Source of the DNA: Atribacter laminatus
GTDB lineage: Bacteria; Atribacterota; Atribacteria; Atribacterales; Atribacteraceae
Reading direction: 5' to 3'
Assembly (NCBI RefSeq): GCF_015775515.1
Contig: NZ_CP065383.1
Location: 2,294,001 to 2,358,000 of the forward strand
DNA length: 64,000 nt
This document shows, one piece after another, positions 1 through 64,000 of this stretch. A program made the position numbers and the translations under genes. Below the pieces are notes generated by a model. That model was not told the origin of the DNA. It worked only from the letters and a program-made list of their open reading frames with translations, and did no database searches. How positions within the stretch are numbered: the first letter of the stretch is position 1; each line of letters opens with the position of its first letter.

Positions 1-2
1 CT

Positions 3-518
3 TTTGAAAGCACTTTAAAAGGTCTTGATTACCTCAAACCGGGAAACAAGGTATTGGTAATATCAAGTGATATTCCACTCATCAAAGGAGAGATGATAGA
101 GGACTTCTTTCTCAGATGCAGCAAACAACCTGCTGATTTTTACTATCCGATTGTTCGGAAGGAAGTGTATCAAAAAAAGTTTGGCCAATCAAAAAGAACT
201 TTTGCAAAGTTGACAGAAGGTTCTTTTGGTGGCGGAAATATGTTATTCATTGATCCCACTCTTGTTCAAAAAAAGAGAGAATTTATTTCTCAAGTGATCA
301 GAAACCGCAAAAGTCCTTTTATGATTGCCAGAATATTAGGTTTAAATATCATTTTTAAATATATTTTCAAAAAACTATCAGTCAAAGATATTGAAGATCG
401 AGTCGCAAAGATTTTAGAGATGAAAGGTTTAGCTATCATTACTCCTTATCCAGAGATCAAGTTTGATATCGATTCACCTGAGCATGTGGATATAGCAAGG
501 AAATTTCTTAAAAAATAG
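3..518 (+). CDS. Nucleotidyltransferase (MobA-like NTP transferase), 3' part
   Basis: The reading frame is open to the left edge of the window, so the N-terminus, with the usual nucleotide-binding loop, is missing; 171 codons remain. The segment reading VLVISSDIPLI resembles the metal-binding strand of MobA/GlmU-type nucleotidyltransferases, and the C-terminal YPEIKFDIDSPEHV resembles the 'DIDTPED' segment common near the end of these proteins. The family transfers NMP from an NTP to a sugar phosphate or cofactor; the substrate cannot be told from this fragment. A TTG at 54 could be taken for a start but the upstream frame encodes plausible protein. A 140-base gap separates it from rho. Confidence 0.6.
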   Translation, partial: FESTLKGLDYLKPGNKVLVISSDIPLIKGEMIEDFFLRCSKQPADFYYPIVRKEVYQKKFGQSKRTFAKLTEGSFGGGNMLFIDPTLVQKKREFISQVIRNRKSPFMIARILGLNIIFKYIFKKLSVKDIEDRVAKILEMKGLAIITPYPEIKFDIDSPEHVDIARKFLKK

Positions 519-658
519 TGGTTTAGGCCAAATCCTTTTTTGTTTAATATTCTTACCAACTATTTGAAATTACTGCTTTTTGGATTTACGCATCGATAAA
601 CCAAGCATTGTTTCTAATCCAATGATGTCTTTGAGAAAAACGAGGAGGTACAATTGCA

Positions 659-2020
659 TTGAGTACAGAGAGCAATCAAGTTGATTTAGAATTAGAGGAA
701 AAAGAGTTAGAAAAAGAAAAAGTGCCCGAAAAAGAAAAAACTAGGGCGGAATTGCAGTTTTCTTTAGGTGAATTAAAAATCAAATCCAATAACGAATTGG
801 GTGATATTGCCCAAAAAATGGGTATTGTTGGTTATAGTCGAAAAAGGAAAAGTGAACTGATATTTGAAATATTGAAAAAGGCGACTGAATCGAAAGGTTA
901 TATCTTTAGTGAAGGAATTTTAGAAATAACTATAGAGGGATATGGTTTTCTCCGAACATCAGATGATTTTACTGTTAGTGAAAATGATGTTTACGTTTCA
1001 CCATCTCAAATCAAACGTTTTGCCTTGAGTAGTGGTGATAAGGTTGCAGGACAGGTAAGACCACCAAAAGAAGGGGAAAGATATTATGCCTTGCTTCGAA
1101 TCGAAGCTATTAATGATGAAGATCCAGAGCAAGCCAAAAAAAGACCACTTTTTGAAAACTTAACTCCAATTTTTCCTGATCTTCAATTTGTATTGGAAAC
1201 CAAGCCGAATGAAATTTCTACTCGGATCATCGATCTTTTTTCGCCTATTGGTGTTGGACAGCGAGGCCTTATTGTGGCGCCACCAAAAGCCGGAAAAACC
1301 GTTTTATTAGAAAAAATAGCGAATGGAATTACTACCAATTACCCCAACGTTGTCCTGATAGTATTGTTAATTGATGAACGTCCCGAAGAAGTTACCCAAA
1401 TGGAACGCTCGGTAAAGGGTTTTGTTATTGCTTCAACCTTTGATCAAAAACCAGAAAATCATATACGAGTAGCAGAGCTAACTCTGGAGCGTGCGAAAAG
1501 GTTGGTAGAAGAAGGGAAGGACGTTGTCATTTTACTGGATAGCATTACCCGGCTAGCGCGAACCAATAACTTAGTCGTTCCTAATACCGGAAAAACTCTT
1601 TCGGGAGGAATTGACTCCTCCGCTCTCCATTGGCCAAAAAGATTTTTCGGAGCTGCTCGGAATATCGAAGAAGGTGGAAGTTTGACTATTTTAGCAACTG
1701 CGTTGGTCGAAACCGGATCCCGTATGGATGAAGTTATTTATGAAGAGTTTAAGGGAACTGGGAACATGGAGCTTCATCTTAGCCGAGCTTTATCGGAAAG
1801 TCGAATATTTCCGGCTATTGATATCCATCGATCGGGTACGCGAAAAGAAGAGTTGCTAATTAAGCAAAATGATTTAGAAAGAATTTGGATGCTGAGAAAG
1901 CTATTAGCGAGTGTTGACCAGCAAGAAGGAGCTCAAATGGTTATCGACCGCATGAAAAATACCAAGTCAAATCGAGAGTTTTTGAAAATGATTGATCATG
2001 TATTGAAAAACTCCCGTTAA
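659..2020 (+). CDS. rho: Transcription termination factor Rho
   Basis: RNA-dependent hexameric ATPase that ends transcription. The 453-residue product has an acidic, Glu/Lys-rich start (about 8-30), a Rho_N helical domain (about 32-75), a cold-shock-like RNA-binding domain (about 83-155), and a RecA-type ATPase core with Walker A APPKAGKT near 207-215, [10 protein letters not shown] near 239 and the conserved stretch [19 protein letters not shown] near 325. The start is TTG at 659, chosen for the AGGAGGT ribosome site 9 bases upstream. One oddity is a Trp before PKRFF, where most Rho proteins have Arg or Lys. It heads the rho-rpmE block, and rpmE has its own promoter just downstream. Confidence 0.97.
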
Positions 2021-2022
2021 CT

Positions 2023-2052
2023 TTGACACTTAAAATTAGTATGTGATATAAT
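2023..2052 (+). promoter_or_regulatory. Consensus sigma-70/A promoter for rpmE
   Basis: TTGACA at 2023-2028 and TATAAT at 2047-2052, separated by 18 bases, are perfect matches to both housekeeping hexamers. It starts three bases after the rho stop codon and leaves a leader of about 120 bases before rpmE. Confidence 0.75.
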
Positions 2053-2182
2053 ACCCAGCGCTTTTCAAATCATTTTTGTTCGTACTGCAATTCGTTATGT
2101 ATTAAAAGTATTAGTGAATAATATTCTTTAAAAAAATATTGATACCTAAATACTTAAAGCAGAATTGGGTGAGGTGATAACA

Positions 2183-2389
2183 ATGAAAAAAGGTATACAT
2201 CCCGATTACAAAGAAACGCGAGTAATTTGCGCTTGTGGAAATAGTTTTGTAACTCGTTCCACAAAAGTTCCAGAAATACGAGTGGAAATCTGTGCTAGCT
2301 GTCACCCGTTCTTTACTGGACAACAAAAATTAATCGATACTGCTGGTCGAGTTGAGAAATTCCGGGCAAAATACGGCGACAATTTTTAG
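2183..2389 (+). CDS. rpmE: Ribosomal protein L31
   Basis: Large-subunit ribosomal protein L31 of the zinc-binding (C+) type: 68 residues starting MKKGIHPDY, with CxC at Cys16/Cys18 and CxxC at Cys37/Cys40 forming the zinc ribbon. ATG 2183 is preferred over an upstream in-frame TTG because GAGGTGA lies 6-10 bases before it and because L31 proteins normally begin with this segment. It has its own strong promoter upstream and a stem-loop with a T run downstream, so it is probably a single-gene unit. Confidence 0.95.
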
Positions 2390-2410
2390 TTGCAGTTTCG
2401 AGAAGAATTT

Positions 2411-2450
2411 AAAAAAGGGTAGTGTGTATAATTTACATGCTCCCTTTTTT
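2411..2450 (+). terminator. Intrinsic terminator after rpmE
   Basis: An A-rich 5' arm ending in GGG (2411-2419) pairs with CCC followed by seven T (2442 onward); an inner TGTA/TACA pairing extends the stem. Lies 22 bases after the rpmE stop codon. Confidence 0.65.
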
Positions 2451-2745
2451 TATTGGAATAAAAAAGTTATAGCTAATGAAAGACAATGAAAGTTGATCTC
2501 CTTAAACATTAGATTGCTGTTTATACCCATCGTGACGTAGCATAAAAAGGAAATATTTTCCCTCTTGCCTTGTTCTATTTCTAATGTGGAAAAAGGGAAA
2601 AATAGAAAGCGCATTAAGCAGACCGGAAATTCTTTACTGATTTTAATTTCTCTTTCATCGTGGGAAAATGTTGGAATGGGAATGAAACTGATACCCATCA
2701 ATAAATGCTCGTTATTCATTATTGTTTTAAAAAAGGAATAGAGCT
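2451..2745. other. Intergenic region between rpmE and thyX
   Basis: About 295 bases follow the rpmE terminator. I see no coding frame with protein-like composition, no clear hairpin and no member of the repeat families found elsewhere in the window. It probably holds the thyX promoter, but no convincing hexamers stand out. The 89-codon reverse-strand frame here has no family resemblance or ribosome site. Confidence 0.4.
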
Positions 2746-3402
2746 ATGAATGTAAGGCTCATAAGTTCAACCCCGAATCCAGAACTGACCATCGCGAGAG
2801 CTGCAAGACTCTGCTATCGAAGCGGTTATGATGAAGATATGACGATAGAGAAAGCTCAAAAATTGATACGTGAAATCGTTGCCCGTGGTCATGAGTCGGT
2901 TTTAGAGCACGCTTCCTTTACCTTCCTAATTGAAGGAATTTCACGAGCTGCTTCACATCAATTGGTTCGCCATCGTTTAGCAACCTATTCACAACAAAGT
3001 CAACGATATATAAATTTTAAAAATCCCGAATTTATCGTTCCGCCTTCAATTAAGGAAAATAAAACTTTAATGAATTATTTTTTGGAGCAAAACAGGAAAA
3101 GTTCTAATATATATCAAGAGATGATTAAGATGGGAATACCGGAAGAAGATGCTCGTTATATCTTACCTCAGGCTGTTGCCAGTAAGATTGTATTAACGGC
3201 TAATGCACGTGAGTATCTCCATATTTTAAAACTTCGGCTTTGTACTCGGGCTCAGTGGGAAATAAGAAGTGTTGCTATGGAGATATTAAAAATTTTGAAA
3301 GAATTGGCACCAACTGTTTTTGAAAATGCCGGTCCGCCGTGTGCAACCGGAATCTGCCCCGAAGGGGATAAAGGATGTGGACATCCGTGGAACAAAAAAT
3401 AA
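2746..3402 (+). CDS. thyX: FAD-dependent thymidylate synthase ThyX
   Basis: Makes dTMP from dUMP using methylenetetrahydrofolate and reduced FAD. The 218-residue product holds the ThyX signature RHRx7S as RHRLATYSQQS at about residues 75-85, and downstream NAREYLHILKLRLCTRAQWEIR, which resembles the C-terminal substrate-binding region of the family. The C-terminus is Cys/Gly-rich ([19 protein letters not shown]), as in many bacterial ThyX proteins. The stop codon overlaps the start of the next gene by 28 bases, suggesting co-transcription with the YqhQ-like gene, prfA and prmC. Confidence 0.96.
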   Translation: MNVRLISSTPNPELTIARAARLCYRSGYDEDMTIEKAQKLIREIVARGHESVLEHASFTFLIEGISRAASHQLVRHRLATYSQQSQRYINFKNPEFIVPPSIKENKTLMNYFLEQNRKSSNIYQEMIKMGIPEEDARYILPQAVASKIVLTANAREYLHILKLRLCTRAQWEIRSVAMEILKILKELAPTVFENAGPPCATGICPEGDKGCGHPWNKK

Positions 3403-4280
3403 AACCAGAAAAATGTGAAAAGCATAATGTGGGAGGGCAAGCAATAATAGAGGGGGTTATGATGAGAAGCCCCTGGAAAATTTCAATAGCAGTCAGGAAA
3501 CCCAATGGCACAATAGTTACTGATATTAAAGAGAAACCGATTTTATCAAAAACGAATAAATTTTTTGCTTTACCAATTGTTCGCGGAGTTGTCAATATGG
3601 TTGACTCACTCATCATTGGATTGAAAGCTTTATCTCTGTCAGCAACCTTGGCTATGGATGAAGAAGAGGAAAAGCTATCGGCTTTTGATCTCAGTATTGC
3701 CATGCTACTTGCTTTTGGTTTGTTTGTAGGATTGTTTATCGCACTTCCGACTTTTCTGACCTCTCGTATTGACCACTATATTCATTCGACAATTCTTTAC
3801 AATATTGTCGAAGGGTTGATCCGGGTTACTATTTTTTTATTATATCTATATATTATTTCTCGAATGAAAGATATTAAAAGAATTTTTGAATACCATGGAG
3901 CAGAACACAAAACAATATTTGCTTACGAAAATGGTAAAGAACTAACATTAGAAAATATTCGAAAATATACCACCCATCATCCCCGTTGTGGGACCAATTG
4001 GCTTATGATTGTTATGATTATAAGCATTTTTATTTTTTCCTTTTTAGGCCGTCCAGGAATAATAACTAGAATCATTAGCCGGGTTGCTCTCATACCTATA
4101 GTTGCAGGCTTAGCTTATGAAGCAATTCGCCTTTTGTCAAAATATCAAGATCGTGGTTTGGCGAATATATTAGCCTATCCTGGTTTGCTCCTTCAAAGAA
4201 TTACCACCCAAGAACCGGACGATTCACAGTTAGAAGTCGCTGTTGCAGCTTTAAAAGGAAGTCTTAAAGAGGAGTGTTAG
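3375..4280 (+). CDS. DUF1385 membrane protein (YqhQ-like)
   Basis: A 301-residue protein of the DUF1385/YqhQ family: near the N-terminus [14 protein letters not shown], in the middle [15 protein letters not shown] followed by HHPRCGTNW, which are the family hallmarks. Hydrophobic segments near residues 112-135, 145-165, 205-225 and 230-245 indicate an integral membrane protein. The conserved His, Glu and Cys suggest a metal site, but no reaction is established. In Firmicutes a homologue usually sits directly upstream of prfA, as here (1-base gap). The start ATG overlaps thyX by 28 bases and is the only good candidate before the conserved block. Confidence 0.85.
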
Positions 4281-4281
4281 T

Positions 4282-5352
4282 ATGTGGCAAAATAAAGCTG
4301 AGGAGATAAACAACCGATATCTTGAGCTCACTCATCTACTGTCAGATCCAAAAATTACTCAAGATTTACAACGTTATCGTCAGCTCACCAAAGCTATTTC
4401 CGGAATTGAAGAAACTGCCAAAAAGTATCAGGAATATCTAGCAGCCCAGAAGAATTTAGAAGAAGATAGAAATTTTCTTAAAACTGAGCAGGATTCCGAT
4501 TTACGTGAGCTGTTAGAAGAGGAAATAATGGGTCTAGAAAAAAAAATTATGGTACTGGAGGAAGAGATTAAATATTTACTCATTCCCCGTGACCCAAATG
4601 ATGAAAGAAATACTCTCGTAGAAATACGAGCTGGAACCGGAGGAGAGGAAGCAGCCCTATTTGTTTCCAACCTTTTTAGAATGTACTCCCGCTTTGCTGA
4701 AAGTCAGGGATGGAAGTGCGAAGTAATGAGCACCAACCCGACCGAACTTGGTGGTTTCAAGGAAATTATCTTTGCCGTAGAAGGTGATAGTGCTTATAGC
4801 AAATTCAAATATGAGAGTGGAGTTCATCGAGTTCAAAGAGTTCCAATCACCGAAGCCGGCGGGAGAATACACACTTCAACTGTAACTGTAGCGGTTCTCC
4901 CTGAAGCTGAAGATGTCGACATCGATATCAATCCGGAAGAATTACGCATTGATGTATATCGTTCATCTGGTCATGGTGGTCAAAGCGTTAATACAACCGA
5001 TTCAGCAGTGAGGATAACTCATCTTCCTACCGGCATGATGGTTACTTGCCAGGATGAAAAATCACAGCATAAAAATAAAGCCAAAGCGCTGAGAATTCTT
5101 CGTTCAAGACTTTTAGAAATTGAACAGCAAAAACAAAAAGACGAAATCGATCGCGATCGAAGGTCACAAATCGGGAGCGGAGAAAGAAGTGAAAGAATTC
5201 GTACCTACAATTATCCTCAAAATAGAGTAACCGACCATCGAATCAATTTAACTCTTTATAAGCTGGATCTGATCTTGGAAGGTGATCTTAACGAGGTTAT
5301 TGAATCCCTGGCTGCTGAAGAAAGAATGAGAATGTTAGAGAAAGTGGGATAA
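4282..5352 (+). CDS. prfA: Peptide chain release factor 1
   Basis: Recognises UAA/UAG and releases the finished peptide from the ribosome. The 356 residues comprise an N-terminal coiled region, the codon-recognition motif of the PxT type (Pro188-Ile-Thr190), which marks RF1 rather than RF2, and the catalytic Gly232-Gly233-Gln234 in [13 protein letters not shown] 4282 is preceded by GAGGAG. Lies 3 bases before prmC, whose product would methylate the GGQ glutamine. Confidence 0.97.
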
Positions 5353-5355
5353 ATC

Positions 5356-6222
5356 ATGTCAAAAGTGAGAGACATTTGGAGTCACCTGGTTCTCACTTTA
5401 CGTGAACATAATCTTCCAGCATCCACTCGCGAAGCTCGTTTTTTACTGGCCGGGGTTCTTTCTGTTTCACCTTCTCACATTTACCTCTATTGGGATCAGG
5501 ATTTATCTGTTGAAAAGACTGAGCAACTCAATACCATGGTAGAAGAACGCCTCAAGGGAGTTCCTCTACAATACATACTGAAAGAATGGGAGTTTTTTTC
5601 CCTTCATTTTTGTATGGAAAAAGGAGTTTTTATACCGAGGTTGGATACTGAATCATGGTTGGAGGAGGCGATTCTTTCCATAAGGTCTCGATTTGATACC
5701 CAACCTGTTGTAGTTTGTGACCTTTGTTGTGGTTCGGGAGTGATCGGTCTTACCATTGCTTATTGGTTGACTGAAACAAGAGTTGTAGCAATCGATCGAT
5801 CGGAATTAGCTTGTTTTTTAACCAGAAAAAATGCCTATAAACTGGGTTTAGAAGAACGAGTATCAATATGGCGGTCGGATTTATTCAATGATATCCAAAC
5901 TATTGATGAATTGCAATTTGATTTTATCCTGTCAAATCCTCCTTACGTGAAGGAAAAAGAGTGGAATTCCTTAGCTTCTGAGATACGTCTTTACGAACCA
6001 AAGGATGCGTTGGTTTCAGGTCCAGATGGATTGGATCTTATCAATCGTATCTTATATGAATCACCCCCTTATTTGAAAAGCCAGGGTTGCCTTTATATCG
6101 AACATGATCCTTCCCAGGTAGAGGAAATTGAAAACATCTCCATAGATACTCAATTTATTAAGGAGAAAGTCATTTTTGATTATCAGAAAAGACCACGAGC
6201 TACGGTTTTTATCCGAAAGTGA
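5356..6222 (+). CDS. prmC: Release factor glutamine N5-methyltransferase
   Basis: SAM-dependent enzyme that methylates the Gln of the GGQ motif in release factors. The 288-residue product has the N-terminal helical substrate-binding domain (1-85), a SAM-binding motif I reading DLCCGSGVIG (about 122-131; most relatives have DLGTGSG) and the catalytic N-P-P-Y at 194-197. It starts 3 bases after the prfA stop, so it is translationally coupled to its substrate gene. Confidence 0.93.
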   Translation: MSKVRDIWSHLVLTLREHNLPASTREARFLLAGVLSVSPSHIYLYWDQDLSVEKTEQLNTMVEERLKGVPLQYILKEWEFFSLHFCMEKGVFIPRLDTESWLEEAILSIRSRFDTQPVVVCDLCCGSGVIGLTIAYWLTETRVVAIDRSELACFLTRKNAYKLGLEERVSIWRSDLFNDIQTIDELQFDFILSNPPYVKEKEWNSLASEIRLYEPKDALVSGPDGLDLINRILYESPPYLKSQGCLYIEHDPSQVEEIENISIDTQFIKEKVIFDYQKRPRATVFIRK

Positions 6223-6280
6223 AAAGAGAAAGCTTGCACTTTTTCTTGGAGCTCGACGAGGAGGAAAATAACGAATTAAA

Positions 6281-6440
6281 AATCAATCTCCCCCATTAGC
6301 AAAGTATGTTAAAAGGAGGGGAATTTTTTTAAATATTCCGTCTCACCTTAATCCTCTCTCACTAGGGGAGAGAAAAAAGAAAATAATTAATATTTCCATC
6401 TCTCTTGATGAGAAAAAGAGGAATGAGGGTGAAAAAGAGA
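6281..6440. repeat. Dispersed intergenic repeats upstream of rpiB
   Basis: The 308-base gap between prmC and rpiB holds imperfect palindromes of two kinds. At 6281-6345 there is AATCAATCTCCCCC, AGCAAAG, GGAGGGGA, then a T run and ATTCCGTC; the same order recurs at 57373-57432 and 62605-62668. At 6345-6435 are CTCTCACTAGGGGAGAG and a decayed 'TCTCTTGATGAGA...GAATGAGGGTGAAA' unit like those near 46850 and 63031. No gene is seen. Confidence 0.6.
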
Positions 6441-6530
6441 TTACGTGATATTTTTAACTTATAAATACTGATGGGGTAGACAAAATAGTAGGAATAATAG
6501 TATTCTTTTCAAAGGAGGTTCCATTAAACG

Positions 6531-6971
6531 ATGAAAATAGCGTTAGGTTGCGACCATGGTGGTTATGAACTTAAGGAAGATTTGAAGAATTATTTAGAAG
6601 AACAAGGCCATGAAGTTGTTGATTATGGGACCAATAGCCCTGAGATGGTTGATTATCCTGATATTGTATTTCCCCTGGCTAAAGACGTGGCCAATGGCAA
6701 ATGTGAAAAAGGAATTATCTGTTGTGGGACAGGAGTCGGTGTCTCAATAGCTGCGAATAAAGTTTATGGAATTCGAGCAGCCAACTGTCATGATACTTTT
6801 TCAGCGAGAGCTTCGAGGGAACATAATGATGCCAATATTCTTACCCTCGGAGGCAGAGTAATTGGAAAAGGCTTAGCACAAGAAATTGTTCAAGTATGGT
6901 TAAAATCAGAATTTATCGAAGGAAGACATCTGAGGCGCATTAATAAAATCTCAGACTACGAAAAGCAATGA
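6531..6971 (+). CDS. rpiB: Ribose 5-phosphate isomerase B
   Basis: Interconverts ribose 5-phosphate and ribulose 5-phosphate in the pentose phosphate pathway. 146 residues of the RpiB/LacAB fold, with GCDHGG (Asp8, His9) at the N-terminus, the catalytic cysteine in [14 protein letters not shown] (Cys64/Cys65), and R-A-A-x-C-H-D. A strong AAAGGAGGT lies 8-10 bases before the ATG. Related enzymes act on allose 6-phosphate or galactose 6-phosphate, but the general RpiB role is most likely. Its last four bases overlap the start of the deaminase gene (ATGA). Confidence 0.93.
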
Positions 6972-7429
6972 ACTCTCGACCGGATTGGGATGAATATTTT
7001 ATGGCAATCGCCGAGTTGGTTAGTACTCGGTCAACCTGTTTAAGAAGAAAAGTTGGAGCCGTTCTGGTTCTCGATAGAAGGATTCTAGCGACTGGTTATA
7101 ATGGAGCTCCCAGTGGTTTGGCACATTGCACCCCGGAGACCTGTTTGCGAGGTAAAAGGCAAATTCCTTCAGGGAGTCAGCAGGAACTCTGTCGTGGATT
7201 ACATGCTGAGCAAAATGTTATAATACAAGCAGCCCTTCATGGGGTCAGTACCAGAAAATCAATTCTATATTGTACTCACAAACCTTGTTCGCTTTGTGCT
7301 AAAATGATAATCAATGCTGGGATTTCGAGGATTGTCTATCAAAATCCCTATCCCGATCCATTGGGAGATGAATTGATAAACGAGGCTGGTTTAGAAGTTT
7401 GTATATTTAAAGGTGGGTGCGAATCGTGA
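6968..7429 (+). CDS. dCMP deaminase (ComEB-type)
   Basis: Zinc-dependent deaminase converting dCMP to dUMP, which would feed the dUMP-using ThyX encoded upstream. The 153-residue product has the zinc-binding and proton-shuttle motif His79-Ala-Glu81 and Pro106-Cys107-x-x-Cys110, typical of cytidine/deoxycytidylate deaminases, plus the [17 protein letters not shown] strand. Start codon overlaps the rpiB stop, and its own stop overlaps the next start. Confidence 0.92.
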
Positions 7430-8484
7430 CATTTCTTCATTTAATCGTGGCAAGTTTAGGAGCTTTTTTCCTTTCTTTCTTCTTTACGCCATTGATTATG
7501 AAGTTTTGCCAAAAAAAGAACCTTCTTGATCAACCAGATGGAAACCGTAAAATTCACAATACACCGAAATCTCGCTTAGGGGGAGTGGCGGTTGCAGGTT
7601 CCTTCTTTATTTCTCTTCTCCTATTCCGTTCTTTTCTGCCGTACCCAATGTCTTTTTGGTATATATTAGGATTAGCATTAATTTTTCTAACCGGTTTTTT
7701 TGATGATATTTTTAATTTACCACCCTGGAGCAAGATAGTTGGTCTTGGGATAGGTACTCTTATTCTTATTTTTGATGGAGTAATTATAGAGTTTATTACT
7801 CTACCATGGAATGTTCTTTGGTACATTGGGATTTGGGGAATTCCCTTTACTTTCTTCTGGATTTTAGGGATTACAAATTCCTTAAATCTTATCGATGGAA
7901 TGGATGGTTTATCCAGTGGAATTGCCGCAATTGCTGCCTGTACTTTAGGGATCATTGCTCTACAACACGGTAGATGGGAATCAGCTCTTATTTCTTTTTT
8001 ACTTATGGGTTCTGCAATTGGATTTCTTCCTTATAATTTTCCTCCAGCTAAAATATTTATTGGTGATGGAGGAGCGCTCTTTTTTGGGGGAGTTTTAGCG
8101 ACGGTATCGGTGGAAGGAGCTCTTAAAAGTGCAACAACTTTTACTTTAGCTGTTCCTATCCTTATTCTGGGGATTCCAATTCTCGATACATTTTTTGCCA
8201 TTGTTCGTAGGAAAAAGAATAAACTACCGATTACCAGGCCGGATCGTGGTCATCTTCATCACCGGTTATTAGAAAAGGGTTTAACCCAACGAGAAGTTAT
8301 TTTACTTGTATATTTAATTAGTGCCAGCCTCAGCGTCCTGGCCATTTTAATTGACCGCTTCTTAGCGAATAGCACCTATTCTCTCCTGCTCACCTTAACA
8401 TTATTCTATGTCTCTTGGAAATGGGGAAAACATTTAGGTGTAACGGAGCTTTCATGTGGGACTCAAAGAACAGAAAAAGTTTAA
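7426..8484 (+). CDS. Undecaprenyl-phosphate sugar-1-phosphate transferase (WecA/TagO/MraY family)
   Basis: Integral membrane enzyme that moves a sugar 1-phosphate, probably GlcNAc-1-P, from a UDP-sugar onto undecaprenyl phosphate to begin a surface glycan. About ten hydrophobic segments; family motifs are [10 protein letters not shown] near residue 35, [12 protein letters not shown] near 90, [14 protein letters not shown] near 150, [12 protein letters not shown] near 210 and the GHLHHRL loop near 280. GTG 7426 is chosen because AGGTGG lies 9 bases upstream; a GTG at 7417 would add three residues. It overlaps wecB, which makes ManNAc precursors, so both likely serve one glycan pathway. Confidence 0.9.
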
Positions 8485-9616
8485 AATTGCATTCATTGCA
8501 GGAACCCGCCCTGAAATAATAAAAACCGCACCGGTTTATCTTGCCCTTGCTCATCACCAAGATTTTGAACCGGTTTTTATTAATACCGGACAACACCAGG
8601 AAATGTCTCATATGTTTTTAAGCTTATTCAATATTATTCCTGATTATGACCTTAATATTATGAAACACGGGCAATCACTCAGCTTTTTAACTGCATCTAT
8701 TCTTCAGGAATTAGAAACTGTTCTTCAAAGTGTAAATCCCAATTGGATTTTGGTTCAAGGTGATACGACATCGGCGTTCTGTGGTGCCTTATCGGCTTTT
8801 TATCAAAAAATTCCTGTTGGTCATATCGAAGCTGGGCTTCGTACTGGGGATATCTACAGTCCCTTCCCCGAAGAAATGAATCGAATTCTTGTTGGTCGTA
8901 TGAGTGCTTTTCATTTTGCTCCAACCCATAAAGCTAAAGATAACCTACTCAAGGAAGGGATCCCCCCACATAAGATAGTGGTTACTGGGAATACCGTTGT
9001 TGATGCGCTTCATTGGATTCAATCTCAAGATAAATGCCTTACACCTTCAGAAATAAATCGTTTTTTGCTCTCAAATCCGGACCAGAGGTTGGTTCTAATT
9101 ACCGCTCATCGGAGAGAAAATTGGGAAGGTGGAATTGCGAATATTGCAGAAGCGATATCTCGATTAGCTAATCGTTTTCCAGAAATCATATTCGTTTTTT
9201 CGGTTCATCCGAATCCGGTAGTCAGGGACCAGATTTACGCAATTCTATCCAACAAGACAAACGTCTTTCTCCATGATCCACTTGACTATATTGATTTTAT
9301 AAAAGTGTTGAGTCGGAGCGAATTAGCGATTAGCGATTCAGGAGGAGTACAGGAAGAAGCACCATCTTTGGGGATTCCGGTTATTATCACCCGGACAGCA
9401 ACCGAAAGACCTGAGATTCTCGGAACTGGATTGGGATATTTAGCCGGAACGGATCAAGAAGCTATTATTCAAATAGCTACTGAATTGCTCACACAAAAAA
9501 AGAAAAAAGAAGCTAAAAATATCTTTGGAGACGGTTTTTCTTCTCAAAGAATTGTTCAAGCCCTTCTTTTTTCCCTGAGTAGGTCAAAAACGAAACCGGA
9601 TGATTATTATTGTTGA
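8456..9616 (+). CDS. wecB: UDP-N-acetylglucosamine 2-epimerase (non-hydrolysing)
   Basis: Interconverts UDP-GlcNAc and UDP-ManNAc for cell-surface polysaccharide. The 386-residue GT-B-fold product has TGQHQEM near 43-49, QGDTTSAF near 100, HIEAGLRTGDIYSPFPEEMNR near 122-142, the catalytic-region histidine in ITAHRRENW near 214, and DSGGVQEEAPSLG near 288-300. It starts with GTG inside the end of the previous gene, preceded by CGGAG. Its TGA stop at 9614-9616 directly abuts the stop codon of the convergent atpC. Confidence 0.95.
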   Translation: MGLKEQKKFKIAFIAGTRPEIIKTAPVYLALAHHQDFEPVFINTGQHQEMSHMFLSLFNIIPDYDLNIMKHGQSLSFLTASILQELETVLQSVNPNWILVQGDTTSAFCGALSAFYQKIPVGHIEAGLRTGDIYSPFPEEMNRILVGRMSAFHFAPTHKAKDNLLKEGIPPHKIVVTGNTVVDALHWIQSQDKCLTPSEINRFLLSNPDQRLVLITAHRRENWEGGIANIAEAISRLANRFPEIIFVFSVHPNPVVRDQIYAILSNKTNVFLHDPLDYIDFIKVLSRSELAISDSGGVQEEAPSLGIPVIITRTATERPEILGTGLGYLAGTDQEAIIQIATELLTQKKKKEAKNIFGDGFSSQRIVQALLFSLSRSKTKPDDYYC

Positions 9617-11448
<1,832 letters not shown>

Positions 11449-11484
11449 TTATTTCACTCTTTCAAAAATATTTGTTATTTGGAT

Positions 11485-12363
11485 TTAAATTGTCCCCAAC
11501 ACTTGGGAAGCACTTGTTACTTCGTTCAGTTCCTGGGTAATTTTTTCTTGACGTCTTTTTTGATAAGCTACCTGTAAAGAATGAATCATGTCTTCAGAAT
11601 GACTGGTCGCCGCATCCATTATTTTTAAACGCGTTGCTTGTTCACTTAAAAAGGATTCGATTAAAAAGACATAGAGCTGACTGGCGACATACTCAAAAGT
11701 TAAACGTTCAACGAGAGTTGGAGTAGTACTAAGAATGTCGGTTCTTAAGCGTAAATCTGCTTGGATTTCAGTGGGTAGATTAATTCCCTGCATTGGAATT
11801 GGGATCACTCTTTGGATAATTGGTCGATATTCGTTGACCGAAAGGTATTGATTATGAGCAATATAAAGGTGAGAGAAAATTTGTTGCTCATGAAATGAAC
11901 GAACTGTGTATAAAATTTCTCTGACATCCTGATAGTGAGGAGTTTGTTGAACTGGGAGAGAATGAGTTAAGAGGACTTCATAAGGGTTTTTATGGAATTG
12001 GTTAATTCCTTGAGTCCCCAAGATAATTAGATGAGGTTTATTTCCTTCATGTTCTTGGTCCTCCATGAAAGCTTTCATTTTATGAGCTAAAGTGACATTG
12101 AATCCTCCAACCAACCCTTTATCGGAAAAAATTCCAATGAGAGCAAATCCTCGAGGAGGATGGGGAGTAATTAATTCTTCACGATAATGTAGATGGACAA
12201 TTTCATTTAACCGAAGAAGAGAATTGGAAAAAGTTTTGGCGTTTTCAAGAATTTTTTTCCCGGTTCTCCAACGAACTGCTGAGATAGTCTTCATAGCTCG
12301 AGTAACATGTTGAATTTGTTTTATTAAATCAATTTGGTTTTTTATGGTTTGTATTTTTGCCAA
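11485..12363 (-). CDS. atpG: ATP synthase F1 gamma subunit
   Basis: Rotor shaft of the ATP synthase, 292 residues. The N-terminal helix reads IKNQIDLIKQIQHVTRAMKTIS, the central domain has FSDKGLVGGFN (usually GSDRGLCGGFN), and the C-terminal helix holds EQATRLKIMDAATSHSEDMI, all family hallmarks. Start is TTG with AGAAGGAT about 10 bases upstream. A 98-base gap separates it from atpA and 36 bases from atpD. Confidence 0.95.
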   Translation of the reverse strand: MAKIQTIKNQIDLIKQIQHVTRAMKTISAVRWRTGKKILENAKTFSNSLLRLNEIVHLHYREELITPHPPRGFALIGIFSDKGLVGGFNVTLAHKMKAFMEDQEHEGNKPHLIILGTQGINQFHKNPYEVLLTHSLPVQQTPHYQDVREILYTVRSFHEQQIFSHLYIAHNQYLSVNEYRPIIQRVIPIPMQGINLPTEIQADLRLRTDILSTTPTLVERLTFEYVASQLYVFLIESFLSEQATRLKIMDAATSHSEDMIHSLQVAYQKRRQEKITQELNEVTSASQVLGTI

Positions 12364-12461
12364 TGCTTATATCCTTCTCAAGATAAAATATTAAAATTAA
12401 AATTAATAATTGAAGTTACATATAATCAAAGATGAGAAGTCCATTTAAGAAATTATTGGGT

Positions 12462-13985
12462 TTAATTTGAAACATTTTTTTCTTGAAGAAATTGTTCAGT
12501 AAAAGAACGAATAAATTCTTTAATTTCTTGTTCTAATCTTGAATCTAATTCTTTATCTTTTCGAAGTTCATTTAATAAATCAGCTTTTTCAAGAGCTGCT
12601 GTTTGATAAAGATTCGCTTCCCATTGTTTAACGAGATGAAGCGGTACATGATCAATAAGGCCTTGTGTTGCAGCGAATACAGCCAATATTTCCAGGGAGA
12701 TATCCAAAGGTTGGTATTGAATTTGTGTTGTTAATTCCAAAACTCTTTTTCCATGCTCCAACTGTCGAGAAGTAATGACATCCAACTCCGAACTAAATCT
12801 AGCAAAATCTTCTAACTCAAAATACTGGGCTAAGTCAAGTCGGAGGCGTCGGGCGACCTTTTTCATGATCGGAGTTTGAGCTTCTCCACCAACTCGTGAA
12901 ACCGAAAGACCGATATTTATAGGCGGTAAAAACCCTTTGGCAAATAGATTGCTCTCTAAGTAGATTTGACCATCGGTAATGGAAATAATATTGGTTGGAA
13001 TATAGGCGGAGATATCACCTTCTTGAGTTTCTACGATAGGGAGTGCTGACATTGACCCTCCTCCTAGATCATCAGACAGTTGAGCACTCCGCTCCAGTAA
13101 GCGAGAGTGAAGATAAAAAATATCACCAGGATAAGATTCCCGTCCGGGTGAACGCCTCATGAGGAGCGAAAGAGACCGATAGGCTACTGCGTGTTTGGAG
13201 AGGTCATCATAAATAACTAGAACATCTTGGCCCCCATTCATAAAAAATTCTGCAATGGTACAGCCGCTGTAAGGAGCTAGATAAAGAAAAGCTGGAGAGT
13301 CTTCGGCTGAAGTTGAAACAATAATGGAGTATGCCATAGCATTATATCTTTTTAAAATGTCAACCATTTCTGTTATTGCCGATAACCTTTTCCCAATAGC
13401 CACATAGACACATAATACATTTTTTCCTTTTTGGTTAAGTATAGTATCAATGGTGAGGGTGGTTTTCCCGGTTCTTCGATCACCGATAATTAATTCTCTT
13501 TGTCCTTTTCCAAGTGGAATCATGGCATCAATCGTTTTTATACCCGTGAAGAGAGGCCTATGAACCGGTTGTCGTTGGATAACTTCAGGAGCGTGCAACA
13601 TAATCGGTCTTTTATAACGGAAATCAGGCGCTGGATTACCATCTAAAGGATTTCCTAAGGGATCAATTATACGGCCCAATAATTCATCACCAACCGGAAC
13701 TTCTAAAACTCGATTGGTACGAAATACTCTATCTCCTTGTTTTATGAGAGAATGGTCTCCGAATAGAATACAGCTAATCCGCTCTTTTTCTAAATTAAAA
13801 ACCTGCCCTTTTAAACCATGTGGAAAAATGAGCATTTCACCCATCATGGCTTCTTTTAAACCAGCAATGGTTATTACGCCACCTTGGACCTCGATTACTT
13901 CACCAATTTCATTAATCTCCGGTTCAGGGATATATCCTTGAACAACTTGTTTGGCTTTTTTTATTGTATCGGTTAAAATTGCCAT
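12462..13985 (-). CDS. atpA: ATP synthase F1 alpha subunit
   Basis: Regulatory nucleotide-binding subunit of F1, 507 residues. Walker A GDRRTGKTTL near residue 170, VYVAIGKRLSAI after it, the Walker B region DVLVIYDDLSKHAVAYR, LLMRRSPGRESYPGDIFYLHSRLLERSA, and the arginine-finger segment SVSRVGGEAQ near 370. The usual N-terminal helix (residues 1-20) is present; in standard enzymes this binds the delta N-terminal domain, which is missing here. The ATG overlaps the atpH stop (TAATG). Confidence 0.96.
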   Translation of the reverse strand: MAILTDTIKKAKQVVQGYIPEPEINEIGEVIEVQGGVITIAGLKEAMMGEMLIFPHGLKGQVFNLEKERISCILFGDHSLIKQGDRVFRTNRVLEVPVGDELLGRIIDPLGNPLDGNPAPDFRYKRPIMLHAPEVIQRQPVHRPLFTGIKTIDAMIPLGKGQRELIIGDRRTGKTTLTIDTILNQKGKNVLCVYVAIGKRLSAITEMVDILKRYNAMAYSIIVSTSAEDSPAFLYLAPYSGCTIAEFFMNGGQDVLVIYDDLSKHAVAYRSLSLLMRRSPGRESYPGDIFYLHSRLLERSAQLSDDLGGGSMSALPIVETQEGDISAYIPTNIISITDGQIYLESNLFAKGFLPPINIGLSVSRVGGEAQTPIMKKVARRLRLDLAQYFELEDFARFSSELDVITSRQLEHGKRVLELTTQIQYQPLDISLEILAVFAATQGLIDHVPLHLVKQWEANLYQTAALEKADLLNELRKDKELDSRLEQEIKEFIRSFTEQFLQEKNVSN

Positions 13986-14230
13986 TAAATCATGCCTTCC
14001 TTCATCTTGTCGAGTTGAGTCCGCAGGCTGCAGTCGATTAGAATTTCTCCATAAATGATGATGATCCCTCCAATGAGAGAGGAATCTACTTCCTCTTGGA
14101 AAACCATTTGGTCGATATTCCCAATTCGGGATAATTTATTTTTAACTATTTTTTTTTGCGATAGAGTCATCGGAAGTGGAGTGATGATTTTAACGATTTC
14201 TTTATTATTATTGCTTACCATGTTGTACAT
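13985..14230 (-). CDS. atpH: ATP synthase delta subunit, C-terminal domain only
   Basis: Peripheral-stalk protein, here only 81 residues (78 from a second ATG at 14221), while family members are near 175-185. What remains matches the C-terminal domain: KIITPLPMTLSQKKIVKNKL, then QEEVDSSLIGGIIIIYGEILIDCSLRTQLDKM, the conserved 'VDPSLIGG...G...DGS...L' signature. The N-terminal six-helix domain that grips the alpha subunits is absent, and no frame upstream could encode it because atpF overlaps the start by 10-23 bases. Both junctions are tight and the frame is clean, so this looks like real shortening rather than decay. Confidence 0.85.
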   Translation of the reverse strand: MYNMVSNNNKEIVKIITPLPMTLSQKKIVKNKLSRIGNIDQMVFQEEVDSSLIGGIIIIYGEILIDCSLRTQLDKMKEGMI

Positions 14231-14726
14231 CCGTTTTAATTTCGATTTTATTAATCGCTTCTTCTAAAAGCTGCTCAATTAACTGGTCCTGCTTGGATAT
14301 ATCGATTCGTTCATGAAGTAATTTAGCAGCCATCTCAGTTGAAATATCAATAATATCCAACTTCAGATCAGAATAAAGTTTGTCAATTTCAATTCTGGCT
14401 TTTTCTTCAGCAGTTTGCTTAATCTTCTCGCTTTCCTGGTAAGCCTCGTCAATTATCTTTGATTTAATCTTTACTGCTTCTTGATTGGCATATTCCTGCA
14501 TTTCTTGGTATTTAATATGAATATTTTTACTTTCTTCTTCATATTTTAAACGCAACTCTTCAGCTGCTTTTTTTTCTTTCTCAATTTTTTCCATTTCTTC
14601 ACGGATATGATTTGAGCGCTTATCCAAAGCTTGAACCACCGGTTTGAAAAGAAATCGAAATAGGAGAGCAACCAAGATAAGAAAATTGATAATTTGAAAA
14701 ATTATACTTCGATCAATACTAATCAT
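14208..14726 (-). CDS. atpF: ATP synthase F0 b subunit
   Basis: Stator stalk subunit, 172 residues. One N-terminal membrane helix (IIFQIINFLILVALLFRFLFKPV) followed by a long charged helix rich in Glu/Lys with few breaks (residues 35-150), as expected for the b dimer. The C-terminus (HERIDISKQDQLIEQLLEEAINKIE) resembles the part that meets delta. It ends inside the start of the shortened atpH and begins 14 bases after atpE. Confidence 0.93.
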   Translation of the reverse strand: MISIDRSIIFQIINFLILVALLFRFLFKPVVQALDKRSNHIREEMEKIEKEKKAAEELRLKYEEESKNIHIKYQEMQEYANQEAVKIKSKIIDEAYQESEKIKQTAEEKARIEIDKLYSDLKLDIIDISTEMAAKLLHERIDISKQDQLIEQLLEEAINKIEIKTDVQHGKQ

Positions 14727-14740
14727 GGTTTATGAAAACC

Positions 14741-15007
14741 TCATTTAAAGACATATTTGAGTAGGGGATTGGCAAAGAGAAGAATCAAGGAAACCACTAA
14801 TACATAAATTGCTAAGGATTCGAGTAAAGCAAGACCAACAAATAATGTTCTACTGATTGGTCCGGTTGCCTCAGGTTGGCGGGCAATTCCTTCCAGTGCT
14901 TTCGAACAAGCTTTTCCTTGACCTAAAGCTGGAAAAATAACGCCAATAGCTATCGCAAAACCTGCAGTAAAAACCGTTACACATAAGAAAAGGATTTCTC
15001 CTTGCAC
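14741..15007 (-). CDS. atpE: ATP synthase F0 c subunit, with partial sodium-binding signature
   Basis: Rotor-ring proteolipid, 88 residues, two membrane helices joined by the polar loop ARQPEATG. The ion-binding Glu is Glu63 in [13 protein letters not shown]; Gln30 in the first helix (FPALGQG), Ser64 and Tyr68 match the Gln/Glu-Ser/Tyr ligands of sodium-binding c subunits such as that of Ilyobacter tartaricus. The Thr usually next to the Ser is Leu65. A sodium motive force is therefore the likelier driver, not proven. ATG is preceded by AGAGGTGAC. Confidence 0.93.
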
Positions 15008-15124
15008 CTTTAGTCACCTCTTTTGGGTAAATTTAATGGATTCTATCACTATCAAAGTAAAAACACAAACTTATAAACTTTTGCGGAACGATAAATATCT
15101 AAAAGCTGCTAGGGGAGGGTTTAA

Positions 15125-15790
15125 TTAAGTTTCGCCTTCTTTTTCAACTGCAGCACTTAAATAAACGATGGTTAATATTGTAAAAATATAAGCTTGGATG
15201 ACCCCAGTAAAAATTGCAAACAACATCATTGGAACCGGAACAAATATCGGAGCAAGAATAAAAAGGATAGCAATGACAATTTCTTCACCCAGTATATTAC
15301 CAAATAAACGAAGAGCCAGTGAGAATGTACGAGTTATTTCACTTATAATATGAAAGGGAGCCATCACTGGGGAAGGTAAAATATAAGTTTTTAAGTAATT
15401 TTTCCATCCCTGAATTTTTACTCCATAATAGGGGACTGCGGCAAAAACTATTAAAGCCAGAGCCAGAGCAGTATTAAAATCACTGGTCGGTGCCTCTAAG
15501 CCGGGGACAAGACCGGTAAGATTTGCTGCTCCGATAAATAATGCCAAAGTACCAATTAATGGGAGGAAAATCCTTCCCCGAGAGGGTGCCATGTCATCAA
15601 TCATATTCATGATACCTTCAACAAATAATTCCAATAAATTTTGTAAACGGCCAGGCAAGAATTGCAACTTACGGGTTAAAAGAATTGAAACCAAAACTAA
15701 AAAACCCATGACTAACCAAGTTGCTACTACTGTTGTCGTAACCGGTAATGGTCCAATCATAAATAATACGTGTGGTCCTAAATTTTCCAT
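15125..15790 (-). CDS. atpB: ATP synthase F0 a subunit
   Basis: Stator membrane subunit forming the ion half-channels, 221 residues with five to six membrane segments. The essential arginine lies in SLALRLFGNILGEEI (about residue 160), and the C-terminal helix IQAYIFTILTIVYLSAA is typical. The N-terminus is short compared with E. coli AtpB, as is common outside proteobacteria. It is separated by 117 bases from atpE. Confidence 0.93.
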   Translation of the reverse strand: MENLGPHVLFMIGPLPVTTTVVATWLVMGFLVLVSILLTRKLQFLPGRLQNLLELFVEGIMNMIDDMAPSRGRIFLPLIGTLALFIGAANLTGLVPGLEAPTSDFNTALALALIVFAAVPYYGVKIQGWKNYLKTYILPSPVMAPFHIISEITRTFSLALRLFGNILGEEIVIAILFILAPIFVPVPMMLFAIFTGVIQAYIFTILTIVYLSAAVEKEGET

Positions 15791-15803
15791 ATCACTTTCA
15801 CCT

Positions 15804-16073
15804 TTAAAAGAATTTAATACTGATAATCCAGACTGTCAAGAAGTATGTAATGAAAAAACCTAAAAAAAACATGAGAATATCTGGTTTTATATATTTTAAA
15901 ATAAAAATAATAAAGACTCCCGTGGTTGCTAAGCGACCAATAAGTCCAGTAAACGGCTGATATTTTTTAAAATAAATTAATTTTTTGACATTCCAAGCCA
16001 CTAACCAGGCAACAAATGTAGAAAGACCTGCTCCTAAAAGGATACTAATGATGGCTTTGATTATCGTGTTCAT
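15804..16073 (-). CDS. Small AtpI/AtpR-like membrane protein
   Basis: 89 residues with three hydrophobic segments (about 3-25, 42-62 and 65-88) and two short basic loops. Its position between the AtpI-like gene and atpB suggests the ATP synthase accessory family (subunit I, or the AtpR protein of N-type ATPases), which helps assemble the c ring or handle cations. The start overlaps the preceding gene by 29 bases. I rely on position and topology because no sharp motif is visible. Confidence 0.6.
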   Translation of the reverse strand: MNTIIKAIISILLGAGLSTFVAWLVAWNVKKLIYFKKYQPFTGLIGRLATTGVFIIFILKYIKPDILMFFLGFFITYFLTVWIISIKFF

Positions 16074-16323
16074 TTTTTTTATCTTTTTTTTCGTATTTTT
16101 TTATTTCTTTGTCAAAAAACTGGTAAAGGTTATAAAAAGCAAAAAAAATTCCTAAAATGAGCATTGAAAGCGTCCAGGAAAATCCTTTTGGATACTCTCG
16201 ATCCAAGTATTGACCTAAAAATAGTCCTAAGATTATAGGTGCAACTGTCATCCAAGAGATATCCCAGATTTGCCCAAAATTTTTCCAGATATTTTCATCG
16301 AAACCCCTACGTGTTTTTCTCAT
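16045..16323 (-). CDS. atpI: AtpI/AtpZ-type ATP synthase accessory protein
   Basis: 92 residues from ATG 16323; a TTG at 16368 would add 15. Two membrane helices: WMTVAPIILGLFLGQYLD and SWTLSMLILGIFFAFYNLYQFF, then a very charged tail (DKEIKKYEKKDKKNEHDNQSHH). The first-helix GLFLGQYLD followed by a second helix is the pattern of the 'ATPase gene 1' AtpI/AtpZ family that heads many atp operons and is linked to c-ring assembly or magnesium supply. First gene of the operon, divergent from tRNA-Gly. Confidence 0.8.
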   Translation of the reverse strand: MRKTRRGFDENIWKNFGQIWDISWMTVAPIILGLFLGQYLDREYPKGFSWTLSMLILGIFFAFYNLYQFFDKEIKKYEKKDKKNEHDNQSHH

Positions 16324-16438
16324 AGACTTATTATAAACCAAATTCCGTCTTTGATGACCAATAGTCAATCAATCTATAACTCTCTGTGAGAAACTCTTGA
16401 AAAAATATCCAACACCAGCTAATATAATAGCAATAGGG

Positions 16439-16514
16439 GCGGAAATAGCTCAGTAGGTAGAGCATCGGCTTCCCAAGCCGAGGGTCGCGGGTTCAAATCC
16501 CGTTTTCCGCTCCA
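16439..16514 (+). tRNA. tRNA-Gly (anticodon CCC)
   Basis: A 76-base cloverleaf with acceptor arms GCGGAAA / TTTCCGC, anticodon stem TCGGC/GCCGA closing the loop TTCCCAA (anticodon CCC, codon GGG), T loop GGTTCAAATCC, discriminator T and encoded CCA. A TATAAT lies at 16423-16428, ten bases upstream. It is the insertion site of the 10.9-kb element; 68 of its 76 bases are duplicated at the far end of that element. Confidence 0.93.
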
Positions 16515-16522
16515 TTATTTTT
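16447..16522 (+). repeat. Left attachment repeat (attL)
   Basis: 76 bp identical to 27248-27323. Begins at base 9 of tRNA-Gly (AGCTCAGTAGG) and runs 8 bases past the CCA (TTATTTTT). The full tRNA is kept on this side. Confidence 0.93.
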
Positions 16523-16570
16523 GGTAAAGCCAAAATATCAATCCCTTCCCCTTGATGACTTCTCAAAATC

Positions 16571-16590
16571 CCTTCTAAGAGCAACGGCCT
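16571..16590 (+). repeat. Candidate integrase arm-type site, left
   Basis: CCTTCTAAGAGCAACGGCCT matches 18 of 20 bases at 27174-27193, in the same orientation, just inside the opposite end of the element. Both copies contain AGAGCAWCGGC, which resembles the AGAGCATCGGC of the tRNA core. Confidence 0.55.
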
Positions 16591-16619
16591 AATCTTTTTT
16601 TGAGATAATAATTTTGAAC

Positions 16620-18140
16620 TCAATTTAAAGGTGAAACGTAATTCTTGAATAATTCCCTAACCTGTAATTCAGCAATACCATCAACTTGAACGGGTTGGTT
16701 TATTTCTATTTGTTTATAAATCCATTTCCTAGTGTAACGAATGGTCCACCCCATTTCTTCAGCCTTGCTATTGATGATTCTGGAACGCAAACTTCGGGCA
16801 ACACACCCCTCTGTTTTCCAAAGATATTTCAATGTTTCATATCCTTCTTTATCAATCAAATATTGATTAATTGTTTGAATAAATCCTTCTTGGGTAATCT
16901 GTTCATAAGATTGACCTACGTTTATAATTTTCCCGTTAACTATTTGCCGATATATCCATCGAATTAAAACATCCAAACTAAAATTTTCAACATCCTGAGC
17001 GTAAAGATTTTCATAATAATAAAACAGTTTTGCTGCTTCACGAATTGTAAGAGGGAAAGTAAAATAATTAATTAGCTTATTTCCCTTATTGCCTAACTTA
17101 TCATTCTTCTTTGATTCAAAGAGTATTTCTAACTTATCACCCTCAACCACCAAATCAGACCTCTTCTTCACTTCATTTAACTTTAATCCTCTAATGGTAT
17201 TCTTTAGATATATTCTAAATGACCCTTTACTCAATGGTGCTTTCCAGTTTTTCATTAATGCTTCGTAGGTATCCCACGCATAACTTTCAATATCTTCTTT
17301 CTTTATGTTCATATGCTTTTGTAAAAATTTTATGAGATATTTAAAAATATATGTTTTAAGCAATTCATTCTCTTCTTGTCCCTGGCGAAGAGCCCAGATA
17401 CACATTTGGGTGATTATTTCTTCTTGGGAGGCTTCCTCGACAAAAATGATAGGAGAGGGGTGGGGATGAATCTTCCTTAAGTCAGTCTTTGTTTTGGTTA
17501 TTAATTTTTTATCTTCTCTGAGACGTTTAAATTTCTTTATGTCAATTTCAAGAAGTTTACATTGAGTTTTTATATCGTCAATTCTGGGGAGATTCCCTTT
17601 CCTGCTTTCTTCCAACATCCAGGGAATTCTTTTGATTGCTTCCTCTCGATTTTTACCGGCATTTAGCATTACTTCTAAAACATCTTGATAAACTCTATTT
17701 TTAATCATATATCTTAAACAAGCAGTTTGCCAAAAGAACAGTCGAGTATTGATATATTTATCTTCTTGTTCTACTTCATAGTGTCCCATATGAAAAGTTT
17801 TAGAAAAAATCATATCATCAACTTTCGGGAAAGTTAGTAAACCAGAAAAGATAAAATAAAAATACATATCATAACCCATAAGAAGAACTACGTTAATATG
17901 ATTTGGTCCGGGTTGAGGTTGATATTCCATAAACCAACTATTTTCATCTTTTATATCAGTAAACTTATACCTATCATCTTCGGACAACAACTGAATAAAT
18001 AAAGATTCTCGATATGTCCATTGGTTGATTCCTTCACTAGGATGAAATTCTCTTAATCGAGTAAGATTGTCTTCCATTCTTCTAGAAACTAGATTCCAGC
18101 CTTTTATTAATTCTTCCGGGGTAAATTCCTTCTCATCCAT
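16620..18140 (-). CDS. Orphan 506-residue protein with sigma-region-2-like segment
   Basis: I do not recognise a named family. The N-terminal third is mixed and aromatic-rich (GPNHINVVLLMGYDMYFYFIFSG). Residues about 245-330 hold a helical stretch (LLKTYIFKYLIKFLQKHMNI, then DIESYAWDTYEALMKNW, then GSFRIYLKNTIRGLKLNEVKKR) that reads like region 2 of ECF sigma factors. The C-terminal part begins LTIREAAKLFYYYENL and continues through IRWIYRQIVNGKI, reminiscent of an excisionase/MerR-type DNA-binding unit, and ends with a second WxxRYTRKWIYKQI segment. It sits alone at the left end of the element, reading toward the tRNA. A regulatory or excision role is a guess. Confidence 0.55.
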   Translation of the reverse strand: MDEKEFTPEELIKGWNLVSRRMEDNLTRLREFHPSEGINQWTYRESLFIQLLSEDDRYKFTDIKDENSWFMEYQPQPGPNHINVVLLMGYDMYFYFIFSGLLTFPKVDDMIFSKTFHMGHYEVEQEDKYINTRLFFWQTACLRYMIKNRVYQDVLEVMLNAGKNREEAIKRIPWMLEESRKGNLPRIDDIKTQCKLLEIDIKKFKRLREDKKLITKTKTDLRKIHPHPSPIIFVEEASQEEIITQMCIWALRQGQEENELLKTYIFKYLIKFLQKHMNIKKEDIESYAWDTYEALMKNWKAPLSKGSFRIYLKNTIRGLKLNEVKKRSDLVVEGDKLEILFESKKNDKLGNKGNKLINYFTFPLTIREAAKLFYYYENLYAQDVENFSLDVLIRWIYRQIVNGKIINVGQSYEQITQEGFIQTINQYLIDKEGYETLKYLWKTEGCVARSLRSRIINSKAEEMGWTIRYTRKWIYKQIEINQPVQVDGIAELQVRELFKNYVSPLN

Positions 18141-18230
18141 TTTTCATTAACCTTCAATAATCTTATAGGACACTTTTGACATTATTAAATTATAGCATTA
18201 AAAGTTAAAAAATTAAATATAGGAGGAAAT

Positions 18231-18446
18231 ATGGTGAACAAAATGAAATTTCTCCGGTTAAGTCGGGGGATGAAAACTTGGGAATTAGGAGCCCGGGTAG
18301 GGTGTGGTGAAGTTTTTTTGAACGGTGTTGAAAATGAAAGGATAAAGGCGAGCTCTGAATTGTTAAAGAAAATTTCAAATGAGCTTGGAACTACAAAAGA
18401 AGAATTGTTTGAAAGAGTAGAAATTAAAGCGGTGGGAGTCAAGTAA
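18231..18446 (+). CDS. Small XRE-type helix-turn-helix regulator
   Basis: 71 residues covering little more than one Cro/C1-type DNA-binding domain: MKFLRLSRGMKTWELGARVGCGEVFLNGVENERIKASSELLKKISNELGTTKEELF, where the helix-turn-helix would be about residues 16-37 and the helix ending in ELF is typical of this family. AGGAGG lies 7 bases before the ATG. It faces away from the 506-residue gene and precedes the replication genes, a place often taken by the repressor or copy-control protein of a mobile element. Confidence 0.75.
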   Translation: MVNKMKFLRLSRGMKTWELGARVGCGEVFLNGVENERIKASSELLKKISNELGTTKEELFERVEIKAVGVK

Positions 18447-18468
18447 TGAAAATATCAACAAAAAAAAT

Positions 18469-18510
18469 CCTGGTGGTCATCATATTCCTTGGTCGGGAGT
18501 AACCACCAGG
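18469..18510. promoter_or_regulatory. Inverted repeat before the replication genes
   Basis: CCTGGTGGT (18469-18477) and ACCACCAGG (18502-18510) form a 9-bp perfect stem around 24 bases. On the reverse strand it is followed by eight T, so it could end transcripts coming from the right; on the forward strand it lies in the leader of the next gene and could be an operator or attenuator. Confidence 0.45.
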
Positions 18511-18530
18511 CAAAAAAAAGGAGAAAAAAC

Positions 18531-18926
18531 GTGCACTCCTCGACAACAATTATAACAAAGACTGGTAAAGTTATCGACTTGTGGAAAATATACAAAGTAA
18601 AGGGCAAAATACTTTACAAATCGTTAAGCGGTTCTGGTCATACCCTAACAACCCCCCCAGGGTTCGCTGTTGACTATGGGATATTTTTAGAAGCCCGGGA
18701 TAAAGGGTGTCGGTTCGTCCAGTTTTATGATAGGGAAGTTGAGATTTTTTATACAGCAAAAATTGAAGACTTTTTATCAAAGGGATTCCGGTTTAATCGA
18801 GGATTCGGGGAGCAAGTAGGACTTTCATTATCGAAGTGGATAAAAACAAATACGTCAAAAATTTCGAGAAAATTAATTTTTGAAGCTCCATACTTCCCAT
18901 TTTTTAAGGACAACAATGGACAATAA
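18531..18926 (+). CDS. Unrecognised small protein before the primase gene
   Basis: 131 residues from GTG 18531, chosen because AAGGAG lies 7 bases upstream; an earlier in-frame TTG at 18489 lies inside the inverted repeat and has no ribosome site. It reads MHSSTTIITKTGKVIDLWKIYKVKGKILYKS at the start and has no membrane segment or motif I know. Its stop overlaps the primase start by 11 bases, so the two are likely made together. A replication accessory role is possible but only by position. Confidence 0.6.
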   Translation: MHSSTTIITKTGKVIDLWKIYKVKGKILYKSLSGSGHTLTTPPGFAVDYGIFLEARDKGCRFVQFYDREVEIFYTAKIEDFLSKGFRFNRGFGEQVGLSLSKWIKTNTSKISRKLIFEAPYFPFFKDNNGQ

Positions 18927-20193
18927 AAAAGAAATAATTGAAACCCTAAAAGCCCTCTACTCTTCCAATTCAGTTATTGAATTGCGAATTCCCAAATCAA
19001 AATATGGTCTGGTGAGCGGTTATTTCAATGACTTCAACCTCCTGGCCGAAGCAGTAATGAAATTTGATGGGAAAGTTGCCGGAATTTATATCACCCTTAA
19101 CATAGTTAATCCAGACCTTCTATATCGGGCTAAGAACAAGTTGAAGTTTGGCCGGGAAGCCAATCCTACCACCAGTGACCAAGATATTACTGAAATTAGT
19201 TGGTTACCCATGGATTTCGACCCGGTCCGGCCTTCTGATATTTCAAGTAACGATGAAGAACATGAAAAAGCATTGGCAAAGGCACAGGAGGTAAGGGAAT
19301 GGCTGACCGTTCAAGGATGGCCAACCCCTATTTTTTCAGATTCAGGAAACGGAGGCCATTTGATTTATCCGGTCAAACTTCCCAATGACCAAGAAAGCCG
19401 AAAGCTAATAGAAAAGTGCTTAAAGGCCTTGGACTTTCTATTCTCTGATGAGGTGGTCAAAATTGATACTAAAGTTGGGAATCCAGGGAGAATTTGGAAA
19501 CTGTATGGCACAATAAGCGCTAAGGGCGAAAACTCTCCAGAACGACCCTGGAGACGGTCAAGAATAATTGAAACCCCAGAAAAGTTAATCCCTGTAACCC
19601 GTAAGCAATTGGAGAAATTAGCCGGTTTTCTTCCTGAGTCCCCAAGAGGTAAGGTTAATGGAAGTATTGATATTGAACGATGGTTAGATGAACACAACAT
19701 TAAGGTATCCAAAATTAAAAACTGGAACGATGGAATCCTTTATGAACTTGAAGAATGTCCTTGGAATCCGGAGCATAAACGGACAGCATACATTATCCAA
19801 TTTTCCAGCGGTGGAATAGCTGCAAAATGTTTCCATAATAGCTGTAGTGAAGAAAATTGGTGGACCCTTAGAGACATGTTGGAACCTGGATGGAGGAAGA
19901 ATAAGCCGGAGAAAAACCAAGATGATAACCCTATCTCATATCTTTCTGTTAACGATATTTTAGCCCAGGAAAAGGACATCATCCCTCTTTGGGGAAATAT
20001 GCTTTTTTCTGAAGCGGTCCATATACTTGTTGCTAATACTGGGGTTGGGAAAACTACCTTAATTTATAATCTCATTATTCATGCTGCAAATGGTGATGAG
20101 TTCCTGGGTGCTCAATTCTCAAGGCCTTTGAAGGTACTCTATTTGACTTTGAAACCCCCCGGGCTCTCCGAGGCCATAAGCTCAAAGCGATAA
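18916..20193 (+). CDS. Primase-helicase, N-terminal part (AEP primase + broken ATPase)
   Basis: Residues 1-210 match the archaeo-eukaryotic primase (PrimPol) plan of mobile-element replication proteins: motif I WLPMDFDPVRP with Asp100 and Asp102, motif II SGNGGHL with His148, and motif III IDTKVGNPGRIWKLYGT with Asp184 and Lys195. A Cys/His unit follows (CPWNPEHK and CFHNSC), then a RecA-like ATPase with Walker A ANTGVGKTTL near 374-381. After VLYL the frame leaves the family: DFETP is replaced by TLKPP and a stop follows at 20191. The rest is one frame back (20145-21173). ATG 18916 has AAGGA upstream. With the frame restored the product would be about 750 residues. Confidence 0.8.
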   Translation: MDNKKEIIETLKALYSSNSVIELRIPKSKYGLVSGYFNDFNLLAEAVMKFDGKVAGIYITLNIVNPDLLYRAKNKLKFGREANPTTSDQDITEISWLPMDFDPVRPSDISSNDEEHEKALAKAQEVREWLTVQGWPTPIFSDSGNGGHLIYPVKLPNDQESRKLIEKCLKALDFLFSDEVVKIDTKVGNPGRIWKLYGTISAKGENSPERPWRRSRIIETPEKLIPVTRKQLEKLAGFLPESPRGKVNGSIDIERWLDEHNIKVSKIKNWNDGILYELEECPWNPEHKRTAYIIQFSSGGIAAKCFHNSCSEENWWTLRDMLEPGWRKNKPEKNQDDNPISYLSVNDILAQEKDIIPLWGNMLFSEAVHILVANTGVGKTTLIYNLIIHAANGDEFLGAQFSRPLKVLYLTLKPPGLSEAISSKR

Positions 20194-21173
20194 AAGGATA
20201 TAAGAGAGCAGCTGAGAATATCCTCATTATTGAAAATCCACTTACCATGGAACAGTTGAAAAGTGAAATAATTAAAAACCATTTTGACATAGTAATCATT
20301 GACACTTACGACCTCTTCTTTCCCATGGATAAAGAGGACGATAACGGAAAAATCAATAAAAATATCATCGGACCTTTACTCACTATTGCCCGGGGAACTG
20401 GAGTAGCGATAATCTTAGTTCATCATTGTTCAAAAGGCGCATTGGAGCGTGACAAAACCCAAAGAGGCCGGGGAGCGAGTGTACTCAATAATCATGCCCA
20501 CGTTCTAATTAACTTAGAAACGACCCAGGATGAGGAAATACTTAAACTGGATGTTGTGAAAAACCGTTTTATGCCTAATGTATGTGTGTATCTCAAGAAG
20601 GTTTGCGGTGAATTTGAGGTGGTAGACCGGCCGGACTATGAATTTACTAAAACCCAATTGGCCGAGAAATGCATTTTAAAGGTTTTGGAAAAAGGAGAAC
20701 AGCAATTAAAGGACATCCTTTATGAAGTGGAAAATATGGGAATATCAGAAAAGACCGGGCGGTTGGTTTTAACTACCTTACAAACTTCGGGGAAAATAAT
20801 TAGAAGCAGTTACGGAAAATATTGCGAAGCGGGGAATTCAGAAAAATTACCAAGTTGCCAAAATATGGCTATACAAAGCGAAGAAAACCTGGTAATCCAA
20901 GTTGGTAATGACTTGGTAAATTACCAAGTTCCTCAAAACCAACTTGGTAATACAAAAGATGATTACCAAGTTCCATTACCAGGTTTTTTAGGCTCTACAA
21001 AGCACCTTAAACCCCAACTTGGTAATTTGGTAACACAATTAGACGATAAAGATAATACCTCAAACAATAAAACAACCTCCAAGGAAGAAAACCTTTCTAA
21101 AATTCCTCCTCCCAGAGAAGAACCAGTGAAAACAACCGAGAAAAAGAATCCATTAAAAGAAGTAACGATATGA
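20145..21173 (+). pseudogene. Primase-helicase, C-terminal part, frameshifted from the upstream gene
   Basis: This continues the ATPase of the preceding gene in the -1 frame: DFETPRALRGHKLKAIKGYK follows directly on VLYL. It then has Walker B FDIVIIDTYDLFF, ILVHHCSKGALERDKTQRGRGASVLNN (the sensor segment of RepA/KaiC-like helicases) and a winged-helix-like stretch near the middle. The last 100 residues are Gln/Asn/Leu-rich and follow the iteron-like DNA repeats rather than a protein fold. The first ATG is at 20247, too late to give a working ATPase. A one-base loss at about 20142-20145, in a T run, explains the break; a sequence error is equally possible. Confidence 0.75.
20847..21033. repeat. 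Iteron-like cluster AACTTGGTAA, candidate replication origin
   Basis: The 10-mer AACTTGGTAA or its complement TTACCAAGTT occurs at 20847-20856, 20921-20930, 20941-20950, 20963-20972 and 21016-21025; ACTTGGTAA at 20911-20919 pairs with the next copy to make a 19-base palindrome. One- or two-mismatch versions lie at about 20888, 20902, 20974 and 21026. Spacings are irregular and both orientations occur. Such clusters in or beside a rep gene are typical of plasmid or phage origins bound by the initiator. Confidence 0.65.
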
Positions 21174-21466
21174 CCACCTTTGAACTTCTCGAGGAATTAA
21201 AAAAGCGAAAGATAATTATTTATTTATCGGAAGGGAAAATAAAGCTAAAAGGGGAAGAGGAAACCCTCACCCCGGAACTCATTGACACCATTCGAAAGTA
21301 TAAATCGGAATTAGTGAAGTATTTGACCGAACGGTCAAGGAATGATGACCAGACCGAATGGGTAAAATATGCTCAATGGGCCTGGACTGGAATCCTCTTA
21401 GAAGCTGAGAGACAAGGCGATTCTGAACGAGCCCATTTTGCCAAACAAGTCTTGGAAACGATATAG
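21170..21466 (+). CDS. Small protein with TubC-type N-terminal docking-like domain
   Basis: 98 residues. The first 50 (FELLEELKKRKIIIYLSEGKIKLKGEEETLTPELIDTIRKYKSELVKYL) resemble the TubC N-terminal docking domain, known from NRPS/PKS enzymes but also common in small plasmid and phage genes where its partner is unknown. The rest (WVKYAQWAWTGILLEAERQGD) is helical. Its ATG overlaps the previous stop by 4 bases (ATGA), so it belongs to the replication operon. Confidence 0.65.
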   Translation: MTTFELLEELKKRKIIIYLSEGKIKLKGEEETLTPELIDTIRKYKSELVKYLTERSRNDDQTEWVKYAQWAWTGILLEAERQGDSERAHFAKQVLETI

Positions 21467-21567
21467 TCTTAAAAAGGCTTATATTTAAAAAAAGAATAAC
21501 ATAGAGTTTGAATACAGATGACCTCTTATACAAAAGGAATCAGCACAGAATAAGAAGGTGAACGAAA

Positions 21568-21942
21568 ATAACCGACAATGAGCGACTAAAACTCAAAGAT
21601 GAAGCGATTATCAGCGCATTATTAGCGACTGGAAGCCAACGGGAAGCCGGCCGGTGCGTCAAGGTGTCAGAAAGTACCATCAGGAGGAAACTAAAGAATC
21701 CGGCATTTATAGAACAATACGACCAGGCCAGGCGGAAAGCCTTTTCAATAAGTTTAGGACGGTTACAATACATGACAACCCAGGCTTGCTCAGTGATTGA
21801 GGAACTTCTCAACTCTAAGAAACCTTCAAGTACCCGATTGAGTGCAGCCCGGACCATTCTTGAATACGGTGTGAAATGGTTGGAACTTTCCGATATAGAA
21901 ACCCGGTTAAGCTCACTGGAAAAGAAGATGGAGGGAAAGTAA
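21568..21942 (+). CDS. Phage-type HTH protein (terminase-small-subunit-like), unusual start
   Basis: In frame from 21562 the product reads ITDNERLKLKDEAIISALLATGSQREAGRCVKVSESTIRRKLKNPAFIEQYDQARR, which is the helix-turn-helix plan of small terminase subunits and related phage DNA-binding proteins (an 'A/G..A...G.S..TI.R.L..p.F...y...r' pattern). The C-terminal half is helical with a short coiled end (IETRLSSLEKKMEG). No ATG, GTG or TTG lies before this domain; ATA at 21568, 7 bases after AGAAGGTG, is the best start, or the start codon has been lost. A GTG at 21664 would cut off the DNA-binding part. Confidence 0.6.
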   Translation: MTDNERLKLKDEAIISALLATGSQREAGRCVKVSESTIRRKLKNPAFIEQYDQARRKAFSISLGRLQYMTTQACSVIEELLNSKKPSSTRLSAARTILEYGVKWLELSDIETRLSSLEKKMEGK

Positions 21943-21944
21943 TT

Positions 21945-22163
21945 TTGAGACAATTTCAAACCCGACTGGAGAAGTTAGAAAACTGGAAGATGAATAGTAC
22001 CTTTGTTCCTCCGATGATTTTTACCTTCGATCCACGGACAGAAACTCAGGAAGAATTTGAAAACAGGGTTAGTAAGGCCAAAGAATCCATACCAGAAGAG
22101 GGCCAGGCGATAATAATTAAAGTTCGGAAGAAATACAAAGAATCGGATGAAAAAGATAAGTAA
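21945..22163 (+). CDS. Small unrecognised protein of the element
   Basis: 72 residues from TTG 21945, which has GGAGGG 8-14 bases upstream and lies 3 bases after the previous stop. Sequence: MRQFQTRLEKLENWKM at the start, a hydrophobic VPPMIFTFDPRTETQEEFENRVSKAKE middle and a highly charged end (KVRKKYKESDEKDK). I see no family. It is the last gene of the forward operon of the element. Confidence 0.5.
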   Translation: MRQFQTRLEKLENWKMNSTFVPPMIFTFDPRTETQEEFENRVSKAKESIPEEGQAIIIKVRKKYKESDEKDK

Positions 22164-22420
22164 GAGAATCTATGAATTACTTTTTAAAGTTGTTGGAAAG
22201 ACAGAATCGCTATTTATTAAGGTAGTATAAGCGTAAGAAAGGTCTTTTATTCTTTGGGTGGTATGTTTATACCTTTTTAGAAAGTTAGGAGCTTTCTATG
22301 CCATGCTATCAACGGATAAAGGGCAATGTTTAAGCGATAGTTTGGAAATTCAGAATGATATTGGTAAAACAAAAAGTGCGTAAAGACTAGTAAAGATGAT
22401 TAAGGTTACATATTCTGAGA

Positions 22421-22477
22421 AAATTGGTTCTTAGAAAATCAGCATTTGATTTAATCCATATCTCTAAGAACCAATTT
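22421..22477. terminator. Long inverted repeat, possible two-way terminator
   Basis: AAATTGGTTCTTAGA (22421-22435) and TCTAAGAACCAATTT (22463-22477) form a perfect 15-bp stem around 27 bases, with A and T runs at the outer ends. It lies between the last forward gene of the element and the reverse cupin gene, the place for a shared terminator. The rest of the 22164-22501 gap shows nothing coding; GGTATGTTTATACC near 22258 is a short palindrome. Confidence 0.5.
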
Positions 22478-22501
22478 TTGGACTTCCAGAAAATCTCAAA
22501 T

Positions 22502-22843
22502 TCATTTATTTTGCTCAATAGTAATAAATACTGCCGGTTCGTCTCCTATTACCCAACCATCGTGACCAGGTGAGATAATGACTACATCATTTGGTTTCAG
22601 GTCCTTTTCGGTTCCATCGGAAAACTTTATGTGAAGTTGTCCTGAAATCAATATCCCAACGTGAGTCATTTCACACCAATCCGTTTTAACCTGAGGTTTT
22701 ACATCTTGAGACCAACGCCAACCTGGTTGATAGGTTTGTTTGTTAAAAGTATATCCATCCAATTTCATAATTTCGAATTTCATCTTGGACAGTTTTTTGG
22801 TTTCATCTGCAATATCAAAACTTTTAATGAGAATATTGTCCAT
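22502..22843 (-). CDS. Cupin-domain protein
   Basis: 113 residues forming one small cupin barrel: CEMTHVGILISGQLHIKFSDGTEKDLKPNDVVIISPGHDGWVIGDEPAVFI holds the two cupin halves, with HVGILISGQLHI as motif 1 and PGHDGWV as motif 2. Most of the usual metal-binding His/Glu are reduced to a single His in each half. ATG 22843 follows GGGTGATG; upstream in-frame starts would add three residues. The function is unknown; it is the only metabolic-looking cargo gene of the element and abuts the IS4-family element. Confidence 0.75.
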   Translation of the reverse strand: MDNILIKSFDIADETKKLSKMKFEIMKLDGYTFNKQTYQPGWRWSQDVKPQVKTDWCEMTHVGILISGQLHIKFSDGTEKDLKPNDVVIISPGHDGWVIGDEPAVFITIEQNK

Positions 22844-22998
22844 ATTCATCACCCACTTTATACCAATAAAACCCTTTCAATCGAAAAATATTCTTTCTTG
22901 TATATCCTAAAATTAATAACATTTTTATTTACTTATCCTAATGTCTATTTATAGAAATTAAAAATCTGACCAAAAAAGATAATTATATAGATTATAAT

Positions 22999-24510
22999 CT
23001 CAACTTTCGCAGTTCAATAATAGCACTTTTTCTCTCAACCATGCTGGAAGACTATTTACAAAATAGATGAGTAGCTCTTTGACTTTTTCTTCTGAAAGGA
23101 CAAGAATCTGTTTGATGGTCGTCTTCAGGAGCTCAAGAAGAAGAGTGAGTGCTTCCATAAGAGTGATATCCTGAATTTCATCATAGCAGGCATAGAAAAG
23201 CTCGCCAAAGGTTCGGGGATCGGTGTTTCTCCGGGCAATAACCGCGAGCATGATATAGCGGATAAAGACGATACTGGTATGGGATACCAGAGCATCATAG
23301 GATCGAACCTGAAATTCTCGAGTGAGTTTCAAGACCGATTTCACCATCTTGAAGAAAACCTCGATATCCCAGCGTTTCCCATAGAGGGTGACGATCTCGT
23401 CTTCAGAAAGAGACAGATCGGTTGAAAGCAGTGCCAGCCACTGGTTTTTTTGTTTTTCACTTCGGACCAAGACGATGCGGGCATACAGGGGGTTATCAGT
23501 CAAATTGAGATTAATCACACAAGATCCAAGGATCGGACCCTGTGGTCTTTTCTGAATCCGGTTGAAAAGAGAGGAAAGAGAAAGAACTTTTCCACCAAAA
23601 GAATAGTAAATTTTTGGGGTGTTTTTGAGCATGCACACCACTGATAATCCGCGAAGAGCACATTTGCGGATGAGGGCTGGAAAACTGAACCAACTATCAA
23701 AGAGAATAGTTGAGACCAAAGGACAGTGTTTCAAGGCTCCATCCAGGAGGTTGAAGAAGACATCTGGAGCTTTTTCTTGGGATTCTTTCCGAAGGTGAGC
23801 TCTTTTGCTCCGCCCATCAATGGAGGCATCCATGGGACAGAGCTGGTTTTCTTTTTGGTGAGAACTTAACAATGAAAAAGCAAAGGGAATGAATGTAGCA
23901 CCATCGGTGAGTCCTAAAGTGAGCATTCTGAAACCCCGACTGAACCGTCCTTGGGCGTGATCATAGAATCGAGAGAGCCCTTCAACTTTCAAGCTCCGAG
24001 GCCGTTCATAGGGGGAATCATCCACCACCCAGGTGTAGCGTTTCAAACTGGTAAAAGGAAGGAGCGCTTCAGAGACTACTTTGGTACTCAAAAGAAAGAG
24101 CAATTTTCGCCAGCTCCCACTGGTCTTGTGGAGGAAACGGTAAAGAGTGTCTTTCTTTCCTTGGAAAAGGGGATGTCGAGATTGGAGAAGACCAGCAACG
24201 TTTTTCTGAGTAAAGACTAGGAGAAAGATCATCTGAAAGACGTCTTTGACTGGGAACCCTTTCTTTTTGTTCATATGGCATTTTCGAAACAGTTGGTTCA
24301 CTTTAAACTCCTTCATAAAGGAGGAAAACATGGGTAACAAGGTCCTTTCATTTTTCAAATTTTCTGGTAGGATAGTCATGAAGACACCTCTCTCTTTGTG
24401 GTGATTGGTTTTTTTCCTTAAGTCAATTCTACCAGAAAGGAGGGGTGTTTTCATTAAAAAACCCTTTAAAATCAAGGTTTTTCAGCATTTATTTTAGTGC
24501 GAAAGTTGAG
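22999..24510 (-). mobile_element. Intact IS4-family insertion sequence, 1512 bp
   Basis: Perfect 13-bp inverted repeats CTCAACTTTCGCA (22999-23011) and TGCGAAAGTTGAG (24498-24510), flanked on both sides by TTATAAT (22992-22998 and 24511-24517), a 7-bp target duplication. It contains a single complete transposase gene whose stop codon lies inside the left inverted repeat. The unbroken gene and matching target copies point to a recent insertion. Confidence 0.9.
23000..24379 (-). CDS. IS4-family DDE transposase
   Basis: 459 residues from ATG 24379, which has AGAGGTG 6 bases upstream; an earlier in-frame codon at 24475 would add 32 residues without a ribosome site. Catalytic Asp residues are expected in WVVDDSPYER and ILFDSWFSFP, and the C-terminal IS4 signature Y-x2-R-x3-E-x6-K is exact in YGKRWDIEVFFKMVK. 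It cuts and pastes the surrounding 1.5-kb element. The final codons (NCES, stop) are encoded by the inverted repeat. Confidence 0.93.
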   Translation of the reverse strand: MTILPENLKNERTLLPMFSSFMKEFKVNQLFRKCHMNKKKGFPVKDVFQMIFLLVFTQKNVAGLLQSRHPLFQGKKDTLYRFLHKTSGSWRKLLFLLSTKVVSEALLPFTSLKRYTWVVDDSPYERPRSLKVEGLSRFYDHAQGRFSRGFRMLTLGLTDGATFIPFAFSLLSSHQKENQLCPMDASIDGRSKRAHLRKESQEKAPDVFFNLLDGALKHCPLVSTILFDSWFSFPALIRKCALRGLSVVCMLKNTPKIYYSFGGKVLSLSSLFNRIQKRPQGPILGSCVINLNLTDNPLYARIVLVRSEKQKNQWLALLSTDLSLSEDEIVTLYGKRWDIEVFFKMVKSVLKLTREFQVRSYDALVSHTSIVFIRYIMLAVIARRNTDPRTFGELFYACYDEIQDITLMEALTLLLELLKTTIKQILVLSEEKVKELLIYFVNSLPAWLREKVLLLNCES

Positions 24511-24558
24511 TTATAATATTTAAGATATTTCTTTCTTTTTTGGATAACGTATACTAAA

Positions 24559-26143
24559 GTTCGCAATTTCGCACCTTGAAAAAAGCCACCGGAGACTCCA
24601 AAATGAAGGTTGTACGAAACAAAAACTTCATCGAGGAGGAATATCCGATGGCTCAAAATAATCATACACCATATCTTTTAAAAAATGCTCCTTGAATTCA
24701 TGACTCAAACCTGATCCGCTTTATGCAATGCTCGAGTGGCTGACCAATGAACTTATGAAACTAAAACTGAAAACAAAGTAGGGGCTCACCAAGGAGAGCA
24801 TTGTTCAACCCGAACCACCATTCTTTCGGTATCCGAGTCAGACGATTTGATACGAGGTTAGGAACCATCTACCTTCTGGTTCCAAAACTAAGGAAAGGAG
24901 GCTATATTCCTTTTTTTGTGACTAAAAAGGAAACGCTCCGAACAAGCCCTCCTGAAAGGTGGTTCAAGAAGCCTTTATCAATGGTGTTTCCACCTTAAAA
25001 AATGGAGCGCCTCGCTCAAAGCTTAGGGATTCAAATCCCTCTTTTGCTGGTCAAGGATCAGAAATCACCAAAGATCTCAACGAACAAGTCGAATGGTTCC
25101 GTACCCGTCCTTTGGAAAAAGAATACCCAGTCATTTGGGTTGATGCCCTCTACGAGAAAGTTCGCTGTGAAAGACACGTCATCAGCATGGCGGTAGCTGT
25201 TGTCCAAGGTCTGACCAGCGAGGGAAATCGAGAGATCCTGGAGGTCGAATCCTTGATAGCTTGAATCAGAAGACACCTATACTCATCTCTTTGAACAGCT
25301 TAAAAGCCGAGGAGTGGAAACCGTCTGGCTTTGTGCATCCATTGCTCATGCAGGACTGAAAAATGCCATTTTAGAAATGTTTCTTAGGATCAAGTTGGCA
25401 ACGCTTTCAAAGTACACTTTATGCGAAATATAGTGGTCCATATCCCCCATAAAGAAAAAGAATCCATAGCCCTCAACTCAAAACAAATCTGGTACCAGCC
25501 TGACCAAGAGAGTGCGAAACGGGTTGTTCTGTTGGTCATCCAGGAATACCGAGATCGCTTTCCTCAAGCCATTGCTCTTTTAGAGGAAGGACTGGAAGAT
25601 TCCTTACAATTCCTGGCTTTTCCTCACCTTGACCAACGAAAGATCTCTTCGACCAACTCACTCGAGCGGATTCACAAAGAGATTCGTCGTCGAACCCGAG
25701 TGGTAGGGATCTTTCCTACCACCGATTCCTATCTCCGGTTGGTCACCAGTTATCTCATTGAGTATACTGAAGATTGGATGAGGAGTAAAAAGTATATCAG
25801 CTCTGAGGCGATTACCGAGCAACAAGCAGAGCTTCTAAAGATAGCCTAAAAAAAGAAAAGAAAACAAAAAGAAAGAAAGAGGCTGTGGATAGATGGACAA
25901 CCCTGCGGGTTGACCACAGATCCACAGCCCGACGACTCATGAATAGTTATTCACTAAAACAACAGAAAAAATTGACCAAATAGAAAGGTCCTATTCTTCT
26001 CTTTATTTTTTATCATTCATATTGCTGGAAGAGGAGGTGAATAAATCGAGTCATTGTTCAAAGAGAGATGACTTTCCATTCAAGTAAGGTCATCTCTGTG
26101 TTCAAAAAGGGTCTCCGGTGTTTGCTAAGAGTAAATTGCGAAC
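24559..26143 (+). mobile_element. Decayed IS256-family element
   Basis: GTTCGCAATTT at 24559-24569 is matched in reverse complement by AAATTGCGAAC at 26133-26143, and CACCGGAGAC recurs about 20-25 bases inside both ends, giving imperfect inverted repeats of roughly 40 bases. The 1585-bp interval holds a broken mutator-type transposase gene and, after it, a hairpin (GGCTGTGGAT at 25881 with ATCCACAGCC ending at 25929). No matching target duplication is visible. It lies 49 bp from the IS4 element. Confidence 0.75.
24649..25849 (+). pseudogene. IS256/mutator-family transposase, broken
   Basis: Fragments of one transposase lie in shifting frames. From 24649 the N-terminus (MAQNNHTPYLL) soon meets a stop; LEWLTNELMKLKLK follows in another frame; 24959-25263 gives YPVIWVDALYEKVRCERHVISMAVAVVQGLTSEGNREILEVE, which is the central catalytic Asp region; 25421-25849 gives the C-terminus with ISSTNSLERIHKEIRRRTRVVGIFPTTDSYLRLV, the most conserved part of the family. 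Several stops and frameshifts make it non-functional. Confidence 0.88.
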
Positions 26144-26239
26144 ATTATTTGACACATACAATAGTAAAAATAAATATATTTTACAAACAATTATTTTTAA
26201 TTGTTAGAATATGAATATTTATAAAATTCATATTGGAAT

Positions 26240-27163
26240 TTAAATATTCTTTATCCTCTTCTTATTAAACAAATTAACCGGTGAAGCGGTCTCATGCTCT
26301 CTCTTCAAATCTTCTCCCGTCAAGGCCAAATATCTCTTTGTCATATTCAAATCAGCATGGCCCATAGTCCGTTGAAGGGCAAAGACATTCCCTCCATTAC
26401 GAAGGTAGATTAGAGCGAAGGAATGACGGAGAGAATAGGGGGTGATTGAATGGCCAAGTTGTTGACTGTATTTCTTCAATCGGTGAGCCCAGGAGGTTTC
26501 AAGCATGGGTTTTCCCTCATAGGAGCAAAAGACTGGTACGGTATCACCCCAGGCATTCAAACGACCCTTTATTAACTTCTGAAGGTAGGTAGCAGTAAGG
26601 GGAGAGATTGGAACGGTCCGGGTTGATTTAGTTTTGGCTATTTCCTTTCTGATGGTAACCTCCAGGCCAAGAAGATTTATATCCTTTGGGAGAAGGGATA
26701 AGGCCTCACTGGGACGGACTCCGGTATCAAGGGTGAAAAGAATTAGACAGTAATCTCTTAACCCGGTAAAGGTTCTTTTATCAGGTTTTTTGAGGAGTTC
26801 CATTAAAAGTTCCTGGGAAATATTTCGAGCCTTATACTCATCCTTCCTTACCGGGAAATCGATTGGATTATTAGGAATAACTCCTATCTTCACCAGGTAA
26901 GAAAAGAAACATTTTAAATATTTCCGTCTTATATTGAAAGTTGCTGGAGCAATATCAGAAACGGCAAAATACTTTGAGACTTCTTGACTGAGTAAATAAT
27001 AATCATCTAAACAGTCAGGTGAATTTTTGAAGAAACGAGGAATATGATGTTGATAATCTTTAATAGTTCTTTCCCGGCAACCCTGGATTTTCTTTTCTGT
27101 TATAAATTCAGAAAGATATTCCCTCCAGGTTAAAACTTCAATCAGTCTTAAAGTTCTTCCCAT
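26240..27163 (-). CDS. Tyrosine recombinase (integrase) of the element
   Basis: 307 residues. N-terminal SAM-like core-binding domain (about 20-110), then the catalytic domain with Arg in TLDTGVRPSEALSLL, Lys in the beta hairpin (KEIAKTKSTRTVPIS), YSLRHSFALIYLRNGG for the H/Y-x-x-R box, RTMGHADLNMTKRYL with the final His and the nucleophilic Tyr. ATG 27163 is chosen because GGAAGGAG lies 8 bases upstream; the codon at 27187 has none. It reads inward from the right attachment repeat, which is 85 bases away. Its start region overlaps a candidate arm site and an inverted repeat. Confidence 0.92.
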   Translation of the reverse strand: MGRTLRLIEVLTWREYLSEFITEKKIQGCRERTIKDYQHHIPRFFKNSPDCLDDYYLLSQEVSKYFAVSDIAPATFNIRRKYLKCFFSYLVKIGVIPNNPIDFPVRKDEYKARNISQELLMELLKKPDKRTFTGLRDYCLILFTLDTGVRPSEALSLLPKDINLLGLEVTIRKEIAKTKSTRTVPISPLTATYLQKLIKGRLNAWGDTVPVFCSYEGKPMLETSWAHRLKKYSQQLGHSITPYSLRHSFALIYLRNGGNVFALQRTMGHADLNMTKRYLALTGEDLKREHETASPVNLFNKKRIKNI

Positions 27164-27216
27164 TGAAAACACTCCTTCCAAGAGCATCGGCCTCTTGATT
27201 TATTTCAATGGGAAGA
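27155..27216. promoter_or_regulatory. Inverted repeat covering the integrase start codon
   Basis: TCTTCCCATTGAAA (27155-27168) and TTTCAATGGGAAGA (27203-27216) form a perfect 14-bp stem with a 34-base loop. In the reverse-strand transcript the integrase ATG is in the stem and its ribosome site in the loop, so folding would hide the start codon. It could equally be a protein-binding site. Confidence 0.5.
27174..27193 (+). repeat. Candidate integrase arm-type site, right
   Basis: CCTTCCAAGAGCATCGGCCT, 18 of 20 identical to 16571-16590 and in the same direction. It overlaps the ribosome site of the integrase gene, so binding here could also control integrase expression. Confidence 0.55.
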
Positions 27217-27247
27217 GATTTAATTTATGGCTTTGTTGAGCCTTTCA

Positions 27248-27323
27248 AGCTCAGTAGGTAGAGCATCGGCTTCCCAAGCCGAGGGTCGCGGGTTCAAATC
27301 CCGTTTTCCGCTCCATTATTTTT
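27248..27323 (+). repeat. Right attachment repeat (attR), truncated tRNA-Gly copy
   Basis: 76 bp identical to 16447-16522. It lacks the first 8 bases of the tRNA, so the 5' acceptor strand is absent and it cannot fold as a full tRNA; preceding bases (CTTTCA) do not restore it. Confidence 0.93.
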
Positions 27324-27346
27324 TGTCAAAAACCAATTTCTTTAGT

Positions 27347-28414
27347 TTACTCCTCAGCATATTTGCTAATTGATTCGGCAGTGATTCTTAAGCGAGGAAG
27401 ACATTCGGGATAATTTTTTTGAATGAAGGTAATAAGCTTTTCCCGAACTTCGCAACGTAATTCCCAGGCGGAAGAAGAGTCGGCAACACTCATCAAGGCT
27501 CTTAGCTCCATTGTCGTTTCTTTGCTATCGGTAACTTGAAGGGCACTGACTCTTTTATCCCACCAAGGTGATTGGTCTAATATATTTAAAAGCTCATGGC
27601 GGAGCTCGTCAACGGGAAGGCGATAATCTACATAGAGAAATACTGTCCCTAACATATCTGATGATGTTTTTGTCCAGTTTTCAAAAGGATGCTCCAAAAA
27701 ATAGCTGGTAGGAACAATTAGACGTCTTGAATCCCATATTTTAACAACCACATAAGTAAAATTGATTTCTTCAACTCGACCCCACTCATTCTCAACAATG
27801 ACCACATCATCAATCCGTATCGGTTGAGAAAACGCAATCTGAATACCAGCGATTAACGCCGCTCCAGTTTTTTGAGCTGCAAGACCAACAACAATACCCA
27901 TTATCCCTACTGAGGTTAAAAGGCCTGTTCCTAAGGTCCGTACGCTCTCAAAACGCAACAAAGCAACTGATATGATGACAATGGCTACAATAATGATGCC
28001 AAGATGTTTAAATACCATAAATTGAGTATGTATTTTACGGGCAAAAAGATTATCTTTTTCATCCATGCGATATTTTTGAATTAGAAAGTCCTCAAAAACC
28101 GAGATCAATTTCACGATTGACCAGCCAATAGCAAAAAGGGTAATAAAATAAAGGAAAGATTGAAGAAATGCATAGATTTCTGGAGAAATAGGAGTCTGCA
28201 AAAGTGAAATAGCAGTTCGGATTGCAATTATTATAAAAAATAATCGCACAGGATCTTTTAAGTGTTTAACCAAATACTTATCTAAGTTAATCGTTGTATA
28301 GTCTGTTATTCTCTTGAGGATTCGAAATAAAATAAAGTGTACGAAATATCCAATGAAAATAGCGATCGCAAAAAAGAGAATCATCCAAAAGGAATCATGC
28401 AATAGATTTAACAT
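27347..28414 (-). CDS. MscS-family mechanosensitive ion channel
   Basis: Membrane channel that opens under tension to release solutes on osmotic downshock. 355 residues: four to five hydrophobic segments in the first 190, the pore-lining helix GLLTSVGIMGIVVGLAAQKTGAALIAGIQIAFSQPIRIDDVV (about 165-205), then the beta domain (ENEWGRVEEINFTYVVVKIWDSRRLIVPTSYF) and a C-terminal alpha/beta domain. The size is somewhat above E. coli MscS (286) because of extra N-terminal helices. It lies just outside the right end of the integrative element. Confidence 0.92.
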   Translation of the reverse strand: MLNLLHDSFWMILFFAIAIFIGYFVHFILFRILKRITDYTTINLDKYLVKHLKDPVRLFFIIIAIRTAISLLQTPISPEIYAFLQSFLYFITLFAIGWSIVKLISVFEDFLIQKYRMDEKDNLFARKIHTQFMVFKHLGIIIVAIVIISVALLRFESVRTLGTGLLTSVGIMGIVVGLAAQKTGAALIAGIQIAFSQPIRIDDVVIVENEWGRVEEINFTYVVVKIWDSRRLIVPTSYFLEHPFENWTKTSSDMLGTVFLYVDYRLPVDELRHELLNILDQSPWWDKRVSALQVTDSKETTMELRALMSVADSSSAWELRCEVREKLITFIQKNYPECLPRLRITAESISKYAEE

Positions 28415-28690
28415 AAAAAATCACCTCTCGTTTCAGGGTGTACTATCGTCTCTATCAGGTGATATAAATTGGTCAGACGTAGTAATGATAATGTAGTAAA
28501 AAATAGCAAAACACAGCCAACCTATTTTTCGATTGGTGAATTTGAAATGAAGGTTTTTTATTTTCCAAATTAAAAAAATCGAAACGGTTTGTTTCTACAA
28601 TACCTTAATCCCTCGATGAAGTCTACTTTTCAATTCATATTAAAATACACGGGCATGATAAATCAAGCCACTATAAAAGTTTTAAAAGGC

Positions 28691-28863
28691 GTCATCCTGA
28701 GTGGTGTTTTCCCGAGTAAGGATCACTTTTTTAGTTTTTTCTTTTATTCTTTTTTTATTCACCCCCTTGCTCCCTTTCTCAACCTTTTTCGTGACCGATT
28801 ACTGTAGCGACGTGCTATGGCTATGGCATGTCGAATCTTGGTTTTCATCCCCATCTGGCGACA
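28691..28863. repeat. Dispersed palindromic repeats in the MscS upstream gap
   Basis: The 28415-28980 gap has no convincing gene. At 28691-28726 is a short copy of the GTCATCCTGAG...AAGGATC repeat. At 28804-28863 is GTAGCGACGTGCTATGG then GGCATGTCGAATCTTGG and TTTTCATCCCCATCTGG, matching 48770-48823 closely; its core GCTATGGCTATGGC is nearly palindromic. Confidence 0.6.
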
Positions 28864-28980
28864 TAAAAAGTAACATGAAGGTTTATTTTGTAAATATTAT
28901 AGGAATTGACTAAAGTGAATTATTGAATTAAATATGATTTATGATATTCAGAATTAATCGTAATTAGGGAGGGAAGACTC

Positions 28981-29247
28981 TTGAAAAAGCTTTTATTGGT
29001 TTTTTTATTGGTTTTGATGATTTCATCAATTGCCTGGGGACAAATATTTAGGTGCTACCAAGACGACAAATTGTTCCTTATTAATTTAGATTATATAGTT
29101 TTTATTGAGATTGGAAAGCCAATTACCAATGATGACGGAACGAATAACTGGCCTATTACCTTATCAAGTCATTTTAAGCAGATCAATTTGATTTTAACCA
29201 CTGAAGAAAAGGATTTTTTATTTGAGCTCTATTATTTAAATCATTAA
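28981..29247 (+). CDS. Small predicted secreted protein
   Basis: 88 residues beginning with a clear signal peptide (MKKLLLVFLLVLMISSIAWGQ, cleavage likely after WGQ or AWG). The mature part contains one Cys and alternates hydrophobic and polar residues; no family is recognised. TTG start with AGGGAGG 7-13 bases upstream. Followed by a 282-base gap in which I see no feature. Confidence 0.55.
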   Translation: MKKLLLVFLLVLMISSIAWGQIFRCYQDDKLFLINLDYIVFIEIGKPITNDDGTNNWPITLSSHFKQINLILTTEEKDFLFELYYLNH

Positions 29248-29529
29248 AATAAATTATTTTATCTATTTTTATAACTGATTAATTGTTATAATAAAATGAA
29301 AGAGAAACTATAAATAAGGCAAGTATACAGGGAGAGGAGGAGAAAATATAACGAATAAAATATAAAACTATTTAAAGATCATTCTTAATGAGCATGAGTG
29401 TTTTAATGGAATTTCCGGTATCTATCATCATTTTGATTTAAAAATCTCACTAAAAATTAATCAAATTTGATAGAATGCCGAATAATCATTTATGGATATT
29501 AATAAATAAAAAAGGGGGTTGTAAATTCT

Positions 29530-29856
29530 ATGAAAATGAAGGTTTTTTTAATCGTAATGGCAATTTTAGTGTTAGCTATGATGATGGGAACATCGGGCTG
29601 TATTGAAGATGAACCGCTTCCTCCAGGATTCGGGAAAGTATCCATTTGTTCTTCATCGTCGAGTGTTTATGGGAGAGTGTATATTGATGGAAATCGAATT
29701 GGCAATGCTTATCTTAATCCAAACGGCTGTTTGTTCAGTTTAGCTAATGTAAAATTATATGAAGAACATATTGTACGAGTTGAGACTGATTGGGGAATTT
29801 CTTATACTGAAAGGTTTTATCCAACCTATTCAGGATATACAGTAACAATTTATTAA
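29530..29856 (+). CDS. Predicted small lipoprotein
   Basis: 108 residues with a lipobox: a hydrophobic stretch VFLIVMAILVLAMMMGTSGC, so Cys24 would be lipidated after cleavage. The mature part (GKVSICSSSSSVYGRVYIDGNRIGNAYL...GISYTERFYPTYSGYTVTIY) resembles PEGA-like or small beta domains that carry 'V.I.G..IG' repeats. ATG follows GGGGG. Envelope location is likely; role unknown. Gene lies 36 bases before the next secreted-protein gene. Confidence 0.65.
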   Translation: MKMKVFLIVMAILVLAMMMGTSGCIEDEPLPPGFGKVSICSSSSSVYGRVYIDGNRIGNAYLNPNGCLFSLANVKLYEEHIVRVETDWGISYTERFYPTYSGYTVTIY

Positions 29857-29892
29857 CATGAAAGTCTCTTATAAGGAGAAAGGGTTTATAAA

Positions 29893-30699
29893 ATGAAAAA
29901 ATATGTTTCTGTCTATTTATTTCTTAAATTCTTCTTAGTGTTTCTCTTTTTAGCCGGATTTTCAAGTATGGTTTTGGCCAAATCTTCGGTTACTTTTCAA
30001 TTTAATATTTCACCCGAGGACCACCGTTCTCTACCTCGGTCTTCTCAAATCTCACTCTCTACTGACCGAGGCGATGGGGGGTTTTATTCGGTGGGAGAAA
30101 GGGTAAACTTGCGTTACCGAACCAGCGTGGGTGGCTACATAACTCTTGCTCAATATAACCCTGGAGGGAGTGCTCAAATCATTGAAGAAAACAAATTTGT
30201 TCGGGCCAACTCTCCACAAATGGTCAGCTTTATGGCGAAAGAGCCAGTTGGAACTCACCGGGTTGTAATTATTTTAACTCCTGACACTATACCACGAAAT
30301 AGAATTCAAGAATTTTTAAGGAATCCAAGCCGCATTTCATCCATATTCGGGGGTCAGTACGCAGTCAACCGAACTGAATTTGTGGTTGATGGTGGTCAAG
30401 TTGAACCATTAATTGAGGTTCAACCGGCTACATTTAATCTCAATTCTGGTTCTACGCAGACATTTTCTATTAGATTAACAGACTATTCTGGACGGCCAAT
30501 CCCTGGTAAAAATTTATTATTGGATGCCCCCTATGGGACTTTAAGCGCCCATCAAATACGAACTAACAGTCGAGGCATGGCCACCTTTACTTATACAGCT
30601 TCTTTTGTAAGAAGGTCATCGGTTAGGATTTCAGTTTTGTTCCCTGGCGATACCGATCATGGTTGGACATCAACCGAAATTGTAGGGCATATTCGTTAA
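29893..30699 (+). CDS. Secreted DUF4384-like protein with Ig-like domain
   Basis: 268 residues with a signal peptide (cleavage after MVLAK region, about residue 30). The first mature domain (GGFYSVGERVNLRYRTSVGGYITLAQYNPGG...IIEEN) looks like DUF4384, a beta domain found in surface and S-layer-associated proteins. The second (residues about 175-265, FNLNSGSTQTFSIRLTDYSGRPIPGKNLLL...GTLSAHQIRTNSRGMATFTYTAS) resembles a bacterial Ig-like fold. Probably on the cell surface or in the periplasm. AAGGAGAAAGGG precedes the start. Confidence 0.7.
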   Translation: MKKYVSVYLFLKFFLVFLFLAGFSSMVLAKSSVTFQFNISPEDHRSLPRSSQISLSTDRGDGGFYSVGERVNLRYRTSVGGYITLAQYNPGGSAQIIEENKFVRANSPQMVSFMAKEPVGTHRVVIILTPDTIPRNRIQEFLRNPSRISSIFGGQYAVNRTEFVVDGGQVEPLIEVQPATFNLNSGSTQTFSIRLTDYSGRPIPGKNLLLDAPYGTLSAHQIRTNSRGMATFTYTASFVRRSSVRISVLFPGDTDHGWTSTEIVGHIR

Positions 30700-30898
30700 G
30701 AAAGGTGTCCATTGAAAATAAAATAGTCTTGATGAAAACTAAAGGGGTTTTAGAAAGTAATTTTATTAATAGGAAGAATCATCTTTTTTGCTTTTTTATT
30801 ATTTGAAAAAAAGAGATTAACAAACCACTATCAGAGCTATTAAGAAATTACTTTGCTCTTTAGAGGTATTTGGGGAAAATGGATAGTTGTTAAAATAA

Positions 30899-30947
30899 CG
30901 GGCGCTTCTCTTATAAAGCAAGGTTCAAGTTATTAGAGAAGTGCCCG
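30899..30947. terminator. Hairpin between convergent genes
   Basis: CGGGCGCTTCTCT (30899-30911) and AGAGAAGTGCCCG (30935-30947) pair with one mismatch around a 23-base loop. It sits between a forward and a reverse gene ending here, but no strong T run follows on either strand. Confidence 0.4.
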
Positions 30948-31001
30948 ATAAATTTAGTATTTTTCGAAGGTTTATCAACCACCGGAAGGTATAATCTAAG
31001 C

Positions 31002-32159
31002 TTAATCCTTAATTTCTTTTTTACCCAGTAACTCTTCAACCTTCCGGAGCCATTCTCGAATTGGAATATTTTGGGGACACTTTTCTTCACATATTCCACA
31101 TTGAATACAAGAAGCAGCATGCATTTCTTCGGGAAAAATGTTTTGATAAATATTTTTATTTAAATTGACTTGATTAAAAACCAAAGCGGTGTTGAACAAT
31201 TCAAAATTACGTGGAATGTCCACTTGATTGGGGCAGGGCATACAATAACCGCATTTGGTACAGGGAACTGGATTCATGGAAGAATATCTTGACTGTGCTC
31301 TTGATATAGTATCCAGTTCCTCAGAACGAAGAGAATTGACATCAGAATGATTCGCGCTGTTTATGTTTTGTTGAACCTGTGTAAAGGAGCTCATTCCACT
31401 GAGTACCGTCGAAACTTCAGGTTTATTCCAAAGCCATTGTAATGCCCAATCAACAGGGGAGCGTTGAGGATTAGCCTGGTTTAGCAAGGAGAGAATCTCT
31501 GGATGGGGATTGGCTAACGTTCCCCCTAAAAGCGGTTCCATGATTACCACCGCAATGTCCTTTTTAGCAGCATATTTTAATCCTTTTGTGCCTGCCTGGA
31601 CATCTTCATTCATATAATTATATTGAATTTGGGCTATCGACCAACGATCATAGGAATCAATAAAAACCTTAAAGACGGAAAATGGTTCATGACAGGAAAA
31701 ACCAAAATATCGAAAAAGACCTTTATCAATTGCTTTTTCAGCCCAGGAGAATATTCCCAGGTTGAGAAGTTGATGAAAAGTTTTCTTTTTAAGATTGTGT
31801 AACAAATAAACATCTAAATAATCAGTTTTTAATCTACTAAGTTGTTCATGTAAAAAACGGTCGAAATCATTGCTTTTTTCCACTAACCAGATAGGCATTT
31901 TGGTGGTTAATAATACTTTTTTCCGATAGCCATCTTGCAGTGCTCTGCCAATTACTTCTTCGCTTCTCCCGTTATGGTATGTATAAGCGGAATCGATATA
32001 ATTTACACCGTTATCAATTGCATATTGCAGCATGCGAATGGTTTCCGCTTCATCAATTTCCCCAGATGATGGCTTGTGATCAATGGTTGGAAGTCTCATG
32101 CATCCGAAGCCAAGTGCGGAGACTTTTTCTTTTGTCGAGCCGAGTATTCGATATTTCAC
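31002..32159 (-). CDS. Aldo-keto reductase with C-terminal ferredoxin domain
   Basis: 385 residues. Residues 1-285 form the TIM barrel of aldo-keto reductases: GFGCMRLPTID near 17, DSAYTYHNGRSEEVIGRAL near 56-74 with the catalytic Tyr, and YLDVYLLHNL near 116. The last 90 carry two 4Fe-4S-type cysteine groups: CTKCGYCMPCP (about 300) and CIQCGICEEKCP (about 350). Such fusions are frequent in anaerobes, and electrons could pass between NAD(P)H, the clusters and a carbonyl substrate. GTG start with GGAGG upstream. Confidence 0.9.
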   Translation of the reverse strand: MKYRILGSTKEKVSALGFGCMRLPTIDHKPSSGEIDEAETIRMLQYAIDNGVNYIDSAYTYHNGRSEEVIGRALQDGYRKKVLLTTKMPIWLVEKSNDFDRFLHEQLSRLKTDYLDVYLLHNLKKKTFHQLLNLGIFSWAEKAIDKGLFRYFGFSCHEPFSVFKVFIDSYDRWSIAQIQYNYMNEDVQAGTKGLKYAAKKDIAVVIMEPLLGGTLANPHPEILSLLNQANPQRSPVDWALQWLWNKPEVSTVLSGMSSFTQVQQNINSANHSDVNSLRSEELDTISRAQSRYSSMNPVPCTKCGYCMPCPNQVDIPRNFELFNTALVFNQVNLNKNIYQNIFPEEMHAASCIQCGICEEKCPQNIPIREWLRKVEELLGKKEIKD

Positions 32160-32333
32160 TGACTGGAATCCTCCGATTAAATATATTTATTTTGACCTTA
32201 TTAGGAATTTTTTATAGATACCTACCAAGGGTAGTTAAAGTAAGATTATATCAAAATATACCACTAATTTTAAAATCGAAAATAAAAACTGAAGTCGTCA
32301 CTTCCTTGAAAAGCCCTGAATTTCGTATTCTTT

Positions 32334-32377
32334 AAAAAAAAGACCCCTCTCATTTTTTTGGGAAGAGAGGGGTGTCT
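32334..32377 (-). terminator. Intrinsic terminator of the ABC importer operon
   Basis: On the reverse strand CCCCTCTC/GAGAGGGG arms (32344-32351 with 32365-32372), loop of 13 bases, followed by GTC and seven T. It lies about 30 bases after the stop of the last operon gene. Confidence 0.75.
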
Positions 32378-32407
32378 ACCGGCAGGATTGAAGCGAATTA
32401 GGATTTA

Positions 32408-33445
32408 TTATGGCAGTAATTGGCTAACTTTATTGATAAGAGCTTCTGGGGTGATATCCTGCTCGGATATATCGCTCAACACGGTAAAGTAAATCATAAA
32501 GGATTTTGATTCCAGTGGTTGAAGTGTAAATTGAGAAGCATTCGAATAGACTATGTAAGGGGCGGCCCCAGGTTCATTTGAATAATTCTTACCCCAGGAC
32601 CAAATTTCAGCTCCATTAAAAAATTCCTCAGGTTTCCAAGATTTTATAAACACATCTTTTGTTTCAGGATTATATATCCCAGCCAGGTTAGTACTGAGCT
32701 GCGAAGCTGATTGAAATACTAAATAATCATTGATCAGTTTCCATTGAGAGAAAGATTCTGGCCATTCAAATATGCTTTCTTTCGATCCTGCCCAGTCATT
32801 TTTACTCTCTAAAAGTTTAATTTTGTTCACTGGTAAAATTATTTGTTCATTGCTATTTTCGTTATCATGAATATAAAAAACCGTAAAATCTCGAAACTCT
32901 AAATCTTTGGGATTTTTCTTTGAAGTATTGGATATTTTAGCTTCAATTTCAATAACCGGACTTACTTTTTTCATTCTCACCCAAACTTCGGTGAGAGTTT
33001 TTTGGAACATATCTTTTCCAGAAAGGAAGACTTCTCCAAAATCCTCTGAAGAGCTGGTAATTTCAAACTGTAAATCAAAAGGCTGACGATCCCGGGTATT
33101 CCACGGGAGTGAAAAATAATAACCACCGAATTCTACAGTGTGGAGACCACCGGGAAGAACCATAGGATCAGGAACGAATTTCTGGTAGAGAAAGGGTTGT
33201 TGTTTGTCGGTTAACGAAAAATTGGATAAGATACGACCGCGGTTAGGAATTATATCCAGGGAAATAAGGTCATTTCTCATATGAATGATTTCTGGATTAG
33301 TTTTTGTGCTGGCTAGTTCAGCTACCGGAAGAACATATTGATCTTCAGTTACATTGATTGACACTTTTGATTGAGCTATTGAGAATGTACTTATAACCAA
33401 ACCCGTCATGATCAAAACACTAATTAAAGATTTTTTAATTTTCAA
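32408..33445 (-). CDS. Secreted protein with galactose-mutarotase-like fold (DUF4380-like)
   Basis: 345 residues with a signal peptide (MKIKKSLISVLIMTGLVISTFSIAQS). The mature part resembles the aldose-epimerase/carbohydrate-binding beta-sandwich superfamily: IHMRNDLISLDIIPNRGRILSNFSLTDKQQPFL, then LPGGLHTVEFGGYYFSLPWNTRD, and late GAEIWSWGKNY...GAAPYIVYSN. Starts with TTG behind GGGAGG, 20 bases after the last permease. Being the terminal gene of the importer operon, it may bind or process the same sugar outside the membrane. Confidence 0.65.
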   Translation of the reverse strand: MKIKKSLISVLIMTGLVISTFSIAQSKVSINVTEDQYVLPVAELASTKTNPEIIHMRNDLISLDIIPNRGRILSNFSLTDKQQPFLYQKFVPDPMVLPGGLHTVEFGGYYFSLPWNTRDRQPFDLQFEITSSSEDFGEVFLSGKDMFQKTLTEVWVRMKKVSPVIEIEAKISNTSKKNPKDLEFRDFTVFYIHDNENSNEQIILPVNKIKLLESKNDWAGSKESIFEWPESFSQWKLINDYLVFQSASQLSTNLAGIYNPETKDVFIKSWKPEEFFNGAEIWSWGKNYSNEPGAAPYIVYSNASQFTLQPLESKSFMIYFTVLSDISEQDITPEALINKVSQLLP

Positions 33446-33465
33446 TGGGATTCCCTCCCTTTTTA

Positions 33466-34308
33466 TTATTCTTTTACTGCTCCTGCTGTGAATCCTTTAA
33501 TGAAATAACCTGATACCGGCATGAAAAGGATAAATACTGGTATCATAATAAGAATCGATCCGGAGAGCAATGGTCCCCATTCAATATATTGTTCAGCAGT
33601 AAATGTTGCTAATCCCAAAGGCCCAGTCTTTTTTAAATTCGAGCTCATGAGAATTAAAGCAAACATATATTCACCCCAAGCGGTAATAAAAGAATAGGCT
33701 CCTGCAGTCACCAAACCGGGTGAAGCTAGTGGAATAACAATTCGAGTGAAAGTAGTAAAAGTACCAGCTCCATCAATTCCGGCAGATTCTTCCAGTTCTC
33801 TAGGAATATTTTCAAAGAAAGATACCAACAGCCAGGTACAGAAAGGGGATACTAATGCAGTATATATGATAATGAGGCCAAACAAGTTGTCATAAAGGCC
33901 CATAGAGGTAAAAAGTTTGTAAATTGGAACTAAAAGAACAACAGTTGGGAAGACATAAATAAAAAGGAGAAATTTTGAAATCAAACCAGCACGAAGCCTT
34001 CGATTCCGGGCAATACCATAACCGCTGATCGATGATATTACGAGAGAGAAAAAAGCAGTAAAGACAGATACATAAAGACTATTGAACAAAAACCGGGGAA
34101 AATCTCTGACTGGTGTTCGGGCAAATAACAGGGTTTGATAATTTTTTAAAGTTGGTTCAACCGGCAAAAAAGAAGCCCGAGACATGATTTCTTTTAAAGG
34201 TTTAAATGAAGAAATGAATATATATATAAAAGGCCATATAATGAGCGCAAGGACCACTACGACAATGCATACGGTTATAATATTTTTTGTCCGGTTGATT
34301 TCTGCCAA
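33466..34308 (-). CDS. ABC sugar transporter permease (MalG-like)
   Basis: 280 residues with six membrane helices and the EAA loop ESAGIDGAGTFTTFTRIVIPLASPGLVTAG (about 185-215), where the ATPase docks. Typical of the second permease of carbohydrate uptake ABC-1 systems. It follows the MalF-like gene by 47 bases. No ATPase gene occurs in this operon, so a shared ATPase from elsewhere would be needed. Confidence 0.92.
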   Translation of the reverse strand: MAEINRTKNIITVCIVVVVLALIIWPFIYIFISSFKPLKEIMSRASFLPVEPTLKNYQTLLFARTPVRDFPRFLFNSLYVSVFTAFFSLVISSISGYGIARNRRLRAGLISKFLLFIYVFPTVVLLVPIYKLFTSMGLYDNLFGLIIIYTALVSPFCTWLLVSFFENIPRELEESAGIDGAGTFTTFTRIVIPLASPGLVTAGAYSFITAWGEYMFALILMSSNLKKTGPLGLATFTAEQYIEWGPLLSGSILIMIPVFILFMPVSGYFIKGFTAGAVKE

Positions 34309-34355
34309 ACCGTTTCACCTCACCAACAGACTGAATGATAATTCCCTTAATTCAA

Positions 34356-35237
34356 TTATTGCCTTTCTTTCGGAGTAAGATAACTAAAATAGAAAAAACC
34401 AAGAATAATTAAAAAGATACCAATGAAAACTGTTGCTGCTGATGCTTCTCCCAAACGGAAGGTCTTAAAGGCAGTTCGGTAGATTAAAACTGGTAAGGTT
34501 TGGGTTGCCGTTCCAGGACCTCCCTGAGTCGTTAACCAAATAAAATCAAACGTATTAAAATTCCAGGCGAATGCTAGGAATCCAACAAACCAGATCATTG
34601 AGCCGAGAAGCGGAAAGGTAACAAAACGAAATTTTTGAAAACCGGTGGCCCCATCCACCTCAGCTGCTTCAAAAACACTCACAGGGATAGCTTGCAGGGC
34701 AGCTAAAATCATCAAAGTTCCAAAAGGAAGAAACTTCCAGGAGTTGAGAAGAATGAGAGCAGGCATGGCTGTGGTATTGTTACCTAAAAAATGAATTTGT
34801 TTCTCCATTAAACCAATCGAAGACAAAAAAGCATTAATTATGCCAATTCTAGGAAGTAACATCCATCTCATACAGACTGCAACTGCAACGGTAGGTGCAA
34901 TCCAGGGGAGCATTACCAGTGATCGAGCAAAATGAATTCCTTTCATTTTTATGTTCAGTAAGATCGCCAAGAAAAGGGGTACAATCAACTGAATAATTAG
35001 ATTGCCGAAAGTCCAATAAAGACTTTTCCCTAAAGATTCCCAGAAAAAGCCACTACTCAGAAGGTAGGTATAATTTTTTAGTCCTATGTAATTAGATTCG
35101 GCACCTCCAAAGGAAATATCATAGAAAGAGTAAATTAAATTTCGAATATATGGATAAGCAAAAATTACCAAGACCACAATAAAAACCGGGAGCAAGAATA
35201 AGTATTGCTGTATTTCATTTTTCCGAATTTTAAGCAT
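34356..35237 (-). CDS. ABC sugar transporter permease (MalF/UgpA-like)
   Basis: 293 residues from ATG 35237, with GGGTGG upstream; an in-frame codon at 35279 would lie inside the hairpin that precedes this gene. Six membrane helices and the EAA loop EAAEVDGATGFQKFRFVTFPLLGSMIWF (about 200-228). Pairs with the MalG-like protein to form the translocation channel for a sugar. Confidence 0.92.
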   Translation of the reverse strand: MLKIRKNEIQQYLFLLPVFIVVLVIFAYPYIRNLIYSFYDISFGGAESNYIGLKNYTYLLSSGFFWESLGKSLYWTFGNLIIQLIVPLFLAILLNIKMKGIHFARSLVMLPWIAPTVAVAVCMRWMLLPRIGIINAFLSSIGLMEKQIHFLGNNTTAMPALILLNSWKFLPFGTLMILAALQAIPVSVFEAAEVDGATGFQKFRFVTFPLLGSMIWFVGFLAFAWNFNTFDFIWLTTQGGPGTATQTLPVLIYRTAFKTFRLGEASAATVFIGIFLIILGFFYFSYLTPKERQ

Positions 35238-35259
35238 ATAAACCACCCGTACCAATAAA

Positions 35260-35299
35260 ATATCAACGAGCTGGAGCAATGGCTCCAGCTCGTTGATAT
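35260..35299 (-). terminator. Perfect hairpin between binding-protein and permease genes
   Basis: ATATCAACGAGCTGGAGC (35260-35277) and its exact complement (35282-35299) form an 18-bp stem with a 4-base loop, beginning 4 bases after the binding-protein stop and followed on the reverse strand by TTTTATT. It would act as a partial terminator or 3'-end protector so that more binding protein than permease is made. Confidence 0.8.
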
Positions 35300-35303
35300 G
35301 AGA

Positions 35304-36632
35304 TTATTGCGCAATCGGTGAAGAGTACTTGGTCATGAGTTCTGCTCCATAAGCTGCTGCTTCTTCGGGAGTCATTTGACCACTTACAACTTTATTTACA
35401 GTATCAGCCAAAACATCAGCACCAGAGATGTCGCCAATACCGGTATTAACCCATTTACCATATTCAAATCCATAGAGCGTAGCATAATCATTTAAAGCTT
35501 CCATGGCAATTTTATGAGCATTTTCGAATCGTTTAACTATCGGATCATCCCAATATTCCTTGGCTTGGGAAGCGGCAACACTGGTTGGAAAGAAACCACC
35601 GGGTTCTTGACCAGATGTTAATATAGCGTTTATATCAGGTCTCATCATGAAACGAACGAAGTCGTAAACTGCTTCTTTGTGGCCTGGTTTTTCTAAAGTA
35701 TCTTTATAGAGATGGACTTCATTGGGGTAGGTAATTGTCCCCCGTTCAGTTCGCTCTTTATAAAAAGGTATATGGGCAGCATCATAGTCATCGCTATCAA
35801 ACTCTTCGTGGAATCTTTTCTGGACTGATGGAAAGTAGGGAGACATGGCCAAGGTTCCTGCTGCAATATTCAATTCGATTTCTCCCCAAGACCAGGCTTC
35901 TGCTCCGGGTGGAGCAAATTTGATTAAATCGTTATATAGTTTCAGCGCTTCAATTGTTTCTGGGCTATTAAAGGTGATATTTCCATTTTCATCAAAGAAT
36001 CGCGCACCGGTACTTGCCATAAATATATAGGCTTGTTCGTCAGTCATCAGATTCTTTGCTCCACCAATACCAATACCATATACTTCTTCTTCCGAATTTT
36101 CGGTGATCTTTTTGGCATAATCAAGTACTTCATCCCAGGTTTTTGGTGGTTCAGTCGTTCCAACGTATTCTTCGAGGAAACTAGGTCGATAGGTCATAAG
36201 CATGACCATAGTCATTATAGGAACTCCCCAATAATCACCGTCATAGAAATACATATTCTTCTGGTTGGGGAATATTTGGTATTTTTCATCAATTTCTTCC
36301 ACTAAATCAGTTAGTGGTGCCAGAGAACCGGTCTTAAACATGGTTGTAACGAAATCAGGTAAACCAAATTGGAAATCAGGGAGTGTGTTCGCTTCAATAG
36401 CAGCTAAGGTTTTAACCCAAGCATCACCCCACATGACAACTTCTTGTTTTAAAATGATGTTGGGGTTTTCTTTCATGAAAAGGTCGATCACTTTTTGAAA
36501 TGCTGCGACCCGGTGAGCAGGTGCTTCGTGATGCCAAAAGGTTATTTCTAATGGTTGATCTTGAGCAAAAGTTACACTTCCCAATACCATGACTAAAACA
36601 AAAACCATCGGGAATAAAATCCCTTTTTTCAT
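35304..36632 (-). CDS. ABC sugar-binding protein
   Basis: 442 residues with a signal peptide (MKKGILFPMVFVLVMVLGSVTFAQ). The mature protein is a family-1 solute-binding protein: LEITFWHHEAPAHRVAAFQKVIDLFMKENPNI at the start, GVPIMTMVMLMTYRPSFLEEY in the first lobe, and SPYFPSVQKRF later. Captures the sugar outside the membrane and hands it to the two permeases. The gene before it encodes a SIS-domain protein and the gene after it begins beyond a strong hairpin. Confidence 0.92.
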   Translation of the reverse strand: MKKGILFPMVFVLVMVLGSVTFAQDQPLEITFWHHEAPAHRVAAFQKVIDLFMKENPNIILKQEVVMWGDAWVKTLAAIEANTLPDFQFGLPDFVTTMFKTGSLAPLTDLVEEIDEKYQIFPNQKNMYFYDGDYWGVPIMTMVMLMTYRPSFLEEYVGTTEPPKTWDEVLDYAKKITENSEEEVYGIGIGGAKNLMTDEQAYIFMASTGARFFDENGNITFNSPETIEALKLYNDLIKFAPPGAEAWSWGEIELNIAAGTLAMSPYFPSVQKRFHEEFDSDDYDAAHIPFYKERTERGTITYPNEVHLYKDTLEKPGHKEAVYDFVRFMMRPDINAILTSGQEPGGFFPTSVAASQAKEYWDDPIVKRFENAHKIAMEALNDYATLYGFEYGKWVNTGIGDISGADVLADTVNKVVSGQMTPEEAAAYGAELMTKYSSPIAQ

Positions 36633-36691
36633 TGTATAACCCTCCTATATAAAAAAAGTATTTAACCAAAAACAATTAAACTTAACAAAAT

Positions 36692-37453
36692 CTATAAATT
36701 TTTAATTCGGTTAAAATATTCTTCAACATATTTTGCATTGGCTTCATCACCGCCAATTCGATTGGCACTCATCCATACTTTGGGGGTTACTCCTTTGTTC
36801 ACCATATATTTAATGGTTTCAATTTCAATGCGGCGTACGATATATCCGTCAGTCATAGCTGAAATAGGAGCGAAAGGTCGATCGAAATTATCAATCTCCA
36901 TGACAGAGTCACCTATAGGGTTATAATCATCAATGAAAAGATCGACCAAATCCATCATGTTCTTACGGCTGGGATGGCGAGTAAAGTGATCCTTGGGGAT
37001 CTTTTCTTGCCATTCACTTCCTCCAATACCGATCGTGTAAGCTTTTTTCTTTTTGCATTCTAAAGTAGCATCGATAGCGGCAGCATTTACTCCGATATTA
37101 TTGAATATAATTGTTACGTCTCCAGCTTTGACTCCATAATAATCGACAACTCGGTTCATATAATCCGGACACCTTTCAATACGCATTCCATGAGTAGCCC
37201 CACAAGCACCATATAGTGCTCCTATTGGGATGATGTAATTGACCGGAACCAAACCACCAGCTCGATAAAACATATCATACGCAGGAATATCTGTATGTCC
37301 TCCAGTACCAATTACATGGAGCAAACCATCTTTCATGAGGGTATCGCCGATAACTTGCCCGGCTTTTTCAAAGTTTTTTGCTTGTTCTTTTTCAATTTTT
37401 TGGAGAAACTCAATGGTAATATCAAGATAGCTTTTTCCTTTTACCACGGGCAT
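36692..37453 (-). CDS. SIS-domain phosphosugar-binding protein
   Basis: 253 residues of the SIS_2 / COG4821-like group, about the length of that group. The phosphosugar loop is LLHVIGTGGHTDIPAYDMFYRAGGL (about 43-67), with DVTIIFNNIGVNAAAID and KKAYTIGIGGSEWQ as the second half. Members bind or isomerise phosphorylated sugars; the substrate is unknown. GGAGG lies only 3 bases before ATG 37453 but 8 before GTG 37447, so the real start may be two codons later. It is the first gene of the importer operon and is related to the SIS protein at 38839. Confidence 0.85.
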   Translation of the reverse strand: MPVVKGKSYLDITIEFLQKIEKEQAKNFEKAGQVIGDTLMKDGLLHVIGTGGHTDIPAYDMFYRAGGLVPVNYIIPIGALYGACGATHGMRIERCPDYMNRVVDYYGVKAGDVTIIFNNIGVNAAAIDATLECKKKKAYTIGIGGSEWQEKIPKDHFTRHPSRKNMMDLVDLFIDDYNPIGDSVMEIDNFDRPFAPISAMTDGYIVRRIEIETIKYMVNKGVTPKVWMSANRIGGDEANAKYVEEYFNRIKNL

Positions 37454-37530
37454 GACCTCCTTTTTTATTTACTAAAGAAGAATAAAAAATTCACCTCCTC
37501 AATATATTTATCAAAAAAACAATTATATCA

Positions 37531-37540
37531 TGTATATACA
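37531..37540. promoter_or_regulatory. Candidate GntR/HutC operator before the importer operon
   Basis: TGTATATACA is a perfect palindrome matching GTNTANAC, the core bound by many HutC-type GntR regulators. It lies 78 bases upstream of the SIS gene, between it and the regulator gene. The 37454-37789 gap has no other clear feature. Confidence 0.45.
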
Positions 37541-37789
37541 GGTTACATTGAGATATAATAAGCTGTCAAGAGAAAATGATGAAAATTGTATAGATTTGCC
37601 CATTGTTTATAGTAGTTGATCCTTCGGTTTTAATGGTAAAAAAACAAGGTAATTATGAATATTTTAAAACCCGGAGCGCATGAGTAGTCAGTAACTGTCA
37701 ATATGGGGATGAATACAGATTAATCAAAACTGGTATTTAGAAATAATTTTAAAATTAATAAAAAGATTGAATCCTTATTTTTCTATTGA

Positions 37790-38548
37790 CTATTTATTCT
37801 TCTGATGGATAACGTTTCTTTTATCAATCATAAATTTATATCTGTCGGCTCGATAGAGAAAAGTAACATATTCTATCGGTGTATCCAATTCATCAAAAGT
37901 GACCCTCTCGCAAAGCAATCCAGGGATATTGGTAGATACATCAAGAAGCTTGGCTTCCTTGGTTTTTAGTAAAACAGCTTCAACACTTTGTTTTGCCCAT
38001 AAAACAGGGTGATCGATAAAATCATTCAAGATCTCGCACAAATCTCTTCTTTCAATTTCTTGTTCACTGGTTTGCATAAATTTAAAGAATATCCGATAAG
38101 GCAAAAACACGTTTTGCAAGCAGATCGGTTCGTGGTTGGCATAGAGAAGCATTTTAACATAAATAATTTTTTCTTCTTGATCAAGATTGAGTACCTCGGT
38201 AATTTTGGGATATGGCTCATCAATTCGTCGTTCCAATAGTTTCCGTTCGGGTATAAGACCGCGACAAATCATATCATCAGTAAAGGTTGTAACATAGGTT
38301 AATTTCTCAATGATTTTGGGTTCACAAACAAAACTGCCCTTACCGGCAACTCTCTGAATGTATCCTTCGTTTACCAGATCGCTAATAACTCGTCTTACCG
38401 TCATTCGACTGATGTTATACTTTTTACAAAACTCGGACTCAGAGAACAACTTATCACCAGGTTTTAATTTTCCACTTTCAATCATTGAAAGAATTATTTT
38501 CCTCAGTTGTATATGGAGTGGAACTGGAGATGTTTTTTCAAGAAGCAC
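37790..38548 (-). CDS. GntR-family regulator, HutC/UTRA type
   Basis: 252 residues. N-terminal winged helix (PLHIQLRKIILSMIESGKLKPGDKLFSESEFCKKYNISRMTVRRVISDLVNEGYIQRVAGKGSFV, about 10-75) and a C-terminal UTRA ligand domain (about 95-240) that typically senses a phosphorylated sugar or amino sugar. It lies between the importer operon and the divergent SIS-kinase-nagB operon, so it probably controls both. Start is GTG. Confidence 0.9.
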   Translation of the reverse strand: MLLEKTSPVPLHIQLRKIILSMIESGKLKPGDKLFSESEFCKKYNISRMTVRRVISDLVNEGYIQRVAGKGSFVCEPKIIEKLTYVTTFTDDMICRGLIPERKLLERRIDEPYPKITEVLNLDQEEKIIYVKMLLYANHEPICLQNVFLPYRIFFKFMQTSEQEIERRDLCEILNDFIDHPVLWAKQSVEAVLLKTKEAKLLDVSTNIPGLLCERVTFDELDTPIEYVTFLYRADRYKFMIDKRNVIHQKNK

Positions 38549-38593
38549 CTATTCTTTTCACACCTTTCGGTAATATATATATATATTATAACA

Positions 38594-38619
38594 TCTTGTT
38601 AGAACTAGTTATAACAAGA
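38594..38619. promoter_or_regulatory. 26-bp near-perfect palindrome, candidate regulator operator
   Basis: Outer arms TCTTGTTA and TAACAAGA around a palindromic AACTAGTT core; 24 of 26 positions are symmetric, the two exceptions being the G at 38602 and the A at 38611. It is 46 bases upstream of the GntR gene start and 220 bases upstream of the divergent SIS gene, so it may be the autoregulation site. Confidence 0.55.
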
Positions 38620-38838
38620 ATAAAAAATTCTTTTTCATAAGTCAATACTTTTTAGCGGTAACCAGCTAAAAGTCATTAGTTTTGAGTTTAGGTGTTTCCT
38701 TCGACTCAGTTTTTATTATCAAGGAAGAATGATCTTTATTTCTCAACTGCTCTTTGCCGGAGTAATTAAATACTTTAAAAAAATAATGGTAAACTACTTT
38801 AGTATAAGCAAGTAGATATTCAATATTAGGAGAAAAAA

Positions 38839-39588
38839 ATGGATATGAATTTTGCTTTTAATTTGAGTTATTATGAAAAAGTGAACAATCAGCTCAGGAA
38901 CATAATTGATTCAGAAAAAGAAAAAATGATGCAAGCTTCAGTTCAAATTGCTCAGTCTATTGCCAATCAAGGACTTGTTCATATTTTTGGAACCGGTCAT
39001 TCTCACCTGTTCGGTGAAGAAGCTTTTTATCGAGCCGGGGGCTTAGCATGCGTCAATCCGATTCTTGAACCTTCACTTATGCTCCATGCTGGAGCCATGA
39101 AATCTTCGGCGCTCGAAGACTTACAAGGCTATGCCGAGAAAATATTCAACCATGTTCAACCTGAGAAATCAGATATATTTATCATTTTTTCCAATTCTGG
39201 AGTGAATCATGTTCCAGTTGAGATGGCCAAGATAGTTAAAAATTCTCAGCTTCCTCTCATTGGTATCGGATCAAAAAAATACAGCGAGTTTTTAAAAAAC
39301 ACCAAAAAACGTCAATCTTTGAGTGATTTTTCTGATATATTCATTGATAATCATGCTGAAATCGGAGATGCCGTTTTGTCTGTATTCGGAATTGAGCAGA
39401 AAATTGCGCCAACATCTACAGTCTGTGGCGCTTTTATTCTCAATTTGATATTAGCAAATGTTTCAATGTGGCTTGTTCAGCAGCAAAAAATAACCCCTCC
39501 AATATTTATTAGTGGCAATCTACCCGATGGGAAGAAGAAAAATACCGAACTCTATAACCAATATCGAAAAAGAGTGAGAGCTTTATGA
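38839..39588 (+). CDS. SIS-domain phosphosugar-binding protein, second paralogue
   Basis: 249 residues, same group as the protein at 36692: GLVHIFGTGHSHLFGEEAFYRAGGL (about 47-71) aligns with the matching block there, then DIFIIFSNSGVNHVPVEMAK and PLIGIGSKKYSEF. Overlaps the kinase start by 4 bases (ATGA), so the three forward genes form one operon. Likely an isomerase or phosphosugar-binding protein for the same pathway; the two paralogues may act on two intermediates or form a heteromer. Confidence 0.85.
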   Translation: MDMNFAFNLSYYEKVNNQLRNIIDSEKEKMMQASVQIAQSIANQGLVHIFGTGHSHLFGEEAFYRAGGLACVNPILEPSLMLHAGAMKSSALEDLQGYAEKIFNHVQPEKSDIFIIFSNSGVNHVPVEMAKIVKNSQLPLIGIGSKKYSEFLKNTKKRQSLSDFSDIFIDNHAEIGDAVLSVFGIEQKIAPTSTVCGAFILNLILANVSMWLVQQQKITPPIFISGNLPDGKKKNTELYNQYRKRVRAL

Positions 39589-41090
39589 TAAAAGATTCTC
39601 CTTATATTTTAACTATAGATATCGGTACCACCAATTTAAAATGTATAATTTATGATAAAAAGGGAAGAATTAAGGCAAAATTATCACAATCCCATCCCAC
39701 TCACTTTTCGCTTCCTGGATATGCCGAACAAAATCCAACTGTTTGGGTATCCAATCTACAGAATCTTCTTCGGATAATGGGAGGTAAACATCCAGAAATA
39801 ATTCAATCTATTCAGGGAATATCTCTTACTGGACAGATGCATGGACCGGTTTTTTTAGATTCAAAGCAAGAAATAGCCTATCCTTGTCTTATTTGGTCTG
39901 ATACCAGAGCACATAAGGAAGTTTCTTTTTTAAAAAACACTTTTACCACCGATTCTATTTTAAAAATTACTGGAAACCCAGTTCAAGAAAGCTTTGCTCT
40001 TCCTAAAATTCTATGGTTGAAAGATCAACAACCAAATCTTTTTTCTCAAATCGATAAAATCATATTTCCTAAGGATTATCTCGGATTTCTTTTAACCGGT
40101 ACTATTGCTACCGATCATTCTGATGCTTCTGGATCGATGCTATACAATCTAGCAAATCACTGCTGGAGTGAAGAAATTATTGATACCTGTGAATTAAGAA
40201 AGCCCTTATTTCCAAATATTATCCAGAGTGATGCCATTTTAGGAAGGGTAACTCGAGAAGCTGCCCAGCAATTTGGCATACCAGAAGGAGTTCCTGTTAT
40301 TAAAGGTGGTGGAGATTTAGCAACAACTGCATTAGCAACTGGAACCGGTAAAAAAGAAAGTATTTCACTCTGTATTGGTACTGCAGCACAAATGTTGATG
40401 AGTTTTGATTCAATCGAAGAAAAATTATTGGGACATTTATACTTTTTTTCTCATTGCTTACCCCAAAGCTATTTTTGCCTTGGGACAGTTCCAACCGGGG
40501 GATCATCCATACAATGGTTTCAAGATCTTTTTGAGTTGAAAAATATTGAATTTATTTATAATGAATTAAACATCACCTTTGATGATGCAATTGAAAGGAA
40601 TACTCTCTTTTTCCCTTATTTAATGGGAACTGGTACTCCACATTTTGATTACCGAGCCAACGGTGCCTTTTTAGGACTTCGGATTAATCATAAAAGATGT
40701 GATTTGATATATTCCATTGTTGAAGGAATAATTTTTGCCTTAAAAGATTCTCTGACCTCGATATTAAAACCAAACTTAGGAAAAATATTTTTAAGTGGTG
40801 GTGCTACTCGTTTTTCTATGTGGCCTAAGTTGGTAAGCAATATTTTTAATCTTCCAGTTTATACTTATCAAAATGCTGACTCTGCCACCATTGGAGCTTT
40901 TCTTCTTGGAGCAAGACGATTAGGACTTATTGAAGATTATGACAGCATTATTAACGGTTTTATACCCGAAGAACCAGTTCATCCGCAAAAAAAATTTGTT
41001 CAAAAGCTTGAGAAAAAGTTTGAAAAATATAGGCATTTTTCATTATTAATCAGAGAATATTCGACTTATGAAAAAGATTTTTTAGTATAA
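39585..41090 (+). CDS. FGGY-family sugar kinase (xylulokinase-like)
   Basis: 501 residues. N-terminal ATPase-fold lobe ILTIDIGTTNLKCIIYDKKGRIKAKL, then ISLTGQMHGPVFLD near 85-98 (usual in xylulokinases and relatives), LIWSDTRAHKE, and C-terminal lobe with IFLSGGATRFSMWPKLVSNIFNLPV near 405. Phosphorylates a sugar, ketose or sugar acid using ATP. Being between a SIS protein and NagB, it likely phosphorylates the imported compound; the true substrate is not readable. Confidence 0.9.
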   Translation: MIKDSPYILTIDIGTTNLKCIIYDKKGRIKAKLSQSHPTHFSLPGYAEQNPTVWVSNLQNLLRIMGGKHPEIIQSIQGISLTGQMHGPVFLDSKQEIAYPCLIWSDTRAHKEVSFLKNTFTTDSILKITGNPVQESFALPKILWLKDQQPNLFSQIDKIIFPKDYLGFLLTGTIATDHSDASGSMLYNLANHCWSEEIIDTCELRKPLFPNIIQSDAILGRVTREAAQQFGIPEGVPVIKGGGDLATTALATGTGKKESISLCIGTAAQMLMSFDSIEEKLLGHLYFFSHCLPQSYFCLGTVPTGGSSIQWFQDLFELKNIEFIYNELNITFDDAIERNTLFFPYLMGTGTPHFDYRANGAFLGLRINHKRCDLIYSIVEGIIFALKDSLTSILKPNLGKIFLSGGATRFSMWPKLVSNIFNLPVYTYQNADSATIGAFLLGARRLGLIEDYDSIINGFIPEEPVHPQKKFVQKLEKKFEKYRHFSLLIREYSTYEKDFLV

Positions 41091-41115
41091 ACTTAAAAAA
41101 GCGGAGGATTGATTA

Positions 41116-41832
41116 ATGGATATCATTTATGCCAGCAATTATGAGGATATGAGTCGAAAAGCAGCAACGACTATTGCCCAACAGGTTATTAAAAAACCAA
41201 CATCAGTATTAGGTTTTGCTACAGGTTCCACACCCCTTAGAACTTATGAAATACTCATTGAATTCCATCGACAGGGGATTGTCGATTTTTCTTACATCAA
41301 TACCTTTAATCTTGATGAATATGTTGGACTATCCTCAGATCATCCTCAAAGCTATTCATTTTTTATGTTTAAAAACTTTTTTCGTCAAATACAGCTTGAT
41401 CCAAGTCGTGTTCATATCCCTTTGGGAACCGCTTTAGATCTGTCGAGGGAATGTACTGATTATGAAGAAGCAATTCAAAACTTGAGTGGAATCGATTTTC
41501 AATTGCTTGGTTTAGGCTCAAATGGTCATATTGGATTCAACGAGCCAGGAGTACATTTTAACAGTGTAACCCACGTTGTTTCTCTCAGTCAGGAGACCAT
41601 CAAAGCAAATTCACGATTTTTCAATTCTTTAGAAGAAGTTCCAAAAAAAGCGATTACTATGGGGATAAAATCAATTATGAATACACGAAAAATTCTTCTT
41701 TTAGTGAGTGGAGAGAAAAAAGCTGAAATAATTCGTCGAGCTCTTTCGGGATCTATCAGCGAAGAGGTACCAGCATCGGTTTTACAACTTCACCCCAATA
41801 CAACCGTGATAATCGATCAATCAATTTTATAA
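41116..41832 (+). CDS. nagB: Glucosamine-6-phosphate deaminase
   Basis: Converts glucosamine 6-phosphate to fructose 6-phosphate and ammonia. 238 residues with FATGSTPLRTYEIL near 34, NTFNLDEYVGL near 64-74 containing the catalytic Asp, and the active-site block LLGLGSNGHIGFNEPG near 128-143 with His and Glu. SD GGAGG before the ATG. No nagA deacetylase gene is nearby, which argues for a non-acetylated substrate or for deacetylation elsewhere. Confidence 0.93.
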   Translation: MDIIYASNYEDMSRKAATTIAQQVIKKPTSVLGFATGSTPLRTYEILIEFHRQGIVDFSYINTFNLDEYVGLSSDHPQSYSFFMFKNFFRQIQLDPSRVHIPLGTALDLSRECTDYEEAIQNLSGIDFQLLGLGSNGHIGFNEPGVHFNSVTHVVSLSQETIKANSRFFNSLEEVPKKAITMGIKSIMNTRKILLLVSGEKKAEIIRRALSGSISEEVPASVLQLHPNTTVIIDQSIL

Positions 41833-41910
41833 AAGTGTTTTGTATCACACTATTCAAAACTATGGAAAATACAAAGGAATATATTGAATAATGCAGCAGG
41901 ATACCAGTGG

Positions 41911-43065
41911 CTAAAAATACTTTGATCGTGAACAAAGAGTAATAATTAAACCTGAAAAGAGTGAAATGAAGATAATTGAAACACGGTAGGTTCCAGTTAG
42001 GTCGATTAAAGAACCGAAAACGACTGGAAGGGCAAGAGGCCCAACGTTTCCCAATGATGAAATTACACCCACAACACCACCTACCGAAGAAGCATATCTT
42101 TCCAGTTCGGCTGGTATAGCGAGGCTAATGGTTAAAATACTATTTAAACAGAATCCAGCTATGAATAAGCTTAAGTTAAATAAAGCATGATGACTGGTAT
42201 TTATTCCTAAAGTGGATAAAAGGGTTACGATCCCCATTAGAGTTAATAGAGAGTTACGGTTTTTCAATCGATCAGAGACGAATCCAATAATAGGGCCTGA
42301 GAAGAAAAAACCTAAAGGGAGTAAAGTTGCCACAGAAGGACTAAGATTTTTCATTTCGATTATTTTTGGAATCCAGGTCGCTAAGGTATCATAACCACCC
42401 ATACCAGCTATAACTAAAAGTAATAAAATCCACAAAGAACGATCTCTGAGGATAACTTTAAATTGACTCAATTGAATTGTTTCAGTTTTCAAATGAGTCG
42501 CGGGAATCAAGATCCACCAAAATGCTGATACCAAAACCGGTATAAGGGCATAAATGAACAGAATGGTCCTCCAACTGATAAAGTTTAATAAACTTGGCGT
42601 AAACGCAATAGCAGTTGCATTCCCAGCAGCAAAACCAGCAACATAAATTCCGGTAGCAAAACCAGTTGATGTTTTTTGAAATGATTTTTTAACTAAAATT
42701 GGCAGAATTGGGAGAACTGATAATAAACCAAAACCAAGAGCGAGCTGAGTAAGAAGAAGGGTAGCATAACTCTGGGTAAAGGGGCGAATGACTGCTGCAA
42801 TTGCTGATATGGGAAGAGCAATCCGAAAGGCATTCCGAAAACCAATATGATCTCCTATAAGTCCCCAGGGGATACGAGAAGCAACCAAACTGATCATAGC
42901 AATCCCAAAAATAAAGGCAAACCCAGCATGAGAAAGGTTCATTTCTTTCATGATAATTGTTGAAAGTGGAGCAGTTGAAAAGAGAAGGAGATGAAGCATA
43001 AAGGCAATCGAAAATGCAAAAAGCGACATTTTTAATTGATGATGATTCATCGAATTTTTTATCAT
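41911..43065 (-). CDS. MFS transporter
   Basis: 384 residues with about twelve membrane helices and the loop 2-3 signature region RIPWGLIGDHIGFRNAFR near residue 65, and the loop 8-9 equivalent GFVSDRLKNRNSLL. Resembles the nitrate/cyanate-type or sugar-acid MFS carriers (CynX/NarK-like), substrate uncertain. Lies 65 bases upstream of nothing else on its strand except the dehydrogenase gene, which precedes it, so the two may be co-transcribed. Confidence 0.82.
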   Translation of the reverse strand: MIKNSMNHHQLKMSLFAFSIAFMLHLLLFSTAPLSTIIMKEMNLSHAGFAFIFGIAMISLVASRIPWGLIGDHIGFRNAFRIALPISAIAAVIRPFTQSYATLLLTQLALGFGLLSVLPILPILVKKSFQKTSTGFATGIYVAGFAAGNATAIAFTPSLLNFISWRTILFIYALIPVLVSAFWWILIPATHLKTETIQLSQFKVILRDRSLWILLLLVIAGMGGYDTLATWIPKIIEMKNLSPSVATLLPLGFFFSGPIIGFVSDRLKNRNSLLTLMGIVTLLSTLGINTSHHALFNLSLFIAGFCLNSILTISLAIPAELERYASSVGGVVGVISSLGNVGPLALPVVFGSLIDLTGTYRVSIIFISLFSGLIITLCSRSKYF

Positions 43066-43130
43066 GAAAAGACTCCTTACTTCTTGGAATTGCTTTTACC
43101 TTTTAAAATCCGCTTAAATATTTATGCCAA

Positions 43131-44159
43131 TTATTCCAAAATGATAACGCCTTTCATATATTCAGTATTCTCTCCCGATGCTGCTTCAAACCCTTTAGCT
43201 AGGTCTTCAAGGTAAAATTTATGAGTGACCAATTGATCGAGAGGAAGGAAGTGGTTTTGATATCCCCAAACCCCTTTGGCGACATCTTCCATAAAATTGA
43301 GAGAATGCCAGGGGTGAACCGAGGTGACTATCGGTGATTTAAACATCAGTTGATAACCAAGAGTGTTGCTCATTATTTGATCACCAGCGTAAAATGACGA
43401 TGCGATGATTCTGCCCCTGCCTTGATACCCATAAAAGGATGCATTGCGAATCATCAACGAAGCCATTTCCAGGCCTTTTAATTTTCCAGTTATTTCAATT
43501 GCCACATCTACCCCTCGATTATCAGTTAAATCTTGGATAAATTGTTCACAGTCATCTCGTTTAGGATTGAGGGTTATTTGGGCACCAAATTTTTTAGCCC
43601 ATTCCAGGCGTGAATCTTGGAGGTCGATAGCGATAAGGCCTTGAAGGGGCATTTGTTTTAAAGCTGATAGCGTTAATAAACCCATTGTTCCACAACCAAT
43701 GACGGCAACAAAATCACCATATTCAGGACGGGCAGATCGAACCATGTTCGATATACAACCTAAAGGCTCAGCTAAACAGTATTCTGGATTCTTAACCGAA
43801 TCGGGAATTTTAACCAATTTTTTAGGAATAGTAACCACATGTGACGCAAATGACCCATCAATCGGTCCCCCGACTCGGTCGCCAATTTTAAAATTTTTTA
43901 CCTCACTTCCGACATCAATAACAATACCTGATGGTTCATGACCCAGTTCAACCGGGTATGGAATTTCTTTTTGAAAGCGATAGTTTTCGAGTCCTTCGAT
44001 AATCGTGACACTTTCTCCCAAATAGGTGGACATCTCAGTGTGGCATATACCGCAAGTATTAATTTTTACAAGAACCTCATCTTTTTTTAAGAGTGGAATT
44101 TCTTCTTGTTCAATAATAAAAGTTTTTGGCGATATGAGTTTGGCAACTTTTCTTTTCAT
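43131..44159 (-). CDS. Zinc-dependent alcohol/polyol dehydrogenase
   Basis: 342 residues of the medium-chain dehydrogenase superfamily: catalytic zinc Cys and His in NTCGICHTEMSTYLG and ELGHEPSG, DVGSEVKNFKIGDRV, and the NAD(P) site VAVIGCGTMGLLTLSAL near 175. The usual four-cysteine structural zinc loop is absent, as in some sorbitol-dehydrogenase-like members. Oxidises a polyol or sugar alcohol, or reduces the matching ketone. ATG with GGAGG upstream. May feed the adjacent carbohydrate locus. Confidence 0.88.
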   Translation of the reverse strand: MKRKVAKLISPKTFIIEQEEIPLLKKDEVLVKINTCGICHTEMSTYLGESVTIIEGLENYRFQKEIPYPVELGHEPSGIVIDVGSEVKNFKIGDRVGGPIDGSFASHVVTIPKKLVKIPDSVKNPEYCLAEPLGCISNMVRSARPEYGDFVAVIGCGTMGLLTLSALKQMPLQGLIAIDLQDSRLEWAKKFGAQITLNPKRDDCEQFIQDLTDNRGVDVAIEITGKLKGLEMASLMIRNASFYGYQGRGRIIASSFYAGDQIMSNTLGYQLMFKSPIVTSVHPWHSLNFMEDVAKGVWGYQNHFLPLDQLVTHKFYLEDLAKGFEAASGENTEYMKGVIILE

Positions 44160-44386
44160 TATGTTCCTCCATCGACTGTGGTTTAATGGATATTAAAATT
44201 TTCTATCCATTTTAACCTTTCAAGTCTTTTATGGCTATATCAAAGAGACGCTAATGTTTAATGAATTTGAAAAAAAATAAAAAGATTAAAGATATGCAAT
44301 ATTTTTCCGATAAACATAGGCAAAGAATTATAAAATAAAGCTTTTAAAAAGCTCTCATTTTTAAAAAATAAAAAAAGGAGAATTAT

Positions 44387-45919
44387 ATGAGAAAAAACAA
44401 GCTTTATCAATTATTTGTCCGATCATCATTTTTAATGCTTTTTGTTATGAGTTGTATTTTAATTACTTCACTATCAGTTTTAGCGAACGACAGCATTAAC
44501 CATCCCGATCAGGTAGCTTTACAGAAAATTCTTGCTGATTTTGAAGCCTATGCTGAACAAGCTCGCAAAGATTGGGGAATTCCTGGGATGGCAATATCCA
44601 TCGTCCAAGGAGATGAAATGATCTATGCCAAGGGCTTTGGAGTAAAAAAAGTTGGAGAAAGTGATCCGGTTGATGAACAGACAATTTTCCAGATTGGCTC
44701 AACTTCCAAGGCTTTTACCGCCGCCTTAGTTGCCATGATGGTCGATGAAGGAAAATTTCATTGGAAAGATAAAGTCATTGATTATCTTCCTGATTTTCGA
44801 ATGTATGATCCCTGGGTAACCCGTGAATTTCTCATCAATGATGTTATGGCTCAACATAGCGGTATGCCTGGTTATGCGGGAGATTTTCTATCTTTCCTTG
44901 GTTTCGATCGTGATTATATTATTCATTCCATTCGTTATATTCAACCTATAAGTAGCTTCCGAAGTGAATTTGCATATATGAATAATCTTTTTTTAGTCGC
45001 AGCATCTTTAGTAGAAAAAGCTTCTGGAAAAACCTGGGAAGATAATTTACAAGAAAGAATATTTGATCCATTGGGAATGAATGATACTACTTGCATCCAA
45101 GATGGTTTTACTCAGGCTCTAAATGTTGCTTATCTCCATCAAAATATAAAAGGTCAGGCGAAAATGCTCCCTATGGATTGGCCATATATTGATTGGGTGT
45201 ATACCTATTCTCCTGCTGGTGGGATTAATTCGAATGTTGTCGATATGGCTAAATGGATGGTTCTTCAACTTAATGAAGGAGTTTATGAAGGAAAACAGCT
45301 TATCAGCAAAGAGAATATTCAATACATGCATTCTCCCAAAACCATATTAGATGCAAATAACTTTTATAATTTAGCCTGGCTTACGACTAAATATGAACCC
45401 TATTCTTTAATTTGGCATAATGGAGGAACTTCTGGCATTAAATCTGTAATACAGATTATACCTGAGGCTAAATTGGGAATTGTCGTTCTGACCAATATGT
45501 CTGATACACAACTTCCTGAAGCACTGGGAAAACATTTTGTTGATCTTTACTTTGGGAATCCCCTAAAAGATTGGAGTGCTGAAAGTTTAAAAGCATTCAA
45601 AACATCTCTATCCCAGGAAGCTGAAATTCCTGATATTCCTAAGGAAAAACCTCTTCCCTTGGAAGCTTATACAGGAAAATACGTTAACCCGGTTTTCGGA
45701 GAAATTTTAATAAGTATTGAAGGTGAAAATTTAGTTTTTGCTATTGGACCTAAGCAATCTAAGGTTATTTTAACTCCTTGGAATCGAGATACATTTTTAT
45801 TTTCTATACCCGATTTCTTGGATGAAGGCGGGTTTGTTCAATTCCAAATCGATCCTATGGGGAAGGCGTATAAATTTGTTGATGATACTATTGGTGAATT
45901 TGACCGGATCGCTGATTAA
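44387..45919 (+). CDS. Secreted serine hydrolase (beta-lactamase class C / PBP4-like)
   Basis: 510 residues with an N-terminal signal peptide ending around residue 36 (LSVLAND). Catalytic S-x-x-K is in IGSTSKAFTAAL near 102-105, the Y-x-N motif in FAYMNN near 196, and H-N-G-G-T-S-G in place of KTG near 345. A C-terminal beta domain (about 425-510) resembles the DUF3471-like tail. Such enzymes act as esterases or D-amino-acid peptidases on peptidoglycan or peptides; drug hydrolysis cannot be assumed. A strong hairpin follows. Confidence 0.9.
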   Translation: MRKNKLYQLFVRSSFLMLFVMSCILITSLSVLANDSINHPDQVALQKILADFEAYAEQARKDWGIPGMAISIVQGDEMIYAKGFGVKKVGESDPVDEQTIFQIGSTSKAFTAALVAMMVDEGKFHWKDKVIDYLPDFRMYDPWVTREFLINDVMAQHSGMPGYAGDFLSFLGFDRDYIIHSIRYIQPISSFRSEFAYMNNLFLVAASLVEKASGKTWEDNLQERIFDPLGMNDTTCIQDGFTQALNVAYLHQNIKGQAKMLPMDWPYIDWVYTYSPAGGINSNVVDMAKWMVLQLNEGVYEGKQLISKENIQYMHSPKTILDANNFYNLAWLTTKYEPYSLIWHNGGTSGIKSVIQIIPEAKLGIVVLTNMSDTQLPEALGKHFVDLYFGNPLKDWSAESLKAFKTSLSQEAEIPDIPKEKPLPLEAYTGKYVNPVFGEILISIEGENLVFAIGPKQSKVILTPWNRDTFLFSIPDFLDEGGFVQFQIDPMGKAYKFVDDTIGEFDRIAD

Positions 45920-45944
45920 TAAACTTAATCTTTAATACCTCTTT

Positions 45945-45984
45945 CTACGAAATTCTCCCCATTATCGAGGGGAGAATTTCGTAG
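45945..45984. terminator. Strong hairpin between convergent genes
   Basis: CTACGAAATTCTCCCC (45945-45960) and GGGGAGAATTTCGTAG (45969-45984) form a perfect 16-bp stem with an 8-base loop. It lies 26 bases after the forward stop and 30 before the reverse one, so it can serve both strands. Confidence 0.7.
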
Positions 45985-46014
45985 TGAAACCACATCATCT
46001 ACTAGTTGTTTATT

Positions 46015-46581
46015 TTAATCCTTCGCTTCTTCGACAGGTATAAGAATTTCGGTAAGCAAATCCTCAGCTGTGGTCGTAGCAGGATCATTATGATAGATTT
46101 CTCGAGTAGGATAAACAATTTTATAATGATTTTGAACTAACCAGGAATGAATTGACTGGTAAACAGCATTCATGCCTTGATAAGAACCCTTGAATATAAT
46201 TCGAGCTGCTTTAATTTTAGGGAGTTGGTTATTAGAATATTGGGCTTTGTCCACCGGCCAAGCGACCTCGGTTAAGATTTTTCCTAAGGGTTGATTAAAA
46301 TCCACATTTTTTAAATAATAAAGGACAATTAACGGTCCGGAGGGCTTCCCTCCCATTTTGGTTAGCTCAACTACTGAATCGTGTATGATTTGTGGTAATT
46401 CCTGAGAAAAGTCTTGAATTTCTTTTTTCAAAGAAAACACCAAAATTTCGGGTACTTCAACTACTTCAATGTCAAAGGGTTGACTGGTTGTCGATTGATT
46501 TTGACCAAAAGCGATATGCCCTATTAGAACAAAAATCATAAGTAAAAATAAAAATAGGATTGTCAATTGCAAACTTTTCAT
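46015..46581 (-). CDS. Secreted GyrI/AraC-effector-domain-like protein
   Basis: 188 residues with a signal peptide (LTILFLFLLMIFVLIGHIAFGQ). The mature portion reads FDIEVVEVPEILVFSLKKEIQDFS, then GPLIVLYYLKNVDFNQ, EVAWPVDK and KAARIIFKGSYQGMNAVYQSIHSWL..., ending with EDLLTEILIPVEE, the pattern of GyrI-like small-molecule-binding domains ('P.....G.Y..l..ay..i..wl...........E.Y......' and a terminal 'TEI..P'). Exported versions may bind a hydrophobic ligand in the periplasm. Confidence 0.75.
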   Translation of the reverse strand: MKSLQLTILFLFLLMIFVLIGHIAFGQNQSTTSQPFDIEVVEVPEILVFSLKKEIQDFSQELPQIIHDSVVELTKMGGKPSGPLIVLYYLKNVDFNQPLGKILTEVAWPVDKAQYSNNQLPKIKAARIIFKGSYQGMNAVYQSIHSWLVQNHYKIVYPTREIYHNDPATTTAEDLLTEILIPVEEAKD

Positions 46582-46689
46582 AAACTTCCTTCCTCCTTAA
46601 TTATCTTTGACGCAGAAAAATACCTATTTGAGTACTTTTATTCATTATACCATCAAGAAATTAAGACCAATAAAGATGAGCTAAGAGTG

Positions 46690-47095
46690 AGTTATTCTTT
46701 ATTGTTGAATGCTTTCAGTTTGCTGTCATGACAGGGTAGGTCTTCATGCCACATTGTAGCACCAGATGAAAATGAAAATAGGTATCCCCCTCACCCTGAC
46801 CCTCTCCCACGAAAGGGTGAGGGAAAAAAGAACAAAAAGAATTCAGAGTTCCTTCTCCCTTGATGGGAGAAGGTTAAGGATGAGGGTGAAAACCTAGAAT
46901 GAGAACCTAGAATGAGAACCTGGTTGGTTGCTCTGAAAGAATGACATTAAAAAACGGTCCGGTATTTTCAGGATAGAAATCCTTGCCACTTCCGTGGCAT
47001 TAGGTGACAATAAAAATATGATTTCTCGATTTAATAATATGTAAAAAATGAGATCCTCACAGCTTCATAAAGCGAAGCCTCAGGATGACAGTGTT
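46690..47095. repeat. Block of dispersed repeats in the 46582-47205 gap
   Basis: No gene is seen in the 624-base gap. 46738-46810 carries a copy of the GGTCTTCAT...GCACCAGATGAAAATG...CCCCCTCACC unit. 46849-46974 carries TTCCTTCTCCCTTGATGGG through ACCTGGTTGGTTG to TTAAAAAACGGTCC and GGTATTTTCAGGA, also present at 63031-63143. 47050-47091 carries a GAGATCCTCAC...CTCAGGATGACA palindrome of the kind seen at 48.4 and 57.5 kb. Confidence 0.7.
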
Positions 47096-47205
47096 AAGGT
47101 ATTCATGGTAAATGTCTTTTACAGGATAAGACAACCGGGAAGAAAAAATAAGTTAGGTATGATAACATTAACTTTAGAATATTGAATATTTATTAGGAGG
47201 AAACC

Positions 47206-47778
47206 ATGGAAAGACCAGTTATTTATTATGATCAAACCGGTCCTGAAAACACCGAGCTCACACTGCAAGCAGCACGAAAAAGAGCTCTGGATTTGGGAAT
47301 TTCTAACCTCATTGTTGCCTCAACTCATGGAGATACTGGTTTTAAAGCTCTGGAAATTTTTAAAAATACCAAAATTCAAATTATTATAGTTGGAATTTCC
47401 TGCTCCTATAAAAGCGAAGGGTGGGATATGAGTGATTCGGTTCGTAACCAGTTAGAAGAACAAGGAGCAAAGGTAGTCATTTCTCATCATGTTTTAAGTG
47501 ACGATATTATTGGGGGAGTGTCCGAACAAGGGATACCCCATCCTCATAAAATTATTTCTGAAACACTTCGTCGATTCAGTCAGGGGGTGAAAGTTGCTGT
47601 TGAAATAACCATTATGGCAGCCGAAGCAGGGGTGATTAATACTGATCATGAGGTCATATCCATAGGCGGAACCCACCAAGGAGCAGATACCGCTTTGGTG
47701 GTCAAACCCTCTTATGCCAGGAATTTTTATGATTTTGAAATACGTGAAATTATCGCAAAACCACGAATTCCTAGTTAG
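47206..47778 (+). CDS. Pyruvate-kinase C-terminal-domain-like protein
   Basis: 190 residues resembling the stand-alone pyruvate kinase alpha/beta domain group (COG1751-like): ENTELTLQAARKRALDLGISNLIVASTHGDTGFKALEIF near 14-52, then IIIVGISCSYKSEGWDM and EITIMAAEAGVINTDHEVISIGGTHQGADTALVV near 130-165. No catalytic kinase domain is present. The role is unknown; the fold suggests binding of a phosphorylated ligand. AGGAGG precedes the ATG. A flavodoxin-like gene follows after 36 bases. Confidence 0.8.
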   Translation: MERPVIYYDQTGPENTELTLQAARKRALDLGISNLIVASTHGDTGFKALEIFKNTKIQIIIVGISCSYKSEGWDMSDSVRNQLEEQGAKVVISHHVLSDDIIGGVSEQGIPHPHKIISETLRRFSQGVKVAVEITIMAAEAGVINTDHEVISIGGTHQGADTALVVKPSYARNFYDFEIREIIAKPRIPS

Positions 47779-47814
47779 TAATAAAAAATACCGGTTTTTT
47801 GGGAGGGTCTGCGG

Positions 47815-48387
47815 GTGAATATCGTTGCTATTTATGGGAGTCCCCGACGCGGTGGAAATAGTGATGTAATGTTAGACGTTTTTTTATCTTCCGTTCAACC
47901 AACTGACACAATTATCAAAATTATTCCTTCAGAATTGAGCTTCAGTCAATGTAGAGGTTGTCGAGTTTGTGAAAAAACTGGTGTCTGTGTTTTTGATGAC
48001 GAAATAAAAACAGTTTCAAACCATCTCCTTCAAGCCGACCGAGTCATTATTAGTGCCCCCATCTTTTTTTATGGATTTCCCAGCGCTCTAAAAGCTTTAA
48101 TTGACCGTTCTCAAGTTCTCTGGTCACGTAAGTACCTTTTGAAAGAGGGAATGAAACTCAAAAAAGGATTTCTCTTGGCTGTAGGTGCAACCCAGGGTAA
48201 AAAGTTATTTGATGGAGTCATTTTGAGCAGTCGCTTTTTTTTTGACGGTTTTCATTGTAAATACCAAGGCGAGGTGGTCTTTCGAGGATTTGACAAAAAA
48301 GCTGAAATTAAAAATTGTCTGGCTTGCTTGGAAGAAATTCAGAAAGCTGCCCAGAATTTTTTCTATCCAGAAAATACCATCAAATGA
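47815..48387 (+). CDS. Flavodoxin-like / NADPH-dependent FMN reductase family protein
   Basis: 190 residues. The FMN phosphate loop is IYGSPRRGGNSD at residues 5-16, then CRGCRVCEKTGVCVFDDE (about 44-62) with four Cys, as in iron-sulfur flavoproteins and related flavodoxin-fold reductases, and APIFFYGFPSALKALIDRS near 82-100 forming the flavin site. Likely a redox enzyme or electron carrier in anaerobic metabolism. Start is GTG with GGGAGG upstream; probably cotranscribed with the gene before it. Confidence 0.85.
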   Translation: MNIVAIYGSPRRGGNSDVMLDVFLSSVQPTDTIIKIIPSELSFSQCRGCRVCEKTGVCVFDDEIKTVSNHLLQADRVIISAPIFFYGFPSALKALIDRSQVLWSRKYLLKEGMKLKKGFLLAVGATQGKKLFDGVILSSRFFFDGFHCKYQGEVVFRGFDKKAEIKNCLACLEEIQKAAQNFFYPENTIK

Positions 48388-48400
48388 ATTCTTTAATCTG

Positions 48401-48823
48401 TTATCCTGAGCCCTCGCTTGTGAGAGCGTGAGGATATCTCATCTAACGCCACAGGCATCATCCAGAGCCCTCGTTTTTCAAGGGCGTGAGGATATCTCAT
48501 CTAACGCCACAGGCATCATCCTGAGCGGTACTTTCCCGCGTGAGGATCTCATCTGACACCGCCAACGTCATCCTGAGGCTTCGTTTTTCGAAGCCGTGAG
48601 GATCTCATCTTTTAATTATTTTAAAAAAATATACTAAATGTGATTGCCACGTCGTCCAACCAAAGAACGGTTGACCGCCTCGCAATGACGGAGGGGGTGG
48701 ATGTGATTGCCACGTCGTCTAACTAAAAAACGGTTGGACTCTTAGAAATGATATTTTAACCTAAATAATGTAGCGACATGCCATGGCATGTCGAATCTTG
48801 GTTTTCATCCTTATTTGGTGATG
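48401..48823. repeat. Cluster of dispersed palindromic repeats between two genes
   Basis: The 48388-48849 gap is almost all repeats. Four tandem-like copies of a palindrome of the form TCATCCTGAG-(variable stem-loop)-GTGAGGAT(AT)CTCATC lie at 48401-48443, 48456-48501, 48514-48553 and 48566-48609, two pairs separated by CTAACGCCACAGGCATCA-like spacers. Then two copies of TGATTGCCACGTCGTC...CGGTTG at 48641-48691 and 48703-48750. Finally 48770-48823 is the GTAGCGACATGCCATGGCAT unit shared with 28804-28863. Confidence 0.75.
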
Positions 48824-48849
48824 CCAAACAATAAGATTGTCATGAAATT

Positions 48850-50214
48850 TTAAAAACCAATAAAAATGCGAGCAATTTGAAAATAAAGAAAAACACCGAT
48901 CATATCAACGATGGTGGTAATCACCGGTGTTGCAGAAAGCGCAGGATCAAATTTCATTTTTTTCAAGAAAAGAGGGATAATGATTCCAATCAAATTGGAA
49001 ACAAAAACGACTACCCAGATTGAGATCCCCACGATGATTCCAATCATAGAGCTTTCGCGAAGGAGTAATACCCTAAAAAAACCTACTAATCCAAGCAAAC
49101 CACCTAAAATACTCCCTACTAATGATTCCTTTAAAGCAATTTTAAAAATATTCCTTGAGTCGACTTCATTCAGTGCAATTCCTCTTACCATTATTGAAGT
49201 AGATTGACTTCCAACATTTCCTCCGGTATTTATCAAAGCTGGTATAAAAAAAGAAAGAGAAACAACGGTTTGAATGAGAGCTGATTGGTTTTGGATTATA
49301 AAACTGGTGACCATGCCTCCCAAAAGTAAAGCTACTAGCCAAAGAATCCTATTTCGAACCTTTTGCATTACTGTTGAGTGAAGGTATTCATCCTCTGTAG
49401 TTTGGATGGCTGCCAATCGATGAATGTCTTCTGTGGCTTCTTCTTCAATGATGTCGATAGCATCATCAACGGTTACGACACCAACCAAGCGGTGTTCATG
49501 GTCTACAACCGGCAGGGACAACAGGTCATATTTCTGAATGTTGCGAGCAACCAACTCCTGATCATCATCAGTCGACACAAAAACAACGTCAGTATCCATA
49601 ATTTCAGTTACTTTTTTTTCTGGAGTTGAGAGGATTAAATCGCGGAGTGTTATAATCCCGATGAGATGTCTTTGGATATCAGTTACATAGGCGGTGTAAA
49701 TCATATCTTCGGGAGGAGAGAGCTTTCGAATCCTTTCCAATGCCTGCGCAATGGTATAATTTTCTTTCAAATCAATATATCCAGGGTTCATAATTCGACC
49801 AGCGGAATTTTCGCGATAGCCCAAAAGAAGACTTGCCATATTCCGTTGATCAGGATTTAAAAGATAGAGCAATTTTTTTACAACTTTCGCTGGTAATTCA
49901 TCTAACAGTTCAGTGAGGTCGTCTGGTGACATGTAATTCAATATTTCAGAAACTTTATCATCGGTAAAACTGTTTAAAAGATTTTCCTGACGTTCGAAAT
50001 CTAATTGCTCAAAAACAGCGATAGCCATGTCCTTTTGTAACAATCGGAACAGAACTACCTGATTATCCCGGTCAAAAAAGGTCATAAGCTCAGCTACATC
50101 CGCAGGATGCAAATCATTAACGAGTCTTTTTATGTCAAAGAGCTTTTTTTGCTCTAATAACTCATTTATATTTTTTGATAATAATTCCATTTCATTAACG
50201 ATTCCGGTTGGCAT
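48850..50214 (-). CDS. mgtE: Magnesium transporter MgtE
   Basis: 454 residues, the usual length. An N-terminal helical MgtE_N domain (about 10-130) rich in LHPADVAELM and SPDDLTELLDELP repeats, two CBS domains (about 138-255: MNPGYIDLKENYTIAQAL and MDTDVVFVSTDDDQEL), a connecting helix, then five membrane helices containing FFIPALINTGGNVGSQSTSIMVRG and DPALSATPVITTIVDMIGVFLYFQIA. The cytoplasmic domains sense Mg2+ and gate the pore. Reverse strand, 140 bases from the divergent DAHP synthase gene. Confidence 0.95.
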   Translation of the reverse strand: MPTGIVNEMELLSKNINELLEQKKLFDIKRLVNDLHPADVAELMTFFDRDNQVVLFRLLQKDMAIAVFEQLDFERQENLLNSFTDDKVSEILNYMSPDDLTELLDELPAKVVKKLLYLLNPDQRNMASLLLGYRENSAGRIMNPGYIDLKENYTIAQALERIRKLSPPEDMIYTAYVTDIQRHLIGIITLRDLILSTPEKKVTEIMDTDVVFVSTDDDQELVARNIQKYDLLSLPVVDHEHRLVGVVTVDDAIDIIEEEATEDIHRLAAIQTTEDEYLHSTVMQKVRNRILWLVALLLGGMVTSFIIQNQSALIQTVVSLSFFIPALINTGGNVGSQSTSIMVRGIALNEVDSRNIFKIALKESLVGSILGGLLGLVGFFRVLLLRESSMIGIIVGISIWVVVFVSNLIGIIIPLFLKKMKFDPALSATPVITTIVDMIGVFLYFQIARIFIGF

Positions 50215-50354
50215 TCATAACACCCCCTTTTGAATGCTCTGGGTTGGTGATAAATAAAAAATAAATCATCCTTACAATTATAACGGAGAACTTGACTTTG
50301 TTCATCTAGAAGCGTATTTTTTCAACATGACTTTTTGACAGCAGGAGGATTCAA

Positions 50355-52238
50355 TTGATATACCTTCTTAAAAAAAGACTGAATGAAAGTGAAAAAGATG
50401 GGCTTTCCAAAAAATGGAAAGAACAAGGGATTTCTATTTATTTTGTCGATACCGAGAAAACCAACATTATATTTGAAGGAAATGCATCACCAACGGGTTT
50501 AATTGATCCCATATTAGTCGAGAAGACTATAGAAATAAACACTCCCTATCAATTAGCTAATCGAAAATATAAACCGGAAGGAACAATTATTGAAGTTGGT
50601 TCAATCCCAATTGGTGGGAATAACTTAACCATTATAGCTGGACCTTGCGCTGTGGAATCAAAAGAAAGGCTATTTAAAACAGCTGAAGTAGTTAAACAAA
50701 TGGGTGCTCAAATACTCAGAGGAGGAGCTTATAAACCCCGCACCTCACCTTATAGCTTTCAAGGTTTAGAGGAAGAGGGATTAAAAATTCTTGCTCAAGC
50801 TCGAGAAGAATTTGACCTTCCTATTGTAACCGAAGCGACCAGCCCGGAAAATGCCGACATTGTTGCTCAATATGCCGATATCATCCAGATTGGAACAAGA
50901 AATATGCAAAACTTTGAACTTCTTAAGAAAGTGGGGAAGCTCGGCAAGCCCGTTCTTCTTAAAAGAGGAATGTCAGCAACCATAGAAGATTGGTTAAATG
51001 CAGCTGAGTACATTCTGAGTTTTGGTAACTTCCAGATCATCCTTTGTGAACGTGGTATTCGTACTATAGAGCGTCTTACCAGAAACACGCTTGATTTAAC
51101 GGCTATACCTTTAATCAAAGACCTTAGTCATCTTCCGGTTATTGTTGACCCTAGTCATGGAACAGGACTGAGAGAAAAGGTAATTCCCATGGCTCGAGCA
51201 GCAGTAGCCTGTGGAGCTGATGGAATAACCGTTGAAGTTCATCATGAGCCAGATAAAGCTTTATCAGATGGTCCTCAAAGTTTGTATCCCGACCAATTTC
51301 GTAAATTAATGAACGATTTAGAAATTATTAGCGTTTTAACTGGTAAAGAGGTTATCAAGCGTCCTAAAGTGCGTGACCAAGTATTTATTCCATCACCGAG
51401 TCAAATATCTCAAACGCCTAAAGTCGCTTTTTTGGGAAAGATTGGCTCATTTAGTTCTCAGGTAGCTCGAAAAATGTTTCCTGATAGTTCTGAATATATC
51501 AATTGCAATAGTTTTCGTCAGATTTTTGAAGAAGTTGTTTCAAAAAATGCTTGTTATGGCGTGTTACCGATAGAAAATACTCTAACGGGAAGCATTCATG
51601 GAAATTATGAGCTTTTTCTCGATTACCCGGAAGTATGTATCGTCGGAGAAAGAATCATTAGAGTCTCTCAGCATTTAGCTGTCTTTCCTGGGACAATCAG
51701 AGAAAATATCCAAGTTCTTTTTGCTCATCCCCAGGGTTTTGCTCAAAGTAGTCGTTTTTTAGAATCGATGAAAAATATTCGAATTATGGATGTTGGAAAT
51801 ACCGAGGAAGCTGCTCGAAGGATTTCAGAATTTGGTATTGGAGGAGCGGGTATAACCAGTCAGGAAGCAGTTGAGAAATACCACCTTACCGTCTTAGAAG
51901 AGGATATTGAAGATAATATTCGTAATTTTACCCGATTTATAATCCTGTCACAAATCTTTAATCCCACGATCGAAGACGACAAGGTGTCGGGAGTTTTTGT
52001 ATTAAAGAACCAACCAGGTGCTCTATTTCAAGTACTCAAAATATTTGCCGATTCAGAAATTAATATTGTTAAATTGGAATCACGCCCAATCCCAGGAAAA
52101 CCTTGGGAGTATCTTTTTTATGCCGATTGGGAAGGAAATATTGTTGAAGATCGACATAAAAAAACCATTCAATCTTTAAAAGAAAACACTTTATTTTTAA
52201 GAATCTTGGGGAGCTACAAAAATATCTGGAAAAAATAA
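50355..52238 (+). CDS. DAHP synthase - prephenate dehydratase fusion protein
   Basis: 627 residues carrying the first and a late step of phenylalanine synthesis. Residues 1-70 resemble the ferredoxin-like regulatory domain of type I-beta DAHP synthases; 75-335 the catalytic barrel (AGPCAVES near 95, LRGGAYKPRTSPYSFQG near 119, GTRNMQNF, CERGIRT near 234, DPSHGTG near 260). From 355 comes prephenate dehydratase (VAFLGKIGSFS at 356, PIENTLTGSIHGNYEL, NFTRF near 523-527), then an ACT domain with KLESRP near 573-578, the phenylalanine-binding motif. No chorismate mutase segment is seen. TTG start with AGGAGG upstream. Confidence 0.93.
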   Translation: MIYLLKKRLNESEKDGLSKKWKEQGISIYFVDTEKTNIIFEGNASPTGLIDPILVEKTIEINTPYQLANRKYKPEGTIIEVGSIPIGGNNLTIIAGPCAVESKERLFKTAEVVKQMGAQILRGGAYKPRTSPYSFQGLEEEGLKILAQAREEFDLPIVTEATSPENADIVAQYADIIQIGTRNMQNFELLKKVGKLGKPVLLKRGMSATIEDWLNAAEYILSFGNFQIILCERGIRTIERLTRNTLDLTAIPLIKDLSHLPVIVDPSHGTGLREKVIPMARAAVACGADGITVEVHHEPDKALSDGPQSLYPDQFRKLMNDLEIISVLTGKEVIKRPKVRDQVFIPSPSQISQTPKVAFLGKIGSFSSQVARKMFPDSSEYINCNSFRQIFEEVVSKNACYGVLPIENTLTGSIHGNYELFLDYPEVCIVGERIIRVSQHLAVFPGTIRENIQVLFAHPQGFAQSSRFLESMKNIRIMDVGNTEEAARRISEFGIGGAGITSQEAVEKYHLTVLEEDIEDNIRNFTRFIILSQIFNPTIEDDKVSGVFVLKNQPGALFQVLKIFADSEINIVKLESRPIPGKPWEYLFYADWEGNIVEDRHKKTIQSLKENTLFLRILGSYKNIWKK

Positions 52239-52246
52239 GAAATCAC

Positions 52247-52304
52247 TTGAATAACTTTTTAAAGTTAGATAATATAACCAAGAAATTTCGACTGAACGGT
52301 CAGT
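52247..52304 (+). promoter_or_regulatory. Promoter and TetR-type operator of the RND operon
   Basis: TTGAAT (52247-52252), 17-base spacer, TAATAT (52270-52275), then the palindrome ACTGAACGGTCAGT (52291-52304; 12 of 14 symmetric) at the expected transcript start, then AAAAGGAGG before GTG 52326. The palindrome is of the type bound by TetR regulators such as that encoded at 57666. Confidence 0.55.
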
Positions 52305-52325
52305 TTAAAAGGAGGCCCACTCATT

Positions 52326-55175
52326 GTGAAAAAATTAGAAGAATACATCGTACGTTATGCCTGGCCAATATTTATTGTAACTATTGCAATAACGATTATT
52401 TTCGGTATTCAATTTCGAAATATCCGCTTTGAAGATGATTTCACCAAATATGTCCCTGAAAGTGATCCTCAGGTTTCCTTTTATAACTCCTTAGAAGATA
52501 AATTTTCCAGTTTCCAAAAAAAATCGATGATAATTGCCCTAGAATTTGATGACTTATTCACTCCAGAAAGTTTAAATACCTTAGAACAAATAGTAAATGC
52601 GGTTGAGAAAGTCTCTGAAGTTAGAACAGTATCAGCGTTGACGAACATGCCCAAAATTATTCCCACCGAAGAGGGATTCAATGTCAAAGAAGTTGTTGAA
52701 ATCCTTCCACAAACTATCGAAGAAGCCCAAGATCTCAAATCTGATCTTCAAGATGACGAGTTGATCTGGGGCAAAATGGTGACTGAAGATGGAAAGGCAA
52801 CCATTGTCTCGATTTCTTTTTTTAGCACAGTTGACGAATACAAAGCCATTGATGCCGTACAAAAAGTCGTTGATCCATTGAAGGGAAATGCTCAAAAAGT
52901 GACCTACTTTGGGCTTCCGGTTATTACCCGTGAAATGGGCAACGATGCCCGGCAAACCATGGTACGACTTACCCCTATCGCAGCATTGATCATTCTATTA
53001 ATTCTATACTGGGGTTTTCGGACTTTTCAGGGAGTGATACTCCCCATCTTCGTTGCCTTGTTTTCTTCAATTTGGATTTTAGGTTTCTCAGTGGTATTGA
53101 ATCGACCTATGACTATGATATCGGCTGTCATTCCCATCATGATGGTTGCTTTGGTCTCGGCTTATGGTGTTCATTTTATGAACCGGTATTACGATTTCCG
53201 CCATCAACTGAATGGGAACGAAGTCATAAAAAGCACACTTAACTGGGTGCTGGTACCGATATTCTTAAGTGCAATAACCACCCTTGGTGGATTCTTTTCT
53301 TTGATGACTGCTCAATTCAAACCGGTTGCCGATTTTGGGTTATATGCAGGGTTAGGCGTTTTCTTCGGCTTTTTACTTGCAACCTTTTCATTAGCCGCCT
53401 TTTTAACCATATTCCGTCCCAAAAAAGCACCAACCCATTTCAGCAAAGTGGACGTTAGAAACTCCAATTCATTAATCAATAAAATCTTAAATTTTATATA
53501 TAAATCAGTAACTCACCGCAAAAAAGCCGTAGTAATAGGTACAATTATTGCAATTGTCATTTTAGGATTAGGTATTCCCCGAATTAATATTGAAACTACG
53601 GTTAAAGCAAGTATGGGTCCCAACCATCCGATTACCATCCTTTTGGAGTATTTTAAAAATCGATTTGGTGGATCCGATTACAATTATGTATATCTTGAGA
53701 CTGAAGACGTAAAAAATCCTTTTATTCTGCGTGAAATGGTTCGAATCTCTAAATACAGTGAACAGTTCTATGCATTCAAAGATTCTTCATCAATTGCCGA
53801 CTTTATTATGAATCTAAACGAAGCTGTGGAAGGTCCTGGATACAAAGCAATTCCCGATAGCATAGATAAAATTGGGAATCTCTGGTTATATGCTCAAGGC
53901 AACAGCTATATTGAAGGAAGAATAAATAAGGATGAGAATGCCAGCATTGTTGAATGCCGAGCCGAAGAATCAACCTCACAGATTTTAAATGAAGAAGTTC
54001 AACATATGATTCAATTTCTTGAATCTCGTCCACATACAGTTCGAGTTGTTCCTATTGATGAACCAGGAGCACAAGAATACTTAGCCGAAACCATCGTAAA
54101 CGATTTGGAAATATTTCTCAATCAATCTTTCCTTACTCGAGAAGAAGTGAAAAATACAGTGATGTCTATAGTTAAAAAACCAGACTCGGAATTTATCCAA
54201 CTCGACACCGAAACGGCAGAGAAAACAGCCAAAGGAGCGTCTTTAGAAATAGAAGACCTGGGTTTAACCGTGAGTGATGTTGCCCAAACCTTGCAAAGTT
54301 GGTTTACTGATAACCAATCTGTTTCTCTTGATCAAGCATTGGTTCGTGACTTTGAATTCGATGAAGGAACTGCGGAATACCTGGCGGATATCCTTTCTTA
54401 TTCAATAGAACAAGTTGGAAAAAGAGAAAAAATGAATTTCTTGAAAAGTGAAGTAGAACAAATTGTTGGTAATCCGCTTAGTGATGAATATCAGTTTATT
54501 TTTTACCAGGTTCTTGATTCCCAAGTGTATATACCGGACGAAGAAGGAGATATTACGGTTAGCTATCGGCTCACTGGATCACCTATCATTAATGACACGA
54601 TTAACAGCCGGTTATTTACTGAACAACAGCGGAGCATGATTGTTGCCTTTGCAGTTATCTTTTTATTGGTTTGGTTGCAGTTAAAGAACTTTAAAAGATC
54701 GGTTTTTGCTTATATCCCCCTCGCTCTCACTGTGTATACCTCATTTGGAATTATGGGTCTATTTAAAATCCCGCTCAATGTCGCAACATTGATGGTCGCC
54801 AGTATTGCAATTGGAGCGGGAATTGACTATACAATCCATTTTATTTATCGATGGAATCGGGAGTTGGAGATTGATCCGAAAAATGCCTTATTCAATACCG
54901 TTACCAGTACTGGTCGAGGGATGATTTTGAATTCACTGGCAGTTTCCTGTGGAACCTATGTTATGGCACTTGGTCCAATAAGCATGATGAGAAGTTTTGG
55001 TGCATTAATGGCGACCATTCTATTATTAGCTGTCGTTTATACTTTGTTCCTTCTCCCGTTACTTCTTTCGATCTGTGATCGAAAATTATTCTTATGTGAA
55101 GAAAACAACCACCATTCTCCAGTAAAAAAAGAAAAATCACCATTAAAAAAGAATAAAGGAGCCAAAAGAAAATGA
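52326..55175 (+). CDS. RND-superfamily exporter (MMPL/HAE3-type)
   Basis: 949 residues in two halves, each with one membrane helix, a large periplasmic loop and about five further helices. Helices follow YAWPIFIVTIAITIIFGIQF and recur near 215-385 (MISAVIPIMMVALVSAYGVHFMNRYYD) and 770-915 (VATLMVASIAIGAGIDYTIHFIYRWNREL), the paired GxxxD-type proton-path helices of this family. The second periplasmic loop is enlarged by a helical, acidic stretch (about 575-705). Likely moves lipids or other hydrophobic molecules with the two following gene products. Its end overlaps the next start by 4 bases. Confidence 0.9.
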   Translation: MKKLEEYIVRYAWPIFIVTIAITIIFGIQFRNIRFEDDFTKYVPESDPQVSFYNSLEDKFSSFQKKSMIIALEFDDLFTPESLNTLEQIVNAVEKVSEVRTVSALTNMPKIIPTEEGFNVKEVVEILPQTIEEAQDLKSDLQDDELIWGKMVTEDGKATIVSISFFSTVDEYKAIDAVQKVVDPLKGNAQKVTYFGLPVITREMGNDARQTMVRLTPIAALIILLILYWGFRTFQGVILPIFVALFSSIWILGFSVVLNRPMTMISAVIPIMMVALVSAYGVHFMNRYYDFRHQLNGNEVIKSTLNWVLVPIFLSAITTLGGFFSLMTAQFKPVADFGLYAGLGVFFGFLLATFSLAAFLTIFRPKKAPTHFSKVDVRNSNSLINKILNFIYKSVTHRKKAVVIGTIIAIVILGLGIPRINIETTVKASMGPNHPITILLEYFKNRFGGSDYNYVYLETEDVKNPFILREMVRISKYSEQFYAFKDSSSIADFIMNLNEAVEGPGYKAIPDSIDKIGNLWLYAQGNSYIEGRINKDENASIVECRAEESTSQILNEEVQHMIQFLESRPHTVRVVPIDEPGAQEYLAETIVNDLEIFLNQSFLTREEVKNTVMSIVKKPDSEFIQLDTETAEKTAKGASLEIEDLGLTVSDVAQTLQSWFTDNQSVSLDQALVRDFEFDEGTAEYLADILSYSIEQVGKREKMNFLKSEVEQIVGNPLSDEYQFIFYQVLDSQVYIPDEEGDITVSYRLTGSPIINDTINSRLFTEQQRSMIVAFAVIFLLVWLQLKNFKRSVFAYIPLALTVYTSFGIMGLFKIPLNVATLMVASIAIGAGIDYTIHFIYRWNRELEIDPKNALFNTVTSTGRGMILNSLAVSCGTYVMALGPISMMRSFGALMATILLLAVVYTLFLLPLLLSICDRKLFLCEENNHHSPVKKEKSPLKKNKGAKRK

Positions 55176-55945
55176 AAAAATTAATAATGACTTTTTTCCT
55201 CATAATTGTATTTGTGGCCTTTTCGCTTCAGGCATTTGCAATAACAGCAGACGAAATTCTCGATGAGATGGAAGCAAGAAGTGCATTGAATGCGACTCAA
55301 AAATCAGTTGGAACCATGATTATGACTGACGAAAAGGGGAAAGAAGAGAAACGAGATCTAGTTATGTATTCATACGATGATTCCGAGGACACCGAGAATC
55401 GGGCATTTATATTTCGTTTTCTAAGTCCGGCTGAAGTGAAAAATGTAACCATGCTTAGCATGAAAGATGGGGATCAGATATATCTCTTCATGCCGGCATT
55501 TAAAAAAGTTCGTCGTATTGCCGGTTCAGGCAAAAAAGAAAAATTCGCTGGAACCAATTTTTCTTTTGAGGATCTGAGCGGAGGTTACAGCAAAGACGAT
55601 TATGATGCAACTTTAATGAATGATGATGACGATGAGAATTACATTTTAGATCTCGTTCCGAATGATCCTGACTCTGATTATTCCAAGCTCATCATGACCG
55701 TTGATAAAGAGAAGTTTTACTTTAAAAAAATTGAGTTCATCGATCTCGACGGCAATCAGTGGAAGGTTTTAGAAGTCCAAAAAGTACAGGAAGAAGAGGA
55801 TGGAAGTATTACTATTTTAAAAATGTACTTCCAAGACCTTAAAGACAACTCAACCTCTTTGGTTGAGATGGAAAGCGTTGAAAAAGGAATTGATCTACCG
55901 AGTAACTTTTTCAGCGTTCGGACCATTCAAAGACCAGAAATTTGA
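55172..55945 (+). CDS. Outer-membrane lipoprotein-sorting-like protein (LolA-like)
   Basis: 257 residues with a signal peptide (LIMTFFLIIVFVAFSLQAFA). The mature protein looks like the LolA-like family (PF17131-type): ITADEILDEMEARSA, then FIFRFLSPAEVKNVTMLSMKDGDQIYLFMPAFKKVRRIAGSGKKEKFAGTNFSFEDLSGG, which is the hallmark block, ending with GIDLPSNFFSVRTIQR. Probably carries a lipid or other hydrophobic cargo across the periplasm between the RND protein and the outer-membrane protein encoded after it. Tightly coupled to both neighbours (overlap of 4, gap of 7). Confidence 0.88.
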   Translation: MKKLIMTFFLIIVFVAFSLQAFAITADEILDEMEARSALNATQKSVGTMIMTDEKGKEEKRDLVMYSYDDSEDTENRAFIFRFLSPAEVKNVTMLSMKDGDQIYLFMPAFKKVRRIAGSGKKEKFAGTNFSFEDLSGGYSKDDYDATLMNDDDDENYILDLVPNDPDSDYSKLIMTVDKEKFYFKKIEFIDLDGNQWKVLEVQKVQEEEDGSITILKMYFQDLKDNSTSLVEMESVEKGIDLPSNFFSVRTIQRPEI

Positions 55946-55952
55946 GGGCTGA

Positions 55953-57242
55953 ATGATGAAAGGTATTCTATTTTCTATATCAATTATGATCATTATTCTG
56001 GTTTTTACTCCTTTTTCGTTTGCTGCAGATATTTATGGCGAAGTAAGTGCCTATGGAAACTACGCCTTTGATACCGAAGGCTTTGGATATGGGACAAAGT
56101 TGCAGCTCAAATATAATCCATCTTTATCTGATGATTATTATCTCATGGCTGATGTATCTTTAAAGTACCAATCAGAAAACAACTATTCTCCAATACGATT
56201 AAATGAATTGTATATTCAGGGTTTTTCTACGCCTTCTGAAGATATCGATTATAAAGTTGGATATATGCATCTTACCTGGGGTGCGAGTGATGCCTTTAGT
56301 CCGATTGATAATATTAATCCCCGACCTTTTTCTCAATCGATCAGCCAAGATGCCCTCGATGAAAAAATCCCTGTTCTTGCCCTTAATGTCGAGTGGTATA
56401 TGAATCCAACCTGGTCATTGGAATTTGTTTATCAACCTGAATTTCAATCCAATTATCGACCGGATCAAATCGATAATTTGTTTTTAGGGTATCAATTGGC
56501 ATCAATGCTGGATTTAAATCCTCAAGTTATGCAAATTGATACCATTCAACACCTTCCTGAGGTTGGTTTTCTCAATCCTGTTTGGGGTGTGCGCGCTCGA
56601 GGAAATGTGGGAAGCGTAGATACGGCTTTTAGCTTCCTCAAAGGATACTATCTCAATGCTTATCCTTATCGTACTGATATTACAGTCAACCCAGATGGAT
56701 CGAGTTTGGTACAAACTGAGATGGGATATCCGGAAAGAAGTGTCTTAGGTGCCGAGTTTCAAGGGGAAATTCCTGGAATCGCCGGAGTCACTTTCCGTGC
56801 TGACTTTGCCCTTTTTATTCCTGAGAAATGGACCAATCAAATTACAACACATAACGCAGATGGAACCACCAACTTTACCACTGTTGATGTTTTCGATGAA
56901 ATGTATTGGAAAGCCAGTGTTGGGGCTGATTATACAGCCAGTGACAATAGCTATTATAACCTTATCTACCTGTTGGGAAATCCCTACGAAGAAGGAAAGG
57001 ATATCAACTCTTATCTCTTCTTTCGATTGGAAAAACCGAGTCCGGACAGCAAATGGAAACCATTTTTAAATTCCATCCTAAACCTCAACGATGGAAGCAT
57101 GATTAATGTTATCGGAACTGATTATAATCCAAAAGAAAATTGGACCATTACCTTATCCTATTCGATTTCGAGCGGTGCTCCACCTTCATTGCTGGCCATG
57201 GCAGGTGATACATTGTCTTTGAGTGTTAAGCATGTGTTTTAG
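55953..57242 (+). CDS. Predicted outer-membrane beta-barrel protein (DUF1302-like)
   Basis: 429 residues with a signal peptide (ending FSFAAD). The mature part is a run of amphipathic beta strands with frequent aromatic residues, reading YGEVSAYGNYAFDTEGFG at the start and GDTLSLSVKHVF at the end; a final Phe is typical of outer-membrane barrels. The LTWGASDAFSPIDNINPR segment near 107-124 resembles DUF1302 proteins that accompany RND and LolA-like proteins. It would be the outer-membrane part of the transport set. Confidence 0.82.
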   Translation: MMKGILFSISIMIIILVFTPFSFAADIYGEVSAYGNYAFDTEGFGYGTKLQLKYNPSLSDDYYLMADVSLKYQSENNYSPIRLNELYIQGFSTPSEDIDYKVGYMHLTWGASDAFSPIDNINPRPFSQSISQDALDEKIPVLALNVEWYMNPTWSLEFVYQPEFQSNYRPDQIDNLFLGYQLASMLDLNPQVMQIDTIQHLPEVGFLNPVWGVRARGNVGSVDTAFSFLKGYYLNAYPYRTDITVNPDGSSLVQTEMGYPERSVLGAEFQGEIPGIAGVTFRADFALFIPEKWTNQITTHNADGTTNFTTVDVFDEMYWKASVGADYTASDNSYYNLIYLLGNPYEEGKDINSYLFFRLEKPSPDSKWKPFLNSILNLNDGSMINVIGTDYNPKENWTITLSYSISSGAPPSLLAMAGDTLSLSVKHVF

Positions 57243-57253
57243 GAATTTTGTAT

Positions 57254-57298
57254 AATCAAGGCTTTTCATTAATTGAATTAATATGAAGGGCCTTGATT
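57254..57298 (+). terminator. Hairpin after the RND operon
   Basis: AATCAAGGC (57254-57262) pairs with GCCTTGATT (57290-57298), and inside it TTCATTAATT pairs with AATTAATATGAA, giving a long interrupted stem 12 bases after the stop codon. The following T run is weak. Confidence 0.5.
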
Positions 57299-57324
57299 TG
57301 TCATGACCGTGGGTTTTCTGGATA

Positions 57325-57543
57325 GACCTTCATGTTGCCTAACAGTACCAGATAACAATAAATATATATGCTGATCAATCTCCCTCTTTACAAAAGGGGG
57401 TAAAGGGGGGTTGGATTTTTTTAATGTTCCGTCATTGCGAGGAACGAAGTGACGTGGCAATCTCATTCCTAAAAGTCAAGGGGAGAAAAAATTTAAAAAG
57501 ATGAGATCCTCATGCCCTCGAAAAGCGAGGGCTCAGGATGACA
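57325..57543. repeat. Composite dispersed repeats
   Basis: The 57243-57665 gap holds, in order, GACCTTCATGTTGC through CAGTACCAGATAACAAT and GCTGATCAATCTCCC to AAAAGGGGGTAAAGGGGGG (57325-57415), then TTCCGTCATTGCGAGGAACG ending GACGTGGCAATCTC (57426-57464), then GATGAGATCCTCATGCCC...GGGCTCAGGATGACA (57500-57543). The first part and its neighbour are repeated in the same order at 62562-62668. The remaining bases up to the TetR gene show nothing further. Confidence 0.7.
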
Positions 57544-57665
57544 GATAAAAAACGCATCCCCCCACACCCCTCAATGGGGGAATTCATTTAATAGTATTTT
57601 GAGGATAGTACGATTTGTTCTATCCATTCGAATAATAACCAAAAAATAAAAAAGTTATATTTAAG

Positions 57666-58250
57666 GTGATATATTTGGTCGATAAAAAACAAAAAATTTT
57701 AGAAGCAGCAAAAAAAATTTTTGCTGAAAAGAGTTATTTTGAAGCAACTTTGGAAGAAATATCGAGTAGTTCAGGAGTTAAAAAATCTACCATCTATTAC
57801 TATTTCAGCAGTAAATTGGATTTGATGGTAGGTCTTATCGAACAAGTAATTCTTCAAGCAATGGAAAAAGTGAAGGATATTAATCCCACAGAAAACCAAA
57901 TAGAAAGAGTAGCTGCCATAATTGAAAATTTGTTTAATTTTATTATGGAAGAGCGCGAATTAATGACGGTATTTCAACGGGCAGGATATGATTTTCTCCA
58001 TCATCACAATACTCTGGAAGGATTTAAAAAGGTTATGGATAAATTCCAAGTGTTTCGTGATAATTTTGGCGATACCATCGGCAATATCGTTACTATCAAT
58101 GGTCTCATTATTACCGGAAAAGATTTCATGAGAGTTTTGACATCAAGCATTTGGGGATATTGTATGGATGAAAGTAAAGAAGGTAAAATTATTACTGAAG
58201 ATAAAAAAGAAATGTTTAAAGAGATATTTACAGCTTTTCTTAGAGAATGA
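57666..58250 (+). CDS. TetR-family regulator
   Basis: 194 residues. N-terminal helix-turn-helix: KKQKILEAAKKIFAEKSYFEATLEEISSSSGVKKSTIYYYFSSKLDLMVGLIEQVI, the standard TetR pattern; the rest is a helical ligand-binding domain (about 60-190). It follows the RND operon by 424 bases in the same direction and is the likely repressor of the promoter at 52247-52304. TTG/ATA codons lie near the 5' end; the start given has GGTGATA upstream and is tentative by one or two codons. Confidence 0.88.
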   Translation: MIYLVDKKQKILEAAKKIFAEKSYFEATLEEISSSSGVKKSTIYYYFSSKLDLMVGLIEQVILQAMEKVKDINPTENQIERVAAIIENLFNFIMEERELMTVFQRAGYDFLHHHNTLEGFKKVMDKFQVFRDNFGDTIGNIVTINGLIITGKDFMRVLTSSIWGYCMDESKEGKIITEDKKEMFKEIFTAFLRE

Positions 58251-58429
58251 TTGGAATCCATTTAAAAATCGCTTATATTTGCTGCATAGTTTATTATTCG
58301 GAAAAGCAAGTAACTTGTTCTATGCCATGGATCTTCCCCCACCAAAAGTAAAGAATTTTCCATTTTAAATCATGAAGAGGTTTTACTTAAAACCTAAACC
58401 CATTAAAAAGTTTTATTGAGGTGTAAAAA

Positions 58430-59461
58430 ATGAATATTGTCGATTTAAGGCGAGACACTATTACTCTTCCAACGCCGGCTATGGTCGATGCAGCTTTTAA
58501 AGCCACCTTGGGTGATTCGGTTTATGGAGAAGATCCCAACCAAGTTCATTTAGAAAAAATTGCAGCTGAAATCCTTGGAAAAGAAGCTTCGATTTTTGTT
58601 CCAAGCGGAACTATGGGTAACTTAGTTGCTCTTCTCACTCATACCAACCAAGGTGATGAACTGATTTGCGAAGAAAATGCTCATATTCGACTATCAGAAA
58701 CCGGTGGCGGAGCAATGGTAGGGGGATTGATGTTTCGGGGCATTGAAGATCATTCTGGTGTTCCCGATGTTTCAGCTGTCGAATCAGCAATTCGAGCCGA
58801 TGATATCCATTATCCTCGTACCAGCCTTATTTGTACTGAAATTACCCATTACCGTTACGGAGGAATTATACCGCCTTTAGAAAAGATTGAAGCTCTTTAT
58901 TCTTTTGCTCAAAAGAAGGGGATACCTGTTCATTGTGATGGAGCCCGGCTATTCAACGCAGCTGTTGCTTTAAACAAAGAAGTGGGCGACTTAACCTGTT
59001 ATGCCGATTCGGTCATGGTTTCTTTGTCAAAAGGTCTTGGTGCTCCAATCGGATCGATTCTTGCAGGGAGTTGCGGTTTTATTGAGAGGGCCAAAAGATA
59101 TCGAAAAATGCTGGGAGGTGGCATGCGTCAAACTGGATGGTTGGCAGTTTGCGGCATAATATCTCTACAAAAAGAGAACATTCAACTTTTAAGAGAAGAC
59201 CATCAAAATGCGAATTATTTAGCTCAGGGAATATCCCATCTACCAGGAATTAAAATCGATTTTAATCAGATACAGACAAATTTTATTTTAGTAGATATTT
59301 CCGGAACGAAAATTTCAGGAAAACTATTTATTGAAAAACTGAAAGAGAAAGGAGTTTTGGTAACTTTAGCAAAACCAAAGTTAATACGGATGGTCACATC
59401 CCGTGTTGTTAACAAACAAAACATTGATTATGCTATTGAAACTATAGGTAAAGTTCTGTAA
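58430..59461 (+). CDS. ltaE: Low-specificity L-threonine aldolase
   Basis: PLP enzyme splitting threonine or allo-threonine into glycine and acetaldehyde. 343 residues: DLRRDTITLPTPAM at the start, GDSVYGEDPNQVHLEKIAAEILGKEASIFVPSGTMGNLVAL near 30-68, VHCDGARLFNAAVAL near 168-182, and the PLP lysine in SVMVSLSKGLGAPIGSIL near 198-206. GGTG precedes the ATG. The following gene starts after 235 bases; that gap shows no feature. Confidence 0.94.
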   Translation: MNIVDLRRDTITLPTPAMVDAAFKATLGDSVYGEDPNQVHLEKIAAEILGKEASIFVPSGTMGNLVALLTHTNQGDELICEENAHIRLSETGGGAMVGGLMFRGIEDHSGVPDVSAVESAIRADDIHYPRTSLICTEITHYRYGGIIPPLEKIEALYSFAQKKGIPVHCDGARLFNAAVALNKEVGDLTCYADSVMVSLSKGLGAPIGSILAGSCGFIERAKRYRKMLGGGMRQTGWLAVCGIISLQKENIQLLREDHQNANYLAQGISHLPGIKIDFNQIQTNFILVDISGTKISGKLFIEKLKEKGVLVTLAKPKLIRMVTSRVVNKQNIDYAIETIGKVL

Positions 59462-59695
59462 TGCAGCATTTAGTTATGAGGTTAATTTAAAATTACTCAC
59501 ATCTAGACCTACAATTTTAAAGGAAATTGGCATTATCCCGTTCAAAAAATTTTCAAATAAGAGATAATCAATAATAAAAAAACAAAATTATTAAACTATT
59601 CTGGTTACTTTCCCAAATTGACTCTTTGTGTTATATTGCCAAAAAGAAATACAAATGTACTTTAAAAACCATTATTGTTGAGGTGGAGAATACAA

Positions 59696-60640
59696 ATGCC
59701 TGAAATAATATCTATGGGAGAAGCATTAGTAGAGATTATGAGGGAAAAAATTGGAGCCGGTTTAGACAAACCCGAAGTATTCATTGGTCCCTATCCCAGT
59801 GGTGCTCCAGCAATATTCGCTGATTGCGCAGCTCGACTGGGTGGGAAAGTGGGTTTTGTTGGGACAATCGGCAATGATGATTTTGGCAAAGTCATTCAAG
59901 ACCGCCTTCGTTTTGATGGTGTTGACCTAACCTATTTTCAAAGTAAGCCTGAGGCGACAACCGGAGTTGCATTTGTTGCTTATTTTTCTGATGGATCGAG
60001 AAAATTCTTATACCATATCCGAAATGCTGCAAGCGGTGTTATTGATAAAAGTCGGATCGTCAGTTCATATTTTAAAGGAGCCCGTTTTCTTCACATTAAT
60101 GGCTCAGCGGTTTCAATTAACCAGGATTGGAAAGAAACCATTTACTTGGCTATTGAAACAGCCAAAAAAAATGGGGTAAAAATTAGTTTTGATCCCAATA
60201 TCCGACCGGAAATATTAGGAGTTGATAAGGTGAGAGCCCTTTGCCAACCAATTATTGAAAATGCTTCAATTGTTTTCCCCTCAGGAGAAGAAGCAACTAT
60301 GCTCACCGGTAAAAAGGATCCCGAAGAAGCTGTTTTTGCACTTTTAGAAAAAGGTACTGATGTTGTTGTTCTTAAAAAGGGATCATTAGGAAGTACGGTT
60401 TATTCACGAGGAACAAAATATGATGTTCCCGCCTTTGAAGTAGAAGAAATTGACCCGACAGGAGCAGGAGATTGTTTTGACGCCGGTTTCTTAGTCAGTC
60501 TTATCCAAAAACGTTCTTTAAAGGAAAGTGCACGTTATGCAAATGCGGTTGGTGCATTGGCAGTAACCAGAAAGGGTCCAATGGAAGGTGCTCCCTTCCC
60601 AGAAGAGGTAGATAAATTAATAACTCTGAGCAAGAAATAA
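59696..60640 (+). CDS. PfkB-family carbohydrate kinase (KDG/fructokinase-like)
   Basis: 314 residues from ATG 59696, with GAGGTGGAG upstream; an earlier in-frame codon at 59675 lacks support. GEALVEIMREK at the start, YPSGAPAIFADCAARLGGKVGFVGTIGNDDFG near 31-62 and the catalytic anion-hole motif IDPTGAGDCFDAGFLV near 255-270. Phosphorylates a sugar or sugar acid such as fructose or 2-keto-3-deoxygluconate; the exact substrate is not decided by sequence. Confidence 0.92.
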   Translation: MPEIISMGEALVEIMREKIGAGLDKPEVFIGPYPSGAPAIFADCAARLGGKVGFVGTIGNDDFGKVIQDRLRFDGVDLTYFQSKPEATTGVAFVAYFSDGSRKFLYHIRNAASGVIDKSRIVSSYFKGARFLHINGSAVSINQDWKETIYLAIETAKKNGVKISFDPNIRPEILGVDKVRALCQPIIENASIVFPSGEEATMLTGKKDPEEAVFALLEKGTDVVVLKKGSLGSTVYSRGTKYDVPAFEVEEIDPTGAGDCFDAGFLVSLIQKRSLKESARYANAVGALAVTRKGPMEGAPFPEEVDKLITLSKK

Positions 60641-60750
60641 TAATTGAATATTGAGGTTATATAATTTGATTTAGACATGGTGGTGAGATTTTTAAGAATT
60701 AATGAAAGTTATTCTTTACAAAATACCTTAATAAAAGGAATATGATCTGA

Positions 60751-61170
60751 ATGCAGGAATTTTATGAAACCATCAAAGATATTCTCAGTGATATAAAAGT
60801 ATTTATCAAAAAAACCGAAGACCTTAAGGCAGAAATAATTGAGCAATTGATTATTGATTGCCCACAAAAAATATGCCTGACTGTTGAAGAGTATGCTGTT
60901 CAAGAAGAAATTAAACACTATTTATCTCAATTAAACGGGGTTTCGATTGAAGAAATAAATACTATCTATCGGAACAACTCGTTTTTGCAAACTATGGAAA
61001 TCGCTTTAGGAGAAAAGTTAGGGATGCTCTCCGACGAAACGTTTGAATGGATTGTTGAGATTGATTCGGCGTTAGGAACTTTTACTTCACTCCCAACTGA
61101 TAGCGCGTTGCAAAATAATTCGGCTGATGAAGAATACATATTTTCCGATGATAATGATATTACAAGTTAA
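60751..61170 (+). CDS. Unrecognised acidic protein
   Basis: 139 residues, strongly acidic, helical from 1 to about 75 (MQEFYETIKDILSDIKVFIKKTEDLKAEIIEQLIID) and low-complexity at the end (ADEEYIFSDDNDITS). No membrane segment, signal peptide or motif is seen. The start ATG has AAAGGAATATG upstream. It is encoded 35 bases before rarA in the same direction and may be co-transcribed with it. Confidence 0.6.
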   Translation: MQEFYETIKDILSDIKVFIKKTEDLKAEIIEQLIIDCPQKICLTVEEYAVQEEIKHYLSQLNGVSIEEINTIYRNNSFLQTMEIALGEKLGMLSDETFEWIVEIDSALGTFTSLPTDSALQNNSADEEYIFSDDNDITS

Positions 61171-61205
61171 AATAAAAAACCTTCTCTGTTTATAAGAGGG
61201 AAGCT

Positions 61206-62534
61206 GTGAACCAAACAAAAGAAAACTTTTTTTATTTTCCCCAATCTAATCTTCAACCTCTCGCTTTTCGGATGCGTCCACAAAAATTGGAAGACGTGGT
61301 AGGGCAACCACATCTTACCGAGAAAAATGGTGTTTTATGCCGAATCATTCAAACCGGCACACTTCCTTCTATGATTTTTTGGGGACCACCAGGGTCAGGA
61401 AAAACATCGACAGCGTTGCTTATTTCCGAGCAATGTGGTTATGAAATTCAATCGATTAGTGCGGTAGCTTCAGGTGTAAAAGATATTAAAGAATCAATTC
61501 GAATCGCGGAAAAAAACTTAGCAGATTCAAAAAAAACGGTTTTTTTTATTGATGAAATTCATCGGTTCCACAAAGGCCAACAAAGTGTTCTATTGCCTTA
61601 TGTTGAGTCTGGAGTTGTTGTATTGATTGGTTCAACGACCGAAAATCCCTCATTCGAAGTTATTGGACCCTTATTGTCTCGAACCCAAGTTATTGTTTTT
61701 AAAAAAATCTCAAATCCTGATTTAGTTATATTATTGAAAAAAGCCATTAAAAGCGAGAGGGGCTTGAATGTTCCTGACTTGAAATTGGAAGATGGCGTGC
61801 TCGAAGGTATTGCAGAAATGGCTGATGGAGATGCTCGTCAAGCGCTTAATCTAATTGAGATTGTCGTTAATATTTCTCAAAAACAAAACTTACCTATTAC
61901 CGTTTCAATAGTAGCTGATATTTTACAAAGACAATCATTTCTTTATGATAAAAGCGGCGAAGAACATTACAATATGCTATCTGCTTTTCACAAAAGTCTT
62001 CGAGGAAGTGATCCTGATGGAGCAGTTTATTGGATGTGTCGGATGTTGGAAGCTGGAGAGCACCCTCATTCAATTTTTAGGCGATTGATTGCCTGTGCAT
62101 CAGAAGATATAGGAAATGCTGATCCTCGAGCTTTACAAATCACTGTAGCCGCTCAGCAAGCTTATGATTTTCTTGGAGAACCGGAAGGAAGGTTATCGAT
62201 AGCGCAAGCGACTCTCTATGTAGCCAGTGCCCCTAAAAGTAACGCATCTTATAAAGCTTTGCACCGAGCAACAGCTGACGTGCGTGATTACGGATCGTTA
62301 CCAGTGCCGTTCCACTTAAGGAATGCGCCCACTAAGCTTATGAAAAGTTCTGGCTATGGAAAAGAATATAAATATGCTCATGATTTTCCAGGAGCTTTCG
62401 TTGAGCAAGAATTTTTGCCTCGCGAGCTTACGGGAAAAATTTATTATCAACCGTCAACACGAGGATATGAAAAAATGATCCGCAGTTGGCTTCATCAACT
62501 TTGGAAATCAAAAAAATATAGTGATCAGGATTAA
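61206..62534 (+). CDS. rarA: Replication-associated recombination ATPase RarA (MgsA)
   Basis: 442 residues of the RarA/MgsA/WRNIP1 AAA+ family. PLAFRMRPQKLEDVVGQPHL near 18-37, Walker A GPPGSGKTSTAL near 58-70, Walker B VFFIDEIHRFHKGQQSVLLPYVE near 119-141, sensor 1 IGSTTENPSFEV near 147, and the C-terminal tetramerisation domain (about 255-435) with RRLIACASEDIGNADPRAL and YKYAHDFPGAFVEQEFLP. Acts at stalled replication forks. GTG start with GAGGG upstream. Confidence 0.95.
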   Translation: MNQTKENFFYFPQSNLQPLAFRMRPQKLEDVVGQPHLTEKNGVLCRIIQTGTLPSMIFWGPPGSGKTSTALLISEQCGYEIQSISAVASGVKDIKESIRIAEKNLADSKKTVFFIDEIHRFHKGQQSVLLPYVESGVVVLIGSTTENPSFEVIGPLLSRTQVIVFKKISNPDLVILLKKAIKSERGLNVPDLKLEDGVLEGIAEMADGDARQALNLIEIVVNISQKQNLPITVSIVADILQRQSFLYDKSGEEHYNMLSAFHKSLRGSDPDGAVYWMCRMLEAGEHPHSIFRRLIACASEDIGNADPRALQITVAAQQAYDFLGEPEGRLSIAQATLYVASAPKSNASYKALHRATADVRDYGSLPVPFHLRNAPTKLMKSSGYGKEYKYAHDFPGAFVEQEFLPRELTGKIYYQPSTRGYEKMIRSWLHQLWKSKKYSDQD

Positions 62535-62561
62535 TCTAAGCTTCTAATAACAATTGACCTT

Positions 62562-63143
62562 CATACTGCTTAGTAGAGCCGGATAGAGATGAAAATATGT
62601 ATACGCTGATCAATTTCCCCTTTAGCAAAGGGGGTTAGGGGGATTTGTGTTTTTTACTGTTCCGTCAATCAGACTGTGTCACAATCCCTTTCATACACCA
62701 AGAAGAGCTTGAAAGTGGAGGATACATTCTATTTATCTTCAGTTTTTTGGTTATCTATTCCCAATATAACTGTAAAATATTAACCTAAGTGGTGGTAAAT
62801 ATTTACAGAATAATTGTGACACAGCCTGAATGCGAGGAGCTCAACCGTTCTTTGGTTGGGCGACGTGTCAATCTCTGCCACCTAATTTGTCATTCTGAGG
62901 AGTCCGGTGTTTTTACCGGACGACGTGAGGATCTCATCTTTTTCAATACCACAATTCAACACATAATAAAAGATGAATCATGAGATTGCCACGACCTCAA
63001 AAAACCAGGTCTCGCAATGACGACTCAAAGTTCCTTCTCCCTTGATGGGAGAAGGTGAGGATGAGGATGAAAGTCCTGGATGAGATCCTGGTTAGTTGTT
63101 CTAAAAGAATTACCTTAAAAAACGGATTAGTATTTTTAGGAAA
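62562..63143. repeat. Dense dispersed repeats in the 62535-63312 gap
   Basis: 62562-62668 repeats the composite unit of 57325-57432 (GACCTTCATACTGC..., GCTGATCAATTTCCCC, CAAAGGGGGTTAGGGGG, GTTCCGTCA). 62825-62880 and 62982-63023 are copies of the GATTGCCACGT...CGCAATGACG palindrome; 62889-62940 is a CATTCTGAGGAG...GTGAGGATCTCATC palindrome. 63031-63143 repeats 46849-46974. Short open frames here come from the repeats; no gene is supported. Confidence 0.7.
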
Positions 63144-63312
63144 AAAAGAAGGTAGAAAACAAGAATGGGGATGTAATATTTACTATTTATTACCCACAAC
63201 TCACTCTTCATTGTATTTACAGGATATAAAAAATAAACTAAAATAGCTTGTTATTAAGCCTTGTGATAAAAAAATAACTAATATTATGATTATTCAGTTT
63301 GGAGGGTTATCA

Positions 63313-64000
63313 ATGATAAAAAAAGCCTATATCGGTGTTGACCTCGGAGGAACCAATACCAAAATTGCCATTGTTGACGACCGAGGATCAATCATTGCTC
63401 GTTCAATGATACCGACTCAGGCGATGCGACCAGCAGAAAATGTGGTCGAAGATATTGCCAATGAAGCAAAACGTTTAAAAAAGGAAGCAGAACAAAAAGA
63501 ATACAAGATCTATTCTCTTGGTATAGGCATCCCTGGATTAATTGATTGGAATCGCGGAATATGTTTACTTTTACCCAACTTTCCGAATAAATGGAAGCAT
63601 ATTCCAATAAAAGAATGGTTAGAAGAAAAACTTTCCCTTCCTGTTGCGGTAATTAATGATGTCCGAGCTATTACGCTGGCTGAAAAACGTTTTGGTTCAG
63701 GAAAGGATGTCAAAAGCTTAATTCTTATGGCAATTGGAACTGGTATTGGTGGTGGAGTGGTTATTGATGGAAATTTATATATTGGAAAAGATGGGAGTGC
63801 CGGCGAACTCGGTCATATTATTGTAGAACCGGGTGGAATAAAATGTGGATGTGGAAACCGGGGATGCCTTGAGTCTTACGCCTCAGGACCTTCCATTGTT
63901 GCCCAAGCTCTTCGATCTTTAGTTCAACAGAATGATACTATGATTCGGGATATGATTAAGGGAGATCTCAACCTGGTTACTCCTAAGATTATTGCCGATG
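63313..64000 (+). CDS. ROK-family sugar kinase (glucokinase-like), 5' part
   Basis: 229 codons, running off the right edge of the window. ATP-binding phosphate loop YIGVDLGGTNTKIAIVDDRG (about 5-24), a catalytic Asp in VAVINDVRAITLAEKRFGSG (about 112-130), AIGTGIGGGVVIDGNL near 140, the sugar-binding E-L-G-H in SAGELGHIIVEPGG and the zinc-binding group CGCGNRGCLE near 178-187. GGAGGG lies 7 bases before the ATG. Likely phosphorylates glucose or an N-acetyl hexosamine; a ROK repressor is unlikely because no DNA-binding domain precedes it. Confidence 0.92.
   Translation, partial: MIKKAYIGVDLGGTNTKIAIVDDRGSIIARSMIPTQAMRPAENVVEDIANEAKRLKKEAEQKEYKIYSLGIGIPGLIDWNRGICLLLPNFPNKWKHIPIKEWLEEKLSLPVAVINDVRAITLAEKRFGSGKDVKSLILMAIGTGIGGGVVIDGNLYIGKDGSAGELGHIIVEPGGIKCGCGNRGCLESYASGPSIVAQALRSLVQQNDTMIRDMIKGDLNLVTPKIIAD

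Follow-up and report, generated by a model that had tools for sequence, protein, structure and literature searches.

An array of AACTTGGTAA sites in both orientations, contained in the 3′ part of a helicase gene, is probably, in our judgement with good confidence, the replication origin of a small integrated element of Atribacter laminatus, where it would be bound by the winged helix of the helicase that the same gene encodes. The array was analysed in a 64-kb stretch of the genome, hereafter the window, and its features are collected in Table 1.

Table 1. Features of the integrated element and of the repeat array, in window coordinates
Feature	Coordinates	Strand	Evidence or remark
tRNA-Gly (CCC), integration target	16439..16514	+	ARAGORN
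Left att repeat, 76 bp	16447..16522	+	exact direct repeat of 27248-27323
Cro/C1-type HTH regulator	18231..18446	+	PF01381 7e-5
Predicted initiator helicase, first half (N-terminal region, Walker A)	18880..20193	+	AAA_25 profile positions 10-79, 1.8e-9
Predicted initiator helicase, second half (rest of AAA_25, winged helix, array-coding tail)	20247..21173	+	AAA_25 profile positions 132-193, 5e-7
Winged-helix domain codons	20673..20828	+	weak MCM_C match, residues 143-194
Nested dyad of sites, predicted extended single-strand hairpin	20844..21028	+	DNA fold -39.6 kcal/mol, z -8.3
Iteron array, candidate origin	20847..21033	+	site positions, shuffles, recurrence in homologues
Array site 1, exact	20847..20856	-
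Array site 2, one mismatch	20886..20895	+
Array site 3, one mismatch	20899..20908	+
Array site 4, one mismatch	20910..20919	+
Palindrome of 19 bp from sites 4 and 5, ACTTGGTAA A TTACCAAGT	20911..20929	none	sequence
Array site 5, exact	20921..20930	-
Array site 6, exact	20941..20950	+
Array site 7, exact	20963..20972	-
Array site 8, one mismatch	20976..20985	-
Array site 9, exact	21016..21025	+
Array site 10, one mismatch	21024..21033	+
Next gene, TubC_N docking domain	21170..21466	+	PF18563 1.6e-9; ATGA overlap with helicase stop
Terminase-small-subunit-like gene	21664..21942	+	PHROG 2538 0.002 (weak); 35% identical to G024 protein
Tyrosine integrase of element	26240..27187	-	PF00589 1.9e-28; 59% identical to G024-contig integrase
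Right att repeat, 76 bp	27248..27323	+	exact repeat; element absent in three congeners

The array is clustered beyond chance. The initial annotation had reported five exact 10-mers in both orientations and a 19-base palindrome made by an overlapping pair, and both were borne out; its four near matches proved to be five, so that the array holds five exact and five one-mismatch copies. Dinucleotide shuffling of the window gives an expectation of 0.20 exact copies, and five were reached in 0 of 100 shuffles. The genome-wide motif count for which the annotation had asked returned 16 exact copies in 3.1 Mb, five of them in the array and the remaining 11 widely scattered, with more than one copy at no other place. 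When the most frequent 10-mer was counted in each 200-bp tile of the window, the array reached 7–8 copies against at most four elsewhere, and it is the sole strong repeat cluster within the 64 kb.

The surroundings of the array are those of a mobile element. The exact 76-bp repeats span most of the tRNA-Gly gene, and in the congeners G002, G003, and G004 the flanks join at the tRNA with no insert; the segment between the repeats is therefore an integrated element of 10.8 kb. Its gene set comprises a tyrosine integrase at the right end, an HTH regulator, the helicase, and a gene weakly resembling a terminase small subunit, whose G024 counterpart matches that subunit at 6.6e-9. The element also contains a DDE_5-type insertion sequence (22999–24510) with 22-bp terminal inverted repeats (86%), a truncated Mutator-family transposase (25421–25849), a 506-residue protein (16620–18140, minus strand) that has no significant family match, and, between element genes and the insertion sequence, a 16-bp inverted repeat free of mismatches around a 27-bp loop (22420–22478).

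The helicase gene is split by a one-base frameshift near 20,140–20,160 into two open reading frames, each matching one half of AAA_25 and each in a frame of its own; the G024 homologue is uninterrupted (642 residues) and 45% identical to the product of the second frame, and the helicase frames of G289 and G434 are likewise open. The window copy may thus be degenerate, or the frameshift may be a sequencing error. A profile of the homologues, with the window not among its rows, found its best PDB match in RSF1010 RepA (1g8y, 6.6e-15). Judged by sequence, the window gene product is a RepA-type helicase with a winged-helix domain C-terminal of the core; the winged-helix match is weak in the window, and in homologues IclR, TrmB, and HTH_24 matches stand above cut-off. 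The gene order runs from the AAA_25 core through the winged helix to the array, which follows 19 bp further on. The initial annotation had placed the repeats inside the 3′ end of a primase-helicase gene: the helicase and its 3′ end hold, but the gene is split by the frameshift, and the likeness of its N-terminus to an archaeo-eukaryotic-type primase is by eye only, with no supporting profile match. Because the next gene begins within the helicase stop codon (ATGA, 21170–21173), there is no intergenic room at this place for a non-coding array. In G412 and G157, too, the helicase is followed by a TubC_N-like gene of similar sequence that overlaps it at the start in the same way (L170:11065–11400 and L168:11099–11440).

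Homologues were chosen by protein similarity to the helicase (AAA) and winged-helix regions, never by repeats, from the window's own phylum (50 genomes) and from samples of the phyla of three MAGs, one each from Clostridia, Anaerolineae, and Desulfocapsa. In each, the 330 bp after the winged helix were tested, and an array was counted as significant when its 9-mer family was matched by at most 2 of 200 shuffles. A significant array directly follows the winged helix in 22 of 31 homologues versus 0 of 20 RadA controls, and nine homologues have no significant array in those 330 bp; chance sites inside the helicase domain, the comparison for the array counts, number 2–5. This recurrent position supports the earlier proposal of an origin within the replication gene. 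A conserved protein unaccompanied by repeats had been named as one observation that would speak against the proposal, and here the outcome is divided: the nearest relative, G024, has an array, but the nine homologues just mentioned have no significant one.

The position of the array relative to the stop codon varies. It lies wholly or mostly within the gene in 12 cases (the window and 11 homologues) and in 10 it falls entirely or largely beyond the stop codon; the array is therefore a DNA feature able to occupy either side. In G411, G289, and G454 the frame stays open beyond the array and goes on to encode zinc-ribbon-like cysteine motifs, so an array can also code for an inter-domain linker. 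The layout recurs in relatives from several bacterial phyla, and the repeat sequence differs in almost every homologue: TGACACA in G024, CAGAGTTCA in G411, GAGTGAA in G289, GGTAACC in G434, GTGGTTACA in G483, and GCGAGCA in G297. Despite their differing motifs, G297 and G483 have the orientation pattern -----++-+++ in common, and near variants of it occur in G289 and G262. Motif sharing rises with the identity of the winged helices (Mantel r 0.40, 0 of 2000 permutations), a correlation driven by a few close pairs; the pair formed by the window and its nearest relative (G000/G024, 41% identity) has no common motif. Many homologue loci lie near related integrases (six strong, several weak) and tRNA genes, and duplicated tRNAs surround the helicase in G434 and G297. 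Helicase relatives at L081 and L082 (G665) have a Toprim-like N-terminus and, as read by eye from the peptide, inverted pairs of the CCAACAAC/GTTGTTGG type in the pre-ATPase linker and after the winged helix; these pairs are not significant in the array test. When the window or G024 protein was compared with viral contigs and genome contigs, no relatives appeared. Among plasmid records the window half had no match and G024 a single weak one, and the helicase of phage MW202444 is distant, stops after its winged helix, and has no repeats.

The same position bears on the alternative that the array is a control site, that is, an operator, a copy-number or incompatibility locus, or a partition centromere, bound by the helicase winged helix or the element HTH protein, with the origin elsewhere. 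The element does encode a Cro-like HTH regulator, operators can be clusters of sites in both orientations, and plasmid iterons often act in control as well as in replication. We nevertheless regard this alternative as improbable: the arrays follow winged-helix codons in the 22 homologues rather than a promoter or par gene, none of the scanned element proteins was recognisable as a par product, and the array is the only strong repeat cluster in the window.

Eight of the ten window sites can be arranged as four nested pairs with a common centre (symmetry p 0.0004), an arrangement that is found again in G024 (p 0.0012) and weakly in G289 (p 0.018) and is not significant in seven others tested. 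Since the symmetry is a post hoc observation and does not hold generally, we treat it as a possible clue to assembly in the window lineage only. The strong predicted hairpin, together with the symmetry of both G000 and G024, could also mean that the array acts as RNA or single-stranded DNA, whether as a helicase mRNA hairpin in attenuation or mRNA stability, or as a single-strand or packaging signal. This seems very unlikely to us, since base-pairing is trivial for any inverted sites, several homologous arrays are asymmetric, many sites stand in tandem, and arrays are also found past the stop codon.

Selection appears to act on the DNA of the array and not on the encoded peptide, and several observations support this conclusion. 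First, the sites occupy codon phases 0, 1, and 2 in both orientations and so encode differing peptides. Second, when synonymous codons were shuffled with the peptide held fixed (n=3000), the mean was 2.0 sites and the maximum seven, versus the ten observed. Because the sites fill all three frames and exceed all 3,000 shuffles, the DNA is the conserved part and the peptide repeats are its by-product. Third, homologues keep an array while motif and peptide both change. The initial annotation had taken the repetitive Gln/Asn/Leu tail as a sign of DNA-level selection, and these results agree with it. Hardly credible, by the same evidence, is a low-complexity protein tail or replication-slippage minisatellite that has no DNA function: eight-base AACTTGGT tandem arrays, mostly intergenic, do exist in unrelated genomes, but the window sites combine irregular spacing with both orientations, three codon phases, and the synonymous-shuffle excess, and unrelated motifs recur at the same place in coding and non-coding context across homologues. 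We also considered AACTTGGT as an iteron common to bacteria and rejected it, its exact tandem matches in viral and genome contigs being mostly intergenic and none lying at a helicase gene of this family. Octamer minisatellites of this kind were seen in L060–L075 (e.g., L070:1–230 and L060:5500–6150).

If the array is the origin, its arrangement has partial counterparts in known systems. RSF1010 RepA is the nearest solved structure to the helicase core, with a match confined to the ATPase core (profile 3–160). RSF1010 uses a separate RepC for origin binding, and its RepA has no fused origin-binding domain, in contrast to the window helicase with its fused winged helix. The lambdoid O and gene 18 origins (lambda, P22, and L) contain iterons within the initiator coding region, and these iterons differ from one related initiator to another (PMC8022706; PMC6022878). 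The window array likewise lies inside an initiator open reading frame (20247–21173), but it follows the winged helix, whereas the lambda origin is central in O. Lambda O is a non-helicase that works with a separate P protein and host DnaB; the window gene itself has the AAA_25 helicase core, which unites helicase and putative origin reader in a single polypeptide. In the initiator helicases SaPI Rep and SCCmec Cch2, the C-terminal domain recognises iterons located at the 3′ end of the helicase gene itself (PMC7581432), and these likewise placed origins, along with the mobile-element setting, further support an origin at the array. The predicted winged helix on the C-terminal side of AAA_25 resembles this design. 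The SaPI and SCC arrays lie downstream of the gene, unlike the coding arrays of the window and 11 homologues and like the 10 past the stop codon, and the window helicase, of AAA_25/RecA type, differs from theirs. Gram-negative PICIs are small integrated elements that carry a replication gene; two sets of iterons, one on each side of an AT-rich region, are reported for them (PMC6092414). The window element shares the size, integration, replication gene, and iterons, with a terminase-small-like gene nearby, but two sets around an AT-rich region are not evident: GC content is flat at 0.32–0.40 throughout, and no distinct AT-rich melting segment was seen flanking the array. In the IncU plasmid RA3 the minimal oriV maps to the 3′ end of the coding sequence of repB, and relatives have related repeats inside or downstream of repB (PMC9455977). 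The likeness to the window array, also at the 3′ end of a replication gene, is one of description, not sequence; the RA3 oriV differs in its long repeats, its AT-rich region, and its activation by outside transcription. AICE RepAM was set aside as a precedent, as the paper does not put its origin in the gene. By analogy, the window case would combine, in a RepA-type helicase, the initiator-embedded origin of lambda O with the logic of SaPI Rep and SCC Cch2. A literature search that covered mostly open-access papers found no description of this class, which may be new.

The following sequence of events is proposed. The element would encode a single large initiator, namely a hexameric helicase of RepA/RecA type that has a winged helix on its C-terminal side. 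After excision, this winged helix would recognise the AACTTGGTAA sites contained in the 3′ part of the gene that encodes it. The nested, two-orientation layout of the sites would allow oppositely oriented helicase subunits to assemble, perhaps as two hexamers or around an extruded hairpin. The assembled helicase would then melt the DNA, and replication would start. Meanwhile the coding frame would remain open across the array, whose peptide would be a tolerant linker or tail, with selection acting on the DNA. Transcription through the array is unavoidable and might, speculatively, couple expression to initiation; transcriptional activation occurs at lambda ori (PMC6022878) and at RA3 oriV (PMC9455977). 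The analysis establishes the array, its position, its conservation at the level of DNA, its setting in a mobile element, and its recurrence with other motifs in homologues; from these we infer the winged helix as site reader, the array as origin, and the mode of assembly, and the frameshifted window copy may or may not still be active.

On balance we lean, if only slightly, toward a broader reading in which widespread small tRNA-integrated elements are one-gene replicons: the gene of a winged-helix RepA-type helicase would contain its own origin, the array could precede or follow the stop codon, and the iteron sequence would turn over quickly together with the winged helix, making replication element-specific. 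Such a class would provide a simple rule for locating the origins of uncharacterised integrated elements, just past the winged-helix codons of the helicase. Its paired DNA-binding domains and cognate sites would allow tests of initiator and origin co-change, and it would offer a natural case of a conserved DNA element that lies in a coding region and encodes a drifting peptide. A replicon of this kind, made of a single gene, could serve as a compact vector part for poorly tractable bacteria.
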